A DNA stretch of 50,337 nt from Burkholderiales bacterium (GTDB lineage: Bacteria; Pseudomonadota; Gammaproteobacteria; Burkholderiales; JABEVD01). The notes beneath the pieces are model-generated. The model did no database searches and had not been told where the DNA came from. It was given only the letters and a program-made list of their open reading frames with translations. Below, piece by piece: positions 1 through 50,337 of this stretch; the first letter of the stretch is position 1; the number at the start of each line of letters is the position of its first letter. Location: positions 1 through 50,337 of the forward strand of contig JAIELG010000025.1 of the NCBI GenBank assembly GCA_019753155.1, written 5' to 3'. Position numbers and translations under genes: made by a program.

Positions 1-285
1 CTGAAAAATCATGGCGATATCCTTGCCGCGGACGCCGCGCAGCCGACGCTCGCTCGCGGCCAGCAGGTTTTCTCCGGCAAACAGCACGTCCCCGCTGGTT
101 TTGGCCGAAAGCAGGCGCAGAATTGAAAATGCAGTGACGCTCTTGCCCGAACCCGATTCGCCCACCAGGGCGAACTTTTCCCCAGGTGCAATATTAAACG
201 AAACACCCTGCACCGCGTACTGCGCTTCTTCGCCATGTTCAAAGCTGACGCTCAGATCGCGTACTTCCAGCAGGATGCCGCTCAT
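1..285 (-). CDS. yejF: Peptide ABC transporter ATP-binding protein YejF (N-terminal part)
   Basis: First 95 residues of an ABC ATPase; the rest lies beyond the left edge. It would energise import of small peptides (microcin C-type importer YejABEF) at the inner membrane. The minus strand reads MSGILLEVRDLSVSFEHGEE from position 285 and carries a Walker A motif GESGSGKS about 40 residues in, followed by a D-loop-ward stretch ending ...GKDIAMIFQ at the edge, just short of the Q-loop context. Its ATG overlaps the TGA of yejE (ATGA), so it is translationally coupled as last gene of the yejA-yejB-yejE-yejF operon. The name rests on the three upstream genes; a generic dipeptide importer ATPase (DppD/OppD type) is the alternative. 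Confidence 0.85.
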   Translation of the reverse strand, partial: MSGILLEVRDLSVSFEHGEEAQYAVQGVSFNIAPGEKFALVGESGSGKSVTAFSILRLLSAKTSGDVLFAGENLLAASERRLRGVRGKDIAMIFQ

Positions 286-1352
286 CGCCTGCTCCCTGAT
301 TTTCGGGTATCGAAAGCATCGCGCAGCGCTTCGCCAATAAACACCAACAGCAACAGCGTGACGAAGAGGACCACAAAAGCGGCGCCCCCGATCCACCAAG
401 CATCGAGATTGTCCTTGCCCTGCGCCAGCAATTCCCCAAGGCTGGGCGTGGAGGGCGGCACGCCCAGTCCAAGAAAATCGAGGCTGGTCAGCGCGGTGAT
501 GGACACGCTCATGCGAAATGGCAGGAAGGTGATGACCGGGGTCAAACTGTTGGGCAAAATGTGGCGCCACATGACCTGACCGTTCCCCAGCCCCAAGGCG
601 CGTGCAGCGCGCACATAATCAAGTTGGCGGTTGCGCAGAAATTCGGCGCGCACATAATCCGCCAGACTCAGCCAGCCGAATAGCGAGAGCAGTATCAGCA
701 ACAGGGTAATGCTGGGCTGGAAGATGGATGCAAAAATAAGCAACAGATAGAGTTCCGGAAGCGAGCCCCATATTTCGGAGAAGCGCTGGAAATAAAGATC
801 GATGCGCCCCCCGAAATATCCTTGGATCGCGCCCGCAAGCACGCCCAGAAAAACACCGATTGCCGTCAATGCCATGCCGAACAGCACCGATACGCGGAAG
901 CCGTAAAGCGCGCGGGCAAGCACGTCGCGTCCGCGATCATCGGTTCCCAGCCAGCTTTGCGCACTGGGCCGGGCCGGATTAGGCTGCGAGGTGAAATAGT
1001 TTATCGTATCATAACTATATGTATTTAAAGGATAAATTGCCCAGTTTCCGGGACGCGAAAACCGGTCTCGAATATATGGATCAAGATAATCCGCACGGGT
1101 TGGGAAATCGCCGCCGAATGTACTTTCCGGGTAATCATGCAGCAAGGGGAAATAAAGCGAGCCCTGGTAGGAAATGATCAGCGGCCGATCGTTGGAAAGC
1201 GCTTCGGCAAACAGGCTCAACACGAACAGCGAAGCAAAAACCAACAGGCTGGCAAAGCCCAGGCGGTTCTGTCTGAAACGCCGCCAGCGCTGCTGATTGG
1301 GCGACATTGAACGGGAGGCCGGCTTTTCAGCTTCGACCACCCTTTTGCTCAC
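282..1352 (-). CDS. yejE: Peptide ABC transporter permease YejE
   Basis: Inner-membrane permease of the YejABEF importer, 356 residues, about the usual length of the YejE family. A soluble N-terminal tail (about 30 residues) is followed by one membrane helix, a periplasmic stretch with aromatic and Asp-rich sequence, and five more helices. The EAA loop that contacts the ATPase is visible as YVRAARALGLGNGQ followed by HILPN at about residues 245-268. The start is GTG at 1352, overlapping the yejB stop (GTGA), with GGAG eight bases upstream. Overlaps at both ends show one operon with yejB and yejF. OppC/DppC-type permeases are related; the long periplasmic insertion after helix one favours YejE. 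Confidence 0.88.
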   Translation of the reverse strand: MSKRVVEAEKPASRSMSPNQQRWRRFRQNRLGFASLLVFASLFVLSLFAEALSNDRPLIISYQGSLYFPLLHDYPESTFGGDFPTRADYLDPYIRDRFSRPGNWAIYPLNTYSYDTINYFTSQPNPARPSAQSWLGTDDRGRDVLARALYGFRVSVLFGMALTAIGVFLGVLAGAIQGYFGGRIDLYFQRFSEIWGSLPELYLLLIFASIFQPSITLLLILLSLFGWLSLADYVRAEFLRNRQLDYVRAARALGLGNGQVMWRHILPNSLTPVITFLPFRMSVSITALTSLDFLGLGVPPSTPSLGELLAQGKDNLDAWWIGGAAFVVLFVTLLLLVFIGEALRDAFDTRKSGSRR

Positions 1353-2404
1353 CGCTTGACTCCTTCGAATTTTACGCGCGGATCGACGAGTACATAGCCA
1401 ACATCCGAAATCAGCTTGGCGAACAGCCCGGCGAGCGTGAACAAATAGAGCGTTCCCATGACGACCGGATAATCGCGCTGCATGATCGCCTGATAGGAAA
1501 GAAGTCCCAGGCCGTCGAGCGAAAAAATCGTTTCGATGAGCAGGCTGCCCGCGAAGAAGGCACCGATAAAGGCTGCGGGGAAGCCTGTCAGCAGCGGCAG
1601 CATGGCATTGCGGAAAATATGACCATAAAGCACTTTCCGCTCGGGCAGCCCTTTGGCGCGCGCAGTCAACACATATTGCTTGCGAATTTCCTCGATGAAC
1701 GTGTTCTTGGTCAGCATGGTGATCACGGCAAAGCTGCCGACCACTTCAGCAAGCACCGGCAAAGTAATATGCCACAAATAATCAAGCACTTTGGCCCCGA
1801 GCGGGAGTTGCGCCCAGTTGTCCGAAGTCAAGCCGCGCAATGGGAACCATTGCAGGAAACTACCGCCTCCGAACAGCACCAGTAGCACCACCCCAAGTAC
1901 GAAACTGGGTATGGCATAACCACTTAGAATCACTAAACTGCTCAGGGTATCGAAACGCGAACCATCATGCACCGCCTTGAATATGCCTACCGGAACAGAC
2001 ACCAAGTAAGTGATGACCAGCGTCCACAACCCGATTGAAATGGAGACCGGCATTTTTTCCTTGATCAACGTCCAGACTGACTCGTGATGAAAGAAGCTGT
2101 TGCCCAGATTGAACGTGGCAAATCCCCTGAGCATGAGCCAGAAGCGTTCAGGCGCAGGCTTGTCGAAACCATACAATGCCTTGATTTCACGCATGCGATC
2201 AGGGCCAATCCCCTGCTGGCCGCGATAGATGCTCTGCCCGCCTCCGCTTGCTTCCTGTCCGCCGTGGCCCTTGCCGCGCAATTCGCTGACCATCTGTTCG
2301 ACCGGCCCACCTGGAACGAATTGGATAACGGTAAATGTCAAAAGGAGTATGCCCAGCAAGGTGGGGATCATCAGTAATAGGCGTTTGCCTATATAACGCA
2401 TCAT
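1349..2404 (-). CDS. yejB: Peptide ABC transporter permease YejB
   Basis: Second permease of the importer, 351 residues. It starts MMRYIGKRLLLMIPTLLGIL, a first membrane helix typical of OppB/DppB-type subunits, has a periplasmic region rich in Gly, Gln and Ser (about residues 45-75, a feature of YejB), and ends in a five-helix transport core. The EAA loop is visible as YVLTARAKGLPERKV near residue 245. The ATG overlaps the yejA stop (ATGA) and its own stop overlaps yejE (GTGA). It pairs with YejE to form the translocation channel fed by the YejA binding protein. Confidence 0.88.
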   Translation of the reverse strand: MMRYIGKRLLLMIPTLLGILLLTFTVIQFVPGGPVEQMVSELRGKGHGGQEASGGGQSIYRGQQGIGPDRMREIKALYGFDKPAPERFWLMLRGFATFNLGNSFFHHESVWTLIKEKMPVSISIGLWTLVITYLVSVPVGIFKAVHDGSRFDTLSSLVILSGYAIPSFVLGVVLLVLFGGGSFLQWFPLRGLTSDNWAQLPLGAKVLDYLWHITLPVLAEVVGSFAVITMLTKNTFIEEIRKQYVLTARAKGLPERKVLYGHIFRNAMLPLLTGFPAAFIGAFFAGSLLIETIFSLDGLGLLSYQAIMQRDYPVVMGTLYLFTLAGLFAKLISDVGYVLVDPRVKFEGVKR

Positions 2405-4212
2405 GACTTGTTCTCCTTTCCATCAGGCTTCATCCACCACGTCATCACCGACCATTCCTCGATACGATAAAAACGCGGCAACACTTTCGGATAGGCCAGG
2501 GTGTGGCGGTATGACACACGGTGCACATTGCTGTAAAAATGCGGCACGATGTAATACCCCAGGCGCAGCAGGCGGTCGAGCACGCGCACAAGCGTCACCA
2601 GCTCGCCGCGCTTCTCAGCCTGGACGATGCGTGCGAGAAGCGCATCGACCACCGGATCAGACACGCCCATGGCATTATCCGAGCCAGGTTGGTCCCGACT
2701 GACCGATGAGAAATAGCTGAATAACTCGTTGCCCGGACTTTGTGAGCCGGGCATCAGCGCCCACACCATGTCGTAATCGAAGTTCTCGCTCTTGCGCTGG
2801 TACAGGGAGGCATCGTAAATGCGATAGTTCATCTCGATCCCGAGCTTTTCCAGATTGCGCGCATAAGGCGCAGAGGCGCGCTCCTGCATGCGATCTTCCA
2901 GCATCATTTCGAACCGGAAAGGCTCGCCCTTGGCATTACGCAAAGCGCCATCGCGATAGGTCCACCCGGCTTCAGCCAGCAGCATGCGGGCATGTCTCAG
3001 GTTTTCACGCAAGGAATGCGGCGGCAACGTGGAGGGCGGCTCCGGAATCGATTCGAATGCCTCACCTGGCACCTTATCGCCAAAACGTTTCCGCAGTTCG
3101 CGCAGCACCTTCGACTCCTGTTCATCGGGCTTGCCTTTGGCCGCCATCTCGGTGTTGGTGAAATAGCTTGGGCTGCGGGCATACAGGTTGAAAAAAAGCT
3201 GGCGATTCATCCACTCGAAATCCATCGCAAGGCCCAAGGCCTCGCGCACCCGTTTGTCCTGAAACAGGGGGCGGCGCAAGTTCATCCCGAATCCTTGCCA
3301 TCCGGCGCCGTTCTGGTGAGGGAATGTCGCCTTGACCAGTTCCCCTTGATCCCAGCGTCTGCCTTGATGGCTGCGCGCCCAATTCTTGGAGGAATTTTCC
3401 TGTATCAGGTCGATCTCCCCGGCTTTCAAGCCCTCCATGCGCCCCAGCGTATCTTTGTAATAACGGTAAGTGATGCGCTCGAAGTTGAACATGCCCTTGC
3501 GGGTTGGGTGCTCATTTCCCCAGTAGGCCGGGTTGCGGCGATAGGTAATGCGCTTGCCAAGATCGAAGGATTCGACCACATAGGGGCCGGAAGCCAGCGG
3601 CAAATCCTGCGATATCTGGTCGAAAGGCTTGCCCTTACCCCATTTGTGCGAGAAGACCGGCAACTGGCAGATGCTCATGCGCAGCTCTCTGTTTTTGCGT
3701 TTGAATTCGGCGCGAACGGTACTGTCGTCGACCACCACCACCTGTTTTACATCAGCCCAATACTGGCGATATATGGGCGCGGCCTGCTTACTCATCAACT
3801 GGTCGAAAGAATATTTCACATCATAGGCAGTAACCGGATCGCCGTTGGAAAACCGCGCCGCCGGATTCAGACGAAAAGTCATCGACAGCTCGTCCGGCGC
3901 AAGCTGAATATCTTCGGCGAGCAGTCCATACATGGTATCAGGTTCGTCCCATGATGGCACCGCGAGGGTCTCGAAAACCAGGTATTGCAGGCCGTCTGCA
4001 ACCAGGCCTTTGAGGATGAAGGGATTGAGCTTCTCGAAATTGCCCATGCTGGACGCGAGCAGCTCGCCGCCTTGTGGCGCATCCGGATTAACATAATCAA
4101 AATGGCGGAAGTTGGCGGGATACTTGTACCCGCCATACAGCGCAATGGCATGCGCGGCGAAGACGGTCTGCGGACAGAGCATGCCCGGCAGCATCAGCAA
4201 TACCCACTTCAT
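2401..4212 (-). CDS. yejA: Periplasmic oligopeptide-binding protein YejA
   Basis: Extracytoplasmic solute-binding protein (SBP_bac_5 family) of the YejABEF importer. From ATG 4212 it has a normal signal peptide, MKWVLLMLPGMLCPQTVFA, with cleavage before AHAIALYGG. The frame is open up to 4284, but a start there would add an odd 24-residue leader before the signal peptide, so 4212 is preferred (603 residues). Family signs include the segment following LYGGYKYPANFRHFDYVNPD, the ...LAEDIQLAPDELSMTFRL region and YDVKYSFDQL. It is first in the operon and overlaps yejB by four bases. Ligand inferred from family: short peptides. Confidence 0.85.
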   Translation of the reverse strand: MKWVLLMLPGMLCPQTVFAAHAIALYGGYKYPANFRHFDYVNPDAPQGGELLASSMGNFEKLNPFILKGLVADGLQYLVFETLAVPSWDEPDTMYGLLAEDIQLAPDELSMTFRLNPAARFSNGDPVTAYDVKYSFDQLMSKQAAPIYRQYWADVKQVVVVDDSTVRAEFKRKNRELRMSICQLPVFSHKWGKGKPFDQISQDLPLASGPYVVESFDLGKRITYRRNPAYWGNEHPTRKGMFNFERITYRYYKDTLGRMEGLKAGEIDLIQENSSKNWARSHQGRRWDQGELVKATFPHQNGAGWQGFGMNLRRPLFQDKRVREALGLAMDFEWMNRQLFFNLYARSPSYFTNTEMAAKGKPDEQESKVLRELRKRFGDKVPGEAFESIPEPPSTLPPHSLRENLRHARMLLAEAGWTYRDGALRNAKGEPFRFEMMLEDRMQERASAPYARNLEKLGIEMNYRIYDASLYQRKSENFDYDMVWALMPGSQSPGNELFSYFSSVSRDQPGSDNAMGVSDPVVDALLARIVQAEKRGELVTLVRVLDRLLRLGYYIVPHFYSNVHRVSYRHTLAYPKVLPRFYRIEEWSVMTWWMKPDGKENKS

Positions 4213-4328
4213 GCGCAGGAGCGTGGCAAAACGGCGCAGGCAGATCATACCGCATGCAAGGGGAATCAATGACCAAATTTTCATAGGCTACAGTTTAGCC
4301 CAATCGAAGGCCGGACTGCCATACATGA

Positions 4329-4334
4329 TACAAT
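4329..4334 (+). promoter_or_regulatory. Possible -10 element of the fabI promoter
   Basis: TACAAT lies about 28 bases upstream of the fabI ATG in the short divergent gap between yejA and fabI. No good -35 hexamer is visible at 16-18 bases upstream, so this is a weak call. Confidence 0.3.
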
Positions 4335-4361
4335 TGCCCATCCAATAACCAAGGGAACGAC

Positions 4362-5141
4362 ATGGGATTTCTAACAGGAAAGCGCATCCTTATCACCGGA
4401 CTCCTGAGCAACCGCTCGATTGCATACGGCATTGCAAAATCCTGCCGCGAACAGGGAGCGGAACTCGCATTTACCTATCAGAATGAACGGTTCATGGAGC
4501 GCGTCAGGAATCTGGCAAATGATTTTGACAGCCCACTGCTCTTTCCCTGCGACGTATCGAGCGATGAGGAAATCGCATCCCTTTTCCCGGAGCTGGGCAA
4601 ACATTGGCCCCAATTCGACGGCCTGGTCCATTCCATCGCTTTCGCGCCCAAGGAAGCGCTTTCGGGGGATTTCCTGGAAGGGTTGTCGCGGGAAGCATTC
4701 AGGATCGCGCATGAAGTCAGCTCCTACAGCTTCGCAGCGCTGGCAAAAGCAGCATTGCCCATGTTGACGGGCAAAGGCGCGCTGTTGACCCTGTCCTACC
4801 TCGGGGCGGAGCGCTCGATGCCCAACTACAACATGATGGGGCTTGCCAAGGCAAGCCTGGAGGCCAATGTGCGCTATCTCGCCCAAAGCATGGGGCACAA
4901 GGGCATACGCGTCAATGCGGTTTCCGCCGGCCCCATCAAAACCCTGGCTGCAAGCGGCATTGAGGGATTCGGGAAAATCCTGGATCTGGTCGAGCACAAT
5001 GCCCCTTTGCGGCGCAACGTGACCACGGAAGAAGTCGGCAATGCATCGGCTTTCCTGCTCAGCGATCTCGCCTCGGGAATTACCGGCGAGATCACCTATG
5101 TCGACTGCGGCTTCAACACCACCGTGGGCGGAATGGGCTAA
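4362..5141 (+). CDS. fabI: Enoyl-ACP reductase (NADH), FabI
   Basis: Reduces the trans-2-enoyl-ACP double bond in the last step of each fatty acid elongation cycle. It has 259 residues and aligns almost without gaps to E. coli FabI as I remember it. The nucleotide-binding start [13 protein letters not shown] is followed by SIAYGIAK, and the catalytic pair is Tyr156 and Lys163 in [10 protein letters not shown], with Tyr146 in SYLGAER. AAGGGA sits five bases before the ATG. The position equivalent to E. coli Gly93 is Ala (SIAFAP). The gene is divergent from yejA and converges on ppiD, the two stops overlapping by four bases. Confidence 0.96.
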
Positions 5142-7030
5142 TCCGCCGGCTTGGGTGACGCGAGATCGCGGTTCACCGTGATCTTGGCTCGCCCCTTGAG
5201 CCCCATGAAATAATCGGACAGTTCCTGCTGCACAAGGGACTGTTTCACCCTCTCCTCCATATTCCGGCGTTCCGTCAGAATCGGCTCAGGCGCTTCCAGA
5301 ACGCTGTCTATCCTGACGAGGGTGTAGCCCTGCGGGCCTTCCACGCCGACATAGGCCGGCAATCTGGAGACATCGGCCTTGAAAATAGCCGTCAGCATGT
5401 CCGCGTTCACGCCATGCGTATTGCGCCTGCTCACGCTCGCACCAGTCTGCCATGAGATGCCGTCGCCCTTCCCTGCCTGCATTTGCGCCAGCTTTGCCTT
5501 GCCTTGCTGCAGCGCCATGTCCATCGCCTTCTGCTGCAGAAGCTTATTCTTGATGTCCTGGCTGACTTCAGCAAGCGGGCGCGTCGAGGCGGGCTTCTCT
5601 TCGATCACATGAGCTGAAACCAGTGTATTGGGGGAAAGCTCTATAGCCTCCGTATTCCTTTTCTTCTTCATGGCATCGTTCGAGAAAATCGCCTGAAGCA
5701 GCTTCTTGTTGGCTGAAAAAGCCGGATTTTTTCCTGATGCATCGATCCAGCCGCTTTCCAGAATGGGCAGCTTGAACGCATCCGCGGCAGGCTTCAAGCT
5801 GTTGTTCTGCTCGTAAACCATGTTGCTGAAGCTGTCCGCGCTTTCGCTGAATTTCTTTCCGGCCTTCTGCGCCCTGACTTCCTGCACAATACGGTCATGC
5901 GCTTCGGAAAAAGATTCCGTTTTCCCTGGCTTGATGGTGTCCAGCCTGATGATGTGAAAGCCGAAATCGCTGCGGACAAGATCGCTGATTTGTCCGGGCT
6001 TCATCGAAAAAACCGCATCGTCGAAAGACTTGACCATCATGCCGCGCTTGAAAAAACCGAGACTGCCCCCGCTTGCAGCCGAGCCGGGGTCCTGGGAATA
6101 TTGTTTGGCAAGTTCCGCGAACTTCCCCGGCGATTTCCCGAGTTCTTCCAGTATTTGCCGGGCACGGGAACGTGCAGCTTCAACCTGAGCACCGGATGCA
6201 TCCTTCGCTAGCGCGATCAGGATATGGCTGGCATTGCGCTCTTCGGGGAGCGAAAAATCAGCGGGATGCGCCTCGTAATACTGCTTCGCCTCATCCTCTC
6301 CGACCTGGATTTGCGATTGCAGGGTCTCGGGCGAAAGCACCAGATAGCTCACGCGCACCTGCTCAGGCACCTTGAATTCGTCCAAATGGCTCTGGTAGTA
6401 TTTTCCGATCTCGTCGCCCCCCACGCTCTGCAGGGACAGGAACTGATCCGGAGTGAACAGCGCCTGACTGAAAACGCGCTGCTGATCGGCGATCTTCAGC
6501 CACCGGGTCGCGGAAGTATGCGCGACGAATTCGTTCTGTTCCACGAAATTGAGCAATTGCTGGCGGGCGAGATCCTGCTTCACCTCCAGCTCGAAACGAA
6601 CCGGCGTCAATCCCTGGCTGCGCAGCAGCGCAACATAACGATCGCTGGAGAAAACGCCGTCCTTCTGAAAGGCGGCAATCGCCTGTATCGCAGCGACAAG
6701 CTGGGAATCCGTGACGGCGATCCCGGCGCGCTGGGCCTGGTTCAGGAAAAGCTTCTGCTGGATCAGGCGCTCGAGCACGGCAAGCTTGAAAGCGGGGCTG
6801 TCGAAAAGCGCCGGATCCGCATTCTTTCCGAGCGACTCCCTCATCCTTTCCTGCTGCTGCCTGAGGGCAACATCATATTCGTTCGCGCCGATAGTTTCGC
6901 CATCCACGCTGGCAATGCTGTTTGCTCCGCCGCTTCGATATGATTCGATACCCCAGAACATGAAAGTCAGAATGACGAGTCCAAGGATGATTTGAACAAA
7001 TTTCTTGTTTCTGTCGACGAAATCAAACAT
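5138..7030 (-). CDS. ppiD: Peptidyl-prolyl cis-trans isomerase / periplasmic chaperone PpiD
   Basis: Inner-membrane-anchored periplasmic folding factor that meets proteins leaving the Sec translocon. It has 630 residues from ATG 7030; a GTG three codons upstream (7039) is also possible, neither with a strong ribosome site. Order: short cytoplasmic start [11 protein letters not shown], one helix at about residues 12-31, a SurA_N-like chaperone domain, a parvulin domain at about residues 265-365 ([11 protein letters not shown] ... GGSLGFF ... GFHIIRLD), and a C-terminal chaperone-like domain. It is the usual neighbour of hupB and lon. A hairpin terminator lies between it and tRNA-Asp, so it probably has its own promoter in that small gap. 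Confidence 0.92.
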
Positions 7031-7062
7031 TCGGGTCACTTATCAAGGATGGGATTCCAAGC

Positions 7063-7086
7063 AAAAGGGCGAACTTGCGTTCGCCC
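7063..7086 (-). terminator. Rho-independent terminator after tRNA-Asp
   Basis: On the minus strand GGGCGAAC-GCAA-GTTCGCCC forms an eight-pair GC-rich stem with a GCAA tetraloop, followed by TTTTGCTT. It lies just beyond the 3' end of tRNA-Asp and before ppiD. Confidence 0.8.
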
Positions 7087-7092
7087 TGATTT

Positions 7093-7169
7093 TGGCGGAG
7101 TGGACGGGACTCGAACCCGCGACCCCCGGCGTGACAGGCCGGTATTCTAACCGACTGAACTACCACTCC
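7093..7169 (-). tRNA. tRNA-Asp (GTC)
   Basis: A 77-base tRNA with encoded CCA. The acceptor stem GGAGTGG pairs with CCACTCC, the D arm contains TAGTTCAGTCGGTTAGAA, the anticodon loop is CTGTCAC (anticodon GTC), and the T arm is CGCGGGTTCGAGTCCCG. It sits between hupB/tRNA-Val and ppiD. Confidence 0.96.
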
Positions 7170-7341
7170 ATTAAGCTTTTGCAACAGGGTCCAGCAACAA
7201 CAGAAGCGAGATTCTACAAGAGAATACCCTCTCCCGCAAGCCAGGAACCGATCTTTCCGTTATAAATCTGTCATATGAGCGTGAATAGACGTAATCGGCG
7301 TCCATTGCGGCAATTTGCTTCCATGGGAACACATGCTCAAC

Positions 7342-7370
7342 GAAAAAGCCCTGTAAAAATCAGGGCTTTT
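7342..7370 (-). terminator. Rho-independent terminator after tRNA-Val
   Basis: On the minus strand AAAAGCCCTG-ATTTTTA-CAGGGCTTTTT forms a perfect stem with a trailing T run. It separates tRNA-Val from tRNA-Asp. The stem is A-flanked on the other side, so it could work in both directions. Confidence 0.85.
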
Positions 7371-7382
7371 CGTGGTATTTCC

Positions 7383-7458
7383 TGGTGGGTGCTGAGGGGT
7401 TCGAACCCCCGACATTCGCCTTGTAAGGGCGACGCTCTACCAGCTGAGCTAAGCACCC
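7383..7458 (-). tRNA. tRNA-Val (TAC)
   Basis: A 76-base tRNA with encoded CCA. The acceptor stem is GGGTGCT, the D arm TAGCTCAGCTGGTAGAGC, the anticodon stem-loop TCGCC-CTTACAA-GGCGA (anticodon TAC), and the T arm GGGGGTTCGAACCCC. It follows hupB by 37 bases with no terminator in between, so the two may be co-transcribed. Confidence 0.96.
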
Positions 7459-7495
7459 TATCGCGATTTCGCGGAGCCTCTTTGCGAAAGGAGCG

Positions 7496-7768
7496 TCAGT
7501 TTACAGCATCCTTCAGGCCTTTTCCAGCACGGAATTTCGGCACTTTTGCCGAAGCGATCTTGATTTCCGCCCCGGTACGAGGATTGCGACCGGTGCGGGC
7601 AGGACGCTCGCCGACATAAAACGTACCGAATCCGACCAAGGTCACCATATCGCCACCCTTCAATGCCCCTTTGACGGCATCCACCACGGCATCCAGGGCG
7701 CGCCCTGCAGATGCTTTCGAAATATCGGCGGAGTCAGCAATAGCATCAATTAGCTCAGATTTGTTCAT
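7496..7768 (-). CDS. hupB: DNA-binding protein HU-beta
   Basis: Small nucleoid protein that bends and compacts DNA, 90 residues, the family's normal length. It starts [19 protein letters not shown] and contains the HU signature in the arm region, [21 protein letters not shown], then ends GKGLKDAVN. The start at 7768 is fixed by AAGGGG about six bases upstream. The frame continues upstream to 7843, but that extension has no HU similarity. It lies directly downstream of lon, as is usual in beta- and gammaproteobacteria. Confidence 0.96.
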
Positions 7769-7852
7769 GTAATCCCCTTTTACGTTCTCTACACAGTTGA
7801 CAAGTATCCCGCATCGCCAAGCACATGGATTCTTCATATGCATGCACTGACG

Positions 7853-7881
7853 ATTCTAATATGTTTTTTACAGCCCCACAA
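7853..7881 (-). promoter_or_regulatory. Putative sigma-70 promoter of hupB
   Basis: On the minus strand TTGTGG (7881-7876) and TAGAAT (7858-7853) are separated by exactly 17 bases in the gap between lon and hupB, about 85 bases before the hupB start. The -35 match is only moderate. Confidence 0.45.
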
Positions 7882-7908
7882 GCGCCGGTTTCTGCGCTTC
7901 TTGAGGCG

Positions 7909-10335
7909 TCAATGCTTGATCAGGGCTGGCTGAACCAATTCGTCGATCTTGGCGGGCATGGTCTCCACTCCGGCCTCCTCGGCAATTCCGACAAGCGCAA
8001 CCGGCTTGCTCTCCAATGCAAAATCGATAACCTGATCGATCCATTTGACCGGATGGATTTCGAGCTTGTTTTTGATGTTGTCCGGAATTTCAGCAAGATC
8101 CTTGATATTCTCGTCCGGTATCAGGACATGCTTGATACCGCCCCTGTGAGCGGCGAGGAGTTTTTCCTTCAATCCGCCGATAGGCAACACTTCTCCCCTG
8201 AGCGTGATCTCTCCCGTCATTGCCACATCCGCCCTGACCGGAATGCCCGTCAGAACCGATACAATGGCCGTGCAAATCGCAATGCCTGCGCTGGGACCGT
8301 CTTTCGGCGTCGCGCCCTCAGGGAGATGGATATGGATATCGGTCTTCTGATAGAAATCTTCCGCTATGCCAAGCGTCTTGGAGCGATTCCTGACCACGGA
8401 AAGTGCGGCCTGAATCGACTCCTGCATGACTTCGCCCAGAGTTCCCGTCGTGATCGTTTTTCCTTTTCCCGGCAGAACGACGCTTTCGATCGTGAGGAGA
8501 TCCCCGCCGACTTCAGTCCAGGCGAGTCCGGTCACCTGCCCGATCTGATTTTTCTTCTCAGCCATGCCGTAGCTGTAGCGCCTGACGCCGAGAAATTTGT
8601 CCAGATTGCGCGAGGTGATCGTAATGGTTCTTTCCGATTTTTTCAGAAGCAGCATCTTCACCACTTTGCGGCAGATTTTCGCGATCTCGCGCTCAAGACT
8701 GCGCACACCCGCTTCGCGCGTGTAATAGCGAACGATGTCGCGCACGGCGCTTTCGGATACGGACAATTCAGTTTCCTTGAGGCCGTGGTACTTCATCTGC
8801 TTGTTAACGAGGTAACGCATCGAAATGTTGATTTTCTCGTCCTCGGTATAACCCGAGAGCCGAATCACTTCCATCCTGTCGAGCAGCGGCGCAGGGATGT
8901 TGAGCGTATTCGCGGTCGCCACGAACATCACGTCCGAAAGATCGTAATCGACTTCGACATAATGATCCACGAAAGTGCTGTTTTGCTCAGGATCGAGCAC
9001 TTCGAGCAGAGCGGAAGAAGGGTCGCCCCTGAAATCCGCTCCCATCTTGTCGACTTCGTCGAGCAGGAAAAGCGGGTTCCTGACGCCGACCTTGCTCATG
9101 TTCTGCAAAATCTTGCCCGGCATCGAACCGATATAGGTCCGCCTGTGCCCGCGAATCTCGGCTTCGTCCCGCACCCCGCCCAAAGACATTCTCACGAACT
9201 TGCGGTTCGTCGCACGGGCGATCGACTGCCCAAGGGAAGTCTTGCCTACACCGGGAGGGCCGACCAGACACAATATGGGCGCCTTGAGCTTGTCGACACG
9301 CTGCTGAACCGCGAGATACTCGAGTATGCGTTCCTTGACTCTTTCCAGTCCGTAATGATCCTGTTCCAGAATGGCTTCGGCCGCGGCAAGATCCCGTCCA
9401 ATCTTGCTTTTCTTTTTCCATGGAAGCGTGACCAGGGATTCGATGTAATTGCGCACGACGGTCGCTTCAGCCGACATGGGAGACATGAGCCTCAGCTTCT
9501 TCAATTCCGACTCGGCCTTGGCGCGCGCTTCCTTCGGCATTTGCGCAGCCTCTATCCGCTTCGCGAGTTCGTCGAGATCGGCAGCTTCCTCGCCTTCGCC
9601 CAGTTCTTTCTGGATCGCTTTCACCTGTTCGTTGAGATAGTATTCGCGCTGGCTTTTCTCCATCTGGCGCTTGACCCGGCCCCTGATGCGCTTCTCGACC
9701 TGGAGGATGTCGAGCTCGGCTTCGAGCAGGCCAAGAAGGTGCTCGAGGCGCTTCTGGACATCGAAAATCTCAAGCACTTCCTGCTTCTGTTCGAGCTTGA
9801 GGGGCAAATGCGCGACAATGGTATCGGCGAGCCTGCCCGATTCGTCTATCGATGCAAGCGAGGTCAGAATTTCAGCCGGGATCTTCTTGTTGAGCTTGAC
9901 GTACTGGTCGAACTGGGCAAGCAGCGCGCGCCTCATTGCCTCGATTTCGTGATTTTCGACATCGTCCGCCGGGATGATGCTGACTATGCCTTCGAAATGA
10001 TTCTTCCGATCCAGCACTTCCAGAATTTCGGCGCGATGGGAACCTTCGACCAGGACTTTCACCGTTCCATCCGGCAATTTCAGCATCTGCAGGATATTGG
10101 CCACATTGCCGATATGGTACATGTCGTCGGCGGAAGGCTCGTCCTTCGCAGCCGATTTTTGCGCCACGAGAATGATGCCTTTCCCGGATTCCATTGCAGA
10201 GTCAATGGCCTGGATGGATTTTTCCCGACCGACAAAAAGCGGAATCACCATATGAGGGAACACCACCACGTCGCGTAAAGGCAGGAGCGGCATAAGGAGC
10301 TGACTGGGTTTATTCTCGACTGGATCGGACATCAT
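7909..10335 (-). CDS. lon: ATP-dependent protease Lon
   Basis: Cytosolic AAA+ serine protease that degrades misfolded and regulatory proteins, 808 residues from ATG 10335. The sequence gives an N-terminal substrate-binding domain ([20 protein letters not shown]), a coiled middle, a Walker A motif [10 protein letters not shown] near residue 355, Walker [11 protein letters not shown], and a C-terminal protease domain with the catalytic Ser in PKDGPSAG and the catalytic Lys in [14 protein letters not shown] two codons upstream (10341) is possible, but AGG lies five bases before ATG 10335. It follows clpX and precedes hupB; a sigma-32-like promoter lies in the clpX-lon gap. Confidence 0.97.
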
Positions 10336-10363
10336 GCACACCTATCAATATTGGATAATGGTG

Positions 10364-10392
10364 GAATGGGGGCAGCATCGACTTATTTCAAG
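10364..10392 (-). promoter_or_regulatory. Sigma-32 (heat-shock) type promoter upstream of lon
   Basis: On the minus strand CTTGAAA (10392-10386) is followed after 14 bases by CCCCATTC (10371-10364). This matches the known RpoH consensus CTTGAAA-N13 to N17-CCCCATNT at all but the last base. It lies wholly in the clpX-lon gap, about 30 bases before the lon ATG, giving lon its own heat-inducible start inside the tig-clpP-clpX-lon series. Confidence 0.75.
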
Positions 10393-10417
10393 TCCATGCC
10401 GCCATTCTTTTTCGGAT

Positions 10418-11680
10418 TCAGGCAGAACCGGCCAGTTTTCCCTGGTCGGAATAAATCAGGATGGGCTTGATTTCCCCCCCCACCCCGACGTCGAGCACAA
10501 CCTTGGCCACATTATTGAGCGAAGGCAAATCGAACATGATATCCAGAAGCGCGTTCTCGAGTATGGAGCGCAATCCGCGAGCCCCGGTTTTCCTGGCAAG
10601 GGCTTTTTTCGCGACCGCATGCAGGGCCTGGTCACGAATTTCCAGCTCAACGCCTTCCATGCCGAACATTTTCTGGTATTGCTTGGTGAGCGCATTTTTC
10701 GGCTCGGTGAGAATCTGGATCAGTGCGGCCTCATCGAGTTCCTCGAGGGTTGCCACTACCGGGAGCCGTCCGACGAACTCGGGGATCAGACCGTATTTGA
10801 TCAGATCCTCAGGCTCGACTTCGCGCAACACGGCACCCACATCCTTGCGGTTGTCGCGGCTTCTGACTTCCGCGCCGAAACCGATCCCGCCCTTCTCCGA
10901 TCTCGACCGGATAAGCTTGTCCAGTCCGTCAAACGCGCCGCCGCAAATAAACAGGATATTGGTAGTATCGATCTGCACGAACTCCTGATTCGGATGCTTC
11001 CTCCCGCCCTGGGGCGGGACCGAAGCGATCGTGCCTTCGATCAGCTTGAGGAGCGCCTGTTGCACCCCTTCCCCGGAAACGTCACGGGTAATCGAGGGGT
11101 TGTCGGATTTTCTCGAAATCTTGTCGATCTCGTCGATGTAGACGATGCCATGCTGTGCCTTCTCGATTTCGTAATCGCATTTCTGGAGCAGCTTCTGGAT
11201 GATGTTCTCGACATCTTCCCCGACATAACCCGCCTCGGTCAGGGTCGTGGCATCCGCCATGACGAACGGCACGTTCAGAAGCCTTGCCAGCGTCTGCGCA
11301 AGCAGGGTCTTGCCCGAACCCGTCGGGCCGATCAGGAGAATATTGCTTTTGGCAAGCTCGATGCCGTCGTCTTTCCTGGAAAGATTCTTGAGCCGCTTGT
11401 AATGATTGTACACCGCGACGGAAAGGTTTTTCTTCGCCTGTTCCTGCCCGATCACATATTGATCCAGGATTGCCCTGATTTCGCGCGGAACGGGAAGATC
11501 CGACTGGGCCATCTTCGCCGACTGCTCCTGAGCCTCCTCCCGGATGATGTCGTTGCATAATTCGATGCACTCATCGCAAACAAAAACCGAAGGGCCTGCA
11601 ATCAGCTTGCGGACTTCCTGCTGACTCTTGCCGCAAAAAGAACAGTACAGCATTTTTTCACCGCCGTTTTTACTCGACAT
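10418..11680 (-). CDS. clpX: ClpXP protease ATPase subunit ClpX
   Basis: AAA+ unfoldase that feeds tagged proteins to ClpP, 420 residues. The zinc-binding domain shows Cys13, Cys16, Cys35 and Cys38 (YCSFCGKS ... FVCDEC). Walker A is GPTGSGKT at residues 118-125, Walker [11 protein letters not shown], and the pore loop lies in the GYVGEDVE region. The start at 11680 (ATGTCG) has GGAGGGG seven bases upstream; a TTG two codons earlier is less likely. It is 27 bases downstream of clpP, in the standard tig-clpP-clpX-lon order. Confidence 0.97.
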
Positions 11681-11707
11681 TGCCAATCCCCTCCATTTTC
11701 AGGACAA

Positions 11708-12337
11708 TCAACCGGTCACCCGATTTGCAAGAACACTGTCGATCAATCCGTAGCTTACCGCTTCTTCGCCACTCATGAAATAATCCCTGTCGGTATCACG
11801 CTCGATCACATCCATGCTCTGTCCGGTGTGTTCCGACATCAGCTGGTTGAGGCGGCTCTTCAAATAAAGAATTTCCTTCGCGTGAATTTCGATATCGGTG
11901 GCCTGCCCCTGAAACCCGCCCATCGGCTGATGGATCATCACGCGGGAATTGCTCAGACAATGGCGCTTGCCCTTTGCTCCGGCGCTCAACAGGAAAGCAC
12001 CCATGCTTGCCGCCTGGCCGATGCAAAGCGTGCTGACATCGGGCTTGATGAATCTCATCGTGTCATAAATGGCGAGTCCCGCAGAAACCGACCCACCGGG
12101 CGAGTTAATGTACAAATGGATGTCCTTGTCCGGATTTTCGGATTCGAGAAACAGCAACTGCGCAACGATCAGATTGGCGGAAACCTCGTTCACCGGCCCA
12201 ACCAGGAAAATGAGCCGTTCCCTGAGCAGACGCGAATAGATGTCATAGGCCCGCTCCCCGCGGCCACTCGTCTCGATGACCATCGGGACGAGACCGAGCG
12301 ATTGCGGCTCGAAGCATTCAAACTTGGACATGTTCAT
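11708..12337 (-). CDS. clpP: ATP-dependent Clp protease proteolytic subunit ClpP
   Basis: Serine protease forming the double-heptamer chamber of ClpXP, 209 residues. The catalytic triad is Ser111 (GQAASMGAF), His136 ([10 protein letters not shown]) and Asp185 (RDTDRD). ATG 12337 overlaps the tig stop (ATGA). A second ATG at 12331 has GGGG eight bases upstream and may be the true start, giving 207 residues; the choice does not affect the mature enzyme, which usually loses a short propeptide. It is followed by clpX after a 27-base gap. Confidence 0.96.
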
Positions 12338-13626
12338 TTCCCCATCAATTCTTCGAAGGTGAGCGCCTTGTCTTCCACCTTGACCACACCCAGCACCCAT
12401 TCCACCACGTTGTCTTCGAGCGCGAGCGACTCCGCATCATTCAGGCGGGAAGGCTCGGCATAATGCCATTTCACGACTTCCTCGGGATGTTCGTAACTCT
12501 GCGCCATGTCCTCGATAAGCGCCCTGACCTGCTCGGCTTTTGCGTGCAAACCATGAGTCTTGACGAGTTCCGAAAGAATCAGACCCAGACTGACCCTGCG
12601 CTTTGCCTGCTCATCGAACATTTCGAGCGGAATCTGCATATCCTTCGTCGCCAATCCGCGCGCCTCGAAATCCTGCTTCGCCTGTTCGACAAGGCGATAC
12701 ACCTCCATTTCGACAAGCGAACGGGGCAGATCGATTTTTGTCGAATCGAGGAGCACCTGCATCACCTGATTCTTCAACCTCGCCTGTATCCTTCTTTTGG
12801 CTTCCCGCTTGAGGTTGCCTTCGACCTCCGCACGAACTTCATCCATATCGCCGCTCTCCACACCCAGGCTTCTGGCGAATTCAGCATCGAGATCAGGCAA
12901 CCTGGGGGACTCCAGGCGGTTCAGCGTAATGTCGAAAACCGCCTGCTTCCCTGCGACTTCCCGCCCATGATAATCCTCGGGAAAAACGATCTCGACAGAC
13001 TTCGTCTCTCCCGGATTCATGCCGATGATGGCCGACTCGAACCCTGCAACCATATTCCCCTGGCCGAGCACGATTTCCACGCCTTTACCCGTACCGCCCT
13101 CGAAAGCCACCCCATCCATCTTGCCGACGTAATCGATATCGGCCTTATCGCCTTGTTCCGCGGCATGCTCGGCAGGCTCGAAAACGGCGCGTTGCTTGCG
13201 CAGGGTCTCGATCGTCCTGTCCACGTCAGCGGAACCCGCCTCGAAAACGGGCCGGGTGATGCTCGCGGCGCTCAAGTCGCCCAATACCACTTCAGGGTAG
13301 ATCTCGAAAGTCGCCCCGAATGTAAGATTCTCCGCACCCTCGCCTTTCGCCTCGAATTTGGGATAACCCGCCACTTTCAGCGATTGTTCCTTGACAGCAT
13401 CCCCAAAGCGCGACTTCAACTCGTCTTCGAGCACTTCCTGTTGAACCTGGGGTCCGAATTGCTGAGCCACCACCTTGAGCGGAACCTTGCCGGGGCGAAA
13501 GCCGTGCAGCTTGACCGTGCGCGCGAGACGCTGCAATCTTTTTGATACTTCCTGGTTGAACAACGCAACAGGCACCGTCACATCGATACGCCGCTCCAAG
13601 GAGCTGGAATTTTCGCTCATCTGCAT
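12334..13626 (-). CDS. tig: Trigger factor
   Basis: Ribosome-bound chaperone with peptidyl-prolyl isomerase activity, 430 residues. The N-terminal ribosome-docking motif GFRPGKVP is at residues 42-49. An FKBP-like domain follows ([18 protein letters not shown] ... GFESAIIGM, about 155-235), then a helical C-terminal domain. AAGGA seven bases before ATG 13626 supports that start. It is the first gene of the tig-clpP-clpX series and is coupled to clpP by an ATGA overlap. Confidence 0.96.
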
Positions 13627-13740
13627 TCAATAATCCTTAGATCTTAGAAACCTTGCCCATGAAATCACCGCTGCCACATGCCCCGGAAGATCACGCACGC
13701 CATTGGGGCGACAATCGTTTTCTGTAACAGGGATGGTTCG

Positions 13741-13746
13741 ATTATA
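13741..13746 (-). promoter_or_regulatory. -10 element upstream of tig
   Basis: A perfect TATAAT on the minus strand, about 115 bases before the tig start in the otherwise empty gap 13627-13761. No convincing -35 hexamer is seen at 17 bases; that position overlaps the stop of the preceding ligase gene. Confidence 0.4.
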
Positions 13747-13761
13747 CTTGATGTGGCGTAT

Positions 13762-15321
13762 TTATGGCGAATATTCCAGTTCCAGCGCCAATGCCTTGCG
13801 GTCTATCTTTCCGTTCGGATTCCTCGGCAGGCTCCCCTCCCGGATCAGGATGCGGGCAGGCACCATGTAAGCCGGCAGCCTGTTTTTGCACTCCGACAGC
13901 AAGACCTCTGCGTCAAGAGCAGCGCCTTGCCTCGCGGCAGCAATGACGACGATCGACTGCCCAAGAACCGGGTGAGGCACGCCCAATGCCACGGCCTCCC
14001 CGACCATTTCCGTGGCATAGAGCACCTCCTCAACTTCTGTTGGACTCACCCGGTAACCCGAAGTCTTGATCATTTCGTCGCGCCGGCCGATGAAATACAG
14101 GAAACCCTCTTCGTCAAAGCGCACCGTATCCCCGGACCATACCGCCATTTCCTGCATGGTGAGGCCGCTTTCCCGATTTGGAACAGGCTTGAAGCGCTCG
14201 GCGGTCTTTTGAGGATCATTCCAGTACCCCAGGGAAACCAGCGCCCCTCGATGCACCAATTCGCCCGGCTCGCCCGGCACACAGGGAGAACCATCCTCCC
14301 GCACCACCAGAATTTCGGCATTGGGAATCGCCCGCCCGATCGAATCGGGCCTGCTATCCACTTCCTCGGGCGGCAGATAAGTGGAGCGGAAAGCTTCCGT
14401 CAGCCCATACATGAGGTAGGGTTTCGCTCCCGGCAATTTACTGCGCAGTGCATCGAGGGTCGCCCGCGGCATCGCCCCACCTGAATTCGTGAAATACCTC
14501 AGGTCGCTCTGCCACTGCAACTGGGCAAGCTGTATCCATAAAGGCGGAACCGCCGCAAGACCTGTAATGCGTTCTTTTTCCACCGCCTTGACGATATCCC
14601 TGGGCAGGAGGTAATTCATCAGGACTGAAGTCGCCCCCACATGAAAAGCCGTGGTCAGTTGACTCAAACCATAATCGAAACTGAGCGGCAGCACGGAGAG
14701 AATGCGGTCCCTTGCGCTGTTTTCAAGGTATTCCGAGACGCTCCTTGCGCCGGTCACCATATTCAGGTGAGAAAGCACGACTCCCTTGGGTTTTCCGGTA
14801 CTGCCCGAAGTATAGAGAATCGCCGCCACATCGCTGCTGATAGCGCGGTGCGGCATGACCGAGGCATGAAGCGCGTCGTTCCACGACACAAGCCCGATTC
14901 CTGGAAGCTCCGGAAGATCATCCGCTGCCCCCACCACGAGCACGGCATGAAGATCATGACACGCTCCCAGGACACCGGACAGAAGCTGCAACCTGTCACT
15001 CGATGTCACGAGGATGCGGACATTGCAGTCCCTGAGTATATACGCCACCTGTTCGGGTTTGAGGATGGGGTTGACGGGAACGAACACGCCGCCCGCCCTC
15101 GATGCGCCGAAAAGCGCCGCTACGGTTTCGATGCGCTTTTCGAGGTAGACCGCCACGCGCTCGCCGCGCGCGAGTCCCATCCTCAGAAAAGCGCCTGCCG
15201 CCGACTCGACCCTTTCAGCGAGCGCCGAATAGCCCAGGCATTCATCCCTGTAGACGAGCGCATCGGCATCCGGCGTGGTTTGCACACTGTCGTAAATCAG
15301 TTCATGCAGTAATTCAGCCAT
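13762..15321 (-). CDS. Exosortase A system-associated AMP-forming acyl-CoA/acyl-ACP ligase
   Basis: ANL-superfamily adenylating enzyme, 519 residues. It activates a carboxylic acid as an acyl-adenylate and passes it to CoA or a carrier protein. Motifs: ILYTSGSTGKPKGV (P-loop-like), MYGLTEAF, YWNDPQKTAERF, YFIGRRDEMIKTSGYRVSP and the C-terminal catalytic Lys in PRNPNGKIDRKAL. The start at 15321 has GGGAGG ten bases upstream. It is last in the prsK-prsR operon and corresponds, from memory, to the family always found with exosortase A (TIGR03098). An ACP (39877) in the other XrtA segment is a candidate acceptor. Its substrate cannot be read from sequence. Confidence 0.85.
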   Translation of the reverse strand: MAELLHELIYDSVQTTPDADALVYRDECLGYSALAERVESAAGAFLRMGLARGERVAVYLEKRIETVAALFGASRAGGVFVPVNPILKPEQVAYILRDCNVRILVTSSDRLQLLSGVLGACHDLHAVLVVGAADDLPELPGIGLVSWNDALHASVMPHRAISSDVAAILYTSGSTGKPKGVVLSHLNMVTGARSVSEYLENSARDRILSVLPLSFDYGLSQLTTAFHVGATSVLMNYLLPRDIVKAVEKERITGLAAVPPLWIQLAQLQWQSDLRYFTNSGGAMPRATLDALRSKLPGAKPYLMYGLTEAFRSTYLPPEEVDSRPDSIGRAIPNAEILVVREDGSPCVPGEPGELVHRGALVSLGYWNDPQKTAERFKPVPNRESGLTMQEMAVWSGDTVRFDEEGFLYFIGRRDEMIKTSGYRVSPTEVEEVLYATEMVGEAVALGVPHPVLGQSIVVIAAARQGAALDAEVLLSECKNRLPAYMVPARILIREGSLPRNPNGKIDRKALALELEYSP

Positions 15322-15372
15322 AAGGCGTAGGCCTCCCGTATCGTGTGCGCAGAACAACCCGATCTCGCGCCC

Positions 15373-16383
15373 TCAAGATCCAATTTTCCGCTCCATCTTG
15401 CGCCGCAGCCATGCCCAACGATAGCTATTGAGGTGGTACATCGTGCGCGATGCTTCCGTCAAGCGTAGCTGCCAGTCGCGTGCTTTCCCGTAAAACTCGA
15501 AACGGTGAAAATCTTCCGATTGCATCAGCATGCGCAATATTTCCTGATGCAACAGCATCGCCGGAGAATATTCGCCATAGCGTTCATCATAGGTTGTCTT
15601 GAGGACAATCACCGTACCATCGCGATGCAGGCACAAATCCATTGCCACGACTACATCGTTGAAAGTCAGGTAATACACGCATCCCGCCCCAAGCCGACAG
15701 AACGTCTGCAACAAATTAACATAGAATCTGCCCTGTACGCCATCGAACTGAACGGCTGTGCCTTCCCCGCCTTTCCAGCCCGAACTTTCCATCCGCGCAA
15801 AATTCTCGACGGCAAAATCGACCTCGCCCGGATCGGTAAGCACCCTGAATCGATACGCCAGCCCATTTTTTTCCAGCCGGTTGCGCACGGTACGCATGTT
15901 TTGACGCAGATTCTTGCCGCGAGCCTGCCAATAGGCATCGTAATCCACATCCAGTTCGATATGCATGGTATCGATGTACTTGAAAGTGAGCATCCTGGCA
16001 AAATTCCGGGGTCTTGCAATTGCAAGGGGATCGATTTGCGTGATCCCCACTGCAAGCGGAAAACCGGGCAACGCATGAATCAAGCCTGCCAGCGCAGCAT
16101 CCAGGTTCATATCCGGGCGCATCAGCCAGAAACCCATGGGGGCTTGAGACGGCTGGAATGTATCCCATGCCAGCCTGCTCTGCTGCACCAATATGCACAT
16201 GACATCCGGGCAGTCCAATTCCCCCAGAATGGCGATCCGTTCCCTGCCGGATTTGAAGGCATGCAGGCATGACAGCACAAAACAGCTGCTCAGGAGAGGC
16301 GAGTTGAAGCCCCGCGCATTCAAGGCGTCCCACGCTGCGGCATGCTGCTCGAACGCATGCACCGGATAAAAAGTCCATTTCAC
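15373..16383 (-). CDS. FemAB/GNAT-like acyltransferase in the XrtA locus (second of two)
   Basis: A 336-residue protein with the GNAT/FemAB-like fold of the BioF2/CelD family (Acetyltransf_6 type). Its middle part shows YDAYWQARGKNLRQNMRTVRNRLEKNG, a charged helix typical of these proteins, then YLTFNDVVVAMDLCLHRDGTVIVLKTTYDERYGEYSPAMLLHQE, the usual GNAT-like core, and ends GKARDWQLRLTEASRTMYHLNSYR. The start is GTG 16383, overlapping the TGA of the DegT-like gene (GTGA). The frame is open further upstream but runs through the neighbour in another frame. A transfer of an acyl or aminoacyl group to a sugar or lipid is inference from the family. Confidence 0.7.
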   Translation of the reverse strand: MKWTFYPVHAFEQHAAAWDALNARGFNSPLLSSCFVLSCLHAFKSGRERIAILGELDCPDVMCILVQQSRLAWDTFQPSQAPMGFWLMRPDMNLDAALAGLIHALPGFPLAVGITQIDPLAIARPRNFARMLTFKYIDTMHIELDVDYDAYWQARGKNLRQNMRTVRNRLEKNGLAYRFRVLTDPGEVDFAVENFARMESSGWKGGEGTAVQFDGVQGRFYVNLLQTFCRLGAGCVYYLTFNDVVVAMDLCLHRDGTVIVLKTTYDERYGEYSPAMLLHQEILRMLMQSEDFHRFEFYGKARDWQLRLTEASRTMYHLNSYRWAWLRRKMERKIGS

Positions 16384-17564
16384 TGCATTGACTCCGGAAC
16401 AGCTTTCTGCAGGAGCGCATCCCTGACCCGGCCTATCATCCAGTCCAGTTCTTCCGGTTTCAAATCCTGATGACAGGGAAACTGGAACACACGCCTGGAG
16501 TAATTTTCGCTCACCGGACACAGTCCCTTTTCCATACCCTCCCATAAATATTCCCCGAAGCGGATGATCGGCACACCCGCAGCCTTCAGGACAGGGAATA
16601 TCTCTTCGGGCCGCTCCATCACGAGCGGAAAAACCTGGGGCACGACATCTTCGGGAAGCGCGTCGAAAAGCGGACGGCACCCCGGAAGATCGCCCAGGCT
16701 GGACAACAGCCTGGAATAATTCTCCCGCCTGTTCCTCGCTATCCTGGATTTCGACGAAGCTCCCATGATCAGCCTGGACAACCCTGAACTTCCCTGCCTG
16801 ACCCTGTTTCCGTCAAAACCGGATGCGCCCCCGGACTGGGCCGGCACATTTGCGCCGGGATTCGCCTTCACCCTGTTCCATAATTTATCCTTGAATTGCA
16901 GTATTCGGCAAATCAAGGGATTCATGAAGCCCATGCGCCCATACCTCACCGCGTATTCAAGCGTGTTCACGAGAGACTTGATTTCGAAAAAAAGTCCGCC
17001 CGGTCCGGTTGCAGCGCCCGACAGATGGCCTCTGGAGGACACGATGCATGCGCCTTCGTCCACGGGGAAAAACTTCCAGGCGCTCCCTATTGCATAATCC
17101 CCGTAATACCCCATCGGCCGCCCGGCCACACTCCCGAAGAAGGCGTGCGCGCAGTCCTCGATCAAAACGAGTCGATGGTCATCGCAAAATGCGCGTATTG
17201 CCATCATGTCCTGATGAAACCCGAAATAATGCGGCGCGATCAACACGCGTCCGGCAGGCGTCAAGCGGCATCCGATATCGGCCAGATCAAGCGAGGTATC
17301 TTCGCCTATGCGGTAAAATACGGGCTTCGCTCCGGCCCACAGCACCGGTTCCACCATGGCAAGGCAATGGTATGCCGGCATCAGGACTTCATCCCCGCAG
17401 GAAATTCCGATTTGCCGCAAAGCGAATGCTATGGCAAGACTGCCCCGATTGAGATACAGCGCTTCCCCCGCATCCAGGACAGACTGGGGCGATTCGCCCC
17501 GTTCACATTCGAATGTCTGCCAGGACAACACCGGGTGTTTGGGTATTTTTTCAACATCGCTCAT
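16380..17564 (-). CDS. DegT/DnrJ/EryC1-like PLP-dependent aminotransferase
   Basis: A 394-residue PLP enzyme of the sugar aminotransferase family, which usually makes 3- or 4-amino sugars. Visible residues: Asp137 and His140 in VLIEDCAHAFF, and the PLP-binding Lys164 in GSAWKFFPVDEGA. LYLNRGSLAIAFAL is the usual nucleotide/phosphate-contact start and DEVLMPAYHCLAMVEPVLWAGAKPVF the large-domain signature. ATG 17564 overlaps the stop of the GNAT-like gene upstream (ATGA), and its stop overlaps the next gene (GTGA). Flanked on both sides by FemAB/GNAT-like proteins, it may supply an amino group for acylation; that pairing is inference. Confidence 0.8.
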   Translation of the reverse strand: MSDVEKIPKHPVLSWQTFECERGESPQSVLDAGEALYLNRGSLAIAFALRQIGISCGDEVLMPAYHCLAMVEPVLWAGAKPVFYRIGEDTSLDLADIGCRLTPAGRVLIAPHYFGFHQDMMAIRAFCDDHRLVLIEDCAHAFFGSVAGRPMGYYGDYAIGSAWKFFPVDEGACIVSSRGHLSGAATGPGGLFFEIKSLVNTLEYAVRYGRMGFMNPLICRILQFKDKLWNRVKANPGANVPAQSGGASGFDGNRVRQGSSGLSRLIMGASSKSRIARNRRENYSRLLSSLGDLPGCRPLFDALPEDVVPQVFPLVMERPEEIFPVLKAAGVPIIRFGEYLWEGMEKGLCPVSENYSRRVFQFPCHQDLKPEELDWMIGRVRDALLQKAVPESMQ

Positions 17565-18640
17565 TTCAGGCGCACATCGGTTGAGGCGCGCTTTCGATCG
17601 CCCAGGAATCTTCTTGCAAAACCCGCCATCTGCAAGGCTGTTCCCATGCAAAAGCCACGCAAGGTTCTCCTGTTGTAAGCGGACAAGCCCCACCTTTCCC
17701 TGCGATGGCTCATCCAGTCCCGCTTGTAATCGTCATCGCCGGTAAGATAGTCGACTTCGTTCACTCTGTCGACATCGATGACATGCCGCATCAACCCGGC
17801 AGTCAGGATCGAACCTGCGGAAAGTTTGGAAAAGCGCTCGTCGTAGGCAAGCTTGTATATCGCGGCGATGCCATCCTTGACAATCCAGACCTGCGCCGCA
17901 ACAGGCTCCGCCCCGATAAAAACCAGCCCCAGTCTGAGCCATCCCTGTTCAGCGCAGGTTCTGATCAAACCGGGCATGAATTCAGGGTAGGGCTCGGGCA
18001 CTTTCCAACTCGAATTGTAGACTTTTTCATAAGCGGCTATCGCTGCATCGATTTCGCCAACTTCAGTGACAATTTCCATCCTGGCCTGGTTCGCGGCATG
18101 GAGCTGTTTTGTCTTGCGCTTTAGCGTATTTTTCAGCTTCGAAGGCAGGGTTTCGAAATATTCGCCGTAAGAGCGCCCATCGAGCTTGAGATACCAGTTG
18201 CCAAAGCAGAAATAAGGCAACACGATCATCCCACAAGACCTGAATGCCTCGGCGCATTGCTCGAAAACGGGCGAATCCGCATCCATCGGGTGCAGATCGA
18301 TCCTGTCCCAACGTTCACTCGAAACTGCTTCAACCAGAGAACCTAGCGCTGCATCATCGGTCTCGCCAAGGATGGGCATGAAAAGCGATGTATAGTAGTT
18401 GGAGACGGCTTCCAGGCGCCGCGAACCCGCCGCAGACATCATGGGAAGCACGCCTTTCACGCCGTTTTCCCCGTTTGCCACGTAAATCCTCAAGCGCGCC
18501 GCTTCAGGCAGTCCGGTTCTGACGAGATTCCGGCACCAGGGCAACGTAAGGAAAAAGCTCGTTTTCCCCGCAGCATCGAACAGCGACTCGCAAGCCTGAG
18601 GCAGATCATCGAGATGCTCGTAAATTGCAAGAGACGACAT
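17561..18640 (-). CDS. FemAB/GNAT-like acyltransferase in the XrtA locus (first of two)
   Basis: A 359-residue protein of the same Acetyltransf_6/FemAB-like family as the gene at 15373-16383 but clearly divergent. Features: FFLTLPWCRNLV near the start, GVLPMMSA, the helix segment GEYFETLPSKLKNTLKRKTKQL, then WLRLGLVFIGAEPVAAQVWIVKDGIAAIYKLAYDERFSKLSAGSILTAGLM, the GNAT-like core. ATG 18640 shares its A with the prsR stop (TAATG), which fixes the start and couples the genes. Both substrate and acyl donor are unknown. Confidence 0.72.
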   Translation of the reverse strand: MSSLAIYEHLDDLPQACESLFDAAGKTSFFLTLPWCRNLVRTGLPEAARLRIYVANGENGVKGVLPMMSAAGSRRLEAVSNYYTSLFMPILGETDDAALGSLVEAVSSERWDRIDLHPMDADSPVFEQCAEAFRSCGMIVLPYFCFGNWYLKLDGRSYGEYFETLPSKLKNTLKRKTKQLHAANQARMEIVTEVGEIDAAIAAYEKVYNSSWKVPEPYPEFMPGLIRTCAEQGWLRLGLVFIGAEPVAAQVWIVKDGIAAIYKLAYDERFSKLSAGSILTAGLMRHVIDVDRVNEVDYLTGDDDYKRDWMSHRRERWGLSAYNRRTLRGFCMGTALQMAGFARRFLGDRKRASTDVRLK

Positions 18641-19992
18641 TATTTCAAGTCGAAGCGATCCAACAGGTGGTACAGGGCTGCGCGGCTCACCCCAAGCAAG
18701 TCCGCAGTCTGGCTGACATTGCCGTTCGTGCGTCCCAGCACCCGGATGATTGCCTTGCGCTCCGCCTCCTCCCTGATCTGCCTGAGATTGATCGGCGCGG
18801 CTTCCTTTTGGGCGGCATCGAGCGAAAGATCGGACAAGGTGATTTGCGTGCTCTCGGCCATGATCACCGCGCGCTTGATGACGTTTTCCATCTGCCGCAC
18901 ATTGCCTGGCCATTCATGACTTTCGATGGCCTCCATGGCATCGGGCTTGAACCCCTTCAATGAACGCTTCTGCTGGCGGCTGAATTTATCCAGGAAAGCA
19001 TGCGCGAGCAGGGCTGCATCCCCCTCGCGCTGCCGCAAGGGGGGGATATTCACGCTGATTTCGCTCAGGCGATAATAGAGATCTTCGCGGAACCTGCCCT
19101 GCTTGATCAAATCCTGAAGATTTTGATGCGTCGCGCACACCACGCGCACATCCACAGGAATCTCGCCCCGCCCGCCCAAACGCTCGATCACCCGTTCCTG
19201 CAGGAATCTCAGTAATTTTGCCTGCAGGGGAAAAGGCAAATCCCCGATTTCATCCAGGAACAAGGTTCCGCCATTGGCATACTCTATGCGCCCGATCGTC
19301 TGCTTGGCAGCTCCGGTAAATGCCCCTTTCTCGAAACCGAACAATTCGCTTTCCAGAAGGTTTTCCGGAATGGCCGCGCAATTGATCGCAACCGAACGCT
19401 TGTCGGCGCGGCTGCTCAACTGATGCAGCGCACGCGCGAGCAATTCCTTGCCCGTTCCGCTTTCCCCAAGAATCAGCACCGTTGCATCCGAAGGCGCCAC
19501 CTTCTCGATGGTCCGGCATACCTTCAGCATCTGCGGATCGCAGGTGATGATGCCCTGCATCGGCGTATCCGATTGCTTGAGGCGCAAGCGGTAATTTTCC
19601 TGCTCCAGCTTATGCAATCTCAGCGCGCGCCCGACGATCAGCGAAAGCATTTCGGACTCGAACGGTTTCTGGTAAAAATCATAAGCGCCTATGCCTATGG
19701 CCCGCACGGCATTGCCCATATCCTGGTTGCCTGTCACGACAATCACCTTCGTTCCGGGCGCAAGCATCAGGATCTGCTCCAGCGTATTGAGTCCCTCGCT
19801 CGCGCCATCAGGATCCGGCGGCAAGCCAAGATCCAGAATCACGACCGATGGCTCGAAGCGGCGGATCTGCGATAGGGCACCCTCCCTGTCGCCGGCGACC
19901 TGGACATCATAGGCATCCAGGCTCCAGCGCAACTGTTTCTGGATGCCCACATCGTCTTCAACCAGCAGCAAAGTATCTTTAGAAGTATTCAC
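18640..19992 (-). CDS. prsR: Sigma-54-dependent response regulator PrsR
   Basis: Response regulator that activates sigma-54 promoters, 450 residues. Receiver domain 1-125 with phospho-acceptor Asp54 (VVILDLGLPP) and Lys109. AAA+ domain with Walker A GESGTGKE at 176-183 and the sigma-54 contact loop GAFTGA at 223-228. C-terminal Fis-type HTH in GNVSQTADLLGVSRAALYHLL. It is coupled to prsK by a four-base overlap, and the pair matches, as I recall, the PEP-CTERM-box regulators found in XrtA genomes. Two sigma-54 promoters upstream of the PEP-CTERM gene at 38896 are its likely targets. Confidence 0.92.
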   Translation of the reverse strand: MNTSKDTLLLVEDDVGIQKQLRWSLDAYDVQVAGDREGALSQIRRFEPSVVILDLGLPPDPDGASEGLNTLEQILMLAPGTKVIVVTGNQDMGNAVRAIGIGAYDFYQKPFESEMLSLIVGRALRLHKLEQENYRLRLKQSDTPMQGIITCDPQMLKVCRTIEKVAPSDATVLILGESGTGKELLARALHQLSSRADKRSVAINCAAIPENLLESELFGFEKGAFTGAAKQTIGRIEYANGGTLFLDEIGDLPFPLQAKLLRFLQERVIERLGGRGEIPVDVRVVCATHQNLQDLIKQGRFREDLYYRLSEISVNIPPLRQREGDAALLAHAFLDKFSRQQKRSLKGFKPDAMEAIESHEWPGNVRQMENVIKRAVIMAESTQITLSDLSLDAAQKEAAPINLRQIREEAERKAIIRVLGRTNGNVSQTADLLGVSRAALYHLLDRFDLK

Positions 19993-22070
19993 ACCCTTAC
20001 CCCAACGCCGACAGCATCTATCTTAACCGAAACGGGAATGATAATCCGAAATGTTGTGCCGCGCCCCAAAGCGCTGACAACTTCCACATCCCCGCCCAAC
20101 TCACGCACATATTCACGGCATTCATGCGCCCCTATCCCCATTCCAGAAGATTTGGTCGAATCGAAGGGACGGAACAGGCGTTCTCGAACGAAGGTTTCAT
20201 CCATGCCCTTCCCATTGTCTTCCACCTCCATGACAGCCCAATTATCCCGGCTCGCCAGACGAATTTCCACCTTCCCGTCATAATGCGTGGCCTCGCATGC
20301 ATTCTGAACGACATGCCCCACAACCCGGCCCAGCCGCTCCCAATCCGCCGACACTGCGACATCCTGATCGGGAAGTTTCAGGGACGGATGCGGTTTGAGC
20401 ACAGACTTGTCCTCGAGGACCGCTTGCAGTAAAGCAGTCAGCGACACTTCGGCAAGCGGCGCCTCACCGCCTTTGCCGCTGCGCAACTGCGACAGCAAAT
20501 GATTCATTTTTTCCACGGAATTTTCGACAGTAATCAGCATATCTTCCTGGAACTCCGGGTTGTCCCTGTATTTTTCCGCGTTGGACAGCATCAGGGAAAG
20601 CTGCGCCACGAGATTTTTCAAGTCATGCACCACGAATGCCGACATCCTGTTGAAGGAATCGAATTGCCTGGCCACCAGCAAGGCATCCGTCGCCTGCTTT
20701 TGTGCAAGGCTGTTCGCCAGTTGATGCCCTGCCGCCTTGAGCAGGTCGCAGGCTTCCCAGTTGAAATGAAATTCGCTTCTGGGCTGCATCAGGATAATGA
20801 ATCCGATCAGCCGCTCATTCAGGATCAATGGCACGACAAGCCAAACCCGCGGCAAATCCAGAAGCCACGCAGGCACTTCCAGATCGCCGTAAAGCTCGCG
20901 GTTGGGAACATACTCGTCCAGATTGATCACCCATTTCGAACGGGTCAGGAAGCGAATCATGGAATCGTCGTCAGGCACCATCACGTCTGGCATGGCGATA
21001 TTCCACCTTGCCGCACAAACGAATCCCCTCTTTTCTTCCCTCATCCATAATGCGCCGGCCGGGCTTTCCACCAAAGCGGCAATCGCCTTGATCGCCACCT
21101 CGTAAATCTGTCGCCCGGGATCGGAAACAGTCAGCGTGTGGGTGAACCTGAGCCATTCCTCCCGATAATCATACTTGTAACTGAAAAAATGCTTGCTCAA
21201 CAATACTTTCAGCTTCGAGCGTATGCTTCCGGAAAAGAAAACCGTCAGCAATACCAGGGATGCGCCGAAAAGGAATGCAATTTGCAAGACGGAACCCCAG
21301 GTTCCGCCGAAAATCCGGATGTAGTAGCCCGCCGCCGCCATCACGATAAGATAAATGCCCGCGCCGAACAGGGATGCCGTATGGAATACGACATGGCGCG
21401 ACATATGGACGCGCAACGACCATTGTGGATTGCGCGCGGCAGAGACCATGATAAGGGGGGCAACTATCGCATTCACGATCCCCCGCGCCGACCAGAGATT
21501 CATGTTGACATGCCGGAAAAGCATGGCTTCCGAATAAAGGAAAAAGTCGTAGGCGAACATTGTCCCGACTGCCATGCACATGAACTTGATCGCCCACTTT
21601 GAATCAGGATGGGTATTCCTGTAAAGCTGCTCGATCAGAACGATCCCGATCACGGCCAGCAACACATGCCCGATGATATTCGCCAGGAAATATTCCGCAT
21701 TGGGGTGCAGATACCCCGACTGGATGAAAATCACGAAAACCAGGAGACCCGCGGAAACCGCGATCGCTATGTATTTGAATGAAAGCAGATCTGAACCGGC
21801 ACTGCCTTCCGCCTGCCTCGCCCCGGTCAGAACATCCCAGACAAAAGCCAGCCAGATCGCGCTGCGCAGGACATCCATCGCTTCCACGGGCAAATCGGGG
21901 CCGTATCCGGCAAAAGCGCTTACGCCTGCCCAGACCGATGTGACAAGGCATGCGGCTGCCAGCAATGCTCCGCGGTAGCGCCCTCGCCAGCCAATGAGCA
22001 GGAACACCCCCAGGAAAGCGAAGACGATCGCAGTCGCAAGATAGCTGACGGTCACTATGGGTATGTTCAT
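19989..22070 (-). CDS. prsK: Membrane sensor histidine kinase PrsK
   Basis: A 693-residue sensor kinase, partner of PrsR. The first 300 residues hold about nine or ten membrane helices. A GAF-like domain follows (about 320-455: SPAGALWMREEKRGFVCAARW ... LPRVWLVVPLILNERLIGFIIL). The phospho-acceptor is His482 in FVVHDLKNLVAQ, a short H box typical of this family. The HATPase domain shows NACEATHYDG (N box), VEDNGKGM (G1), LFRPFDSTKSSGMGIG and GRGTTF. It precedes prsR with a four-base overlap and follows the sugar transferase gene by 13 bases. Confidence 0.92.
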   Translation of the reverse strand: MNIPIVTVSYLATAIVFAFLGVFLLIGWRGRYRGALLAAACLVTSVWAGVSAFAGYGPDLPVEAMDVLRSAIWLAFVWDVLTGARQAEGSAGSDLLSFKYIAIAVSAGLLVFVIFIQSGYLHPNAEYFLANIIGHVLLAVIGIVLIEQLYRNTHPDSKWAIKFMCMAVGTMFAYDFFLYSEAMLFRHVNMNLWSARGIVNAIVAPLIMVSAARNPQWSLRVHMSRHVVFHTASLFGAGIYLIVMAAAGYYIRIFGGTWGSVLQIAFLFGASLVLLTVFFSGSIRSKLKVLLSKHFFSYKYDYREEWLRFTHTLTVSDPGRQIYEVAIKAIAALVESPAGALWMREEKRGFVCAARWNIAMPDVMVPDDDSMIRFLTRSKWVINLDEYVPNRELYGDLEVPAWLLDLPRVWLVVPLILNERLIGFIILMQPRSEFHFNWEACDLLKAAGHQLANSLAQKQATDALLVARQFDSFNRMSAFVVHDLKNLVAQLSLMLSNAEKYRDNPEFQEDMLITVENSVEKMNHLLSQLRSGKGGEAPLAEVSLTALLQAVLEDKSVLKPHPSLKLPDQDVAVSADWERLGRVVGHVVQNACEATHYDGKVEIRLASRDNWAVMEVEDNGKGMDETFVRERLFRPFDSTKSSGMGIGAHECREYVRELGGDVEVVSALGRGTTFRIIIPVSVKIDAVGVGVRV

Positions 22071-22083
22071 CTATGCATCGAGG

Positions 22084-23484
22084 CTATCTTGCGCCCTTGC
22101 CCCACAACACAACCTGTATGGTCTGGAACAGGATCATGAAATCCAGGAACATGCTGTGGTTCTTGACGTAATACAAATCGTACTGAAGTTTCTCGAGCGC
22201 ATCCTCTATCGACGCGCCATAGGCATAGCGTACCTGGGCCCATCCCGTAATTCCGGGCTTCACGCTATGCCTGCATTTGTAGTATGAAATCTCGTCGGCA
22301 AGCTTCTCGACAAAATAGGGCCGTTCCGGGCGCGGCCCGACAAAACTCATATCCCCCTTGAACACATTGAATATCTGCGGCAACTCATCGATGCGAAGCT
22401 TGCGCAGAATGCGTCCCATCCGGGTGATACGGTCATCATTCTTCGCAGCCCACTTGGGCACCCCGCCCTTTTCCGCATCGGCCCACATGCTCCGGAATTT
22501 ATATATCGTAAACACCTGGTCGTTTTGCCCCACCCGTTCCTGGCGATAGATCACCGGAAAACCGCTCTCGACGATGATGAGCAAAGCCGCTATGGCCATC
22601 ACGGGCAAGGTGAGGGCAAGCAGCAATCCGCTCGCGCACAGGTCGAAAATGCGCTTGTTGATATCGCGCGTCAGTCCGTTTTGAAACCCTTCGGAGTGGA
22701 TCATCCAGCTCGCATTGAGGGTCTCGAGCTGCAATTGTCCGGCTTCTCTTTCGAAAAGAGTCGAAAGCTCGGTAATTTTGATGCCCATCAGCTTGCATGC
22801 CAGCAATTCATCCAGGGGCAATCCGCCTCGCCTGTCCCGGATGGCGATAACGATTTCCGCGATTTCGTGGCGTTTCGATATGTCCGGCAGGGTGCCCTCA
22901 TCGGACAGGATTTTGGAATTATCGACGAAATGATGCGTCCCTCCCAAAGGCAGGTAACCCACGACATTCAATCTCCGCGCGACATCCCGCTTTTCGATCA
23001 ATGCGCTTATTTTTGCGGCCCTGCTGCCGGTTCCGAGAACGAGTATTCTCCGCTTCAAACTATCCAGATCCGCCCATCTGAACAGAAGCAATCTGACAAT
23101 TGCCGAGCCGGATATCGCCAGGATATAGGCCAGGACGAAAATGCCGCGTCCCAGAAAGAAGCCCGGGATCAGATAAAAAACCAAGGTCATCAGAACAAAG
23201 CCCAGGGTGGCGCTCCCGGCAAGGCGCAGCATCATCCCCCTCAGCCCGCCTTCCCACTCCCAAAAATCATACAGGCCGAACATCATCATGCTCGAAATCA
23301 TGACTGCGGTAAAAGCCAAGGCTTTCGGCAGGAGATCGCCAATCGTGGCATAGGGGATCTGACCGACATGGAGCCAGCGCAAAGCGGCGCCCGCATAGAT
23401 CGACCCCACGAAAATCATTGCCTCCAGCATGAGAAGCAGCAGGATGCTTCGCGGAACATAATGGCGGAAGAAACGTATCATCAA
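22084..23484 (-). CDS. XrtA-system undecaprenyl-phosphate sugar phosphotransferase
   Basis: Polyprenyl-phosphate sugar-1-phosphate transferase that would start the repeat unit of the exopolysaccharide, 466 residues. Four membrane helices in the first 130 residues are followed by a CoA-binding-like Rossmann segment (RRILVLGTGSRAAK, about 150-235). The bacterial sugar transferase domain then shows KRIFDLCASG, a membrane hairpin, YRQERVGQNDQVFTIYKFRSM, LRKLRIDELPQ, NVFKGDMSFVGPRPERP and KPGITGWAQV. It corresponds to the XrtA-linked family (TIGR03013, from memory). It is first of the minus-strand arm and divergent from the export operon. Confidence 0.9.
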   Translation of the reverse strand: MMIRFFRHYVPRSILLLLMLEAMIFVGSIYAGAALRWLHVGQIPYATIGDLLPKALAFTAVMISSMMMFGLYDFWEWEGGLRGMMLRLAGSATLGFVLMTLVFYLIPGFFLGRGIFVLAYILAISGSAIVRLLLFRWADLDSLKRRILVLGTGSRAAKISALIEKRDVARRLNVVGYLPLGGTHHFVDNSKILSDEGTLPDISKRHEIAEIVIAIRDRRGGLPLDELLACKLMGIKITELSTLFEREAGQLQLETLNASWMIHSEGFQNGLTRDINKRIFDLCASGLLLALTLPVMAIAALLIIVESGFPVIYRQERVGQNDQVFTIYKFRSMWADAEKGGVPKWAAKNDDRITRMGRILRKLRIDELPQIFNVFKGDMSFVGPRPERPYFVEKLADEISYYKCRHSVKPGITGWAQVRYAYGASIEDALEKLQYDLYYVKNHSMFLDFMILFQTIQVVLWGKGAR

Positions 23485-23589
23485 AACCGTGCAGAATTGT
23501 CAATCCTGCGGATTCTACCCCATAACCCGCCAAAATTGACACTTAATTGCTGCATTGAAAACAATACCGCGGCGCCGGCACCTGCAAAT

Positions 23590-23618
23590 TTGAACTATCA
23601 GGGGATGCAAAGTAGAAT
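23590..23618 (+). promoter_or_regulatory. Sigma-70 type promoter of the exopolysaccharide/XrtA operon
   Basis: TTGAAC (23590-23595) and TAGAAT (23613-23618) are separated by exactly 17 bases in the 219-base divergent gap, predicting a start near 23626, about 78 bases before the first gene. No sigma-54 GG-N10-GC element was found in this gap, so the operon appears to use the housekeeping factor. Confidence 0.6.
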
Positions 23619-23703
23619 ATGCCATCTTTCGGACTCGATTTAGGCAAACCCTGCCGGTCGAAACGCCGGTTTTCTTGCAATATTACTCGCTGGAGGCGAT
23701 GCT

Positions 23704-24327
23704 GTGGACAGGATGCAATCTGGAATCAGGCTGGCATTAACTGCATGCATCCTTGCGATCCTGCTCGGGGGCTGCGCGGGCAGCCATCCGCCGGCCCCGG
23801 CCAATGTAGGGGATGCCCATGCCCATGACTATGTGATCGGACCGGGAGACAACCTCAGCATCGTTGTATGGCACAATACTGAAATATCGGAAACCATACC
23901 GGTCAGGCCTGACGGAAAAATCTCGACGCCTTTGGTGGAAGACATGATCGCCGCGGGTAAAACCCCCACACAACTTGCGCGCGATCTGGAAAAGGCGCTC
24001 TCCAAATACATCCAGGACCCCATCGCCACAGTGGTGGTGACAGGCTTCAACGGACCCTATAACCAGCAAATTCGCGTCATCGGCCAGGCTGCAAAACCAC
24101 AGGCTTTGCAATATCGGGACGACATGACGCTGATGGATGTCATGATAGCGGTCGGGGGGATAACCGAGTTCGCCGCAGGCAACAGGGCATCGATCCTGCG
24201 CAAGATCGATGGCTCGGAGAAGCAGTTTTCGGTGCGGCTCGACGACCTGATGAAAAATGGAGACATTTCGGCCAATGTGCAGATGCGTCCCGGAGACGTG
24301 CTGATCATTCCGGAAAGTTACTTCTGA
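23704..24327 (+). CDS. XrtA-system polysaccharide export lipoprotein (Wza-like)
   Basis: Outer-membrane polysaccharide export protein, 207 residues. A lipoprotein signal ends in LLGGC with Cys24. The Poly_export domain starts HDYVIGPGDNLSIVVWHN and contains SETIPVRPDGKISTPLVEDM. A SLBB-like domain follows (IRVIGQAAKPQALQYRDDMTLMDVMIAVGG), ending MRPGDVLIIPESYF. The start is GTG 23704, with GGAGG seven bases upstream; ATG 23713 is the alternative. First gene of the plus-strand operon. It should form the outer-membrane exit for the polymer controlled by the next two genes. Confidence 0.9.
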   Translation: MDRMQSGIRLALTACILAILLGGCAGSHPPAPANVGDAHAHDYVIGPGDNLSIVVWHNTEISETIPVRPDGKISTPLVEDMIAAGKTPTQLARDLEKALSKYIQDPIATVVVTGFNGPYNQQIRVIGQAAKPQALQYRDDMTLMDVMIAVGGITEFAAGNRASILRKIDGSEKQFSVRLDDLMKNGDISANVQMRPGDVLIIPESYF

Positions 24328-24346
24328 GAGTTCCAGGATTTTAAAC

Positions 24347-25882
24347 ATGCATGAAATTCTTTCCCTGTTATTGGTGCACACCCTCGCCATATGGCGGCAC
24401 CGCTGGTATATCATCGCAACGGCATGGGTCGTATCCATAGGCGGATGGATTGCAGTACATTATGTACCTGACCGCTTCGAGGCTTCCGCACGGGTCTACG
24501 TGGACACGCAATCCCTGCTCAGGCCGCTTATGGCCGGAATTGCCGTGCAGCCCAACACCAACCAGCAGGTCGCAATCATGGCCAACACCCTGATCAACCG
24601 GCCCAACCTGGAAAAAGTTGCCCGAATGACGGATCTCGCTCTGGATGCGAAAAACCCTTCCCAGATGGAAGCCATCCTCAACGATTTGTCCTCGAGGATC
24701 ACCCTCAAGGGAACGGGATACGAGGACAACCTGTACACGATCGCCTACGAGAACCAGAATCCTGTCCTTGCAAAAAAAGTCGTGCAATCCCTGCTCAATA
24801 TTTTTGTCGAAAACGGGCTCGGCAACAACAGAAAGAATATCGCCTCCTCGGAAAAGTTCATCGAGGATCAACTGCAAACTTACGAATCCAAGCTGGTCGA
24901 CGCCGAAAATGCGCTGAAGGAATTCAAGCGAAGCAACATAGGCAGCATGCCGGGGCAGGCAGGACAGGACTATTATTCCGAACTCGGCGCAACCCAGGAC
25001 AAGATGAACCAGGCCGAAATGTCACTCAGGGAAGCCGAGAACCGGCGCGACTCCCTGAAACGTCAACTCTCGGGCGATGACCCGACTCTCCTTGCCGATA
25101 CGTCCACGACAAGTTCCACGCCTGAAATCGATGCCCGTATCCAGGCATTGAAAACGAACCTGGATAACCTGCGGCTGAAATATACGGACCTGTATCCCGA
25201 TGTCGTCGCGACAAAACGGCTCATTGCCGAACTGGAAGCCACAAGAAAAAAGGAAGCAACGCTCAGGAAACCTGTTTCCGGACTCTCCCAGAATTCCTTC
25301 TACGAGCAACTGAATCTCTCCCTTTCCGAGGCGGAAGCCGATGTCGCATCCATGCGCGCCAGAGTGCAGGGATACCAGATGCGCTACGACCAGTTGAAAG
25401 CCCAGGCAAACAGGATACCCGAGGTGGAAGCCGAGTACACCCAGCTCACCCGGAATTACGACATTTACAAGAAAAATTACGAATCCCTTCTGTCGAGGCG
25501 TGAATCCGCCAAGATGTCGGGCGAAATGGAGGCCAAAACGGATGTCGTGGATTTCCGCGTCATCGATCCCCCACGCGTTCCGCTCACCCCATCCTCACCG
25601 AACCGTCCGCTGCTGATGTCCGTTGTGCTTCTCGGCGGCATTGCTGCAGGTATCGCGCTCGCATTTCTGAGAAGCCAGATCAGGCGCACTGTCGACAACC
25701 GCAAAGACCTGCTCAACCTGACGGATATGCCCTTGCTGGGCATGGTGACGATGATCGATTCGCAGGATGTCCTGACGAGGGAACGAAAAGGCTTGATGGC
25801 CTACATTGCGGTCACAATCAGTCTGTTTGTCACCTACGGCATATTGATTGCGCTGAATTTCATCATGAGCAAACCAGGTTAA
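24347..25882 (+). CDS. XrtA-system polysaccharide chain-length determinant (Wzz/BCP family)
   Basis: Inner-membrane bacterial polysaccharide co-polymerase, 511 residues. One membrane helix lies near residues 18-38 (YIIATAWVVSIGGWIAVHYV), then a Wzz domain (VPDRFEASARVYVDTQSLLRP), long periplasmic coiled coils (about 165-265 and 325-395), a proline-rich stretch (RVIDPPRVPLTPSSPNRP), and two more helices near 420-442 and 482-503. The family member linked to exosortase A is TIGR03007 as I recall it. AGGA lies upstream of ATG 24347. It works with the adjacent autokinase to set chain length and export. Confidence 0.9.
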   Translation: MHEILSLLLVHTLAIWRHRWYIIATAWVVSIGGWIAVHYVPDRFEASARVYVDTQSLLRPLMAGIAVQPNTNQQVAIMANTLINRPNLEKVARMTDLALDAKNPSQMEAILNDLSSRITLKGTGYEDNLYTIAYENQNPVLAKKVVQSLLNIFVENGLGNNRKNIASSEKFIEDQLQTYESKLVDAENALKEFKRSNIGSMPGQAGQDYYSELGATQDKMNQAEMSLREAENRRDSLKRQLSGDDPTLLADTSTTSSTPEIDARIQALKTNLDNLRLKYTDLYPDVVATKRLIAELEATRKKEATLRKPVSGLSQNSFYEQLNLSLSEAEADVASMRARVQGYQMRYDQLKAQANRIPEVEAEYTQLTRNYDIYKKNYESLLSRRESAKMSGEMEAKTDVVDFRVIDPPRVPLTPSSPNRPLLMSVVLLGGIAAGIALAFLRSQIRRTVDNRKDLLNLTDMPLLGMVTMIDSQDVLTRERKGLMAYIAVTISLFVTYGILIALNFIMSKPG

Positions 25883-25885
25883 AAC

Positions 25886-26659
25886 ATGAGCACAGATCAA
25901 ACAACCTCCTCGCAGGAGGCGACATCCCAGTATCGGGAAATCAATCTGGAAGGGCTGCGGGCGCGCAACATCATCACGCCCCATGGAGATCACACCCGCA
26001 GCGCGGAAGAATTCAGGATGATCAAGCGCCCCCTTCTGGACAATGCATTCGACAGCACCATCCCGAACGGCAATCTGATCATGGTGACAAGTTCCCTCCC
26101 CGGGGAAGGCAAAACATTCTGCACAATCAACCTGGCGATGAGCATCGCGATGGAGCTGAACCGCACCCTGCTGCTGGTCGATGCGGATGTCTCCAAACCG
26201 TCGGTGCTCCGTCAACTCGGCATCACCAGCGACAAAGGGCTGCTCGACCTGTTGCAGGACAAGAACCTGAAACTGGCTGATGTCCTGATCAGGACGAATA
26301 TCGAGAACTTCTCGGTTCTGCCTTCAGGCCGCCATCACAAGAAGGCCACTGAACTCCTCGCCAGCGAAGCCATGGCAGAACTGCTTCAGGACATGGCCCA
26401 GCGCTATCCTGACCGCATCATATTGTTCGATTCCCCACCGCTTCTCGTCACCACGGAAGCCAGCGTGCTTGCCTCGCACATGGGTCAGATCGTCATGGTG
26501 GTCGAAGCCGAGAAGACGCCGCAGCCGGCAGTCAGGGAAGCCCTTTCCCTGATCGACTCCTGCGACATCGTCGGCATTGTGCTCAACAAAACCACCTCCA
26601 TACCTGGGGCCGGACATTACGGGTATGGGTACGGATATGGATATGGCCAACATAACTAG
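25886..26659 (+). CDS. XrtA-associated BY-type tyrosine autokinase
   Basis: Cytoplasmic tyrosine kinase of the CpsD/Wzc-C type, 257 residues. Walker A is LPGEGKT at 71-77, Walker A-prime LLVDAD at 96-101, and Walker B IILFDSPPLL near 185. The C-terminal tail is a Gly-Tyr ladder, HYGYGYGYGYGQHN, giving the tyrosine cluster expected for autophosphorylation. Gap to the upstream chain-length gene is three bases. Phosphorylation cycles of this partner normally control polymer assembly. The tail-coding DNA also holds the candidate start codons of the next gene in another frame. Confidence 0.92.
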   Translation: MSTDQTTSSQEATSQYREINLEGLRARNIITPHGDHTRSAEEFRMIKRPLLDNAFDSTIPNGNLIMVTSSLPGEGKTFCTINLAMSIAMELNRTLLLVDADVSKPSVLRQLGITSDKGLLDLLQDKNLKLADVLIRTNIENFSVLPSGRHHKKATELLASEAMAELLQDMAQRYPDRIILFDSPPLLVTTEASVLASHMGQIVMVVEAEKTPQPAVREALSLIDSCDIVGIVLNKTTSIPGAGHYGYGYGYGYGQHN

Positions 26660-28166
26660 GTTCCCCAGAGCCTTGGCCATATTCACCATTTCGATCGCAC
26701 AGACTTCGCACGCTGCGGACTGGAAAGTCACGCCGCATGCCCATGCATCCGAAACCTATTCGGACAATCTGACACTCGCCGGCCCCAACCAGGAAATCGG
26801 GGATTTCATCAGCGAAGTGACGCCGGGCATCAATCTCCAGGAAACCGGCAGCAGGACAAAAGCAAGTCTCGATTACAGCCTTCAAAGGCTCTCATATAAA
26901 AACCAGAACCGGCTCGACCATGTTTACTCGCATCTGGTTACGATGGGCGAAGCGGACTTGATCGAAAAATCCATGTTTCTCGATGCAAATGCTTCCATAA
27001 GCCAGCAGCCCATCTCCCTCAATGCAGCAATCGGCGCCAACAACAGCAATCCGACGGGAAATATCGTCAATGTCGCCACCTGGAGCCTGAGTCCCTATCT
27101 GAAGCACCGTTTCGGTTCGGCGGCCCAGGGGGAAATCCGTTTCACGCATCAAGCCCAAAGCTACAGTTCAGGCGGCCCATCCAACACGGGGATCGGCACA
27201 CTGTCGAATTCGACAAACAACAGCATGAAATTCGCCCTGAGCAGCGGCACCATGTTCAACAACCTGCTCTGGGGGCTAAGTTACAACAATTCGAAAATCG
27301 GGTACACCGCCAGGCCCGACTCCAGACTGACTGACTATTCGGCCAGCATCGGATACATTTTCACGCCGAAATTCAAGATCATGCTCACCGGGGGCAATGA
27401 GAACAACAGCTATGTTTACATCGGCGCCAAACCCCAGGGTGCATACTGGAGTACGGAAGCCACCTGGGCGCCGACTTCGCATACGAAGGTCTCGGTCGCC
27501 ATGGGCCAAAGATACTTCGGCAAAACCCAGTCCATGACGCTCAACCACGTCACCCGCCTCACATCGCTGCAGGCGGCCTACAGCCAGGATGTCACGGCCG
27601 GCGTCCTGCAGCAATCCATGACTCCGGCAGCCGTTCTCGATCAGTTGCTCAAGGCGCAGATCCCGAATAATGCCGCGCGGCAGCAAGCCGTGCAATCCAT
27701 GCTCGCATCCCTTGGAACGCAAGCTGCCTTGCTGGGGCAGAGCATTACGACCAACCAGGTCTATCTGCACAAGAAATTCACCACCACGATGGGAATCAAC
27801 CTGCCCAAAAGCATCATCGTTTTGACGGCTTTCAGCAGCAGCAGCAGTTCTCTGGAGCAGGGCGGATCATTCCTGCAAGGGAGCGTCAATTATGGCGCAG
27901 TCAACCAGCAGGGCGGCACCGCAAGCTGGAATTGGCAAATTTCCCCCAAGCTGAGTTCCAATATCAGCGCCACGCTGACGGCATTCGACTTCCCGGGACA
28001 AAACCTCAAGGAGAACAGCAGCCTGTATCTTTTCGGGCTGACAAGAAAATTCGCCCATGGCATGAGCGGCAACATCTCGTACCGGCGTCAGGCTTTCGAT
28101 TCCAATCCTGCAATCTTGAATTATGCTGAAAATGCGATTATCGCCAGCCTGAGTTACCAAAATTGA
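26643..28166 (+). CDS. XrtA-system outer-membrane beta-barrel protein (TIGR03016-like)
   Basis: Large predicted outer-membrane barrel protein, 507 residues from ATG 26643. The start gives a signal peptide MANITRFPRALAIFTISIA with cleavage after SHA. ATGs at 26637 and 26625 would add acidic residues in front and are less likely. The mature part alternates polar and aromatic residues in strands (ASETYSDNLTLAGPNQE, KTKASLDYSLQRLSY) and ends in SLSYQN-type sequence with an aromatic near the C terminus, as in barrels. Family assignment is from memory of XrtA loci (PEP-CTERM system-associated outer membrane protein). Role in polymer export or anchoring is inferred. Confidence 0.78.
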   Translation: MANITRFPRALAIFTISIAQTSHAADWKVTPHAHASETYSDNLTLAGPNQEIGDFISEVTPGINLQETGSRTKASLDYSLQRLSYKNQNRLDHVYSHLVTMGEADLIEKSMFLDANASISQQPISLNAAIGANNSNPTGNIVNVATWSLSPYLKHRFGSAAQGEIRFTHQAQSYSSGGPSNTGIGTLSNSTNNSMKFALSSGTMFNNLLWGLSYNNSKIGYTARPDSRLTDYSASIGYIFTPKFKIMLTGGNENNSYVYIGAKPQGAYWSTEATWAPTSHTKVSVAMGQRYFGKTQSMTLNHVTRLTSLQAAYSQDVTAGVLQQSMTPAAVLDQLLKAQIPNNAARQQAVQSMLASLGTQAALLGQSITTNQVYLHKKFTTTMGINLPKSIIVLTAFSSSSSSLEQGGSFLQGSVNYGAVNQQGGTASWNWQISPKLSSNISATLTAFDFPGQNLKENSSLYLFGLTRKFAHGMSGNISYRRQAFDSNPAILNYAENAIIASLSYQN

Positions 28167-28231
28167 GACGGCACAGTGGCCAAAACTCAATGACACCACA
28201 GCCGGAATCCAACGAAAGGGACTTGGCAACA

Positions 28232-28632
28232 ATGGACAATCAAACTAGACTGAAAACCATATACGCGGTCGGAGCTCGTCCCAACTTCATGAAAATTGCG
28301 CCGATCATGGCAGCGATCAAGTCTTCCACAGCGAACATCGAAGCCACACTTGTCCATACTGGCCGGCATTACGACAAGGCCATGAACCACCAGTTTTTCA
28401 CCGCGTCCGGCATTCCCTGCATCACCCCGCGCAACAACACCGAGCGGCAAATCACCGTGGGCGAAGGCACTAATACCCTCGTGGGACAGGACAGGGACAG
28501 GATCCTGTCGGTATTGAGATTACCGATTCCGGAGGCAAGAGCGGAAAGATTCCCGAGTTCTGGGATGGACAGGCCGCCAAACGCATCGTCGACATCATGG
28601 GCAACTGGCTGCGGAAAAACAGGATTCAATAG
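28232..28632 (+). pseudogene. wecB: Degraded UDP-GlcNAc 2-epimerase (wecB) with internal deletion and frameshift
   Basis: Remains of the epimerase that makes UDP-ManNAc. The first 55 or so residues are normal (YAVGARPNFMKIAPIMAAIK, LVHTGRHYDKAMNHQFF). The sequence then jumps directly to the C-terminal family motif GIPCITPRNNTERQITVGEG, TNTLVGQDRDRI, so roughly 235 codons of the usual 370 are missing, including most of the active site. After about 28510 the frame shifts by one base: the true tail GKSGKIPEFWDGQAAKRIVD is read in the next frame and ends at TAG 28630-28632, directly against the deacetylase ATG. No functional enzyme can result. Confidence 0.85.
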
Positions 28633-29472
28633 ATGCTGAAAAATGCAATGACCATCGACGTGGAAGACTACTTCCAGGTTTCTGCCTTTGCAAACCATAT
28701 CCCACGCGAGGATTGGGAAGCGCTGCCATGCCGGATCGAACGCAACATGGAGCTGATCCTGTCTCTGCTTGACGCCCATGATATCCGCGCCACATTTTTC
28801 ACCCTGGGCTGGATCGCCGAGCGCTATCCAGCCATGGTAAAACGAATCGTCGAGAACGGCCACGAACTTGCAAGCCACGGCAGCAGCCATTTCAGGGTCA
28901 GCGACCAGACTCCCCAGGCGTTCGGGGAAGATGTCAGTACGAGCAAAAAGCTGCTGGAAGACATAGGCGGGCAGGAAGTGAAAGGGTATCGCGCCCCCAG
29001 TTTTTCCATCGGAGAGAACAACCTATGGGCGCTCGACGTCCTCGAGGAAGCGGGATACCGCTACAGTTCCAGCATCTATCCGATCCGCCACGACCATTAC
29101 GGTATGCCGGGAGCACCCCGTTTCAGGTTCCACCCCAGGGGCGACAAAGGCTTGCTGGAATTGCCGGCCACGACGCTTTCCCTGTTCAACCGGAACCTGC
29201 CCGCAGCAGGGGGCGGTTATTTCAGACTGCTGCCCTATCCCCTGTCGCGCTGGATGATGGAGCGGGTCAACCGCGAGGACAGGCAACCCTGCATATTCTA
29301 TTTCCACCCATGGGAACTCGATCCGGAACAGCCCCGCCAAAAGAACATCGGTTTCAGAACCCGTTTCCGCCACTACACCAATCTGTCACGCATGGAAGGA
29401 AAAATACGCCGGCTTCTGGGCGATTTTTCCTGGGGCAGGATGGACAGCATTTTTCTGGAGCAAGACTCATGA
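28633..29472 (+). CDS. XrtA-locus polysaccharide deacetylase (NodB family)
   Basis: Metal-dependent polysaccharide/N-acetylglucosamine deacetylase, 279 residues. The NodB motif 1 is TIDVEDYFQV with catalytic Asp9 or Asp12, and the metal-binding H-x3-H is His82 and His86 in SHGSSHF. YRAPSFSIGENN is motif 3 and YFHPWELDPEQP carries the late His. The TIGR03006-type extension (Asp-Tyr-Phe start, RFRHYTNLSRME end) is typical of XrtA loci as I recall. It abuts the wecB remnant and overlaps the FemAB gene (ATGA). It lacks a signal peptide, so action would be on cytoplasmic or lipid-linked intermediates unless exported otherwise. Confidence 0.9.
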   Translation: MLKNAMTIDVEDYFQVSAFANHIPREDWEALPCRIERNMELILSLLDAHDIRATFFTLGWIAERYPAMVKRIVENGHELASHGSSHFRVSDQTPQAFGEDVSTSKKLLEDIGGQEVKGYRAPSFSIGENNLWALDVLEEAGYRYSSSIYPIRHDHYGMPGAPRFRFHPRGDKGLLELPATTLSLFNRNLPAAGGGYFRLLPYPLSRWMMERVNREDRQPCIFYFHPWELDPEQPRQKNIGFRTRFRHYTNLSRMEGKIRRLLGDFSWGRMDSIFLEQDS

Positions 29473-30497
29473 CGCTTACAGTGCGCGAGATGCAGCAGAC
29501 GGACAAGGTTCGCTGGGATGCCTTCGTGGATTCCTGCCCCGATGCGACTTTCTTCCATCGCTCCGGATGGAAGGAGGTCATCGAGCGCGCATTCGGCCAC
29601 AAAACCTATTTCCTCCTCGCGGAGCAGGATGGCGTAATCCAGGGCGTGCTGCCGCTTGCCCAAATCAGGCATTTCCTGTTCGGACATTCCCTGTCTTCCC
29701 TGCCATTCTGCGTCTACGGCGGCATCGCGGCAACTTCGATGCCTGCCAGGGAAAAACTCGATGCCGCCGCGCAGGATATCGCCTCGAAACTGAACGTGGA
29801 TTACCTGGAATACCGCAACATCAGGCCGCATCACGAAGACTGGCCATCCAAGGATCTTTATGTCACCTTCCGCAAGCCCATCGACCCCGATGTCGAGCAG
29901 AACATGAAGAACATTCCACGCAAGCAGCGGGCCATGGTGCGCAGCGGCATCAAGAACAATCTGGTGAGCGAACTGGATGACGGCATTGAGCGCTTCTTCG
30001 GCGTGTTCTCGGACAACATGCTGCGGCACGGCACCCCGGCCCTTTCGAAGGGATACTTTGCCCTGCTCATGGAAATTTTCGGTCAGGATTGCGAAGTGCT
30101 TTCCGTCACGCATGACGGCGAAGTCGTGAGCAGTGTCCTGTCTTTCTATTTCAGGGACGAAGTATTGCCCTATTATGCCGGCGACACGGTCAAGGCAAGG
30201 TCGCTTGCGGCAAACGACTTCAAATACTGGGAACTCATGAGACACGCATGCGAGCGCGGGTACAGGGTTTTCGATTACGGCCGCAGCAAACGCGGCACAG
30301 GTTCTTTCGATTTTAAGAAAAACTGGGGGTTCGAAGCAACCCCTCTGAGCTACGAATACCAGCTTCACAAGGCGCAAGCCGTGCCCGACCAGAATCCGCT
30401 CAATCCGAAATATCAGTTGTTCATCAAGGCATGGAGAAAACTGCCTCTTTCGGTTGCCAATTTCATCGGCCCGCACATCGTGAAAAACCTGGGTTAG
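29469..30497 (+). CDS. FemAB-related XrtA/PEP-CTERM system protein
   Basis: A 342-residue FemAB-like (Acetyltransf_6) protein, third of its type in the window. It starts MTLTVREMQQTDKVRWDAFV at an ATGA overlap with the deacetylase; the longer open frame upstream overlaps that gene and is not used. Family features: DATFFHRSGWKEVIERAFGH, the conserved helix MKNIPRKQRAMVRSGIKNN, and a GNAT-like core YYAGDTVKARSLAANDFKYWELM followed by DYGRSKRGTGSFDFKKNWGF. The latter motif is characteristic of the XrtA family (TIGR03019 from memory). Aminoacyl or acyl transfer onto the polymer is plausible but untested. Confidence 0.88.
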   Translation: MTLTVREMQQTDKVRWDAFVDSCPDATFFHRSGWKEVIERAFGHKTYFLLAEQDGVIQGVLPLAQIRHFLFGHSLSSLPFCVYGGIAATSMPAREKLDAAAQDIASKLNVDYLEYRNIRPHHEDWPSKDLYVTFRKPIDPDVEQNMKNIPRKQRAMVRSGIKNNLVSELDDGIERFFGVFSDNMLRHGTPALSKGYFALLMEIFGQDCEVLSVTHDGEVVSSVLSFYFRDEVLPYYAGDTVKARSLAANDFKYWELMRHACERGYRVFDYGRSKRGTGSFDFKKNWGFEATPLSYEYQLHKAQAVPDQNPLNPKYQLFIKAWRKLPLSVANFIGPHIVKNLG

Positions 30498-30501
30498 GAT
30501 A

Positions 30502-31695
30502 ATGTCCGAGGATCTGCTTTTTCTCTCCCACCGTATCCCCTACCCCCCGAACAAGGGGGACAAGATCAGGTCGTTCCATCTGCTCAAACACCTGAGCAGA
30601 TTTTACAAGGTTCATCTTGGGACGTTCATCGACGACGAAGCGGACTGGAAACATGTCGAAGACGTGAAAAAAATGTGCGGAAAGTGCTGCATTCTCCCGA
30701 TGCATCCGCGTTCATCCAAATTTCGAGGTCTCTCCGGTCTCGTTTCCGGCAAGGCGCTCACCATACCCTGCTACGAAAACAGGGTATTGCAAGCCTGGGT
30801 CGACAACCTGATGCTCAATCTATCCGTCGAAAGAATCGTCGTATTTTCTTCGGCCATGGCGCAATATGTAGAAAAATTCGAACAGGCTTTGCGCATCATG
30901 GATTTCGTCGATGTCGACTCCGACAAATGGACTCAGTACGCAAAAGCCAAGGCCTGGCCGCTCAATCTGCTATACCGCCGCGAAGGACGATTGCTGGAAG
31001 CGTATGAACGAAAAATCGCGGGAGCATTCGATGCTTCCTTTTTTGTTTCCCCCCATGAGGCCGATCTCTTCAAAACGCTCGCGCCGGAATCATCGGACAG
31101 GATCCACGCCTATTGCAACGGCGTGGATGCCGACTACTTCTCGCCGGACAGGACGTATCCGAACCCTTATGCAGCCCATGAACAGGCGATCGTATTTACA
31201 GGGGCAATGGATTACTGGCCCAATATTGATGCCGTGAAATGGTTCGCACAGGACGTTCTTCCGCTTGTCCTCACGAAAAAACCCGAGGCGCGCTTCTACA
31301 TCGTAGGATCCAATCCGTCCAGGGCCGTCACGCAGCTCGCATCCCTCCCAGGCATAGCCGTCACGGGCCGAGTCGACGATGTCAGGCCGTATCTTGCCCA
31401 TGCCATGCTTGCGGTTGCGCCGCTCAGGATTGCACGAGGCATACAGAACAAGGTACTGGAAGCCATGTCCATGGGGAAGCCCGTCGTCGCCACCCCCCAG
31501 GCGCTCGAAGGCATAGCGGGCGGGGAAGGCTGCCTGGTGGGCCGCGATGCCGGAGAATTCGCCAGCCTCGTGCTTGACCTTCTGGATTCCGTCCGGAGCA
31601 TGGGAGAAGCAGGCCGCTCATGCATCCTGGAACATTACGACTGGGACAGAAATCTGACAACACTTTCCTCTTATCTGGATATCGGAACAGCATGA
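30502..31695 (+). CDS. XrtA-system glycosyltransferase, GT4 family (TIGR03087-like)
   Basis: A 397-residue GT-B glycosyltransferase. The N-terminal acceptor domain starts SEDLLFLSHRIPYPPNKGDKI, a signature of this XrtA-linked family. The C-terminal donor-binding domain shows VFTGAMDYWPNIDAVKWF, RFYIVGSNPS and the GT4 glutamate region APLRIARGIQNKVLEAMSMGKPVVAT. AGGA precedes ATG 30502. The stop overlaps xrtA (ATGA). It should add one sugar of the repeat unit; donor and acceptor are unknown. Confidence 0.88.
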   Translation: MSEDLLFLSHRIPYPPNKGDKIRSFHLLKHLSRFYKVHLGTFIDDEADWKHVEDVKKMCGKCCILPMHPRSSKFRGLSGLVSGKALTIPCYENRVLQAWVDNLMLNLSVERIVVFSSAMAQYVEKFEQALRIMDFVDVDSDKWTQYAKAKAWPLNLLYRREGRLLEAYERKIAGAFDASFFVSPHEADLFKTLAPESSDRIHAYCNGVDADYFSPDRTYPNPYAAHEQAIVFTGAMDYWPNIDAVKWFAQDVLPLVLTKKPEARFYIVGSNPSRAVTQLASLPGIAVTGRVDDVRPYLAHAMLAVAPLRIARGIQNKVLEAMSMGKPVVATPQALEGIAGGEGCLVGRDAGEFASLVLDLLDSVRSMGEAGRSCILEHYDWDRNLTTLSSYLDIGTA

Positions 31696-33215
31696 ATCCG
31701 AATGCTTCTATGCATACATGGAAAATCGCCGCATTCGGCCTGTTCATATCCATTTTCGCCATACTCCTGCTTAACCTGGGGGTCGTCGCCTTCACGGTGG
31801 ACACATGGACAAACAATCAAACCTACACGCATGGTTTTCTCATTTTCCCGATCAGCGCATGGCTCATCTGGAGAAAACGCAAAATCCTGTCCGGAATGCT
31901 CCCGGCACCGCAATTGCCCGGGCTCGCGCTCATGCTGCTCATCAATCTCGCCTGGCAACTGGGGCACCAGGCCGATGTCATGGTGGTGCAGCAGTATTGC
32001 CTGATCGGAATGCTCATCGTCACGACATGGACGCTGTTGGGCACGAAGATTTTTCATCGGATATCCTTTGCCCTTTTCTTCCTCTTTCTTGCCGTCCCGA
32101 TCGGAGAAGCGCTGATTCCGTCCCTGATGAATTTCACCGCGGATTTTACGGTCGATGCGCTGCAACTGACCGGCATCCCCGTTTACAGGGAAGGCACGTT
32201 TTTCAGCCTCCCGGACGGAAACTGGTCCGTGGTCGAAGCCTGCAGCGGATTGCGCTACCTGATTTCTTCCCTGACCCTGGGCATTCTGTACGCCTACCTG
32301 ACTTACCGCAGTTTATCCAGGAAGCTGATATTCATCGCATTCTCGGCAATAGTCCCCATCCTGGCCAACGGAATACGCGCCTACATGATCGTCATGATCG
32401 GCCATTTGAGCGGGATGCGGCTTGCGGCAGGAATCGACCACCTGATTTACGGCTGGATTTTCTTCGGCCTCGTGATGCTCCTGCTGTTCTGGATCGGCTC
32501 CTTTTTCAGGGAAAATGAAACCCATTCGGAGGAAATCCCGGAAACCGAAACCGGGCAAAAACCGGCGAACGCCTTCCTTGCAGCAGCCGGGGCAATCGTG
32601 GCGGTCATCGCGTTGAATGGCGTTTATGCGGGGATTCTCGACAGCAAGCTGCAAACCCCGCAGCCGATCGATCTTGGCATGCCCGCGGTTTCCGCATGGC
32701 AGGAAAGTTCCCGCCCGCTGTTCGACTGGGTTCCACACTATCTCGGCAGCAAGGAAAGATTCATTCGCAGCTACCGCAGGCAAGGAGAAACAGTATCCCT
32801 GTTCGTTGCCTATTACCGCAATCAGCACCAGGGAGCCGAACTCGTTACCTCCGGAAACATGCTGGTTAAAATCGCGGATGCGAACTGGGGCAATGTAGGC
32901 GAAACGGAAAGCCTGATCGGCATCGGAACGGAGCAGTTTCGCATCAGGCAGGCTTTGCTGAAATCTACGCGAGGACGACTACTTGCATGGGAATGGTATT
33001 GGGTGGACGGGCGCTGGACAAGCAATCCCTACATGGCCAAATTGCTGGAAGCGAAATCCCGCATGCTGAGAGGCGTCGACGATGCCGCAGTAGTCGTCGT
33101 CGCAGCGCCTTATATCACGTCTCCCCAGGAAGCATCGGGAACGCTAGGGAATTTTTTACGTGACTCGCTGCCGGAAATAGAGCGTATGCTCAAACATGCC
33201 GTAAAGCGGCCATAA
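31692..33215 (+). CDS. xrtA: Exosortase A with fused EpsI domain
   Basis: Integral membrane cysteine protease/transpeptidase thought to cleave PEP-CTERM proteins, 507 residues. About eight membrane helices hold the catalytic residues: Cys184 in VVEACSGLRYL, Arg229 in NGIRAY and His238 in IGHLSG. After about residue 300 comes a periplasmic EpsI-type domain (PLFDWVPHYLGSKERFIRSYR, VSLFVAYYRNQHQGAELV), the arrangement typical of XrtA. The start ATG 31692 overlaps the upstream gene's TGA. Its one evident substrate in the window is the PEP-CTERM protein at 38896. Confidence 0.95.
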   Translation: MNPNASMHTWKIAAFGLFISIFAILLLNLGVVAFTVDTWTNNQTYTHGFLIFPISAWLIWRKRKILSGMLPAPQLPGLALMLLINLAWQLGHQADVMVVQQYCLIGMLIVTTWTLLGTKIFHRISFALFFLFLAVPIGEALIPSLMNFTADFTVDALQLTGIPVYREGTFFSLPDGNWSVVEACSGLRYLISSLTLGILYAYLTYRSLSRKLIFIAFSAIVPILANGIRAYMIVMIGHLSGMRLAAGIDHLIYGWIFFGLVMLLLFWIGSFFRENETHSEEIPETETGQKPANAFLAAAGAIVAVIALNGVYAGILDSKLQTPQPIDLGMPAVSAWQESSRPLFDWVPHYLGSKERFIRSYRRQGETVSLFVAYYRNQHQGAELVTSGNMLVKIADANWGNVGETESLIGIGTEQFRIRQALLKSTRGRLLAWEWYWVDGRWTSNPYMAKLLEAKSRMLRGVDDAAVVVVAAPYITSPQEASGTLGNFLRDSLPEIERMLKHAVKRP

Positions 33216-33218
33216 AGC

Positions 33219-34352
33219 ATGGAAAAACAGCCCCCGCTCGTCGCCCACGTCATTTACAGGCTGGATATCGGCGGCCTGGAAAATGGCCTCGTCAACCTGA
33301 TCAATCATATTCCGGAAGACCGCTACAGGCATGCCGTCGTCTGCCTGACAGGCTATTCCGATTTTCGCCTGCGCATCAGGCGAAAAAATGTCGAAATCAT
33401 CGATGTCGGCAAGCGGGCAGGACAGGACATGGGAATGCATCTGCGCCTGTGGCGCATATTCAGATCGCTCAAGCCTGATATCGTGCATACCCGCAACCTC
33501 AGCACGCTGGAAGCTGCCGTTCCTGCCGCCATTTCCGGGGTCAGGGTGCGCATTCATGGCGAACATGGGCGCGACATCGGGGATCTTGACGGAAGCAACA
33601 AGAAATACCAGTTTTTGCGCCGGGCCTATTCGCCTTTCGTGAATCATTACATCGCTCTGTCGCGCGACCTGGAGTCCTATCTGGAACACAAAATCGGCGT
33701 GGCTGCCGGAAAAATCACTCAAATCTATAATGGCGTCGACACGACAAAATTCCATCCTTCATCCGCAGAACGCACGAATTGTTCGTTCACGAAACCCGGC
33801 CAAATCGTCATCGGAACGGTCGGAAGGATGCAGGCGGTAAAGGATCAACTGACCCTGGCAAGAGCTTTCATCCGGCTTCTGGACATTGCACCGCAATTCC
33901 GGGCGGTGGCGCGCCTGCTCATCGTCGGAGACGGGCCTTTGAGAAGCGAGTCGCTCGCCCTGCTGGAATCCGCCGGTTGCGCGGATCTCGCCTGGCTGCC
34001 GGGGGCAAGGGAAGACGTGCCGGAATTGATGCGCATGATGAATATTTTCGTCCTTCCTTCGCTTGCGGAAGGCATATCCAACACCATACTGGAAGCCATG
34101 TCGAGCGGATTGCCCGTCATTGCCACGAACGTGGGCGGGAATCCCGAACTCGTGAGCGATTCAACCGGGATGCTGATTCCTTCTGGCGACCCGGAAGCCA
34201 TGGCACGATCCATGCTAACATATCTGGCGGACCCGGAGCTTGCCGCCCGCCACAGCGCTGCAGCGAAGCGCGAAATCGAAGCGCGTTTCAGCATGGAGGC
34301 GATGGTTGGCGCCTATATGCGGGTATACGACAACCAACTTGCCATTCGATAA
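33219..34352 (+). CDS. XrtA-system glycosyltransferase, GT4 family (TIGR03088-like)
   Basis: A 377-residue GT-B enzyme. The start PPLVAHVIYRLDIGGLENGLVNLIN is the Gly-rich acceptor loop of this family. RVRIHGEHGRDI and ITQIYNGVDTTKFHP lead into the donor domain, with IGTVGRMQAVKDQLTLARAF, LLIVGDGPLR and the GT4 E-x7-E region FVLPSLAEGISNTILEAMSSG. Three bases separate it from xrtA, and the amidotransferase gene follows, the usual order in XrtA loci. Confidence 0.9.
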   Translation: MEKQPPLVAHVIYRLDIGGLENGLVNLINHIPEDRYRHAVVCLTGYSDFRLRIRRKNVEIIDVGKRAGQDMGMHLRLWRIFRSLKPDIVHTRNLSTLEAAVPAAISGVRVRIHGEHGRDIGDLDGSNKKYQFLRRAYSPFVNHYIALSRDLESYLEHKIGVAAGKITQIYNGVDTTKFHPSSAERTNCSFTKPGQIVIGTVGRMQAVKDQLTLARAFIRLLDIAPQFRAVARLLIVGDGPLRSESLALLESAGCADLAWLPGAREDVPELMRMMNIFVLPSLAEGISNTILEAMSSGLPVIATNVGGNPELVSDSTGMLIPSGDPEAMARSMLTYLADPELAARHSAAAKREIEARFSMEAMVGAYMRVYDNQLAIR

Positions 34353-34369
34353 CAACGGAAAATTAAAAC

Positions 34370-36277
34370 ATGTGCGGAATTGCAGGCATTTTCGACACCC
34401 GAGGAAAATCCGAAATCGCGAGGAATACGCTCCATGCCATGAACGAGTCCCAATTTCACCGGGGACCGGACGAGGGCGGAACGCATTTCGAACCGGGCCT
34501 TGGACTTGCTCACAGAAGGCTTTCCATCATCGATCTTTCCTCGGGACAACAACCGCTTTTCAACGAAGACGGCAGCATAGTCGTCGTCTTCAACGGGGAA
34601 ATATACAATTTCGTCGAGCTCATGCCTGAGCTCAAGGCGCTCGGACACAAGTTCCGCACGCATTGCGACACTGAAGTCATCGTGCATGCCTGGGAAGAGT
34701 GGGGCGCCGCCTGCGTGCATCGCTTCCGCGGCATGTTCGCCTTCGCGCTTTGGGACCGCAACAGGAACACCCTGTTTCTTGCCCGCGACAGGCTGGGCGT
34801 CAAACCCCTCTACTACAGCCTGCTGCCCAACGGCCTGTTCCTGTTCGGTTCCGAACTGAAAGCCCTGCTCGCCTATCCCGGCTTTTCGCGTGAAATGGAT
34901 CATCGCGCAATCGAGGAATATTTCGCCTATGGTTATGTTCCGGAACCGCGCAGCATTTTCTTCGGAACCCACAAGCTGCCTCCCGGACATTGCCTCACCC
35001 TCCTTCGGGGAAAGCCGCTCCAGAACACCGTGCAATACTGGGATATTCCCTTCGCTTCTCACGGCCCGATCTCCGAAACCGACGCCCAGGAAGAACTGAT
35101 CCTGAGGCTGAAGGAAGCCGTGAAAATCCGCCTCGTCGCGGAAGTGCCCCTGGGCGCATTCCTCTCGGGCGGAGTCGATTCCGGCGCCGTGGTCGCGATG
35201 ATGGCCGAACTCTCACGTGACCCTGTCAACACCTGCTCCATTGCTTTCGGGGATCCCAACTATAACGAAGCGGAATATGCTGCCAGGGTCGCCCAGCGCT
35301 ACCATACCCGGCACAGCGTCGGGCAGGTCGAGTCCGACGATTTCGCCCTCCTCGACAGGCTCGCTGCGCTTTACGACGAGCCCTATGCCGACAGTTCCGC
35401 CTTGCCGACCTACCGCGTCTGCGAACTCGCCAAAAAAACCGTCACGGTGGCGCTGTCGGGCGACGGCGGTGATGAAAATCTCGCGGGTTATCGCAGATAC
35501 CGTTTTCATATGGCAGAAGAACGGATGAGGGCCTTGCTTCCGCTCGCCATCCGTCGCCCCCTCTTCGGCATGCTCGGTGCGATTTACCCGAAAGCCGACT
35601 GGGCGCCTAGAATCTTCCGGGCAAAGACCACGTTCGAAGCGCTGGCGAGGGATTCGGTGGAAGGCTATTTCCACAGCGTCTCGATACTTGGAAGCACGTT
35701 GCGGGGACGACTCTTCAGCAAGGCTTTCATGAGGGAACTTCAAGGCTATAGGGCCGTGGAAGTATTGAAGGGCCATGCCGCGAAGTCCCCGACCGATGAT
35801 CCGCTTTCCCTGGTCCAATACCTTGACATGAAGACCTATCTTCCGGGGGATATCCTCACGAAGGTCGATCGGGCGAGCATGGCCCATGCCCTCGAAGTCC
35901 GGGTTCCCCTGCTGGATCACAAATTCGTGGAATGGGTTTCGGGACTTCCTTCATCATATAAATTGAGGGGCGGGGAAGGAAAATACATCTTCAAGAAATC
36001 CCTCTCGTCCCATCTTCCGGAAGACATCCTCTACCGCCCCAAGATGGGCTTCGCAGTACCGCTTGCAGGCTGGTTCAGAGGGCCCCTGCAGGAACGGGTG
36101 AAAGCTTCCCTGCTCGGTGAGCGCCTCGCCGACTGCGGCCTCTTCGACGGGAATTTCCTCAGGCATCTGGTGGACGAGCACATTTCGGGACGCAGGGACT
36201 ACAGCGCGCCGATCTGGTCGCTCCTGATGTTCGAATCCTTCCTGAAAAACACCCATGAAGGCGATCAGGCACAGTGA
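34370..36277 (+). CDS. XrtA-system asparagine synthase-like amidotransferase
   Basis: A 635-residue glutamine amidotransferase resembling asparagine synthetase B. The N-terminal class II glutaminase domain has the nucleophile Cys2 (MCGIAGIFDT) plus HRGPDEGGTHF, AHRRLSIIDLSSGQQP and NGEIYN. The synthetase domain has the ATP-pyrophosphatase loop SGGVDS at residues 266-271 and ALSGDGGDENLAGYRRY. TIGR03108-type members lie directly after the TIGR03088 glycosyltransferase in XrtA loci. Transfer of ammonia to a sugar carboxyl group is inference; asparagine synthesis itself is less likely here. Confidence 0.92.
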   Translation: MCGIAGIFDTRGKSEIARNTLHAMNESQFHRGPDEGGTHFEPGLGLAHRRLSIIDLSSGQQPLFNEDGSIVVVFNGEIYNFVELMPELKALGHKFRTHCDTEVIVHAWEEWGAACVHRFRGMFAFALWDRNRNTLFLARDRLGVKPLYYSLLPNGLFLFGSELKALLAYPGFSREMDHRAIEEYFAYGYVPEPRSIFFGTHKLPPGHCLTLLRGKPLQNTVQYWDIPFASHGPISETDAQEELILRLKEAVKIRLVAEVPLGAFLSGGVDSGAVVAMMAELSRDPVNTCSIAFGDPNYNEAEYAARVAQRYHTRHSVGQVESDDFALLDRLAALYDEPYADSSALPTYRVCELAKKTVTVALSGDGGDENLAGYRRYRFHMAEERMRALLPLAIRRPLFGMLGAIYPKADWAPRIFRAKTTFEALARDSVEGYFHSVSILGSTLRGRLFSKAFMRELQGYRAVEVLKGHAAKSPTDDPLSLVQYLDMKTYLPGDILTKVDRASMAHALEVRVPLLDHKFVEWVSGLPSSYKLRGGEGKYIFKKSLSSHLPEDILYRPKMGFAVPLAGWFRGPLQERVKASLLGERLADCGLFDGNFLRHLVDEHISGRRDYSAPIWSLLMFESFLKNTHEGDQAQ

Positions 36278-37422
36278 GAATCCTTTATCACCATAGAATT
36301 GCATCGAAGGACGGGCAGAACGTCCATGTCGACGAGATCGTCAATGCATTGCGCGACCTTGGCCATGAAGTGCTCATCGTGGCGCCCGCCTCCAGCACCG
36401 AACAGGATTTCGGGGCCAGCGTGGGCTGGGTCGACAGGTTGAAGGCCAGCCTGCCCAAAGCGCTCTATGAAGTGCTCGAAATGGGGTATTCGCTGCTGGC
36501 CTATGCCCGGCTGTGCCGGGCGATACGCGCATTCCGGCCTGACGCCATTTATGAGCGCTACAACCTTTTCCTGTTCTCCGGCATATGGGCAAGACGCCGC
36601 TACGGCATTCCCCTGCTGCTGGAAGTCAATGCGCCGATCGCGCAGGAGCGGGAAAAATACGATGGGATCGCGCTCAAGCGCATGGCCGACCGGGCGCAGC
36701 GACACATCTGGCAGGGAGCGGATTACGTTCTGCCGGTCACGCATGTGCTCGGCAAAATGATCGAAGCTGCGGGGGTGCCGGAAAAGAAAATAATCGTCAT
36801 TCCAAACGGCATCAACGCAGCGCATTTCTCGAACGTTCCGGGGTCGAACCAGGTCAAGGCTCGGCATGGACTGGAAGGCCGCGTGGTACTCGGATTCACG
36901 GGTTTCGTGCGCGATTGGCATGGTCTCGATCGCGTCATCCGCTGGATGGCGTTGCAGGAAAGAACTGACCTGCATCTCCTGGTAGTCGGAGACGGGCCTG
37001 CGCGGCCCGATTTGGAGAAGCTGTCGGAAAGCCTCGGCATCAGCGGGCATGTCACGTTCACCGGGCTCGTGCAACGGGACAGCATTCCCGAACTGGTGGC
37101 TGCATTCGACGTGGCGTTGCAGCCTGCCGTAGTGGCTTACGCCTCCCCCCTGAAGCTGTTCGAATACCTTGCGATGGGGCGGGCAGTCATTGCACCGCGG
37201 CAGGAAAACCTGCTCGAAGTGCTGACGGACGGCGAAAATGCAGTGATGTTCGACCCTTCCGACCCGCAAGGACTGGAGACGGCTTTGTCGCAGGTCTGCT
37301 CCGACCCTGAACTTCGTGAAAGGCTGGGCGCTGCCTCGAAACGCGCCATCTTCGAAGGCGGGCTGACTTGGCGAGCCAATGCGCAGCGTATCGTCGAATT
37401 GTTCGAATCCTTGCAGAAATGA
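36274..37422 (+). CDS. GT4 family glycosyltransferase
   Basis: A 382-residue GT-B enzyme. GTG 36274 overlaps the amidotransferase stop (GTGA). The acceptor domain starts MRILYHHRIASKDGQNVHVD. The donor domain shows VLGFTGFVRDWHGLDRVIRW, HLLVVGDGPARPDLEKL and the GT4 motif ASPLKLFEYLAMGRAVIAP. It does not look like the other XrtA-signature transferases; it is a general WbuB/WcaI-like type. It ends in an ATGA overlap with another transferase. Confidence 0.85.
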   Translation: MRILYHHRIASKDGQNVHVDEIVNALRDLGHEVLIVAPASSTEQDFGASVGWVDRLKASLPKALYEVLEMGYSLLAYARLCRAIRAFRPDAIYERYNLFLFSGIWARRRYGIPLLLEVNAPIAQEREKYDGIALKRMADRAQRHIWQGADYVLPVTHVLGKMIEAAGVPEKKIIVIPNGINAAHFSNVPGSNQVKARHGLEGRVVLGFTGFVRDWHGLDRVIRWMALQERTDLHLLVVGDGPARPDLEKLSESLGISGHVTFTGLVQRDSIPELVAAFDVALQPAVVAYASPLKLFEYLAMGRAVIAPRQENLLEVLTDGENAVMFDPSDPQGLETALSQVCSDPELRERLGAASKRAIFEGGLTWRANAQRIVELFESLQK

Positions 37423-38609
37423 ACTCTAAAATCAGAACACTGGTGTTCTCGACACTCTATCCGAATGAAATTGCGCCCCGTCACGGCATATTCGTGGAAA
37501 CCCGGCTGCGCCACCTGATCGCAAGCGGCGGCATCGAAGCCAAGGTGGTGGCCCCCGTTCCCTGGTTTTTCTCGACCAACCCCCGCTTCGGTAAATACTC
37601 GGAGTTTGCCAAGGTGCCTAAAATGGAAAACAGGCACAACATCAACATCCATCATCCACGCTACCCGCTGCTGCCGAAAATAGGCATGAATCTCTCCCCG
37701 ATTTCGCTCGCGGCGGCCGCCATGCCCCTGCTGCATCGGATGATCCGGCAGGGGCGCGACTTCGACATCATCGACGCGCATTATTTCTATCCGGATGGGG
37801 TGGCTGCCGCCTTCATAGCGCGACAGCTCGGCAAGCCCGTCGTCATCACGGCGCGCGGAACGGATATCAACCTGATCCCGCAATACAATATTCCGAGAAA
37901 AATGATTCTATGGGCCGCCAATCAAGCGGCTGGACTCATTACCGTGAGCGCAGCACTCAAGGACGAACTGGCCGGTCTCGGCGTCGATCCCGGAAAAATC
38001 ACCGTGCTCAGAAACGGCGTGGATACCGGATTTTTCCAGCCCACGATGAGGATGGCGACGCGCGAGGCTTTGGGCGTATCCGGCCCCCTACTCCTCTCCG
38101 TAGGCAACCTGATTCCTTCCAAGGGACATGACCTTGTCATCAAGGCCGCATCCTTGCTCGACGGGGTGCATCTTGTCATCATCGGCGAAGGCCCCGAAAG
38201 CGCATCCCTGCAGGCGCTCGCATCCGGCCTGGGGCTCGCCGGGCGCACAAGCTTTCTGGGCAACCTTCCACAGGAGGAACTGAGGCGTTATTACAGCGCT
38301 TCAGATGCGCTGATCCTGGCTTCCAGCCGCGAAGGATGGGCAAATGTCCTGCTCGAAGCCATGGCCTGCGGCACACCCGCAGTTGCAACCCGCGTGGGCG
38401 GAACGCCGGAAGTAGTGAACTGCCGCGAGGCAGGCGAACTGATCGTTGAGCGCACGCCGGAGGCGATTGCAGCCGGCATAGCGAATCTTCTTGCAAACCC
38501 GCCGGGACGCGACAAAACGCGATCCCATGCCTGCAAATTCGGCTGGGACGAAGTCAGCCTGGGACAAAAAAAGCTGTTCGAGCGGATCCTTCACCGGCAG
38601 GATACATAA
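37419..38609 (+). CDS. GT4 family glycosyltransferase
   Basis: A 396-residue GT-B enzyme, last in the plus-strand operon. The start ATG 37419 overlaps the previous stop. Acceptor domain: TLVFSTLYPNEIAPRHGIFVETR. Donor domain: LLSVGNLIPSKGHDLVIKAA, VHLVIIGEGPESASLQAL and the GT4 region LILASSREGWANVLLEAMACG. No hairpin terminator follows; the next 286 bases carry the promoters of the PEP-CTERM gene, so read-through is possible. Confidence 0.86.
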   Translation: MNSKIRTLVFSTLYPNEIAPRHGIFVETRLRHLIASGGIEAKVVAPVPWFFSTNPRFGKYSEFAKVPKMENRHNINIHHPRYPLLPKIGMNLSPISLAAAAMPLLHRMIRQGRDFDIIDAHYFYPDGVAAAFIARQLGKPVVITARGTDINLIPQYNIPRKMILWAANQAAGLITVSAALKDELAGLGVDPGKITVLRNGVDTGFFQPTMRMATREALGVSGPLLLSVGNLIPSKGHDLVIKAASLLDGVHLVIIGEGPESASLQALASGLGLAGRTSFLGNLPQEELRRYYSASDALILASSREGWANVLLEAMACGTPAVATRVGGTPEVVNCREAGELIVERTPEAIAAGIANLLANPPGRDKTRSHACKFGWDEVSLGQKKLFERILHRQDT

Positions 38610-38612
38610 ACG

Positions 38613-38631
38613 GTGTCAGGAAACTTTACAC
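38613..38631 (+). promoter_or_regulatory. Upstream palindromic box, copy 1 (putative PrsR site)
   Basis: GTGTCAGGAAACTTTACAC, a 19-base imperfect inverted repeat with GTGT/ACAC ends. It starts 83 bases before the -24 GG of the first sigma-54 promoter. An equivalent box has the same relation to the second promoter. Assignment to PrsR is inference. Confidence 0.6.
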
Positions 38632-38694
38632 TTGCCCCATCAAGATTTTCAATAAAAATAAAGTAATCTTTAATAAACATATGCATAACAAACG

Positions 38695-38710
38695 TGGCAC
38701 GCATGTTGCT
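38695..38710 (+). promoter_or_regulatory. Sigma-54 promoter 1 of the PEP-CTERM gene
   Basis: TGGCACGCATGTTGCT fits the RpoN consensus TGGCACG-N4-TTGCW at every position, with GG (38696-38697) and GC (38708-38709) exactly ten bases apart. Predicted start near 38720, giving an untranslated leader of about 175 bases for the gene at 38896. Confidence 0.85.
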
Positions 38711-38742
38711 GTATAAGGCCCAGTACCGCAGGAAACAGTGAA

Positions 38743-38761
38743 GTGTCGGATTTATATACAC
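38743..38761 (+). promoter_or_regulatory. Upstream palindromic box, copy 2 (putative PrsR site)
   Basis: GTGTCGGATTTATATACAC, 19 bases, same GTGTC start and ACAC end as copy 1, placed 130 bases downstream of it. It starts 83 bases before the -24 GG of the second sigma-54 promoter. Confidence 0.6.
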
Positions 38762-38824
38762 TGCGAACTGCATGCATTGCGCACATGGAATACGTTTTTA
38801 TTGTTATCAGGTAGTTACGCAAAC

Positions 38825-38840
38825 TGGCACGATTACTGCT
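38825..38840 (+). promoter_or_regulatory. Sigma-54 promoter 2 of the PEP-CTERM gene
   Basis: TGGCACGATTACTGCT matches the RpoN consensus except for C in place of the first T of TTGC; the GG (38826-38827) and GC (38838-38839) spacing of ten is exact. Predicted start near 38851, about 45 bases before the ATG. Confidence 0.8.
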
Positions 38841-38895
38841 TAATCAATTGCAGAATTTTTGAATTTAACTTGAATCTCTTTAGAGGACTGCTCAA

Positions 38896-39657
38896 ATGAA
38901 GAAAATGACCATGGCGCTGCTCGCAATCGGTTTTACCGGTTTCTCGGCAATTGCCTCCGCCAACACCATCAGCTACACCAGCAACACGATCGCGGATGCC
39001 GTGAATAACTGGAGCAACACCCTGTCGCTCACGAAATTCAACACCAACCTCGGAACGCTGACCGGCATCACCTTCACGCTCTACGGCACTGCGCAGGGTT
39101 ACGTGTACGTGCAGAACATCAACACGACCGTTACCGCGACCGCAACGCCTACGGTTTCTTCGCAGATCACCCTGAAGGATCCCGGCAGCCTGGCCACTCT
39201 GGTCGTGACCACCCCGACCCTGGCTTCCGGCCTCGTCAGCCTGACCACCAAGATAAACGCGACCGGAGTTTACGGCGGGACCGATTCGGCGCAGCTCGCT
39301 GTGGGTACCGTAAGCACCCCAGTCACCCCCGGCGTCAACGTCACCACGGCGCCTGCCGCGACGGCGAACGTTGTTTCCGCATACAACACCGCATCGCCGC
39401 TCTGGTCATACATCACGAGCCAGTTCACGGCTGCCGGGGTTGCAAGCGCACTGCTGCCGACTTCCGCAGTGGGCCTCACCACCGCCAACCTTTCCGGAGG
39501 CACGCAGAACCTGACGACGCAAACTTCTTCGAGTGCGTATGCAACGGTGACTTACTCCTACAATCTCCCGACCGTGATTCCCGAACCCGCAACCCTGCTT
39601 CTGATGGGCGTGGGCGTTCTCGGCATGGGATTCGCAGCGACCCGCCGCAAAGCCTGA
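38896..39657 (+). CDS. PEP-CTERM sorting-domain protein (exosortase substrate)
   Basis: Secreted protein of 253 residues and likely XrtA substrate. It has a signal peptide MKKMTMALLAIGFTGFSA with cleavage after ASA. A long Thr/Ser/Val/Ala-rich body of low complexity follows, poor in charged residues and with many possible O-glycosylation sites. The C-terminal PEP-CTERM signal is VIPEPATLLLMGVG (PEP at 229-231), then a hydrophobic helix and the basic end ATRRKA. AGAGGA lies eight bases before the ATG. No enzyme domain is recognisable. It is preceded by two sigma-54 promoters and followed by a strong terminator, so it is a single-gene unit. Confidence 0.93.
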   Translation: MKKMTMALLAIGFTGFSAIASANTISYTSNTIADAVNNWSNTLSLTKFNTNLGTLTGITFTLYGTAQGYVYVQNINTTVTATATPTVSSQITLKDPGSLATLVVTTPTLASGLVSLTTKINATGVYGGTDSAQLAVGTVSTPVTPGVNVTTAPAATANVVSAYNTASPLWSYITSQFTAAGVASALLPTSAVGLTTANLSGGTQNLTTQTSSSAYATVTYSYNLPTVIPEPATLLLMGVGVLGMGFAATRRKA

Positions 39658-39671
39658 GTCCGGCAGTTCCC

Positions 39672-39704
39672 AAAACCCCTTGCATAAACTGCAAGGGGTT
39701 TTTT
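39672..39704 (+). terminator. Rho-independent terminator of the PEP-CTERM gene
   Basis: CCCCTTGCA-TAAAC-TGCAAGGGG forms a perfect nine-pair stem followed by TTTTTT, 15 bases after the stop codon. Confidence 0.92.
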
Positions 39705-39725
39705 CATTTGCCCGCAAGTTTACTA

Positions 39726-39755
39726 TTGACCGGTCACATGGATTTACCCTAGCAT
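39726..39755 (+). promoter_or_regulatory. Putative sigma-70 promoter of tRNA-Leu
   Basis: TTGACC (39726-39731) and TAGCAT (39750-39755) are 18 bases apart, about ten bases before the mature tRNA. Confidence 0.5.
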
Positions 39756-39765
39756 TCAGAACAAT

Positions 39766-39851
39766 GCGAAAGTGGCGAAATTGGTAGACGCACTGGATTT
39801 AGGTTCCAGCGGGCACCCCCCGTGAGAGTTCGAGTCTCTCCTTTCGCACCA
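39766..39851 (+). tRNA. tRNA-Leu (TAG)
   Basis: An 86-base class II tRNA with encoded CCA. Acceptor stem GCGAAAG/CTTTCGC, anticodon stem-loop CTGGA-TTTAGGT-TCCAG (anticodon TAG), a long variable arm (CGGGCACCCCCCGTG), and T arm GAGAGTTCGAGTCTCTC. Confidence 0.96.
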
Positions 39852-39876
39852 GCACGGCAATCACGATGGAAAACTC

Positions 39877-40128
39877 ATGGCAAGCATGAATGCAGTAAAA
39901 ACACTCCTGGGCACTGTGCTGCAACTGGGCGACCGGGCGCAGGCATTGAATCCTGAATCCCCCCTGCTGGGGAGCATTCCGGAACTCGATTCCATGGCCG
40001 TGGTCAACCTGATCGCAGCGATCGAGGATCATTTCGGTTTTACCATCGACGACGACGAAATCAGCGCCGAATCGTTTGCCACACTGAAAAGCCTTACCGA
40101 TTTCGTCGACCGTAAACTGGCTTCATGA
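39877..40128 (+). CDS. Acyl carrier protein, exosortase A system-associated
   Basis: An 83-residue acidic carrier protein. The phosphopantetheine site is Ser39 in ELDSMAVVNLIAAIEDHFG. The rest has the four-helix ACP pattern with acidic DDDEISAESFATLKSL. It is not the fatty-acid AcpP (which has DSLD). It overlaps the next hydrolase by four bases (ATGA). With the acyl ligase at 13762 and the hydrolases next to it, it likely carries an acyl or aminoacyl intermediate for the XrtA system. Confidence 0.85.
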   Translation: MASMNAVKTLLGTVLQLGDRAQALNPESPLLGSIPELDSMAVVNLIAAIEDHFGFTIDDDEISAESFATLKSLTDFVDRKLAS

Positions 40129-40943
40129 ATCGCGCGAACCCGTTTTTTCTGGATGCCAAACCCGGAAAACGCTTTTGCCTGTATCACCCGCCCCAGGGAC
40201 CATGCCGCGGATGCGTGCTTTTCGTCCCCCCATTTGCGGAGGAAATGAACAAATCCAGGAGAATGGTTGCCATTCAGGCGCGCGCATTATCCGCGCTCGG
40301 CTATGCAGTGTTGAGCGTGGATCTGTATGGTTGCGGAGACAGCAGCGGGGATTTTCGCGATGCGCGATGGGAAGCCTGGAAGGAAGACCTGGCGCTCGCC
40401 GTCAAATGGCTCGGGCAACAGCATGATGCGCCTGTAACATTATGGGGATTGCGCCTTGGCGTCCTGCTGGCGCTGGATTTCGCCAGGAATGCGGCCGAGC
40501 CCATCGAGCGCTTCATTCTCTGGCAGCCTGTGCATGGCGGCGAGACCTACCTCACGCAATTTCTCAGGTTGCGCGTGGCGAACGCAATGATCGCCGGCAA
40601 GGAAAAAACCAGTTCGAAGGATTTGAGGCATGAACTCGCTTCAAATGGAACATTGGAAGTGGCGGGATACGATTTGCCGCACGAGCTGGCCTGCGCCATT
40701 GACCGCATAAAGCTTGCCGATCTGGGCATACCCGGCGCCATGCATCACTGGTTCGAAATTGCCCCAGGCGTCGAGTCCGCCTTGTCCCCTGCCGTGATGC
40801 GCGTCATCGAAGCCTGGGAAAGCCGGGGGATGCCGGTGCAGACTCACAAGGTGCCGGGCGAACCCTTCTGGTCCACCCAGGAAATCACGGACTGCCCCGA
40901 CCTCATCGACAGGACGTCGCTGCTTTTTTCCGGAGCCCCCTGA
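40125..40943 (+). CDS. Alpha/beta hydrolase-fold protein, exosortase A-associated (hydrolase 2 type)
   Basis: A 272-residue alpha/beta-hydrolase-fold protein: CVLFVPPFAEEMNKSRR (oxyanion-side loop), VLSVDLYGCGDSSGDF, then the nucleophile elbow at residues 108-112. The elbow reads G-L-R-L-G with Arg110 where Ser is expected, so catalysis by the usual triad is doubtful. It lies between the ACP and a second hydrolase with coupled starts and stops. It corresponds to the XrtA-linked hydrolase 2 family (TIGR03101 from memory). It could be a non-hydrolytic acyl-binding or transfer partner of the ACP; that is inference. Confidence 0.8.
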   Translation: MNRANPFFLDAKPGKRFCLYHPPQGPCRGCVLFVPPFAEEMNKSRRMVAIQARALSALGYAVLSVDLYGCGDSSGDFRDARWEAWKEDLALAVKWLGQQHDAPVTLWGLRLGVLLALDFARNAAEPIERFILWQPVHGGETYLTQFLRLRVANAMIAGKEKTSSKDLRHELASNGTLEVAGYDLPHELACAIDRIKLADLGIPGAMHHWFEIAPGVESALSPAVMRVIEAWESRGMPVQTHKVPGEPFWSTQEITDCPDLIDRTSLLFSGAP

Positions 40944-41755
40944 TGGAATTCACGGAAACCGCACTGGCATTCGAGTGCAAGGATGACAGCCTGACGGGAA
41001 TAGTATCCCTTCCGGAATCGCCGCTTGTCACAGGCGTGCTCATCATCGTGGGCGGCCCGCAATACCGCATCGGCAGCCACAGGCAGTTCACGCTCCTGGC
41101 GCGGGATCTCGCATGCGCAGGCATACCTTCGATGCGCTTCGATTACCGGGGCATGGGGGATAGCGAGGGGGATTTGCATACATTCGAAAATGTCCGCGAA
41201 GACATCCGCGCGGCGGTCGATGCGTTCTTCGCGCAATGCCCCGGACTCGAAAAGGTCGTACTCTGGGGATTGTGCGATGCGGCTTCCGCAGCCGTCTTTT
41301 ACGCTCATCAGGATCCCAGGGTATGCGGCCTCGTACTCGTCAATCCTTGGATCAGAACGGCGGAAAGCCGGGCCAGGACCCAACTGAAACACTATTACTT
41401 CTCCCGCATGACCGATCCCGCTCTGTGGCGAAAACTGCTTGCAGGCGCATTCGATTTCCGCGCCTCATTCCGGGATTTCTTCAAAACCGCATCCGCACTC
41501 GGGGCCCCTGAACAGAACGCATCGCTGCCTGACAGGATGAAGCATGGACTGGAGCAATTCTCCGGAAAAATCCTGCTCATCCTGAGCGGAAACGATCTGA
41601 CCGCCAGGGAATTCGACGACATGACGCAATCCTCGGCATCGTGGCGAGAGTTGCTGAAAAAGGCGGAGCGCCGGGATTTACCGGAAGCCGATCACACTTT
41701 TTCATGCCGCCTCTGGCGGGACCGGGTGTCGGCATGGACCGTACAATGGGTATAG
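40943..41755 (+). CDS. Alpha/beta hydrolase, exosortase A-associated (hydrolase 1 type)
   Basis: A 270-residue alpha/beta hydrolase: GVLIIVGGPQYRIGSHRQF near the start, MRFDYRGMGDSEGD, then the elbow GLCDA at 109-113 with Cys111 as apparent nucleophile, and a late His in LPEADHTFS. A Cys-His-Asp triad suits a thioesterase or acyltransferase acting on ACP- or CoA-bound acyl groups. It shares a base with the upstream hydrolase stop. The family assignment (TIGR03100) is from memory. Confidence 0.84.
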   Translation: MEFTETALAFECKDDSLTGIVSLPESPLVTGVLIIVGGPQYRIGSHRQFTLLARDLACAGIPSMRFDYRGMGDSEGDLHTFENVREDIRAAVDAFFAQCPGLEKVVLWGLCDAASAAVFYAHQDPRVCGLVLVNPWIRTAESRARTQLKHYYFSRMTDPALWRKLLAGAFDFRASFRDFFKTASALGAPEQNASLPDRMKHGLEQFSGKILLILSGNDLTAREFDDMTQSSASWRELLKKAERRDLPEADHTFSCRLWRDRVSAWTVQWV

Positions 41756-41820
41756 GCGTTGCAATTTATGGCATTTTTGATCGAATTTACAATGTCGGGC
41801 GTTTCGGAAGGCATATAACC

Positions 41821-42450
41821 ATGAACATTGCGGCAATTCTCGGGTTCGTTCTTGCAGTTGCATCCTCCGCGGCTTCTGCATCCGCTGTTTGCCCGCCCGC
41901 CACCGTGGATGCAAAATACGGCCCTTTCGACTATACCGATCCGGATGCCAAGGCCAACAGGCTTCCCATCGTGGAAAAAGGTCACTTCAAACCCCAGGTG
42001 GAACAACTGATCCGGGGAGAATCGAGCGATCTCGGAAGCGACATCGATTATGTTCTCCGTTCGTTCCCCAATCATCACAGGGCGTTGAACTCGATGGCGC
42101 TCCTCGCCCTGAGGGAAAAGACGGACAGGCCGGATCATTCACACTTCACGGTGGACTGTTACTTCCAGCGCGCAATCGGTTTCGTGCCTGGAGATGCGAT
42201 TGTGCATCTGCTTTACGGCAATTACCTCTATCAAGTCAAAAAAGAGCAGGAAGCGCTGGAACAGTACCAGCAGGCCGAAAACCTGGACCCGGAAAACCCG
42301 AACATCCTGTACAACGCGGGACTCCTTTATTTCGGACTCAAACAGTACGACAAGGCGCTGATGTATGCGAAGAAGGCCTACGCTTCAGGTTTCCCGCTGC
42401 CCGGCCTGCGCCTGAAACTGCAAAAAGCGGGGCAATGGAAGGACGATTGA
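41821..42450 (+). CDS. Secreted tetratricopeptide-repeat protein
   Basis: A 209-residue exported protein. The signal peptide MNIAAILGFVLAVASSAASASA is followed by VCPPATVDAKYGPFDYTDP. The C-terminal half holds TPR-like helices (AIVHLLYGNYLYQVKKEQEALEQYQQAENLDPENPNILYNAGLLYFGLKQYDKALMYAKKAY, in consecutive segments). AAGG lies upstream of ATG 41821. The last 66 bases overlap the convergent ligase gene. A periplasmic scaffold role beside the XrtA genes is possible; no enzymatic function can be seen. Confidence 0.8.
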   Translation: MNIAAILGFVLAVASSAASASAVCPPATVDAKYGPFDYTDPDAKANRLPIVEKGHFKPQVEQLIRGESSDLGSDIDYVLRSFPNHHRALNSMALLALREKTDRPDHSHFTVDCYFQRAIGFVPGDAIVHLLYGNYLYQVKKEQEALEQYQQAENLDPENPNILYNAGLLYFGLKQYDKALMYAKKAYASGFPLPGLRLKLQKAGQWKDD

Positions 42451-43779
42451 TTTTTGAATGGCTACAGGCATGCGCCGGCGCATGCGTTGCGCCAGGCTCG
42501 CGGTCCGCTGCAATTGAATCGGGTTCGGCGTTGACGGCCCGCCGGACAATTCCTTCTCGACCAGGACCCTGGTCAGGAGCATGATCGCCAGTTCATAATA
42601 GGGCAAATCGAAATAATCCAGGCTCAGGAAAGTGCCCCCCGTTGCAAAGGCAACCTGGCTGACCTGAATCATCCTTGCCAGGTTCGTCGCCCATAAATAG
42701 TCCGGATTTCTTTTCGTCCTCGCTATGATCCAGCTGCCGTTTCGCCATGTCAGGAAGCCGAGCGACAGAAACAGCCCAAGGCCCACGAAACCGTGCTCGC
42801 CCAATGCCTGGAAATAAATGCTGTGCGCGGCATGGACATCCCTGGGATTGGGCGCATAGAGCGCGAATACGCCCTTATCGTAGATCTCGAATCCGCCGCC
42901 GACCAGGGGCCTGTCGAGGGCCAGATGCCATGCCATCCACCAGGCATTGATTCTCCCCATGGCGGAGGCGTCCTCCTGATAGGTATCGATGGTATGCATC
43001 CTGTTTGTCCATTTTGCGGGCATGAACGTGATCAGCAAGGGCAAAACGATGATCATGATGATCCCGAAACTTCCCTTGCGCGGGCTTTTGAGCCATAAAA
43101 ACAGGCTGGAAAATGCAACTGCAATCAGCGCTCCCCTGGAATAGCTGCCCAGGGCGGAAAATCCGCACAGCAGCATGGCGACCCCGAGGCCTTTGCGTAT
43201 CCTGGAGTCCGTTTCAGTAAGCTGCAGATAGCGCATCAGAGGGATGGTCATGACGAGCGCCAGCGCGAGCGCATTGTTTTCTTCGATGTACGATCCAGGC
43301 GGCCCCCAAACCGTGAAAGACCCGCCGTGCAACACGGTAAATATCCCGCCCTTCGTCCCGAAAAAGCCGAGCGATATGACCAGCATCCAGACCAGCCAGC
43401 GGATATGCTGCTTCGAGTGCATCACCGTCATGGCTATGAAGATCATCAACAGCGTCTTCATGATGGTGATCCAATGGAAATATACTTGATCCGGGTGGAT
43501 GGCGAACAGGGAAGTGATGTTCATCCAGATCATGTACAGGAACAGGCAAATCGTTACTGGCCTCACGGGAAGGTACTTTTCGTCCTTCGTGAACAGCAGT
43601 CCAAGCATGGTCGATATTGCGATGATCTCGGCGAACGGAAGATCATAGGCAAAGCCCCAGGCAAGCCTGTGGGGATTCATGACGCTGATCCAGACCCACA
43701 TGATGATGCCGACAGACGGTTTCCTGAGCATGTAGGGAATTGAACCCAACACCAGCGCAGTAATTATGATATCTCTCAT
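42385..43779 (-). CDS. O-antigen ligase-like membrane protein, exosortase A-associated
   Basis: A 464-residue polytopic membrane protein of the Wzy/WaaL O-ligase class, with about 11 helices. Start [21 protein letters not shown] at 43779. The Wzy_C region shows [40 protein letters not shown] and [14 protein letters not shown], then [24 protein letters not shown], whose periplasmic His is characteristic. The XrtA-linked type is called a putative O-glycosylation ligase (TIGR03097 from memory). It would transfer the polymer or a glycan to PEP-CTERM proteins; that is unproven. It overlaps the TPR gene convergently by 66 bases. Confidence 0.85.
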
Positions 43780-43872
43780 CTTGCCTGATTCAGAGTGTGC
43801 GGCATGGAAACGCCCAACCCAGGATGGTACGCAAGGGGAAACAATATTGCAATGCCGCCGGCCCTCTGTGGA

Positions 43873-44018
43873 AGTTGAGCTTTGAGTACGCCGAGGTGTT
43901 TTATAACCGGAAACGGCTGCATTCGACCCTCGGATATAAATCGCCGGTACAGTTTCTAACGGGCTGGCGGCAATATCATAATGCGGCAATAAACTCGTCT
44001 GGAGATATATCGGCCTGA
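43873..44018 (+). pseudogene. IS3-family transposase C-terminal remnant
   Basis: A short open stretch encodes [20 protein letters not shown] followed by [14 protein letters not shown], the extreme C-terminal signature of the IS3-family OrfB integrase (usual form: EVFYNRxRxHSxLGYxSP). No catalytic DDE region and no terminal inverted repeats are visible in the window. Its end overlaps the end of the broken hicA, so it is a leftover from an insertion or recombination at that place. The frame runs to 44018, but only the part up to about 43970 resembles transposase. Confidence 0.75.
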
Positions 44019-44192
44019 CGCAGAACACCGGCAAGGGTGCCAATCTTGACTTCGCTGTGCATAGGAACGACACAGCCTTTGGAACCGCGCCGCATGATGG
44101 CATGACTACCAGATTGACGGATTTTCGCAAACCCCAAGCCGTTCAAGTGCTTTAACTACAGCTGCCCCAGAGACGTGTGGTAGTTTAGGCAT
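43976..44192 (-). pseudogene. hicA: Frameshifted HicA-type mRNA interferase toxin
   Basis: The minus strand starts MPKLPHVSGAAVVKALERLG and then hits a stop because of one extra G in a GGGG run at about 44129-44132. Removing that base restores a full HicA: LGFAKIRQSGSHAIMRRGSK, then GCVVPMHSEVKIGTLAGVLR and [13 protein letters not shown] with a stop at 43976. The conserved His of the dsRBD-like fold is in GSHAIM. It overlaps hicB by eight bases. A sequencing error in the G run or slippage cannot be excluded. Confidence 0.75.
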
Positions 44193-44391
44193 GCGCTGGA
44201 ACGCTGAACATCGTGACTAGCGGATGACCTGGGGCAGGCAGAGGAAATTCGGACAAATACAGTGCTGTCGCCTCCGTTAAGTTGGTAATAGCCTCCTCCA
44301 CTGTTTCGCCTTGAGTTGTGGTGCCAGTTTCGGGATTGAGGGCAACATATCCGCCTTCTTCGGCTGGGGTAAGGACTGCGGTCAGTTCCAT
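44185..44391 (-). CDS. hicB: HicB-type antitoxin of the broken hicBA pair
   Basis: A 68-residue protein starting MELTAVLTPAEEGGYVALNP, the partial RNase-H-like fold of HicB antitoxins, with TTTQGETVEEAITNLTEATALYLSEFP in the usual helix. The start at 44391 has AGGAG about eight bases upstream. It precedes and overlaps the frameshifted hicA. No C-terminal DNA-binding domain is present. It may persist as a solitary antitoxin. Confidence 0.8.
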   Translation of the reverse strand: MELTAVLTPAEEGGYVALNPETGTTTQGETVEEAITNLTEATALYLSEFPLPAPGHPLVTMFSVPAHA

Positions 44392-44486
44392 GGCTAAACT
44401 CCTAGGAAATAAAAGCTGATTGTCTCGCATCCATCTGTCGGTGTCTAACGAGTCTGTAAAAAAGGCCCCTTTTCTCAAGAGCGAAC

Positions 44487-44515
44487 TTTAATCACGCAAA
44501 GGGAAATGTCCCCTT
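44487..44515. other. Short hairpin in the hicB / small-gene gap
   Basis: AAAGGG-AAATGTC-CCCTTT can pair, with a T run on the plus strand. The gap 44392-44528 shows nothing else. It could be a weak terminator on either strand. Confidence 0.3.
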
Positions 44516-44528
44516 TTTACTTTTATAA

Positions 44529-44783
44529 TTATCGGCCCTCAACGTCATTCAAATGATACTCAACGTGCCTAAGTTCTTCCCGAATATCCCAAAGTATTTC
44601 ACGCTCATTGCGGGAGGACTCAGTACGTACCAGTACTTCCGGTAATAGTTTATTAAAAATAACCTCATAACTATTTTGTATGTCAATCAGCGCGTGAACC
44701 CAAGCCTCGCTATCTTCTTGGCTTCGACCAGCTCTCTTAATAGAATCTAAAAGATTATCAATATGGTGTTCATCTAAACGCAT
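44529..44783 (-). CDS. Small protein behind Rhs tip 1, candidate immunity protein
   Basis: An 84-residue acidic, helical protein (MRLDEHHIDNLLDSIKRAGR ... NEREILWDIREELRHVEYHLNDVEGR) of no family I recognise. It starts 17 bases after the stop of the Rhs tip at 44801 on the same strand, the usual place for a cognate immunity gene. The DNA is AT-richer than the neighbourhood. It has no signal peptide, so protection would be in the cytoplasm. The role is inferred from position only. Confidence 0.55.
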   Translation of the reverse strand: MRLDEHHIDNLLDSIKRAGRSQEDSEAWVHALIDIQNSYEVIFNKLLPEVLVRTESSRNEREILWDIREELRHVEYHLNDVEGR

Positions 44784-44800
44784 TTTTCTAGTCCAAATTA

Positions 44801-45964
44801 TTAAATACCTTTATCTTTTATAAATTGTTTAATTGTATCAATTTGACTCTGGAATGTTCTGATTTCGCGCTCAACAGAACTCTTATACTGCAATGAATCC
44901 AGCTTCCCGACATGCTCTGCAAGCCTATTTTCGAGAGACTGGAGAGATTTAAAGATGCTTGATGCGCCATCTTTGCTCAACTGAACTTCGAGTTGTGCAG
45001 CGAACTTAGCCCCCTTCCCCTCGACGCCTCCGACAATGCCTATGGCAGAATCGCCTGCGGACATTCCCCATTGTGCCGCAGTGCATCCGCCGTCGTTTAG
45101 ACAAGTACCGAGCTTGTACCCAGGCCAATAGTCGTACAGGGCCTGTTCCAGTTTCGAGGTGCATGCGCCAGCAGTGGAACAGTAGTTGAACAGGTACCCG
45201 AACGCTGCCGTTTCCGCCCCGTTGGCGAACTTCCCGCCGCCGATCACCGAAACAGTGCCGCCCGCCACCATTGTAGCTACGAAGTTGCCGCCCGTAGCGT
45301 TCGTCGCCCACTTTCCGGCTACTGCGGAGAATGCGCCCCTACCGCAGCCGCCGCTGCCGATCTCGCCGCTCAGGCAACCCGCAAAAGCATGAGCGGCATA
45401 GCGCTCGAAGCTTGCCGGGTCACCCATGCCGCCCGCCCAGCCGAACATCGCGCCGCTTGCCGCACCTTGCAGCCCCGCATTCAGGTCTCCGCCGGAACCG
45501 ACAACCCCCGCGGCAAATCCACCGGCGGTACCTGCGGCAATGCCACCCCAGGCAGCCCCGCTAGCCGTGCAACTCGCCCAGGCACTGCCTGACACTAGAC
45601 CGCCAGTATAATATGCCACAGCAATCGAAATGGCTGTTCTTCCCACATCGCTGTGCCATGTGTCTTTCCACGCGCTCTGTACTGAGTGGAACACTCCGCC
45701 TATCGCATCGCCGACGCCCCCAAACACATCCCCCAGGAAGGAGTACCCGCTCGGATCGATCCCCCCCATCGGGTCGTTCCATGCATAGGCATAGCGGTTA
45801 TAGCTCTGCAGGTTGTAGGGCGACTGGATGGAGGGATCGGCGCTCATGAACCGCCCCAGCAGCGGATCGTACATCCGCCCGTTCATGTTGATCACCCCCA
45901 CCTCGTCCAGCATCTCGTGGCCCGTATACCCGTGACGCGCCGTCACCCCCACGATCGTGTTCAT
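44801..45964 (-). CDS. Rhs C-terminal tip 1 (orphan cassette)
   Basis: C-terminal end of an Rhs polymorphic toxin without the YD-repeat body. From ATG 45964 it begins MNTIVGVTARHGYTGHEMLDE, then the Rhs core end NGRMYDPLLGRFMSADPSIQS. A Gly/Ala-rich linker follows, then the segment GGTASVIGGGKFANGAETAA (shared with the other two tips), then a unique tail of about 130 residues starting FNYCSTAGACTSKLEQ and ending SQIDTIKQFIKDKGI, helical and of unknown activity. A TTG at 45988 would add eight residues. As it has no body of its own, it is probably silent until recombined onto a full rhs gene. Confidence 0.8.
   Translation of the reverse strand: MNTIVGVTARHGYTGHEMLDEVGVINMNGRMYDPLLGRFMSADPSIQSPYNLQSYNRYAYAWNDPMGGIDPSGYSFLGDVFGGVGDAIGGVFHSVQSAWKDTWHSDVGRTAISIAVAYYTGGLVSGSAWASCTASGAAWGGIAAGTAGGFAAGVVGSGGDLNAGLQGAASGAMFGWAGGMGDPASFERYAAHAFAGCLSGEIGSGGCGRGAFSAVAGKWATNATGGNFVATMVAGGTVSVIGGGKFANGAETAAFGYLFNYCSTAGACTSKLEQALYDYWPGYKLGTCLNDGGCTAAQWGMSAGDSAIGIVGGVEGKGAKFAAQLEVQLSKDGASSIFKSLQSLENRLAEHVGKLDSLQYKSSVEREIRTFQSQIDTIKQFIKDKGI
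45801..45961 (-). repeat. Rhs core repeat, copy 1
   Basis: DNA coding the Rhs core end. It is essentially identical to 48993-49118 over about 125 bases, and to 50222-50337 over the part seen, including the run-up to the tip (TAGCTCTGCAGGTTGTAGGG on the plus strand). Confidence 0.85.
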
Positions 45965-46056
45965 CCAGAAATGGTGGTCTGTCCCCAATACTCCTGCAAT
46001 ACCCCCTAAAAAGCTGTCAATACACTAAACCGCTATCCGCATAATATCTATTACGC

Positions 46057-46062
46057 TATACT
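46057..46062 (+). promoter_or_regulatory. Possible -10 element for the HTH-brnT-brnA genes
   Basis: TATACT, about 32 bases before the GTG at 46094. No good -35 is seen. The gap 45989-46093 is AT-richer than its surroundings and holds nothing else recognisable. Confidence 0.35.
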
Positions 46063-46093
46063 CGGACAAGCGTGTTCGATACTGGGGGTTACA

Positions 46094-46291
46094 GTGGCGA
46101 CTTCGTTTCAATTGGCTTTCTGTAAGATGGAATTCCCTGAACGGCTCGCCCGTATGCACAAGGAGCGCGGGCTTGCGCAGCAGCAACTGGCCGACCGCGC
46201 CGGTGTCCATGTGGTGCAAATCCGCCGCTATGAAGGCGACGTGAGCCAGCCCGCCGTCGATGTGTTGAAGCAGCTCGCCACCGCCCGATGA
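46094..46291 (+). CDS. Truncated XRE-type helix-turn-helix protein
   Basis: A 65-residue protein with an XRE-type HTH: FPERLARMHKERGLAQQQLA then DRAGVHVVQIRRYEGDVSQP. Family members of this type usually continue past 100 residues; here the frame stops right after LATAR with a TGA overlapping the brnT ATG. The start GTG 46094 has GGGGG six bases upstream; ATG 46127 is the alternative. It may be a remnant or a small repressor of the TA genes behind it. Confidence 0.65.
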   Translation: MATSFQLAFCKMEFPERLARMHKERGLAQQQLADRAGVHVVQIRRYEGDVSQPAVDVLKQLATAR

Positions 46292-46593
46292 GCGCGCCTG
46301 AACTGGATATCACGTGGGACTCGGTCAAAGCCCTCTCGAATATCGTCAAGCATGGCGTAACATTTGCCCAGGCAGCGCTGGTGTTGGTTGATCCTCTGGC
46401 GCTGACGGTGTTCGATACGGCGCACAGCGAGAACGAGGAGCGCTGGTTTACGCTGGGGATGTCGGATGGCAAATTGCTGGCGGTGTCGCATACCTACAGA
46501 ATGGCGGAGCCGTCCAGCGTGCAGGTGCGCATTATTTCGGCACGCGAGGCAACACGCCGCGAACGCGAACAGTATGAGAACGAACCACGATAG
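46288..46593 (+). CDS. brnT: BrnT-family ribonuclease toxin
   Basis: A 101-residue BrnT (DUF497) toxin. DITWDSVKALSNIVKHGVTFAQAALVLVDP is the family start in consecutive segments, HSENEERWFTLGMSDGKLLAV the middle, and RIISAREATRREREQYE the end. BrnT toxins are RelE-like ribonucleases that block translation. It overlaps the HTH gene by four bases (ATGA) and precedes brnA by eight bases, the usual toxin-first order. Confidence 0.88.
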   Translation: MSAPELDITWDSVKALSNIVKHGVTFAQAALVLVDPLALTVFDTAHSENEERWFTLGMSDGKLLAVSHTYRMAEPSSVQVRIISAREATRREREQYENEPR

Positions 46594-46601
46594 GTGAAAC
46601 C

Positions 46602-46835
46602 ATGAGCCCAACACAATCAGCACACGATGACGACATGCCCGCCGAGATTGATTTCTCGAAGGGAGTGCGCGGCAAATTCTTTCATCCCGGCGCCAAGTTC
46701 AATCTGCCGGTATATCTGGATGACCAGGTGCAGGCGCAATTGACCGCGCTGGCCAACGCCAAGGGGGTCGACTTTTCGGTGCTGGTCAATGATCTGCTCA
46801 AGAAGGATCTCGAACTCATCGAGATGGCGCGATAG
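46602..46835 (+). CDS. brnA: BrnA-like antitoxin
   Basis: A 77-residue protein with the EIDFSKGVRGKFFHPGAKFN start seen in BrnA-type or related antitoxins and a ribbon-helix-helix-like end (PVYLDDQVQAQLTALANAKG followed by VDFSVLVNDLLKKDLELIEM). It lies eight bases behind brnT. The complex would bind DNA and repress its own operon. Confidence 0.8.
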   Translation: MSPTQSAHDDDMPAEIDFSKGVRGKFFHPGAKFNLPVYLDDQVQAQLTALANAKGVDFSVLVNDLLKKDLELIEMAR

Positions 46836-46900
46836 GCGGCCAACTCCACACCACCAGAACGAAAGAGGGCTCAGGCTGGCCGCTAAGGAAAGGAGTGCAT

Positions 46901-47128
46901 ATGGAACGCATTGTCAATCTGCATATCGAGAAGCTGCCAGAAGGCGTTTATCTGGCTACCAGCGATGAAGTGCAGGGTTTGGTCGCCCAGGGGCGCACGA
47001 TTCAGGAGACCATAGAGATCGCGCGCGATGTGGCGAAGAAACTCTTGGAGGCGCAAGAGGAAGACCGGGGAGAGCCACCGCCTGCCGCCCGCGATGTGTT
47101 TGATTATCCGCTCATCGTAAGCGCTTGA
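46901..47128 (+). CDS. hicB: HicB-type antitoxin of the intact hicBA pair
   Basis: A 75-residue protein starting MERIVNLHIEKLPEGVYLAT, with the HicB partial RNase-H fold (SDEVQGLVAQGRTIQETIEIARDVAKKLLEA in segments). AAGGAG lies five bases before ATG 46901. It overlaps hicA (TGATG), giving a coupled pair. Sequence differs strongly from the hicB at 44185. Confidence 0.85.
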   Translation: MERIVNLHIEKLPEGVYLATSDEVQGLVAQGRTIQETIEIARDVAKKLLEAQEEDRGEPPPAARDVFDYPLIVSA

Positions 47129-47352
47129 TGGGGCGGCTTGCCGGTTTCAGTTACAGAGAGATCGTGAAGCGCTTGAAGCAGTTGGGGTTTGAGTTCGACC
47201 GCCAGGCAGCGGGTTCCCATGAGATTTGGCACAATCCTGGCACAAACCGGTATACCACTATCCCCAACCATCCGGGCGATATGTCGGAAGGGACGCTCAG
47301 GGCCATTCTCAAGCAGGCGGCCATCGAGCCGGAGGCGTTCTTGAAGCGGTAA
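47128..47352 (+). CDS. hicA: HicA-type mRNA interferase toxin
   Basis: A 74-residue HicA toxin: GFSYREIVKRLKQLGFEFDR, then AAGSHEIWHNPGTNRYTTIP with the catalytic His31, then NHPGDMSEGTLRAILKQAAI. Complete, unlike the copy at 43976. It would cleave mRNA when free of HicB. Confidence 0.88.
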   Translation: MGRLAGFSYREIVKRLKQLGFEFDRQAAGSHEIWHNPGTNRYTTIPNHPGDMSEGTLRAILKQAAIEPEAFLKR

Positions 47353-47380
47353 TACCTCTGCGGGGTATGACACAGGCGAA

Positions 47381-47403
47381 GGGCACAGGCTATGCTTGTG
47401 CCC
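47381..47403 (+). terminator. Hairpin after the intact hicBA pair
   Basis: GGGCACA-GGCTATGCT-TGTGCCC forms a seven-pair stem 29 bases behind hicA. No T run follows, so termination is uncertain. The rest of the gap to 47462 shows nothing. Confidence 0.4.
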
Positions 47404-47462
47404 TCCATATAGCGATCATGGGTTTCACCGATCAATGCCCCCCTGAGTGAGGTTCCCTCGCA

Positions 47463-47975
47463 TCAGTCAAATCGCGCTTCCGACCACTGCCCCTCATAGC
47501 AATAGAACACACGCTGGACACCATCGTAATCAATTACCAGGGGACGAAACTGGGTAGATTTGGAGGCATCACGGTTCTTGATTTCCAGCTTCGCGTTATC
47601 GAATGTCCGAAACACAGACAACGGAAGTCGACGAGGGAACACTCCAAGCCCGCCAGGCATGGTACGCCCTAGCCCAAGCTCTCGTTGTTTACAGGTACCG
47701 CCTGAGTCAGCAGCAAGCAACACCAAGAAGTATTGTTTCTTGCGCTCACATACATATGCGGCAGAATATTCCCGGTTTTCCGGCTGCTCATCAAAGAAGA
47801 ATGGAGGAAGCGTAATTCCATCTCGATCAAAGAAATCTTTTATTGGGCCGCAGTTTCGCGCCATAGCATCATGGAGTAAGACTGACGGCATCCCCCCATC
47901 CATAGGTCCTGCTAACACAACAGGGCAAGCCGTAAGGCACACGCAAACCAATAACCATCTCTGAAAACGATTCAT
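47463..47975 (-). CDS. Secreted protein behind Rhs tip 2, candidate periplasmic immunity protein
   Basis: A 170-residue protein with a signal peptide MNRFQRWLLVCVCLTACPVV, probable cleavage after VLA, then a Cys-containing mature part (Cys in RNCGP, YVCERKK, GTCKQ and YCYEGQ; two disulfides possible). No family recognised. It starts six bases after the stop of Rhs tip 2, and GGAG (inside that tip's last codons) lies eight bases before its ATG, so it is translationally coupled. The export signal fits a partner toxin acting in the periplasm. Confidence 0.65.
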   Translation of the reverse strand: MNRFQRWLLVCVCLTACPVVLAGPMDGGMPSVLLHDAMARNCGPIKDFFDRDGITLPPFFFDEQPENREYSAAYVCERKKQYFLVLLAADSGGTCKQRELGLGRTMPGGLGVFPRRLPLSVFRTFDNAKLEIKNRDASKSTQFRPLVIDYDGVQRVFYCYEGQWSEARFD

Positions 47976-47981
47976 CTGTGG

Positions 47982-49142
47982 CTACTCCGATGGAGAATAG
48001 TAGAGACTCTTCCGGTTATACAAATTGACGTGAGTATGTGGAGCATTAGGATAGTCTCGGCCTGTCGAAGATGGATCGAACTGGGTCGATCTTAGAGCAG
48101 TATCGAAATCCGTTTTAGAAACGCCGCGCACATCGAGATCAACGGCTCTAGCTCCACGTTCATACAAGTGAGGGCTTCGGCTGCTAGCACCTTCCACAAT
48201 GGAATTATCTGTCGCTGATCGAATGTTCCCCTCACTGTCCCTGTACCTATCACCACCAGTAACCGACAATTCAAATTTGGCATCGTCATAACCCATATTA
48301 ACGAGCTTTTGATTTAGCGCATTTAGATTGCGTAATACATTGGGATTCCTCAGAGTGAATCCATTGTGCGCTACATGATTGAACAGATACCCGAACGCGG
48401 CGGTTTCCGCCCCGTTGGCGAATTTCCCGCCACCGATCACCGACGCCGTGCCGCCAACAATAGCATATTTAATGACATTGGCGTTGCCCCAGTTGCCCAA
48501 CTTCGGCCCTGCAAACTCGGAAAAGCCCGCCGATATCGCACCATTACCACAATCCCCTCCTCCCGCCGAAGCGCCCGCGCATCCAGCGGCGGCATGAGCC
48601 ATCGCTCGTCCAAAACTCCCATCGCCCCAATGCATGGTGTCGGAGAGCGATCCCGCCCCGTAAAACAACCCAGCAGTGATCGCACCCCCCGCCGCCCCGT
48701 TCCAGCCCCCGGCTATCCCGCCGGATATTCCGCCTACCGCCACCGCGCTGCCGAAACCTCCGAGACTGTTTGCGAAAAACCCAGGCCCCATCCACGCCGC
48801 TGCAGCTACGCCGATTATGGTTCGAGTAGTCTGAGTATTGATAATACCCGCTTCATGCCCGACCAGCGCCGCTGCAATAGCGAAAACACACCACGGACAT
48901 TGGCCACTCGCATCAGTATATCGGAGCGGGTTGTCGACCACGTAGGCATAGCGATTATAGCTCTGCAGGTCGAACGGAGCGGGAATCACGAAGTCCGCGC
49001 TCATGAACCGCCCCAGCAGCGGATCGTACATCCGCCCGTTCATGTTGATCACCCCCACCTCGTCCAGCATCTCGTGGCCCGTATACCCATGACGCGCCGT
49101 CACCCCCACGATCGTGTTGTTCGGGTCGTCCGCCCCCGACAC
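47982..49142 (-). CDS. Rhs C-terminal tip 2 with M15 peptidase-like toxin
   Basis: Rhs tip of 386 residues beginning at GTG 49142 (no YD-repeat body). Core NTIVGVTARHGYTGHEMLDE and NGRMYDPLLGRFMSAD; Gly/Ala-rich middle; shared segment GTASVIGGGKFANGAETAAF; then a unique tail. The tail holds VTGGDRY, SRSPHLYERGARAVDLDV and PHTHVNL. The first His, the Asp of AVD and the HTH pair recall the zinc ligands of M15 D-Ala-D-Ala peptidases (usually SxHxxGxAxD and HxH), with a few extra residues between the first His and Asp. Probable target: peptidoglycan. Coupled to a signal-peptide protein downstream. Confidence 0.75.
   Translation of the reverse strand: MSGADDPNNTIVGVTARHGYTGHEMLDEVGVINMNGRMYDPLLGRFMSADFVIPAPFDLQSYNRYAYVVDNPLRYTDASGQCPWCVFAIAAALVGHEAGIINTQTTRTIIGVAAAAWMGPGFFANSLGGFGSAVAVGGISGGIAGGWNGAAGGAITAGLFYGAGSLSDTMHWGDGSFGRAMAHAAAGCAGASAGGGDCGNGAISAGFSEFAGPKLGNWGNANVIKYAIVGGTASVIGGGKFANGAETAAFGYLFNHVAHNGFTLRNPNVLRNLNALNQKLVNMGYDDAKFELSVTGGDRYRDSEGNIRSATDNSIVEGASSRSPHLYERGARAVDLDVRGVSKTDFDTALRSTQFDPSSTGRDYPNAPHTHVNLYNRKSLYYSPSE
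48993..49118 (-). repeat. Rhs core repeat, copy 2
   Basis: Core DNA nearly identical to copies 1 and 3 between the coding positions for TIVGVTARHG and MSAD. It diverges abruptly from both others just past MSAD. Confidence 0.85.
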
Positions 49143-49174
49143 GAAACGCCGCTTCGATCAATTCGATATTATGT

Positions 49175-49210
49175 CCCCGGAATTTCGGCCCGGAATTTCG
49201 GAATTTCGGC
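49175..49210. repeat. Short direct repeats of CGGAATTTCGG
   Basis: CCGGAATTTCGG, CCCGGAATTTCGG and GAATTTCGGC follow each other in the 67-base gap between Rhs tips 2 and 3. CGGAATTTCGG is close to palindromic. Confidence 0.5.
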
Positions 49211-50337
49211 TACATATCGCGATCATGGGTGACATGCCATGCAAAGCAATTGGCGAGTTTTAAAGGAATCTTCGGAGCATTCTTCAGCACCCATTCTTTG
49301 ATTTGTTGTTCTTCGTAAATTGTCGCAGCGCCTCCCCACAGAGTGACGTAATGGCTTGTCAGCGGGTCCTTTTTATAAAAAAGGAATGTTTCATCGGAGA
49401 CATGAGTATCGATATAGATAATGCTCCAACCATGACTCTTAAACGACTGAAGCACGTCTACAGATGAAACGTGCAATTCTTTTGCGATCTTAGGTGCAAG
49501 TACCAATTTGCGTTTGCCACTTAGGCTGCGATCCACACCATCACATGGCGATGCGCTCACACCAGATAATGAAACGGCACTATTATAAAATTTATCAAAA
49601 TAATTCTGGATCTTCGGAGGTAATTTATGCCCAAGCGTATTAAACAAGTACGCATAAGCTGCGGTAATCGCCCCATTCTCGAACTTCCCACCCCCGATCA
49701 CTGACGCCGTACCACCGATGACCATCCGGCTGACCCCTTGACCTACGGGCCCGAAGCCGCTCGTCATCGGGCCGGCAAGCTCGGCAAAACCCGCAGCCAT
49801 CGCCCCGCTCCCGAAATTCCCGCCCTGCGCAATGCTCATCATACCACCGCCGAAAGCATGAAGCGTGGCACGACCTATTCCGCCATCAGCGAATGTCGAA
49901 TAACCCTGGCCTGCCAAACTGGTCGAATAATCACCGATCGCCCCGAACATCGCCCCGCTTGCCGCGCCAATGAGCGTACTTTGTGGCGTTCCCCCGGTTA
50001 CATAGCCGAGTATGGCGCCTCCGACTATCCCGTTGCCCACAGCCACGCTTGTACCAAGAGTTGCCGCTACAGAAGTTCCGAATCCTCCCGCGCCAATGAG
50101 TTCGGGTGCATATACCACTGCGGCAACAGCCACAGCCGCCCTGAAGAAATCTCCCAAGCTGAAGTACCCCGACGGATCGGAGCACACCATCGGATTGTTC
50201 CAGCAGTAGCTGTAGCGATTATAGCTCTGCAGGTTGTAGGGCGACTGGATGGAGGGATCGGCGCTCATGAACCGCCCCAGCAGCGGATCGTACATCCGCC
50301 CGTTCATGTTGATCACCCCCACCTCGTCCAGCATCTC
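49210..50337 (-). CDS. Rhs C-terminal tip 3 (5' end beyond window)
   Basis: Open in frame to the right edge, so it may be the end of a full-length rhs gene or another tip cassette. Core EMLDEVGVINMNGRMYDPLL then GRFMSADPSIQSPYNLQSYN, as in tip 1. A Gly/Ala-rich middle is followed by the shared segment GTASVIGGGKFENGAITAAY, then a unique tail of about 140 residues (HKLPPKIQNYFDKFYNSAVS ... LANCFAWHVTHDRDM), with Cys and His near the end but no family I can name. Only 67 bases separate its stop from tip 2, so there is no room for its own immunity gene. Confidence 0.75.
   Translation of the reverse strand, partial: EMLDEVGVINMNGRMYDPLLGRFMSADPSIQSPYNLQSYNRYSYCWNNPMVCSDPSGYFSLGDFFRAAVAVAAVVYAPELIGAGGFGTSVAATLGTSVAVGNGIVGGAILGYVTGGTPQSTLIGAASGAMFGAIGDYSTSLAGQGYSTFADGGIGRATLHAFGGGMMSIAQGGNFGSGAMAAGFAELAGPMTSGFGPVGQGVSRMVIGGTASVIGGGKFENGAITAAYAYLFNTLGHKLPPKIQNYFDKFYNSAVSLSGVSASPCDGVDRSLSGKRKLVLAPKIAKELHVSSVDVLQSFKSHGWSIIYIDTHVSDETFLFYKKDPLTSHYVTLWGGAATIYEEQQIKEWVLKNAPKIPLKLANCFAWHVTHDRDM
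50222..50337 (-). repeat. Rhs core repeat, copy 3 (cut by window edge)
   Basis: Identical, as far as read, to 45801-45916, including the post-core stretch coding DPSIQSPYNLQSYNRY. Confidence 0.85.

Follow-up and report, generated by a model that had tools for sequence, protein, structure and literature searches.

Haft et al (2006; PMC1569441) described a box, a spacer and a sigma-54 motif in front of proteobacterial PEP-CTERM genes, with PrsR as the expected binder of the box. As the text of that paper has it, the box (motif 1) is 17 nt long, ends in TTTACA and is sometimes repeated, the spacer has a mean length of 62.8 (SD 10.6, range 32-92), motif 2 carries the -24 GG and -12 GC, and, of 167 proteobacterial PEP-CTERM genes, 99 have the site upstream. 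In Aquincola tertiaricarbonis RN12, the PEP-CTERM gene pepA needs RpoN1, and its transcription start was mapped after TGGCAC/CTGCTT (PMC9850573). A similar order of elements is described for the Desulfovibrio orp2 promoter, an example of the IHF-assisted sigma-54 promoters, which has a palindromic activator site at -88, an IHF site at -43 and a sigma-54 site at -11 (PMC3897727).

The locus considered here belongs to a Burkholderiales bacterium and lies in a window of 50,337 nucleotides, by which we mean the whole stretch of DNA that was analysed. In it, the entire unit of box and promoter, which we call a module, occurs twice before a single PEP-CTERM gene.

Results

Two modules before one PEP-CTERM gene

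The two modules and the gene that follows them comprise these features:

38613-38631, plus strand: box 1, GTGTCAGGAAACTTTACAC; predicted PrsR site, motif 1 of Haft et al in the TTTACA form
38695-38709, plus strand: predicted sigma-54 promoter P1, TGGCACGCATGTTGC; GG at 38696
38743-38761, plus strand: box 2, GTGTCGGATTTATATACAC; predicted PrsR site in the TATACA form
38805-38817, plus strand: IHF-consensus-like site of module 2, TATCAGGTAGTTA; 8/9 to WATCAANNNNTTR, at GG-21
38825-38839, plus strand: predicted sigma-54 promoter P2, TGGCACGATTACTGC; GG at 38826
38882-38887, plus strand: AGAGGA, likely ribosome-binding site, read from the sequence
38896-39657, plus strand: PEP-CTERM protein with choice-of-anchor E domain, 253 aa; NF033208 and TIGR02595 over cut-off
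39672-39702, plus strand: terminator-like hairpin just past the 38896 gene

An earlier note on this DNA had placed GTGTC-N10-ACAC boxes at 38613 and 38743 and the GG of sigma-54 promoters at 38696 and 38826, each box starting 83 bases before its GG and the whole having a period of 130. These positions and distances are correct, and the two boxes are the only exact GTGTC-N10-ACAC matches in the window. P1 has 0 mismatches to TGGCAC-N5-TTGC and P2 has 1. The predicted transcription starts, at about 38721 for P1 and about 38851 for P2, would give leaders of 175 and 45 bases, and box 2 would fall within the P1 transcript, at about +23 to +41. Compared with 208 relatives, box 1 stands at the 33rd percentile of box strength and box 2 at only the 4th; both promoters are good, P1 at the 97th percentile of relatives and P2 at the 71st. 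The weakness of box 2 counts against a PrsR/sigma-54 reading and against equal strength of the two modules, and the lack of a clear bend site in module 1 likewise counts against equal strength. A palindrome, TGCGAACTGCATGCATTGCGCA (38762-38783), starts directly after box 2.

With one mismatch allowed, the box occurs 10 times in the window against 4.7 expected, with 4 of 100 shuffles reaching 10, and 192 times in the whole genome against 201 for the pattern read backward. The box alone is weak evidence, and the signal resides in the combination of box and promoter. The lack of enrichment of the one-mismatch box in the genome would suit an origin of the motif matches by chance, without function, but the pattern of box, spacer and promoter has 5 matches in the whole genome where its backward control has 0, and backward controls total 6 against 106 matches listed for 150 genomes of the order, which leaves chance with next to no credibility.

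The DNA between the elements, which had been described as dissimilar in the two modules, is indeed so: modules 1 and 2 align no better than unrelated modules do (rank 97 and 100 against 119 other modules). Without gaps, their spacers agree at 24 of 64 positions, against 17.0 +/- 3.3 in shuffles. A recent duplication was rejected, modules 1 and 2 being without similarity outside the elements.

The product of the 38896 gene scores 22.4 bits with TIGR02595 (cut-off 16), and 286 bases separate the upstream stop codon from its ATG. The genes next upstream of the module region encode a glycosyltransferase-like protein and an XrtA amidotransferase. The hairpin fits a one-gene transcript, although this evidence is weak because 3 such hairpins were found where shuffles led us to expect 2.4.

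Box-promoter distances across genomes

A module precedes nine of this genome's 15 PEP-CTERM genes and is absent from the other six; the 10 modules have box-promoter distances (d) of 82, 82, 82, 83, 83, 85, 96, 104, 115 and 126. Four of the 10 promoters carry 2 mismatches each, and at distance 115 the box is poor. These distances suggested steps of one helix turn, and other genomes were therefore tested. With a strict module pattern and a distance of 70-100, the order had matches in 43 out of 150 genomes and the class in 111 out of 370; the two sets were searched under identical pattern limits, and the backward controls gave 6 matches in each. The distance sets comprise 106 listed matches for the order (7 of them from this genome) and 135 among the matches listed for the class, with already-counted genomes left out.

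Among the matches listed, the order and class sets each peak near 71, 82 and 93, with almost nothing between. R is 0.68 for the order and 0.70 for the class (among the matches listed), whereas the largest values in 2000 smoothed nulls are 0.40 and 0.38. Of the 234 modules that the listed matches contribute from 102 other genomes, 209 fall within 2 of 71.5, 82 or 93, a criterion under which 14 of 31 positions qualify by position alone, and when one module per genome is taken (again among the matches listed) the on-tooth share averages 85 percent. A search at 100-130 gave 69 rows, with 9 for the backward control, and clusters at 104.3, 115.7 and 125.7; six of the 65 rows above 100 fall between teeth, and six or seven rows of this search may be chance. 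Regression over the six teeth gives a spacing of 10.9 bases, about one DNA turn. Looping work puts the helical repeat in vivo near 11 bases. Two of this genome's own distances, 85 and 96, are 3 bases off a tooth, which we count against the explanation that we favour below.

The earlier note had attributed the equal spacing of the two modules to selection, but selection on this pair is not needed. Because the box-promoter distance is quantised throughout the family and 83 lies on a tooth, equal spacing requires no special link between the copies; a random pair from 241 modules (among the matches listed) has equal d with a probability of 0.092 and differs by at most 1 with a probability of 0.25. 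Equal spacing was therefore rejected as the mark of a special pair, 83 being a common family value.

Three boxes of this genome (C1:179935, C4:88826 and C58:9341; L006, L009 and L015) are directly preceded by a common flank, GTCACTCGCGAAA. The C4 and C58 boxes are without a promoter at a comb distance, the C58 box is followed by a long TGCC repeat, and C4 and C13 have additional upstream sequence in common. Flank and box together are perhaps a dispersed repeat carrying a PrsR box.

PrsR and the genes behind the modules

The window encodes both partners of the predicted regulatory pair:

18640-19992, minus strand: PrsR, predicted activator; TIGR02915, 732.5 bits (cut-off 502.6)
19989-22070, minus strand: PrsK, predicted sensor kinase; TIGR02916, 854.4 bits (cut-off 300)

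PrsR has a receiver, an AAA+ domain and a C-terminal helix-turn-helix, and the GAFTGA loop that had been ascribed to it is found in the translation, within the AAA+ domain. PrsK and PrsR had also been called adjacent to the gene, which they are not: they share the XrtA locus with it at a distance of about 17-20 kb. In the window, a TPR gene at 41641 scores 26.7 bits, far below the PrsT cut-off of 312.2. A reading frame at 44801-45988, beside the exosortase locus, has an Rhs repeat-associated core domain.

In the 75 genomes common to the module search and the PrsR search, a module was matched in 17 of the 21 with PrsR (TIGR cut-off) compared with 6 of the 54 without (p = 1.3e-8). Among the six are G013, which has four matches, and the congeneric G008; both these six genomes and the four that have PrsR and no module match count against the PrsR reading. 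The proposal that the boxes are candidate PrsR sites draws support from this co-occurrence, from the GAFTGA of PrsR and from the prior proposal (Haft et al, 2006), and PrsR is accordingly the best-supported candidate for their binder.

Enrichment of modules before PEP-CTERM genes, which had been put forward as a check, is found in other genomes. At least 23 of 50 ORFs after the modules match one PEP-CTERM-type family; 23 match each of two such families and 19 match TIGR02595 itself, counts that are a lower bound with a crude choice of ORF. A PEP-CTERM-like tail ends 24 of 57 reading frames called after modules, with 23 of 51 for on-comb modules versus 0 of 5 for off-comb modules (p = 0.07). 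At two loci (L094 and L095), modules precede membrane-like proteins of about 160 residues with similar ends, ...LWPGESLSFILL and ...IWPGPYIPFIFIPF, which are not PEP-CTERM proteins and are perhaps another member of the PrsR regulon.

An IHF-like third element

When 35 modules of tooth 82 are aligned on the GG, a second conserved block appears at GG-33 to -21 with the sequence YAA-N4-TTGATW. This sequence and its complement, WATCAA-N4-TTR, are both in print as IHF consensus, and the related consensus WATCARxxxxTTR is given for IHF in PMC3897727. We scanned 229 distinct modules, a number reached by adding 160 short stretches, and counted agreement at 8/9 or better as a hit. The 119 modules of tooth 82 have 51 hits where shuffled spacers give 8.1, and 43 of the 51 lie at GG-34 to -32; tooth 93 has 30 against 3.8, with 21 at GG-34 and -33, and tooth 71.5 has 10 against 1.0, with 6 at GG-33 and -32. 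In the other orientation, tooth 82 has 39 hits against 10.1, and 19 of these are at GG-21 and -20. In teeth 104 and above there are 6 scattered hits in 15 modules and none in 7, numbers too small to interpret.

The constant offset of the hits from the GG across teeth indicates that the element is fixed on the promoter and that the box moves by turns. Off the comb, 15 modules have 6 hits against 1.4 expected, and therefore some off-comb modules are real. Of 208 on-comb modules in other genomes, 155 agree at 7/9 or better at the expected position in one orientation. Module 2 has 8/9 in the second orientation at GG-21, a place that matches its relatives; module 1 reaches at best 6/9 in the usual place, which also weighs against the favoured explanation. 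From its sequence, the third element would be a binding site for IHF. Upstream of the box, 57 aligned flanks contain nothing above 0.16 bits that could mark a conserved second site.

Doubled modules and the ortholog

Doubling was sought with a strict pattern of box, promoter core and second box, by which other geometries would be missed. Matches came from 3 genomes among 399 of the order and from 3 among 370 of the class, which makes five different genomes out of 764, and under this strict pattern two full modules stand before one gene only here. The other four tandem matches, when read through, have two boxes and no second good promoter. One of them (G070, L107) has boxes 143 apart before another choice-of-anchor E PEP-CTERM gene and a promoter-like remnant, lacking the -12 GC, at 79, where the first promoter would be. 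In another genome (G074, L108), the next good sigma-54 promoter follows 268 and 403 bases after two boxes that are 135 apart, well outside the usual distance. A pair 312 bases apart in G013 was rejected as a tandem, since it belongs to two separate small reading frames. At this locus (L109; G013:C10:46000-50500) the modules have d of 71 and 70 and each precedes its own tiny reading frame, of about 25 and 70 residues, membrane-like and without PEP-CTERM, in a genome without PrsR above cut-off.

A survey of choice-of-anchor E genes gave 11 matches, from 9 of the 200 genomes searched. The idea that these genes generally conserve tandem modules was rejected, only the window gene having two boxes and two good promoters. 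Among 57 modules, 5 have an upstream box within 420 bases, none with a good promoter at comb distance. The 38896 gene has an ortholog in 2 of 59 other genomes searched, both congeneric (G002 and G005). In G005 only 31 bases lie between the contig end and the gene. The G002 ortholog has a single module, which ranks 1 against 119 others in its match to module 1; with module 2, its full rank is 5 and its spacer rank 3.

Discussion

Most likely, with a probability of about 0.7, both modules are PrsR/sigma-54 promoters of the known kind, each of them one unit of the known PrsK-PrsR-RpoN regulon. RNA polymerase with sigma-54 would wait at the -24/-12 promoter, and phosphorylated PrsR would bind the box, contact this polymerase about eight helix turns away and open the promoter, while a bend near GG-33 to GG-20, most likely made by IHF, would close the loop. 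The box would need to be separated from the promoter by an integral number of turns because the spacer, as we propose, is short and stiff. Two such units in series would yield starts at about 38721 and 38851, and it is possible that the gene has two separately firing promoters. What the analysis shows are the elements, their distances, the comb, the fixed third motif and the co-occurrence with PrsR; binding by PrsR, RpoN and IHF, and firing of both promoters, are what we infer.

A more far-reaching reading, to which we give somewhat less than even odds, is a rigid three-part PrsR complex in which the IHF bend is fixed on the sigma-54 promoter and the box shifts by whole turns, so that the comb would read the DNA turn in vivo (about 10.9 bases). 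The doubled module would then be a serial version of this complex, with box 2 driving P2 while standing in the way of P1. It could also be that only one promoter matters, with P2 serving the gene and with box 1 and P1 a remnant, or box 1 an auxiliary enhancer for P2. P2 has a leader of normal length and an IHF-like site where module 1 has none that is clear, and boxes are repeated elsewhere without a second good promoter, both at the 5 of 57 upstream boxes and in the four tandem matches; yet P1 is the better promoter, box 1 is the better box, and the single module of the ortholog is best matched by module 1, so that we consider this account possible but rather doubtful. The same ortholog bears on the possibility that one module was duplicated in tandem long ago and that the duplication has been retained, or is decaying, with no role of its own, as the ortholog's one module matches module 1 best and module 2 fairly well. 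Such a duplication is less likely than not, since modules 1 and 2 are alike only in their elements (rank about 97) and yet all four elements are intact.

The location of box 2 within the P1 transcript leaves room for a roadblock. Box 2 might have a dual role, as enhancer of P2 and as obstacle to P1, with rising PrsR shifting the start from P1 to P2, and the weaker box 2 would fill later, as such a switch would have it. The argument in its favour is one of position; no precedent was found in open PubMed Central papers and the P1 leader fold is ordinary, no better than shuffles (z +0.40), and we regard this dual role as improbable.

Modules of this kind were already described in 2006 (Haft et al, 2006). 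Neither the comb nor the fixed IHF-like site is in the text of that paper, in which a word search finds neither 'phas' nor 'IHF' and quantised spacing is not described. In open PubMed Central papers we found neither a comb nor an IHF site described for PEP-CTERM promoters and, since 2006, no test of PrsR binding to the module. Together, the comb and the fixed site turn a loose succession of box, spacer and promoter into a precise geometry, which predicts the box shifts that kill or keep activity and separates real modules from chance matches. A comb present naturally in many species also offers an unusual gauge of how DNA is twisted inside cells, and the doubled module provides one gene with which to distinguish serial activation, a roadblock and a remnant.

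Compared with the site of Haft et al as their text gives it, box 1 ends exactly in TTTACA and box 2 in TATACA, with one change; the spacer is 64 in both window modules, motif 2 is present with its -24 GG and -12 GC, the intergenic region is long, a single PEP-CTERM gene follows and PrsK/PrsR are in the genome. The share of PEP-CTERM genes with a module in this genome, 9 of 15, resembles the 99 of 167 reported there. In contrast, only motif 1 is repeated in that description whereas the window doubles the whole unit of box and promoter, and spacing is given there as a mean and SD, with neither comb nor IHF site in the text. The pepA promoter, in the published description, resembles P2 closely in its -24 TGGCAC and -12 CTGCTT and has a predicted enhancer upstream, but it is a single promoter, and the dependence shown for it is on RpoN rather than on PrsR. 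The layout described for orp2, with its activator site, IHF site and sigma-54 site, nearly matches that of a module, although its activator is DVU2106 and its IHF was tested by gel shift and mutants, where IHF is inferred here. That the face of the helix matters for activation of this type is an old idea, and Minchin's work of 1989 on the Klebsiella nifLA promoter reportedly found NtrC-type activation to depend on it. The modules would share this helix-face dependence with nifLA, but that was an experiment on one promoter, and what is seen here is a naturally occurring comb that spans many promoters and genomes.
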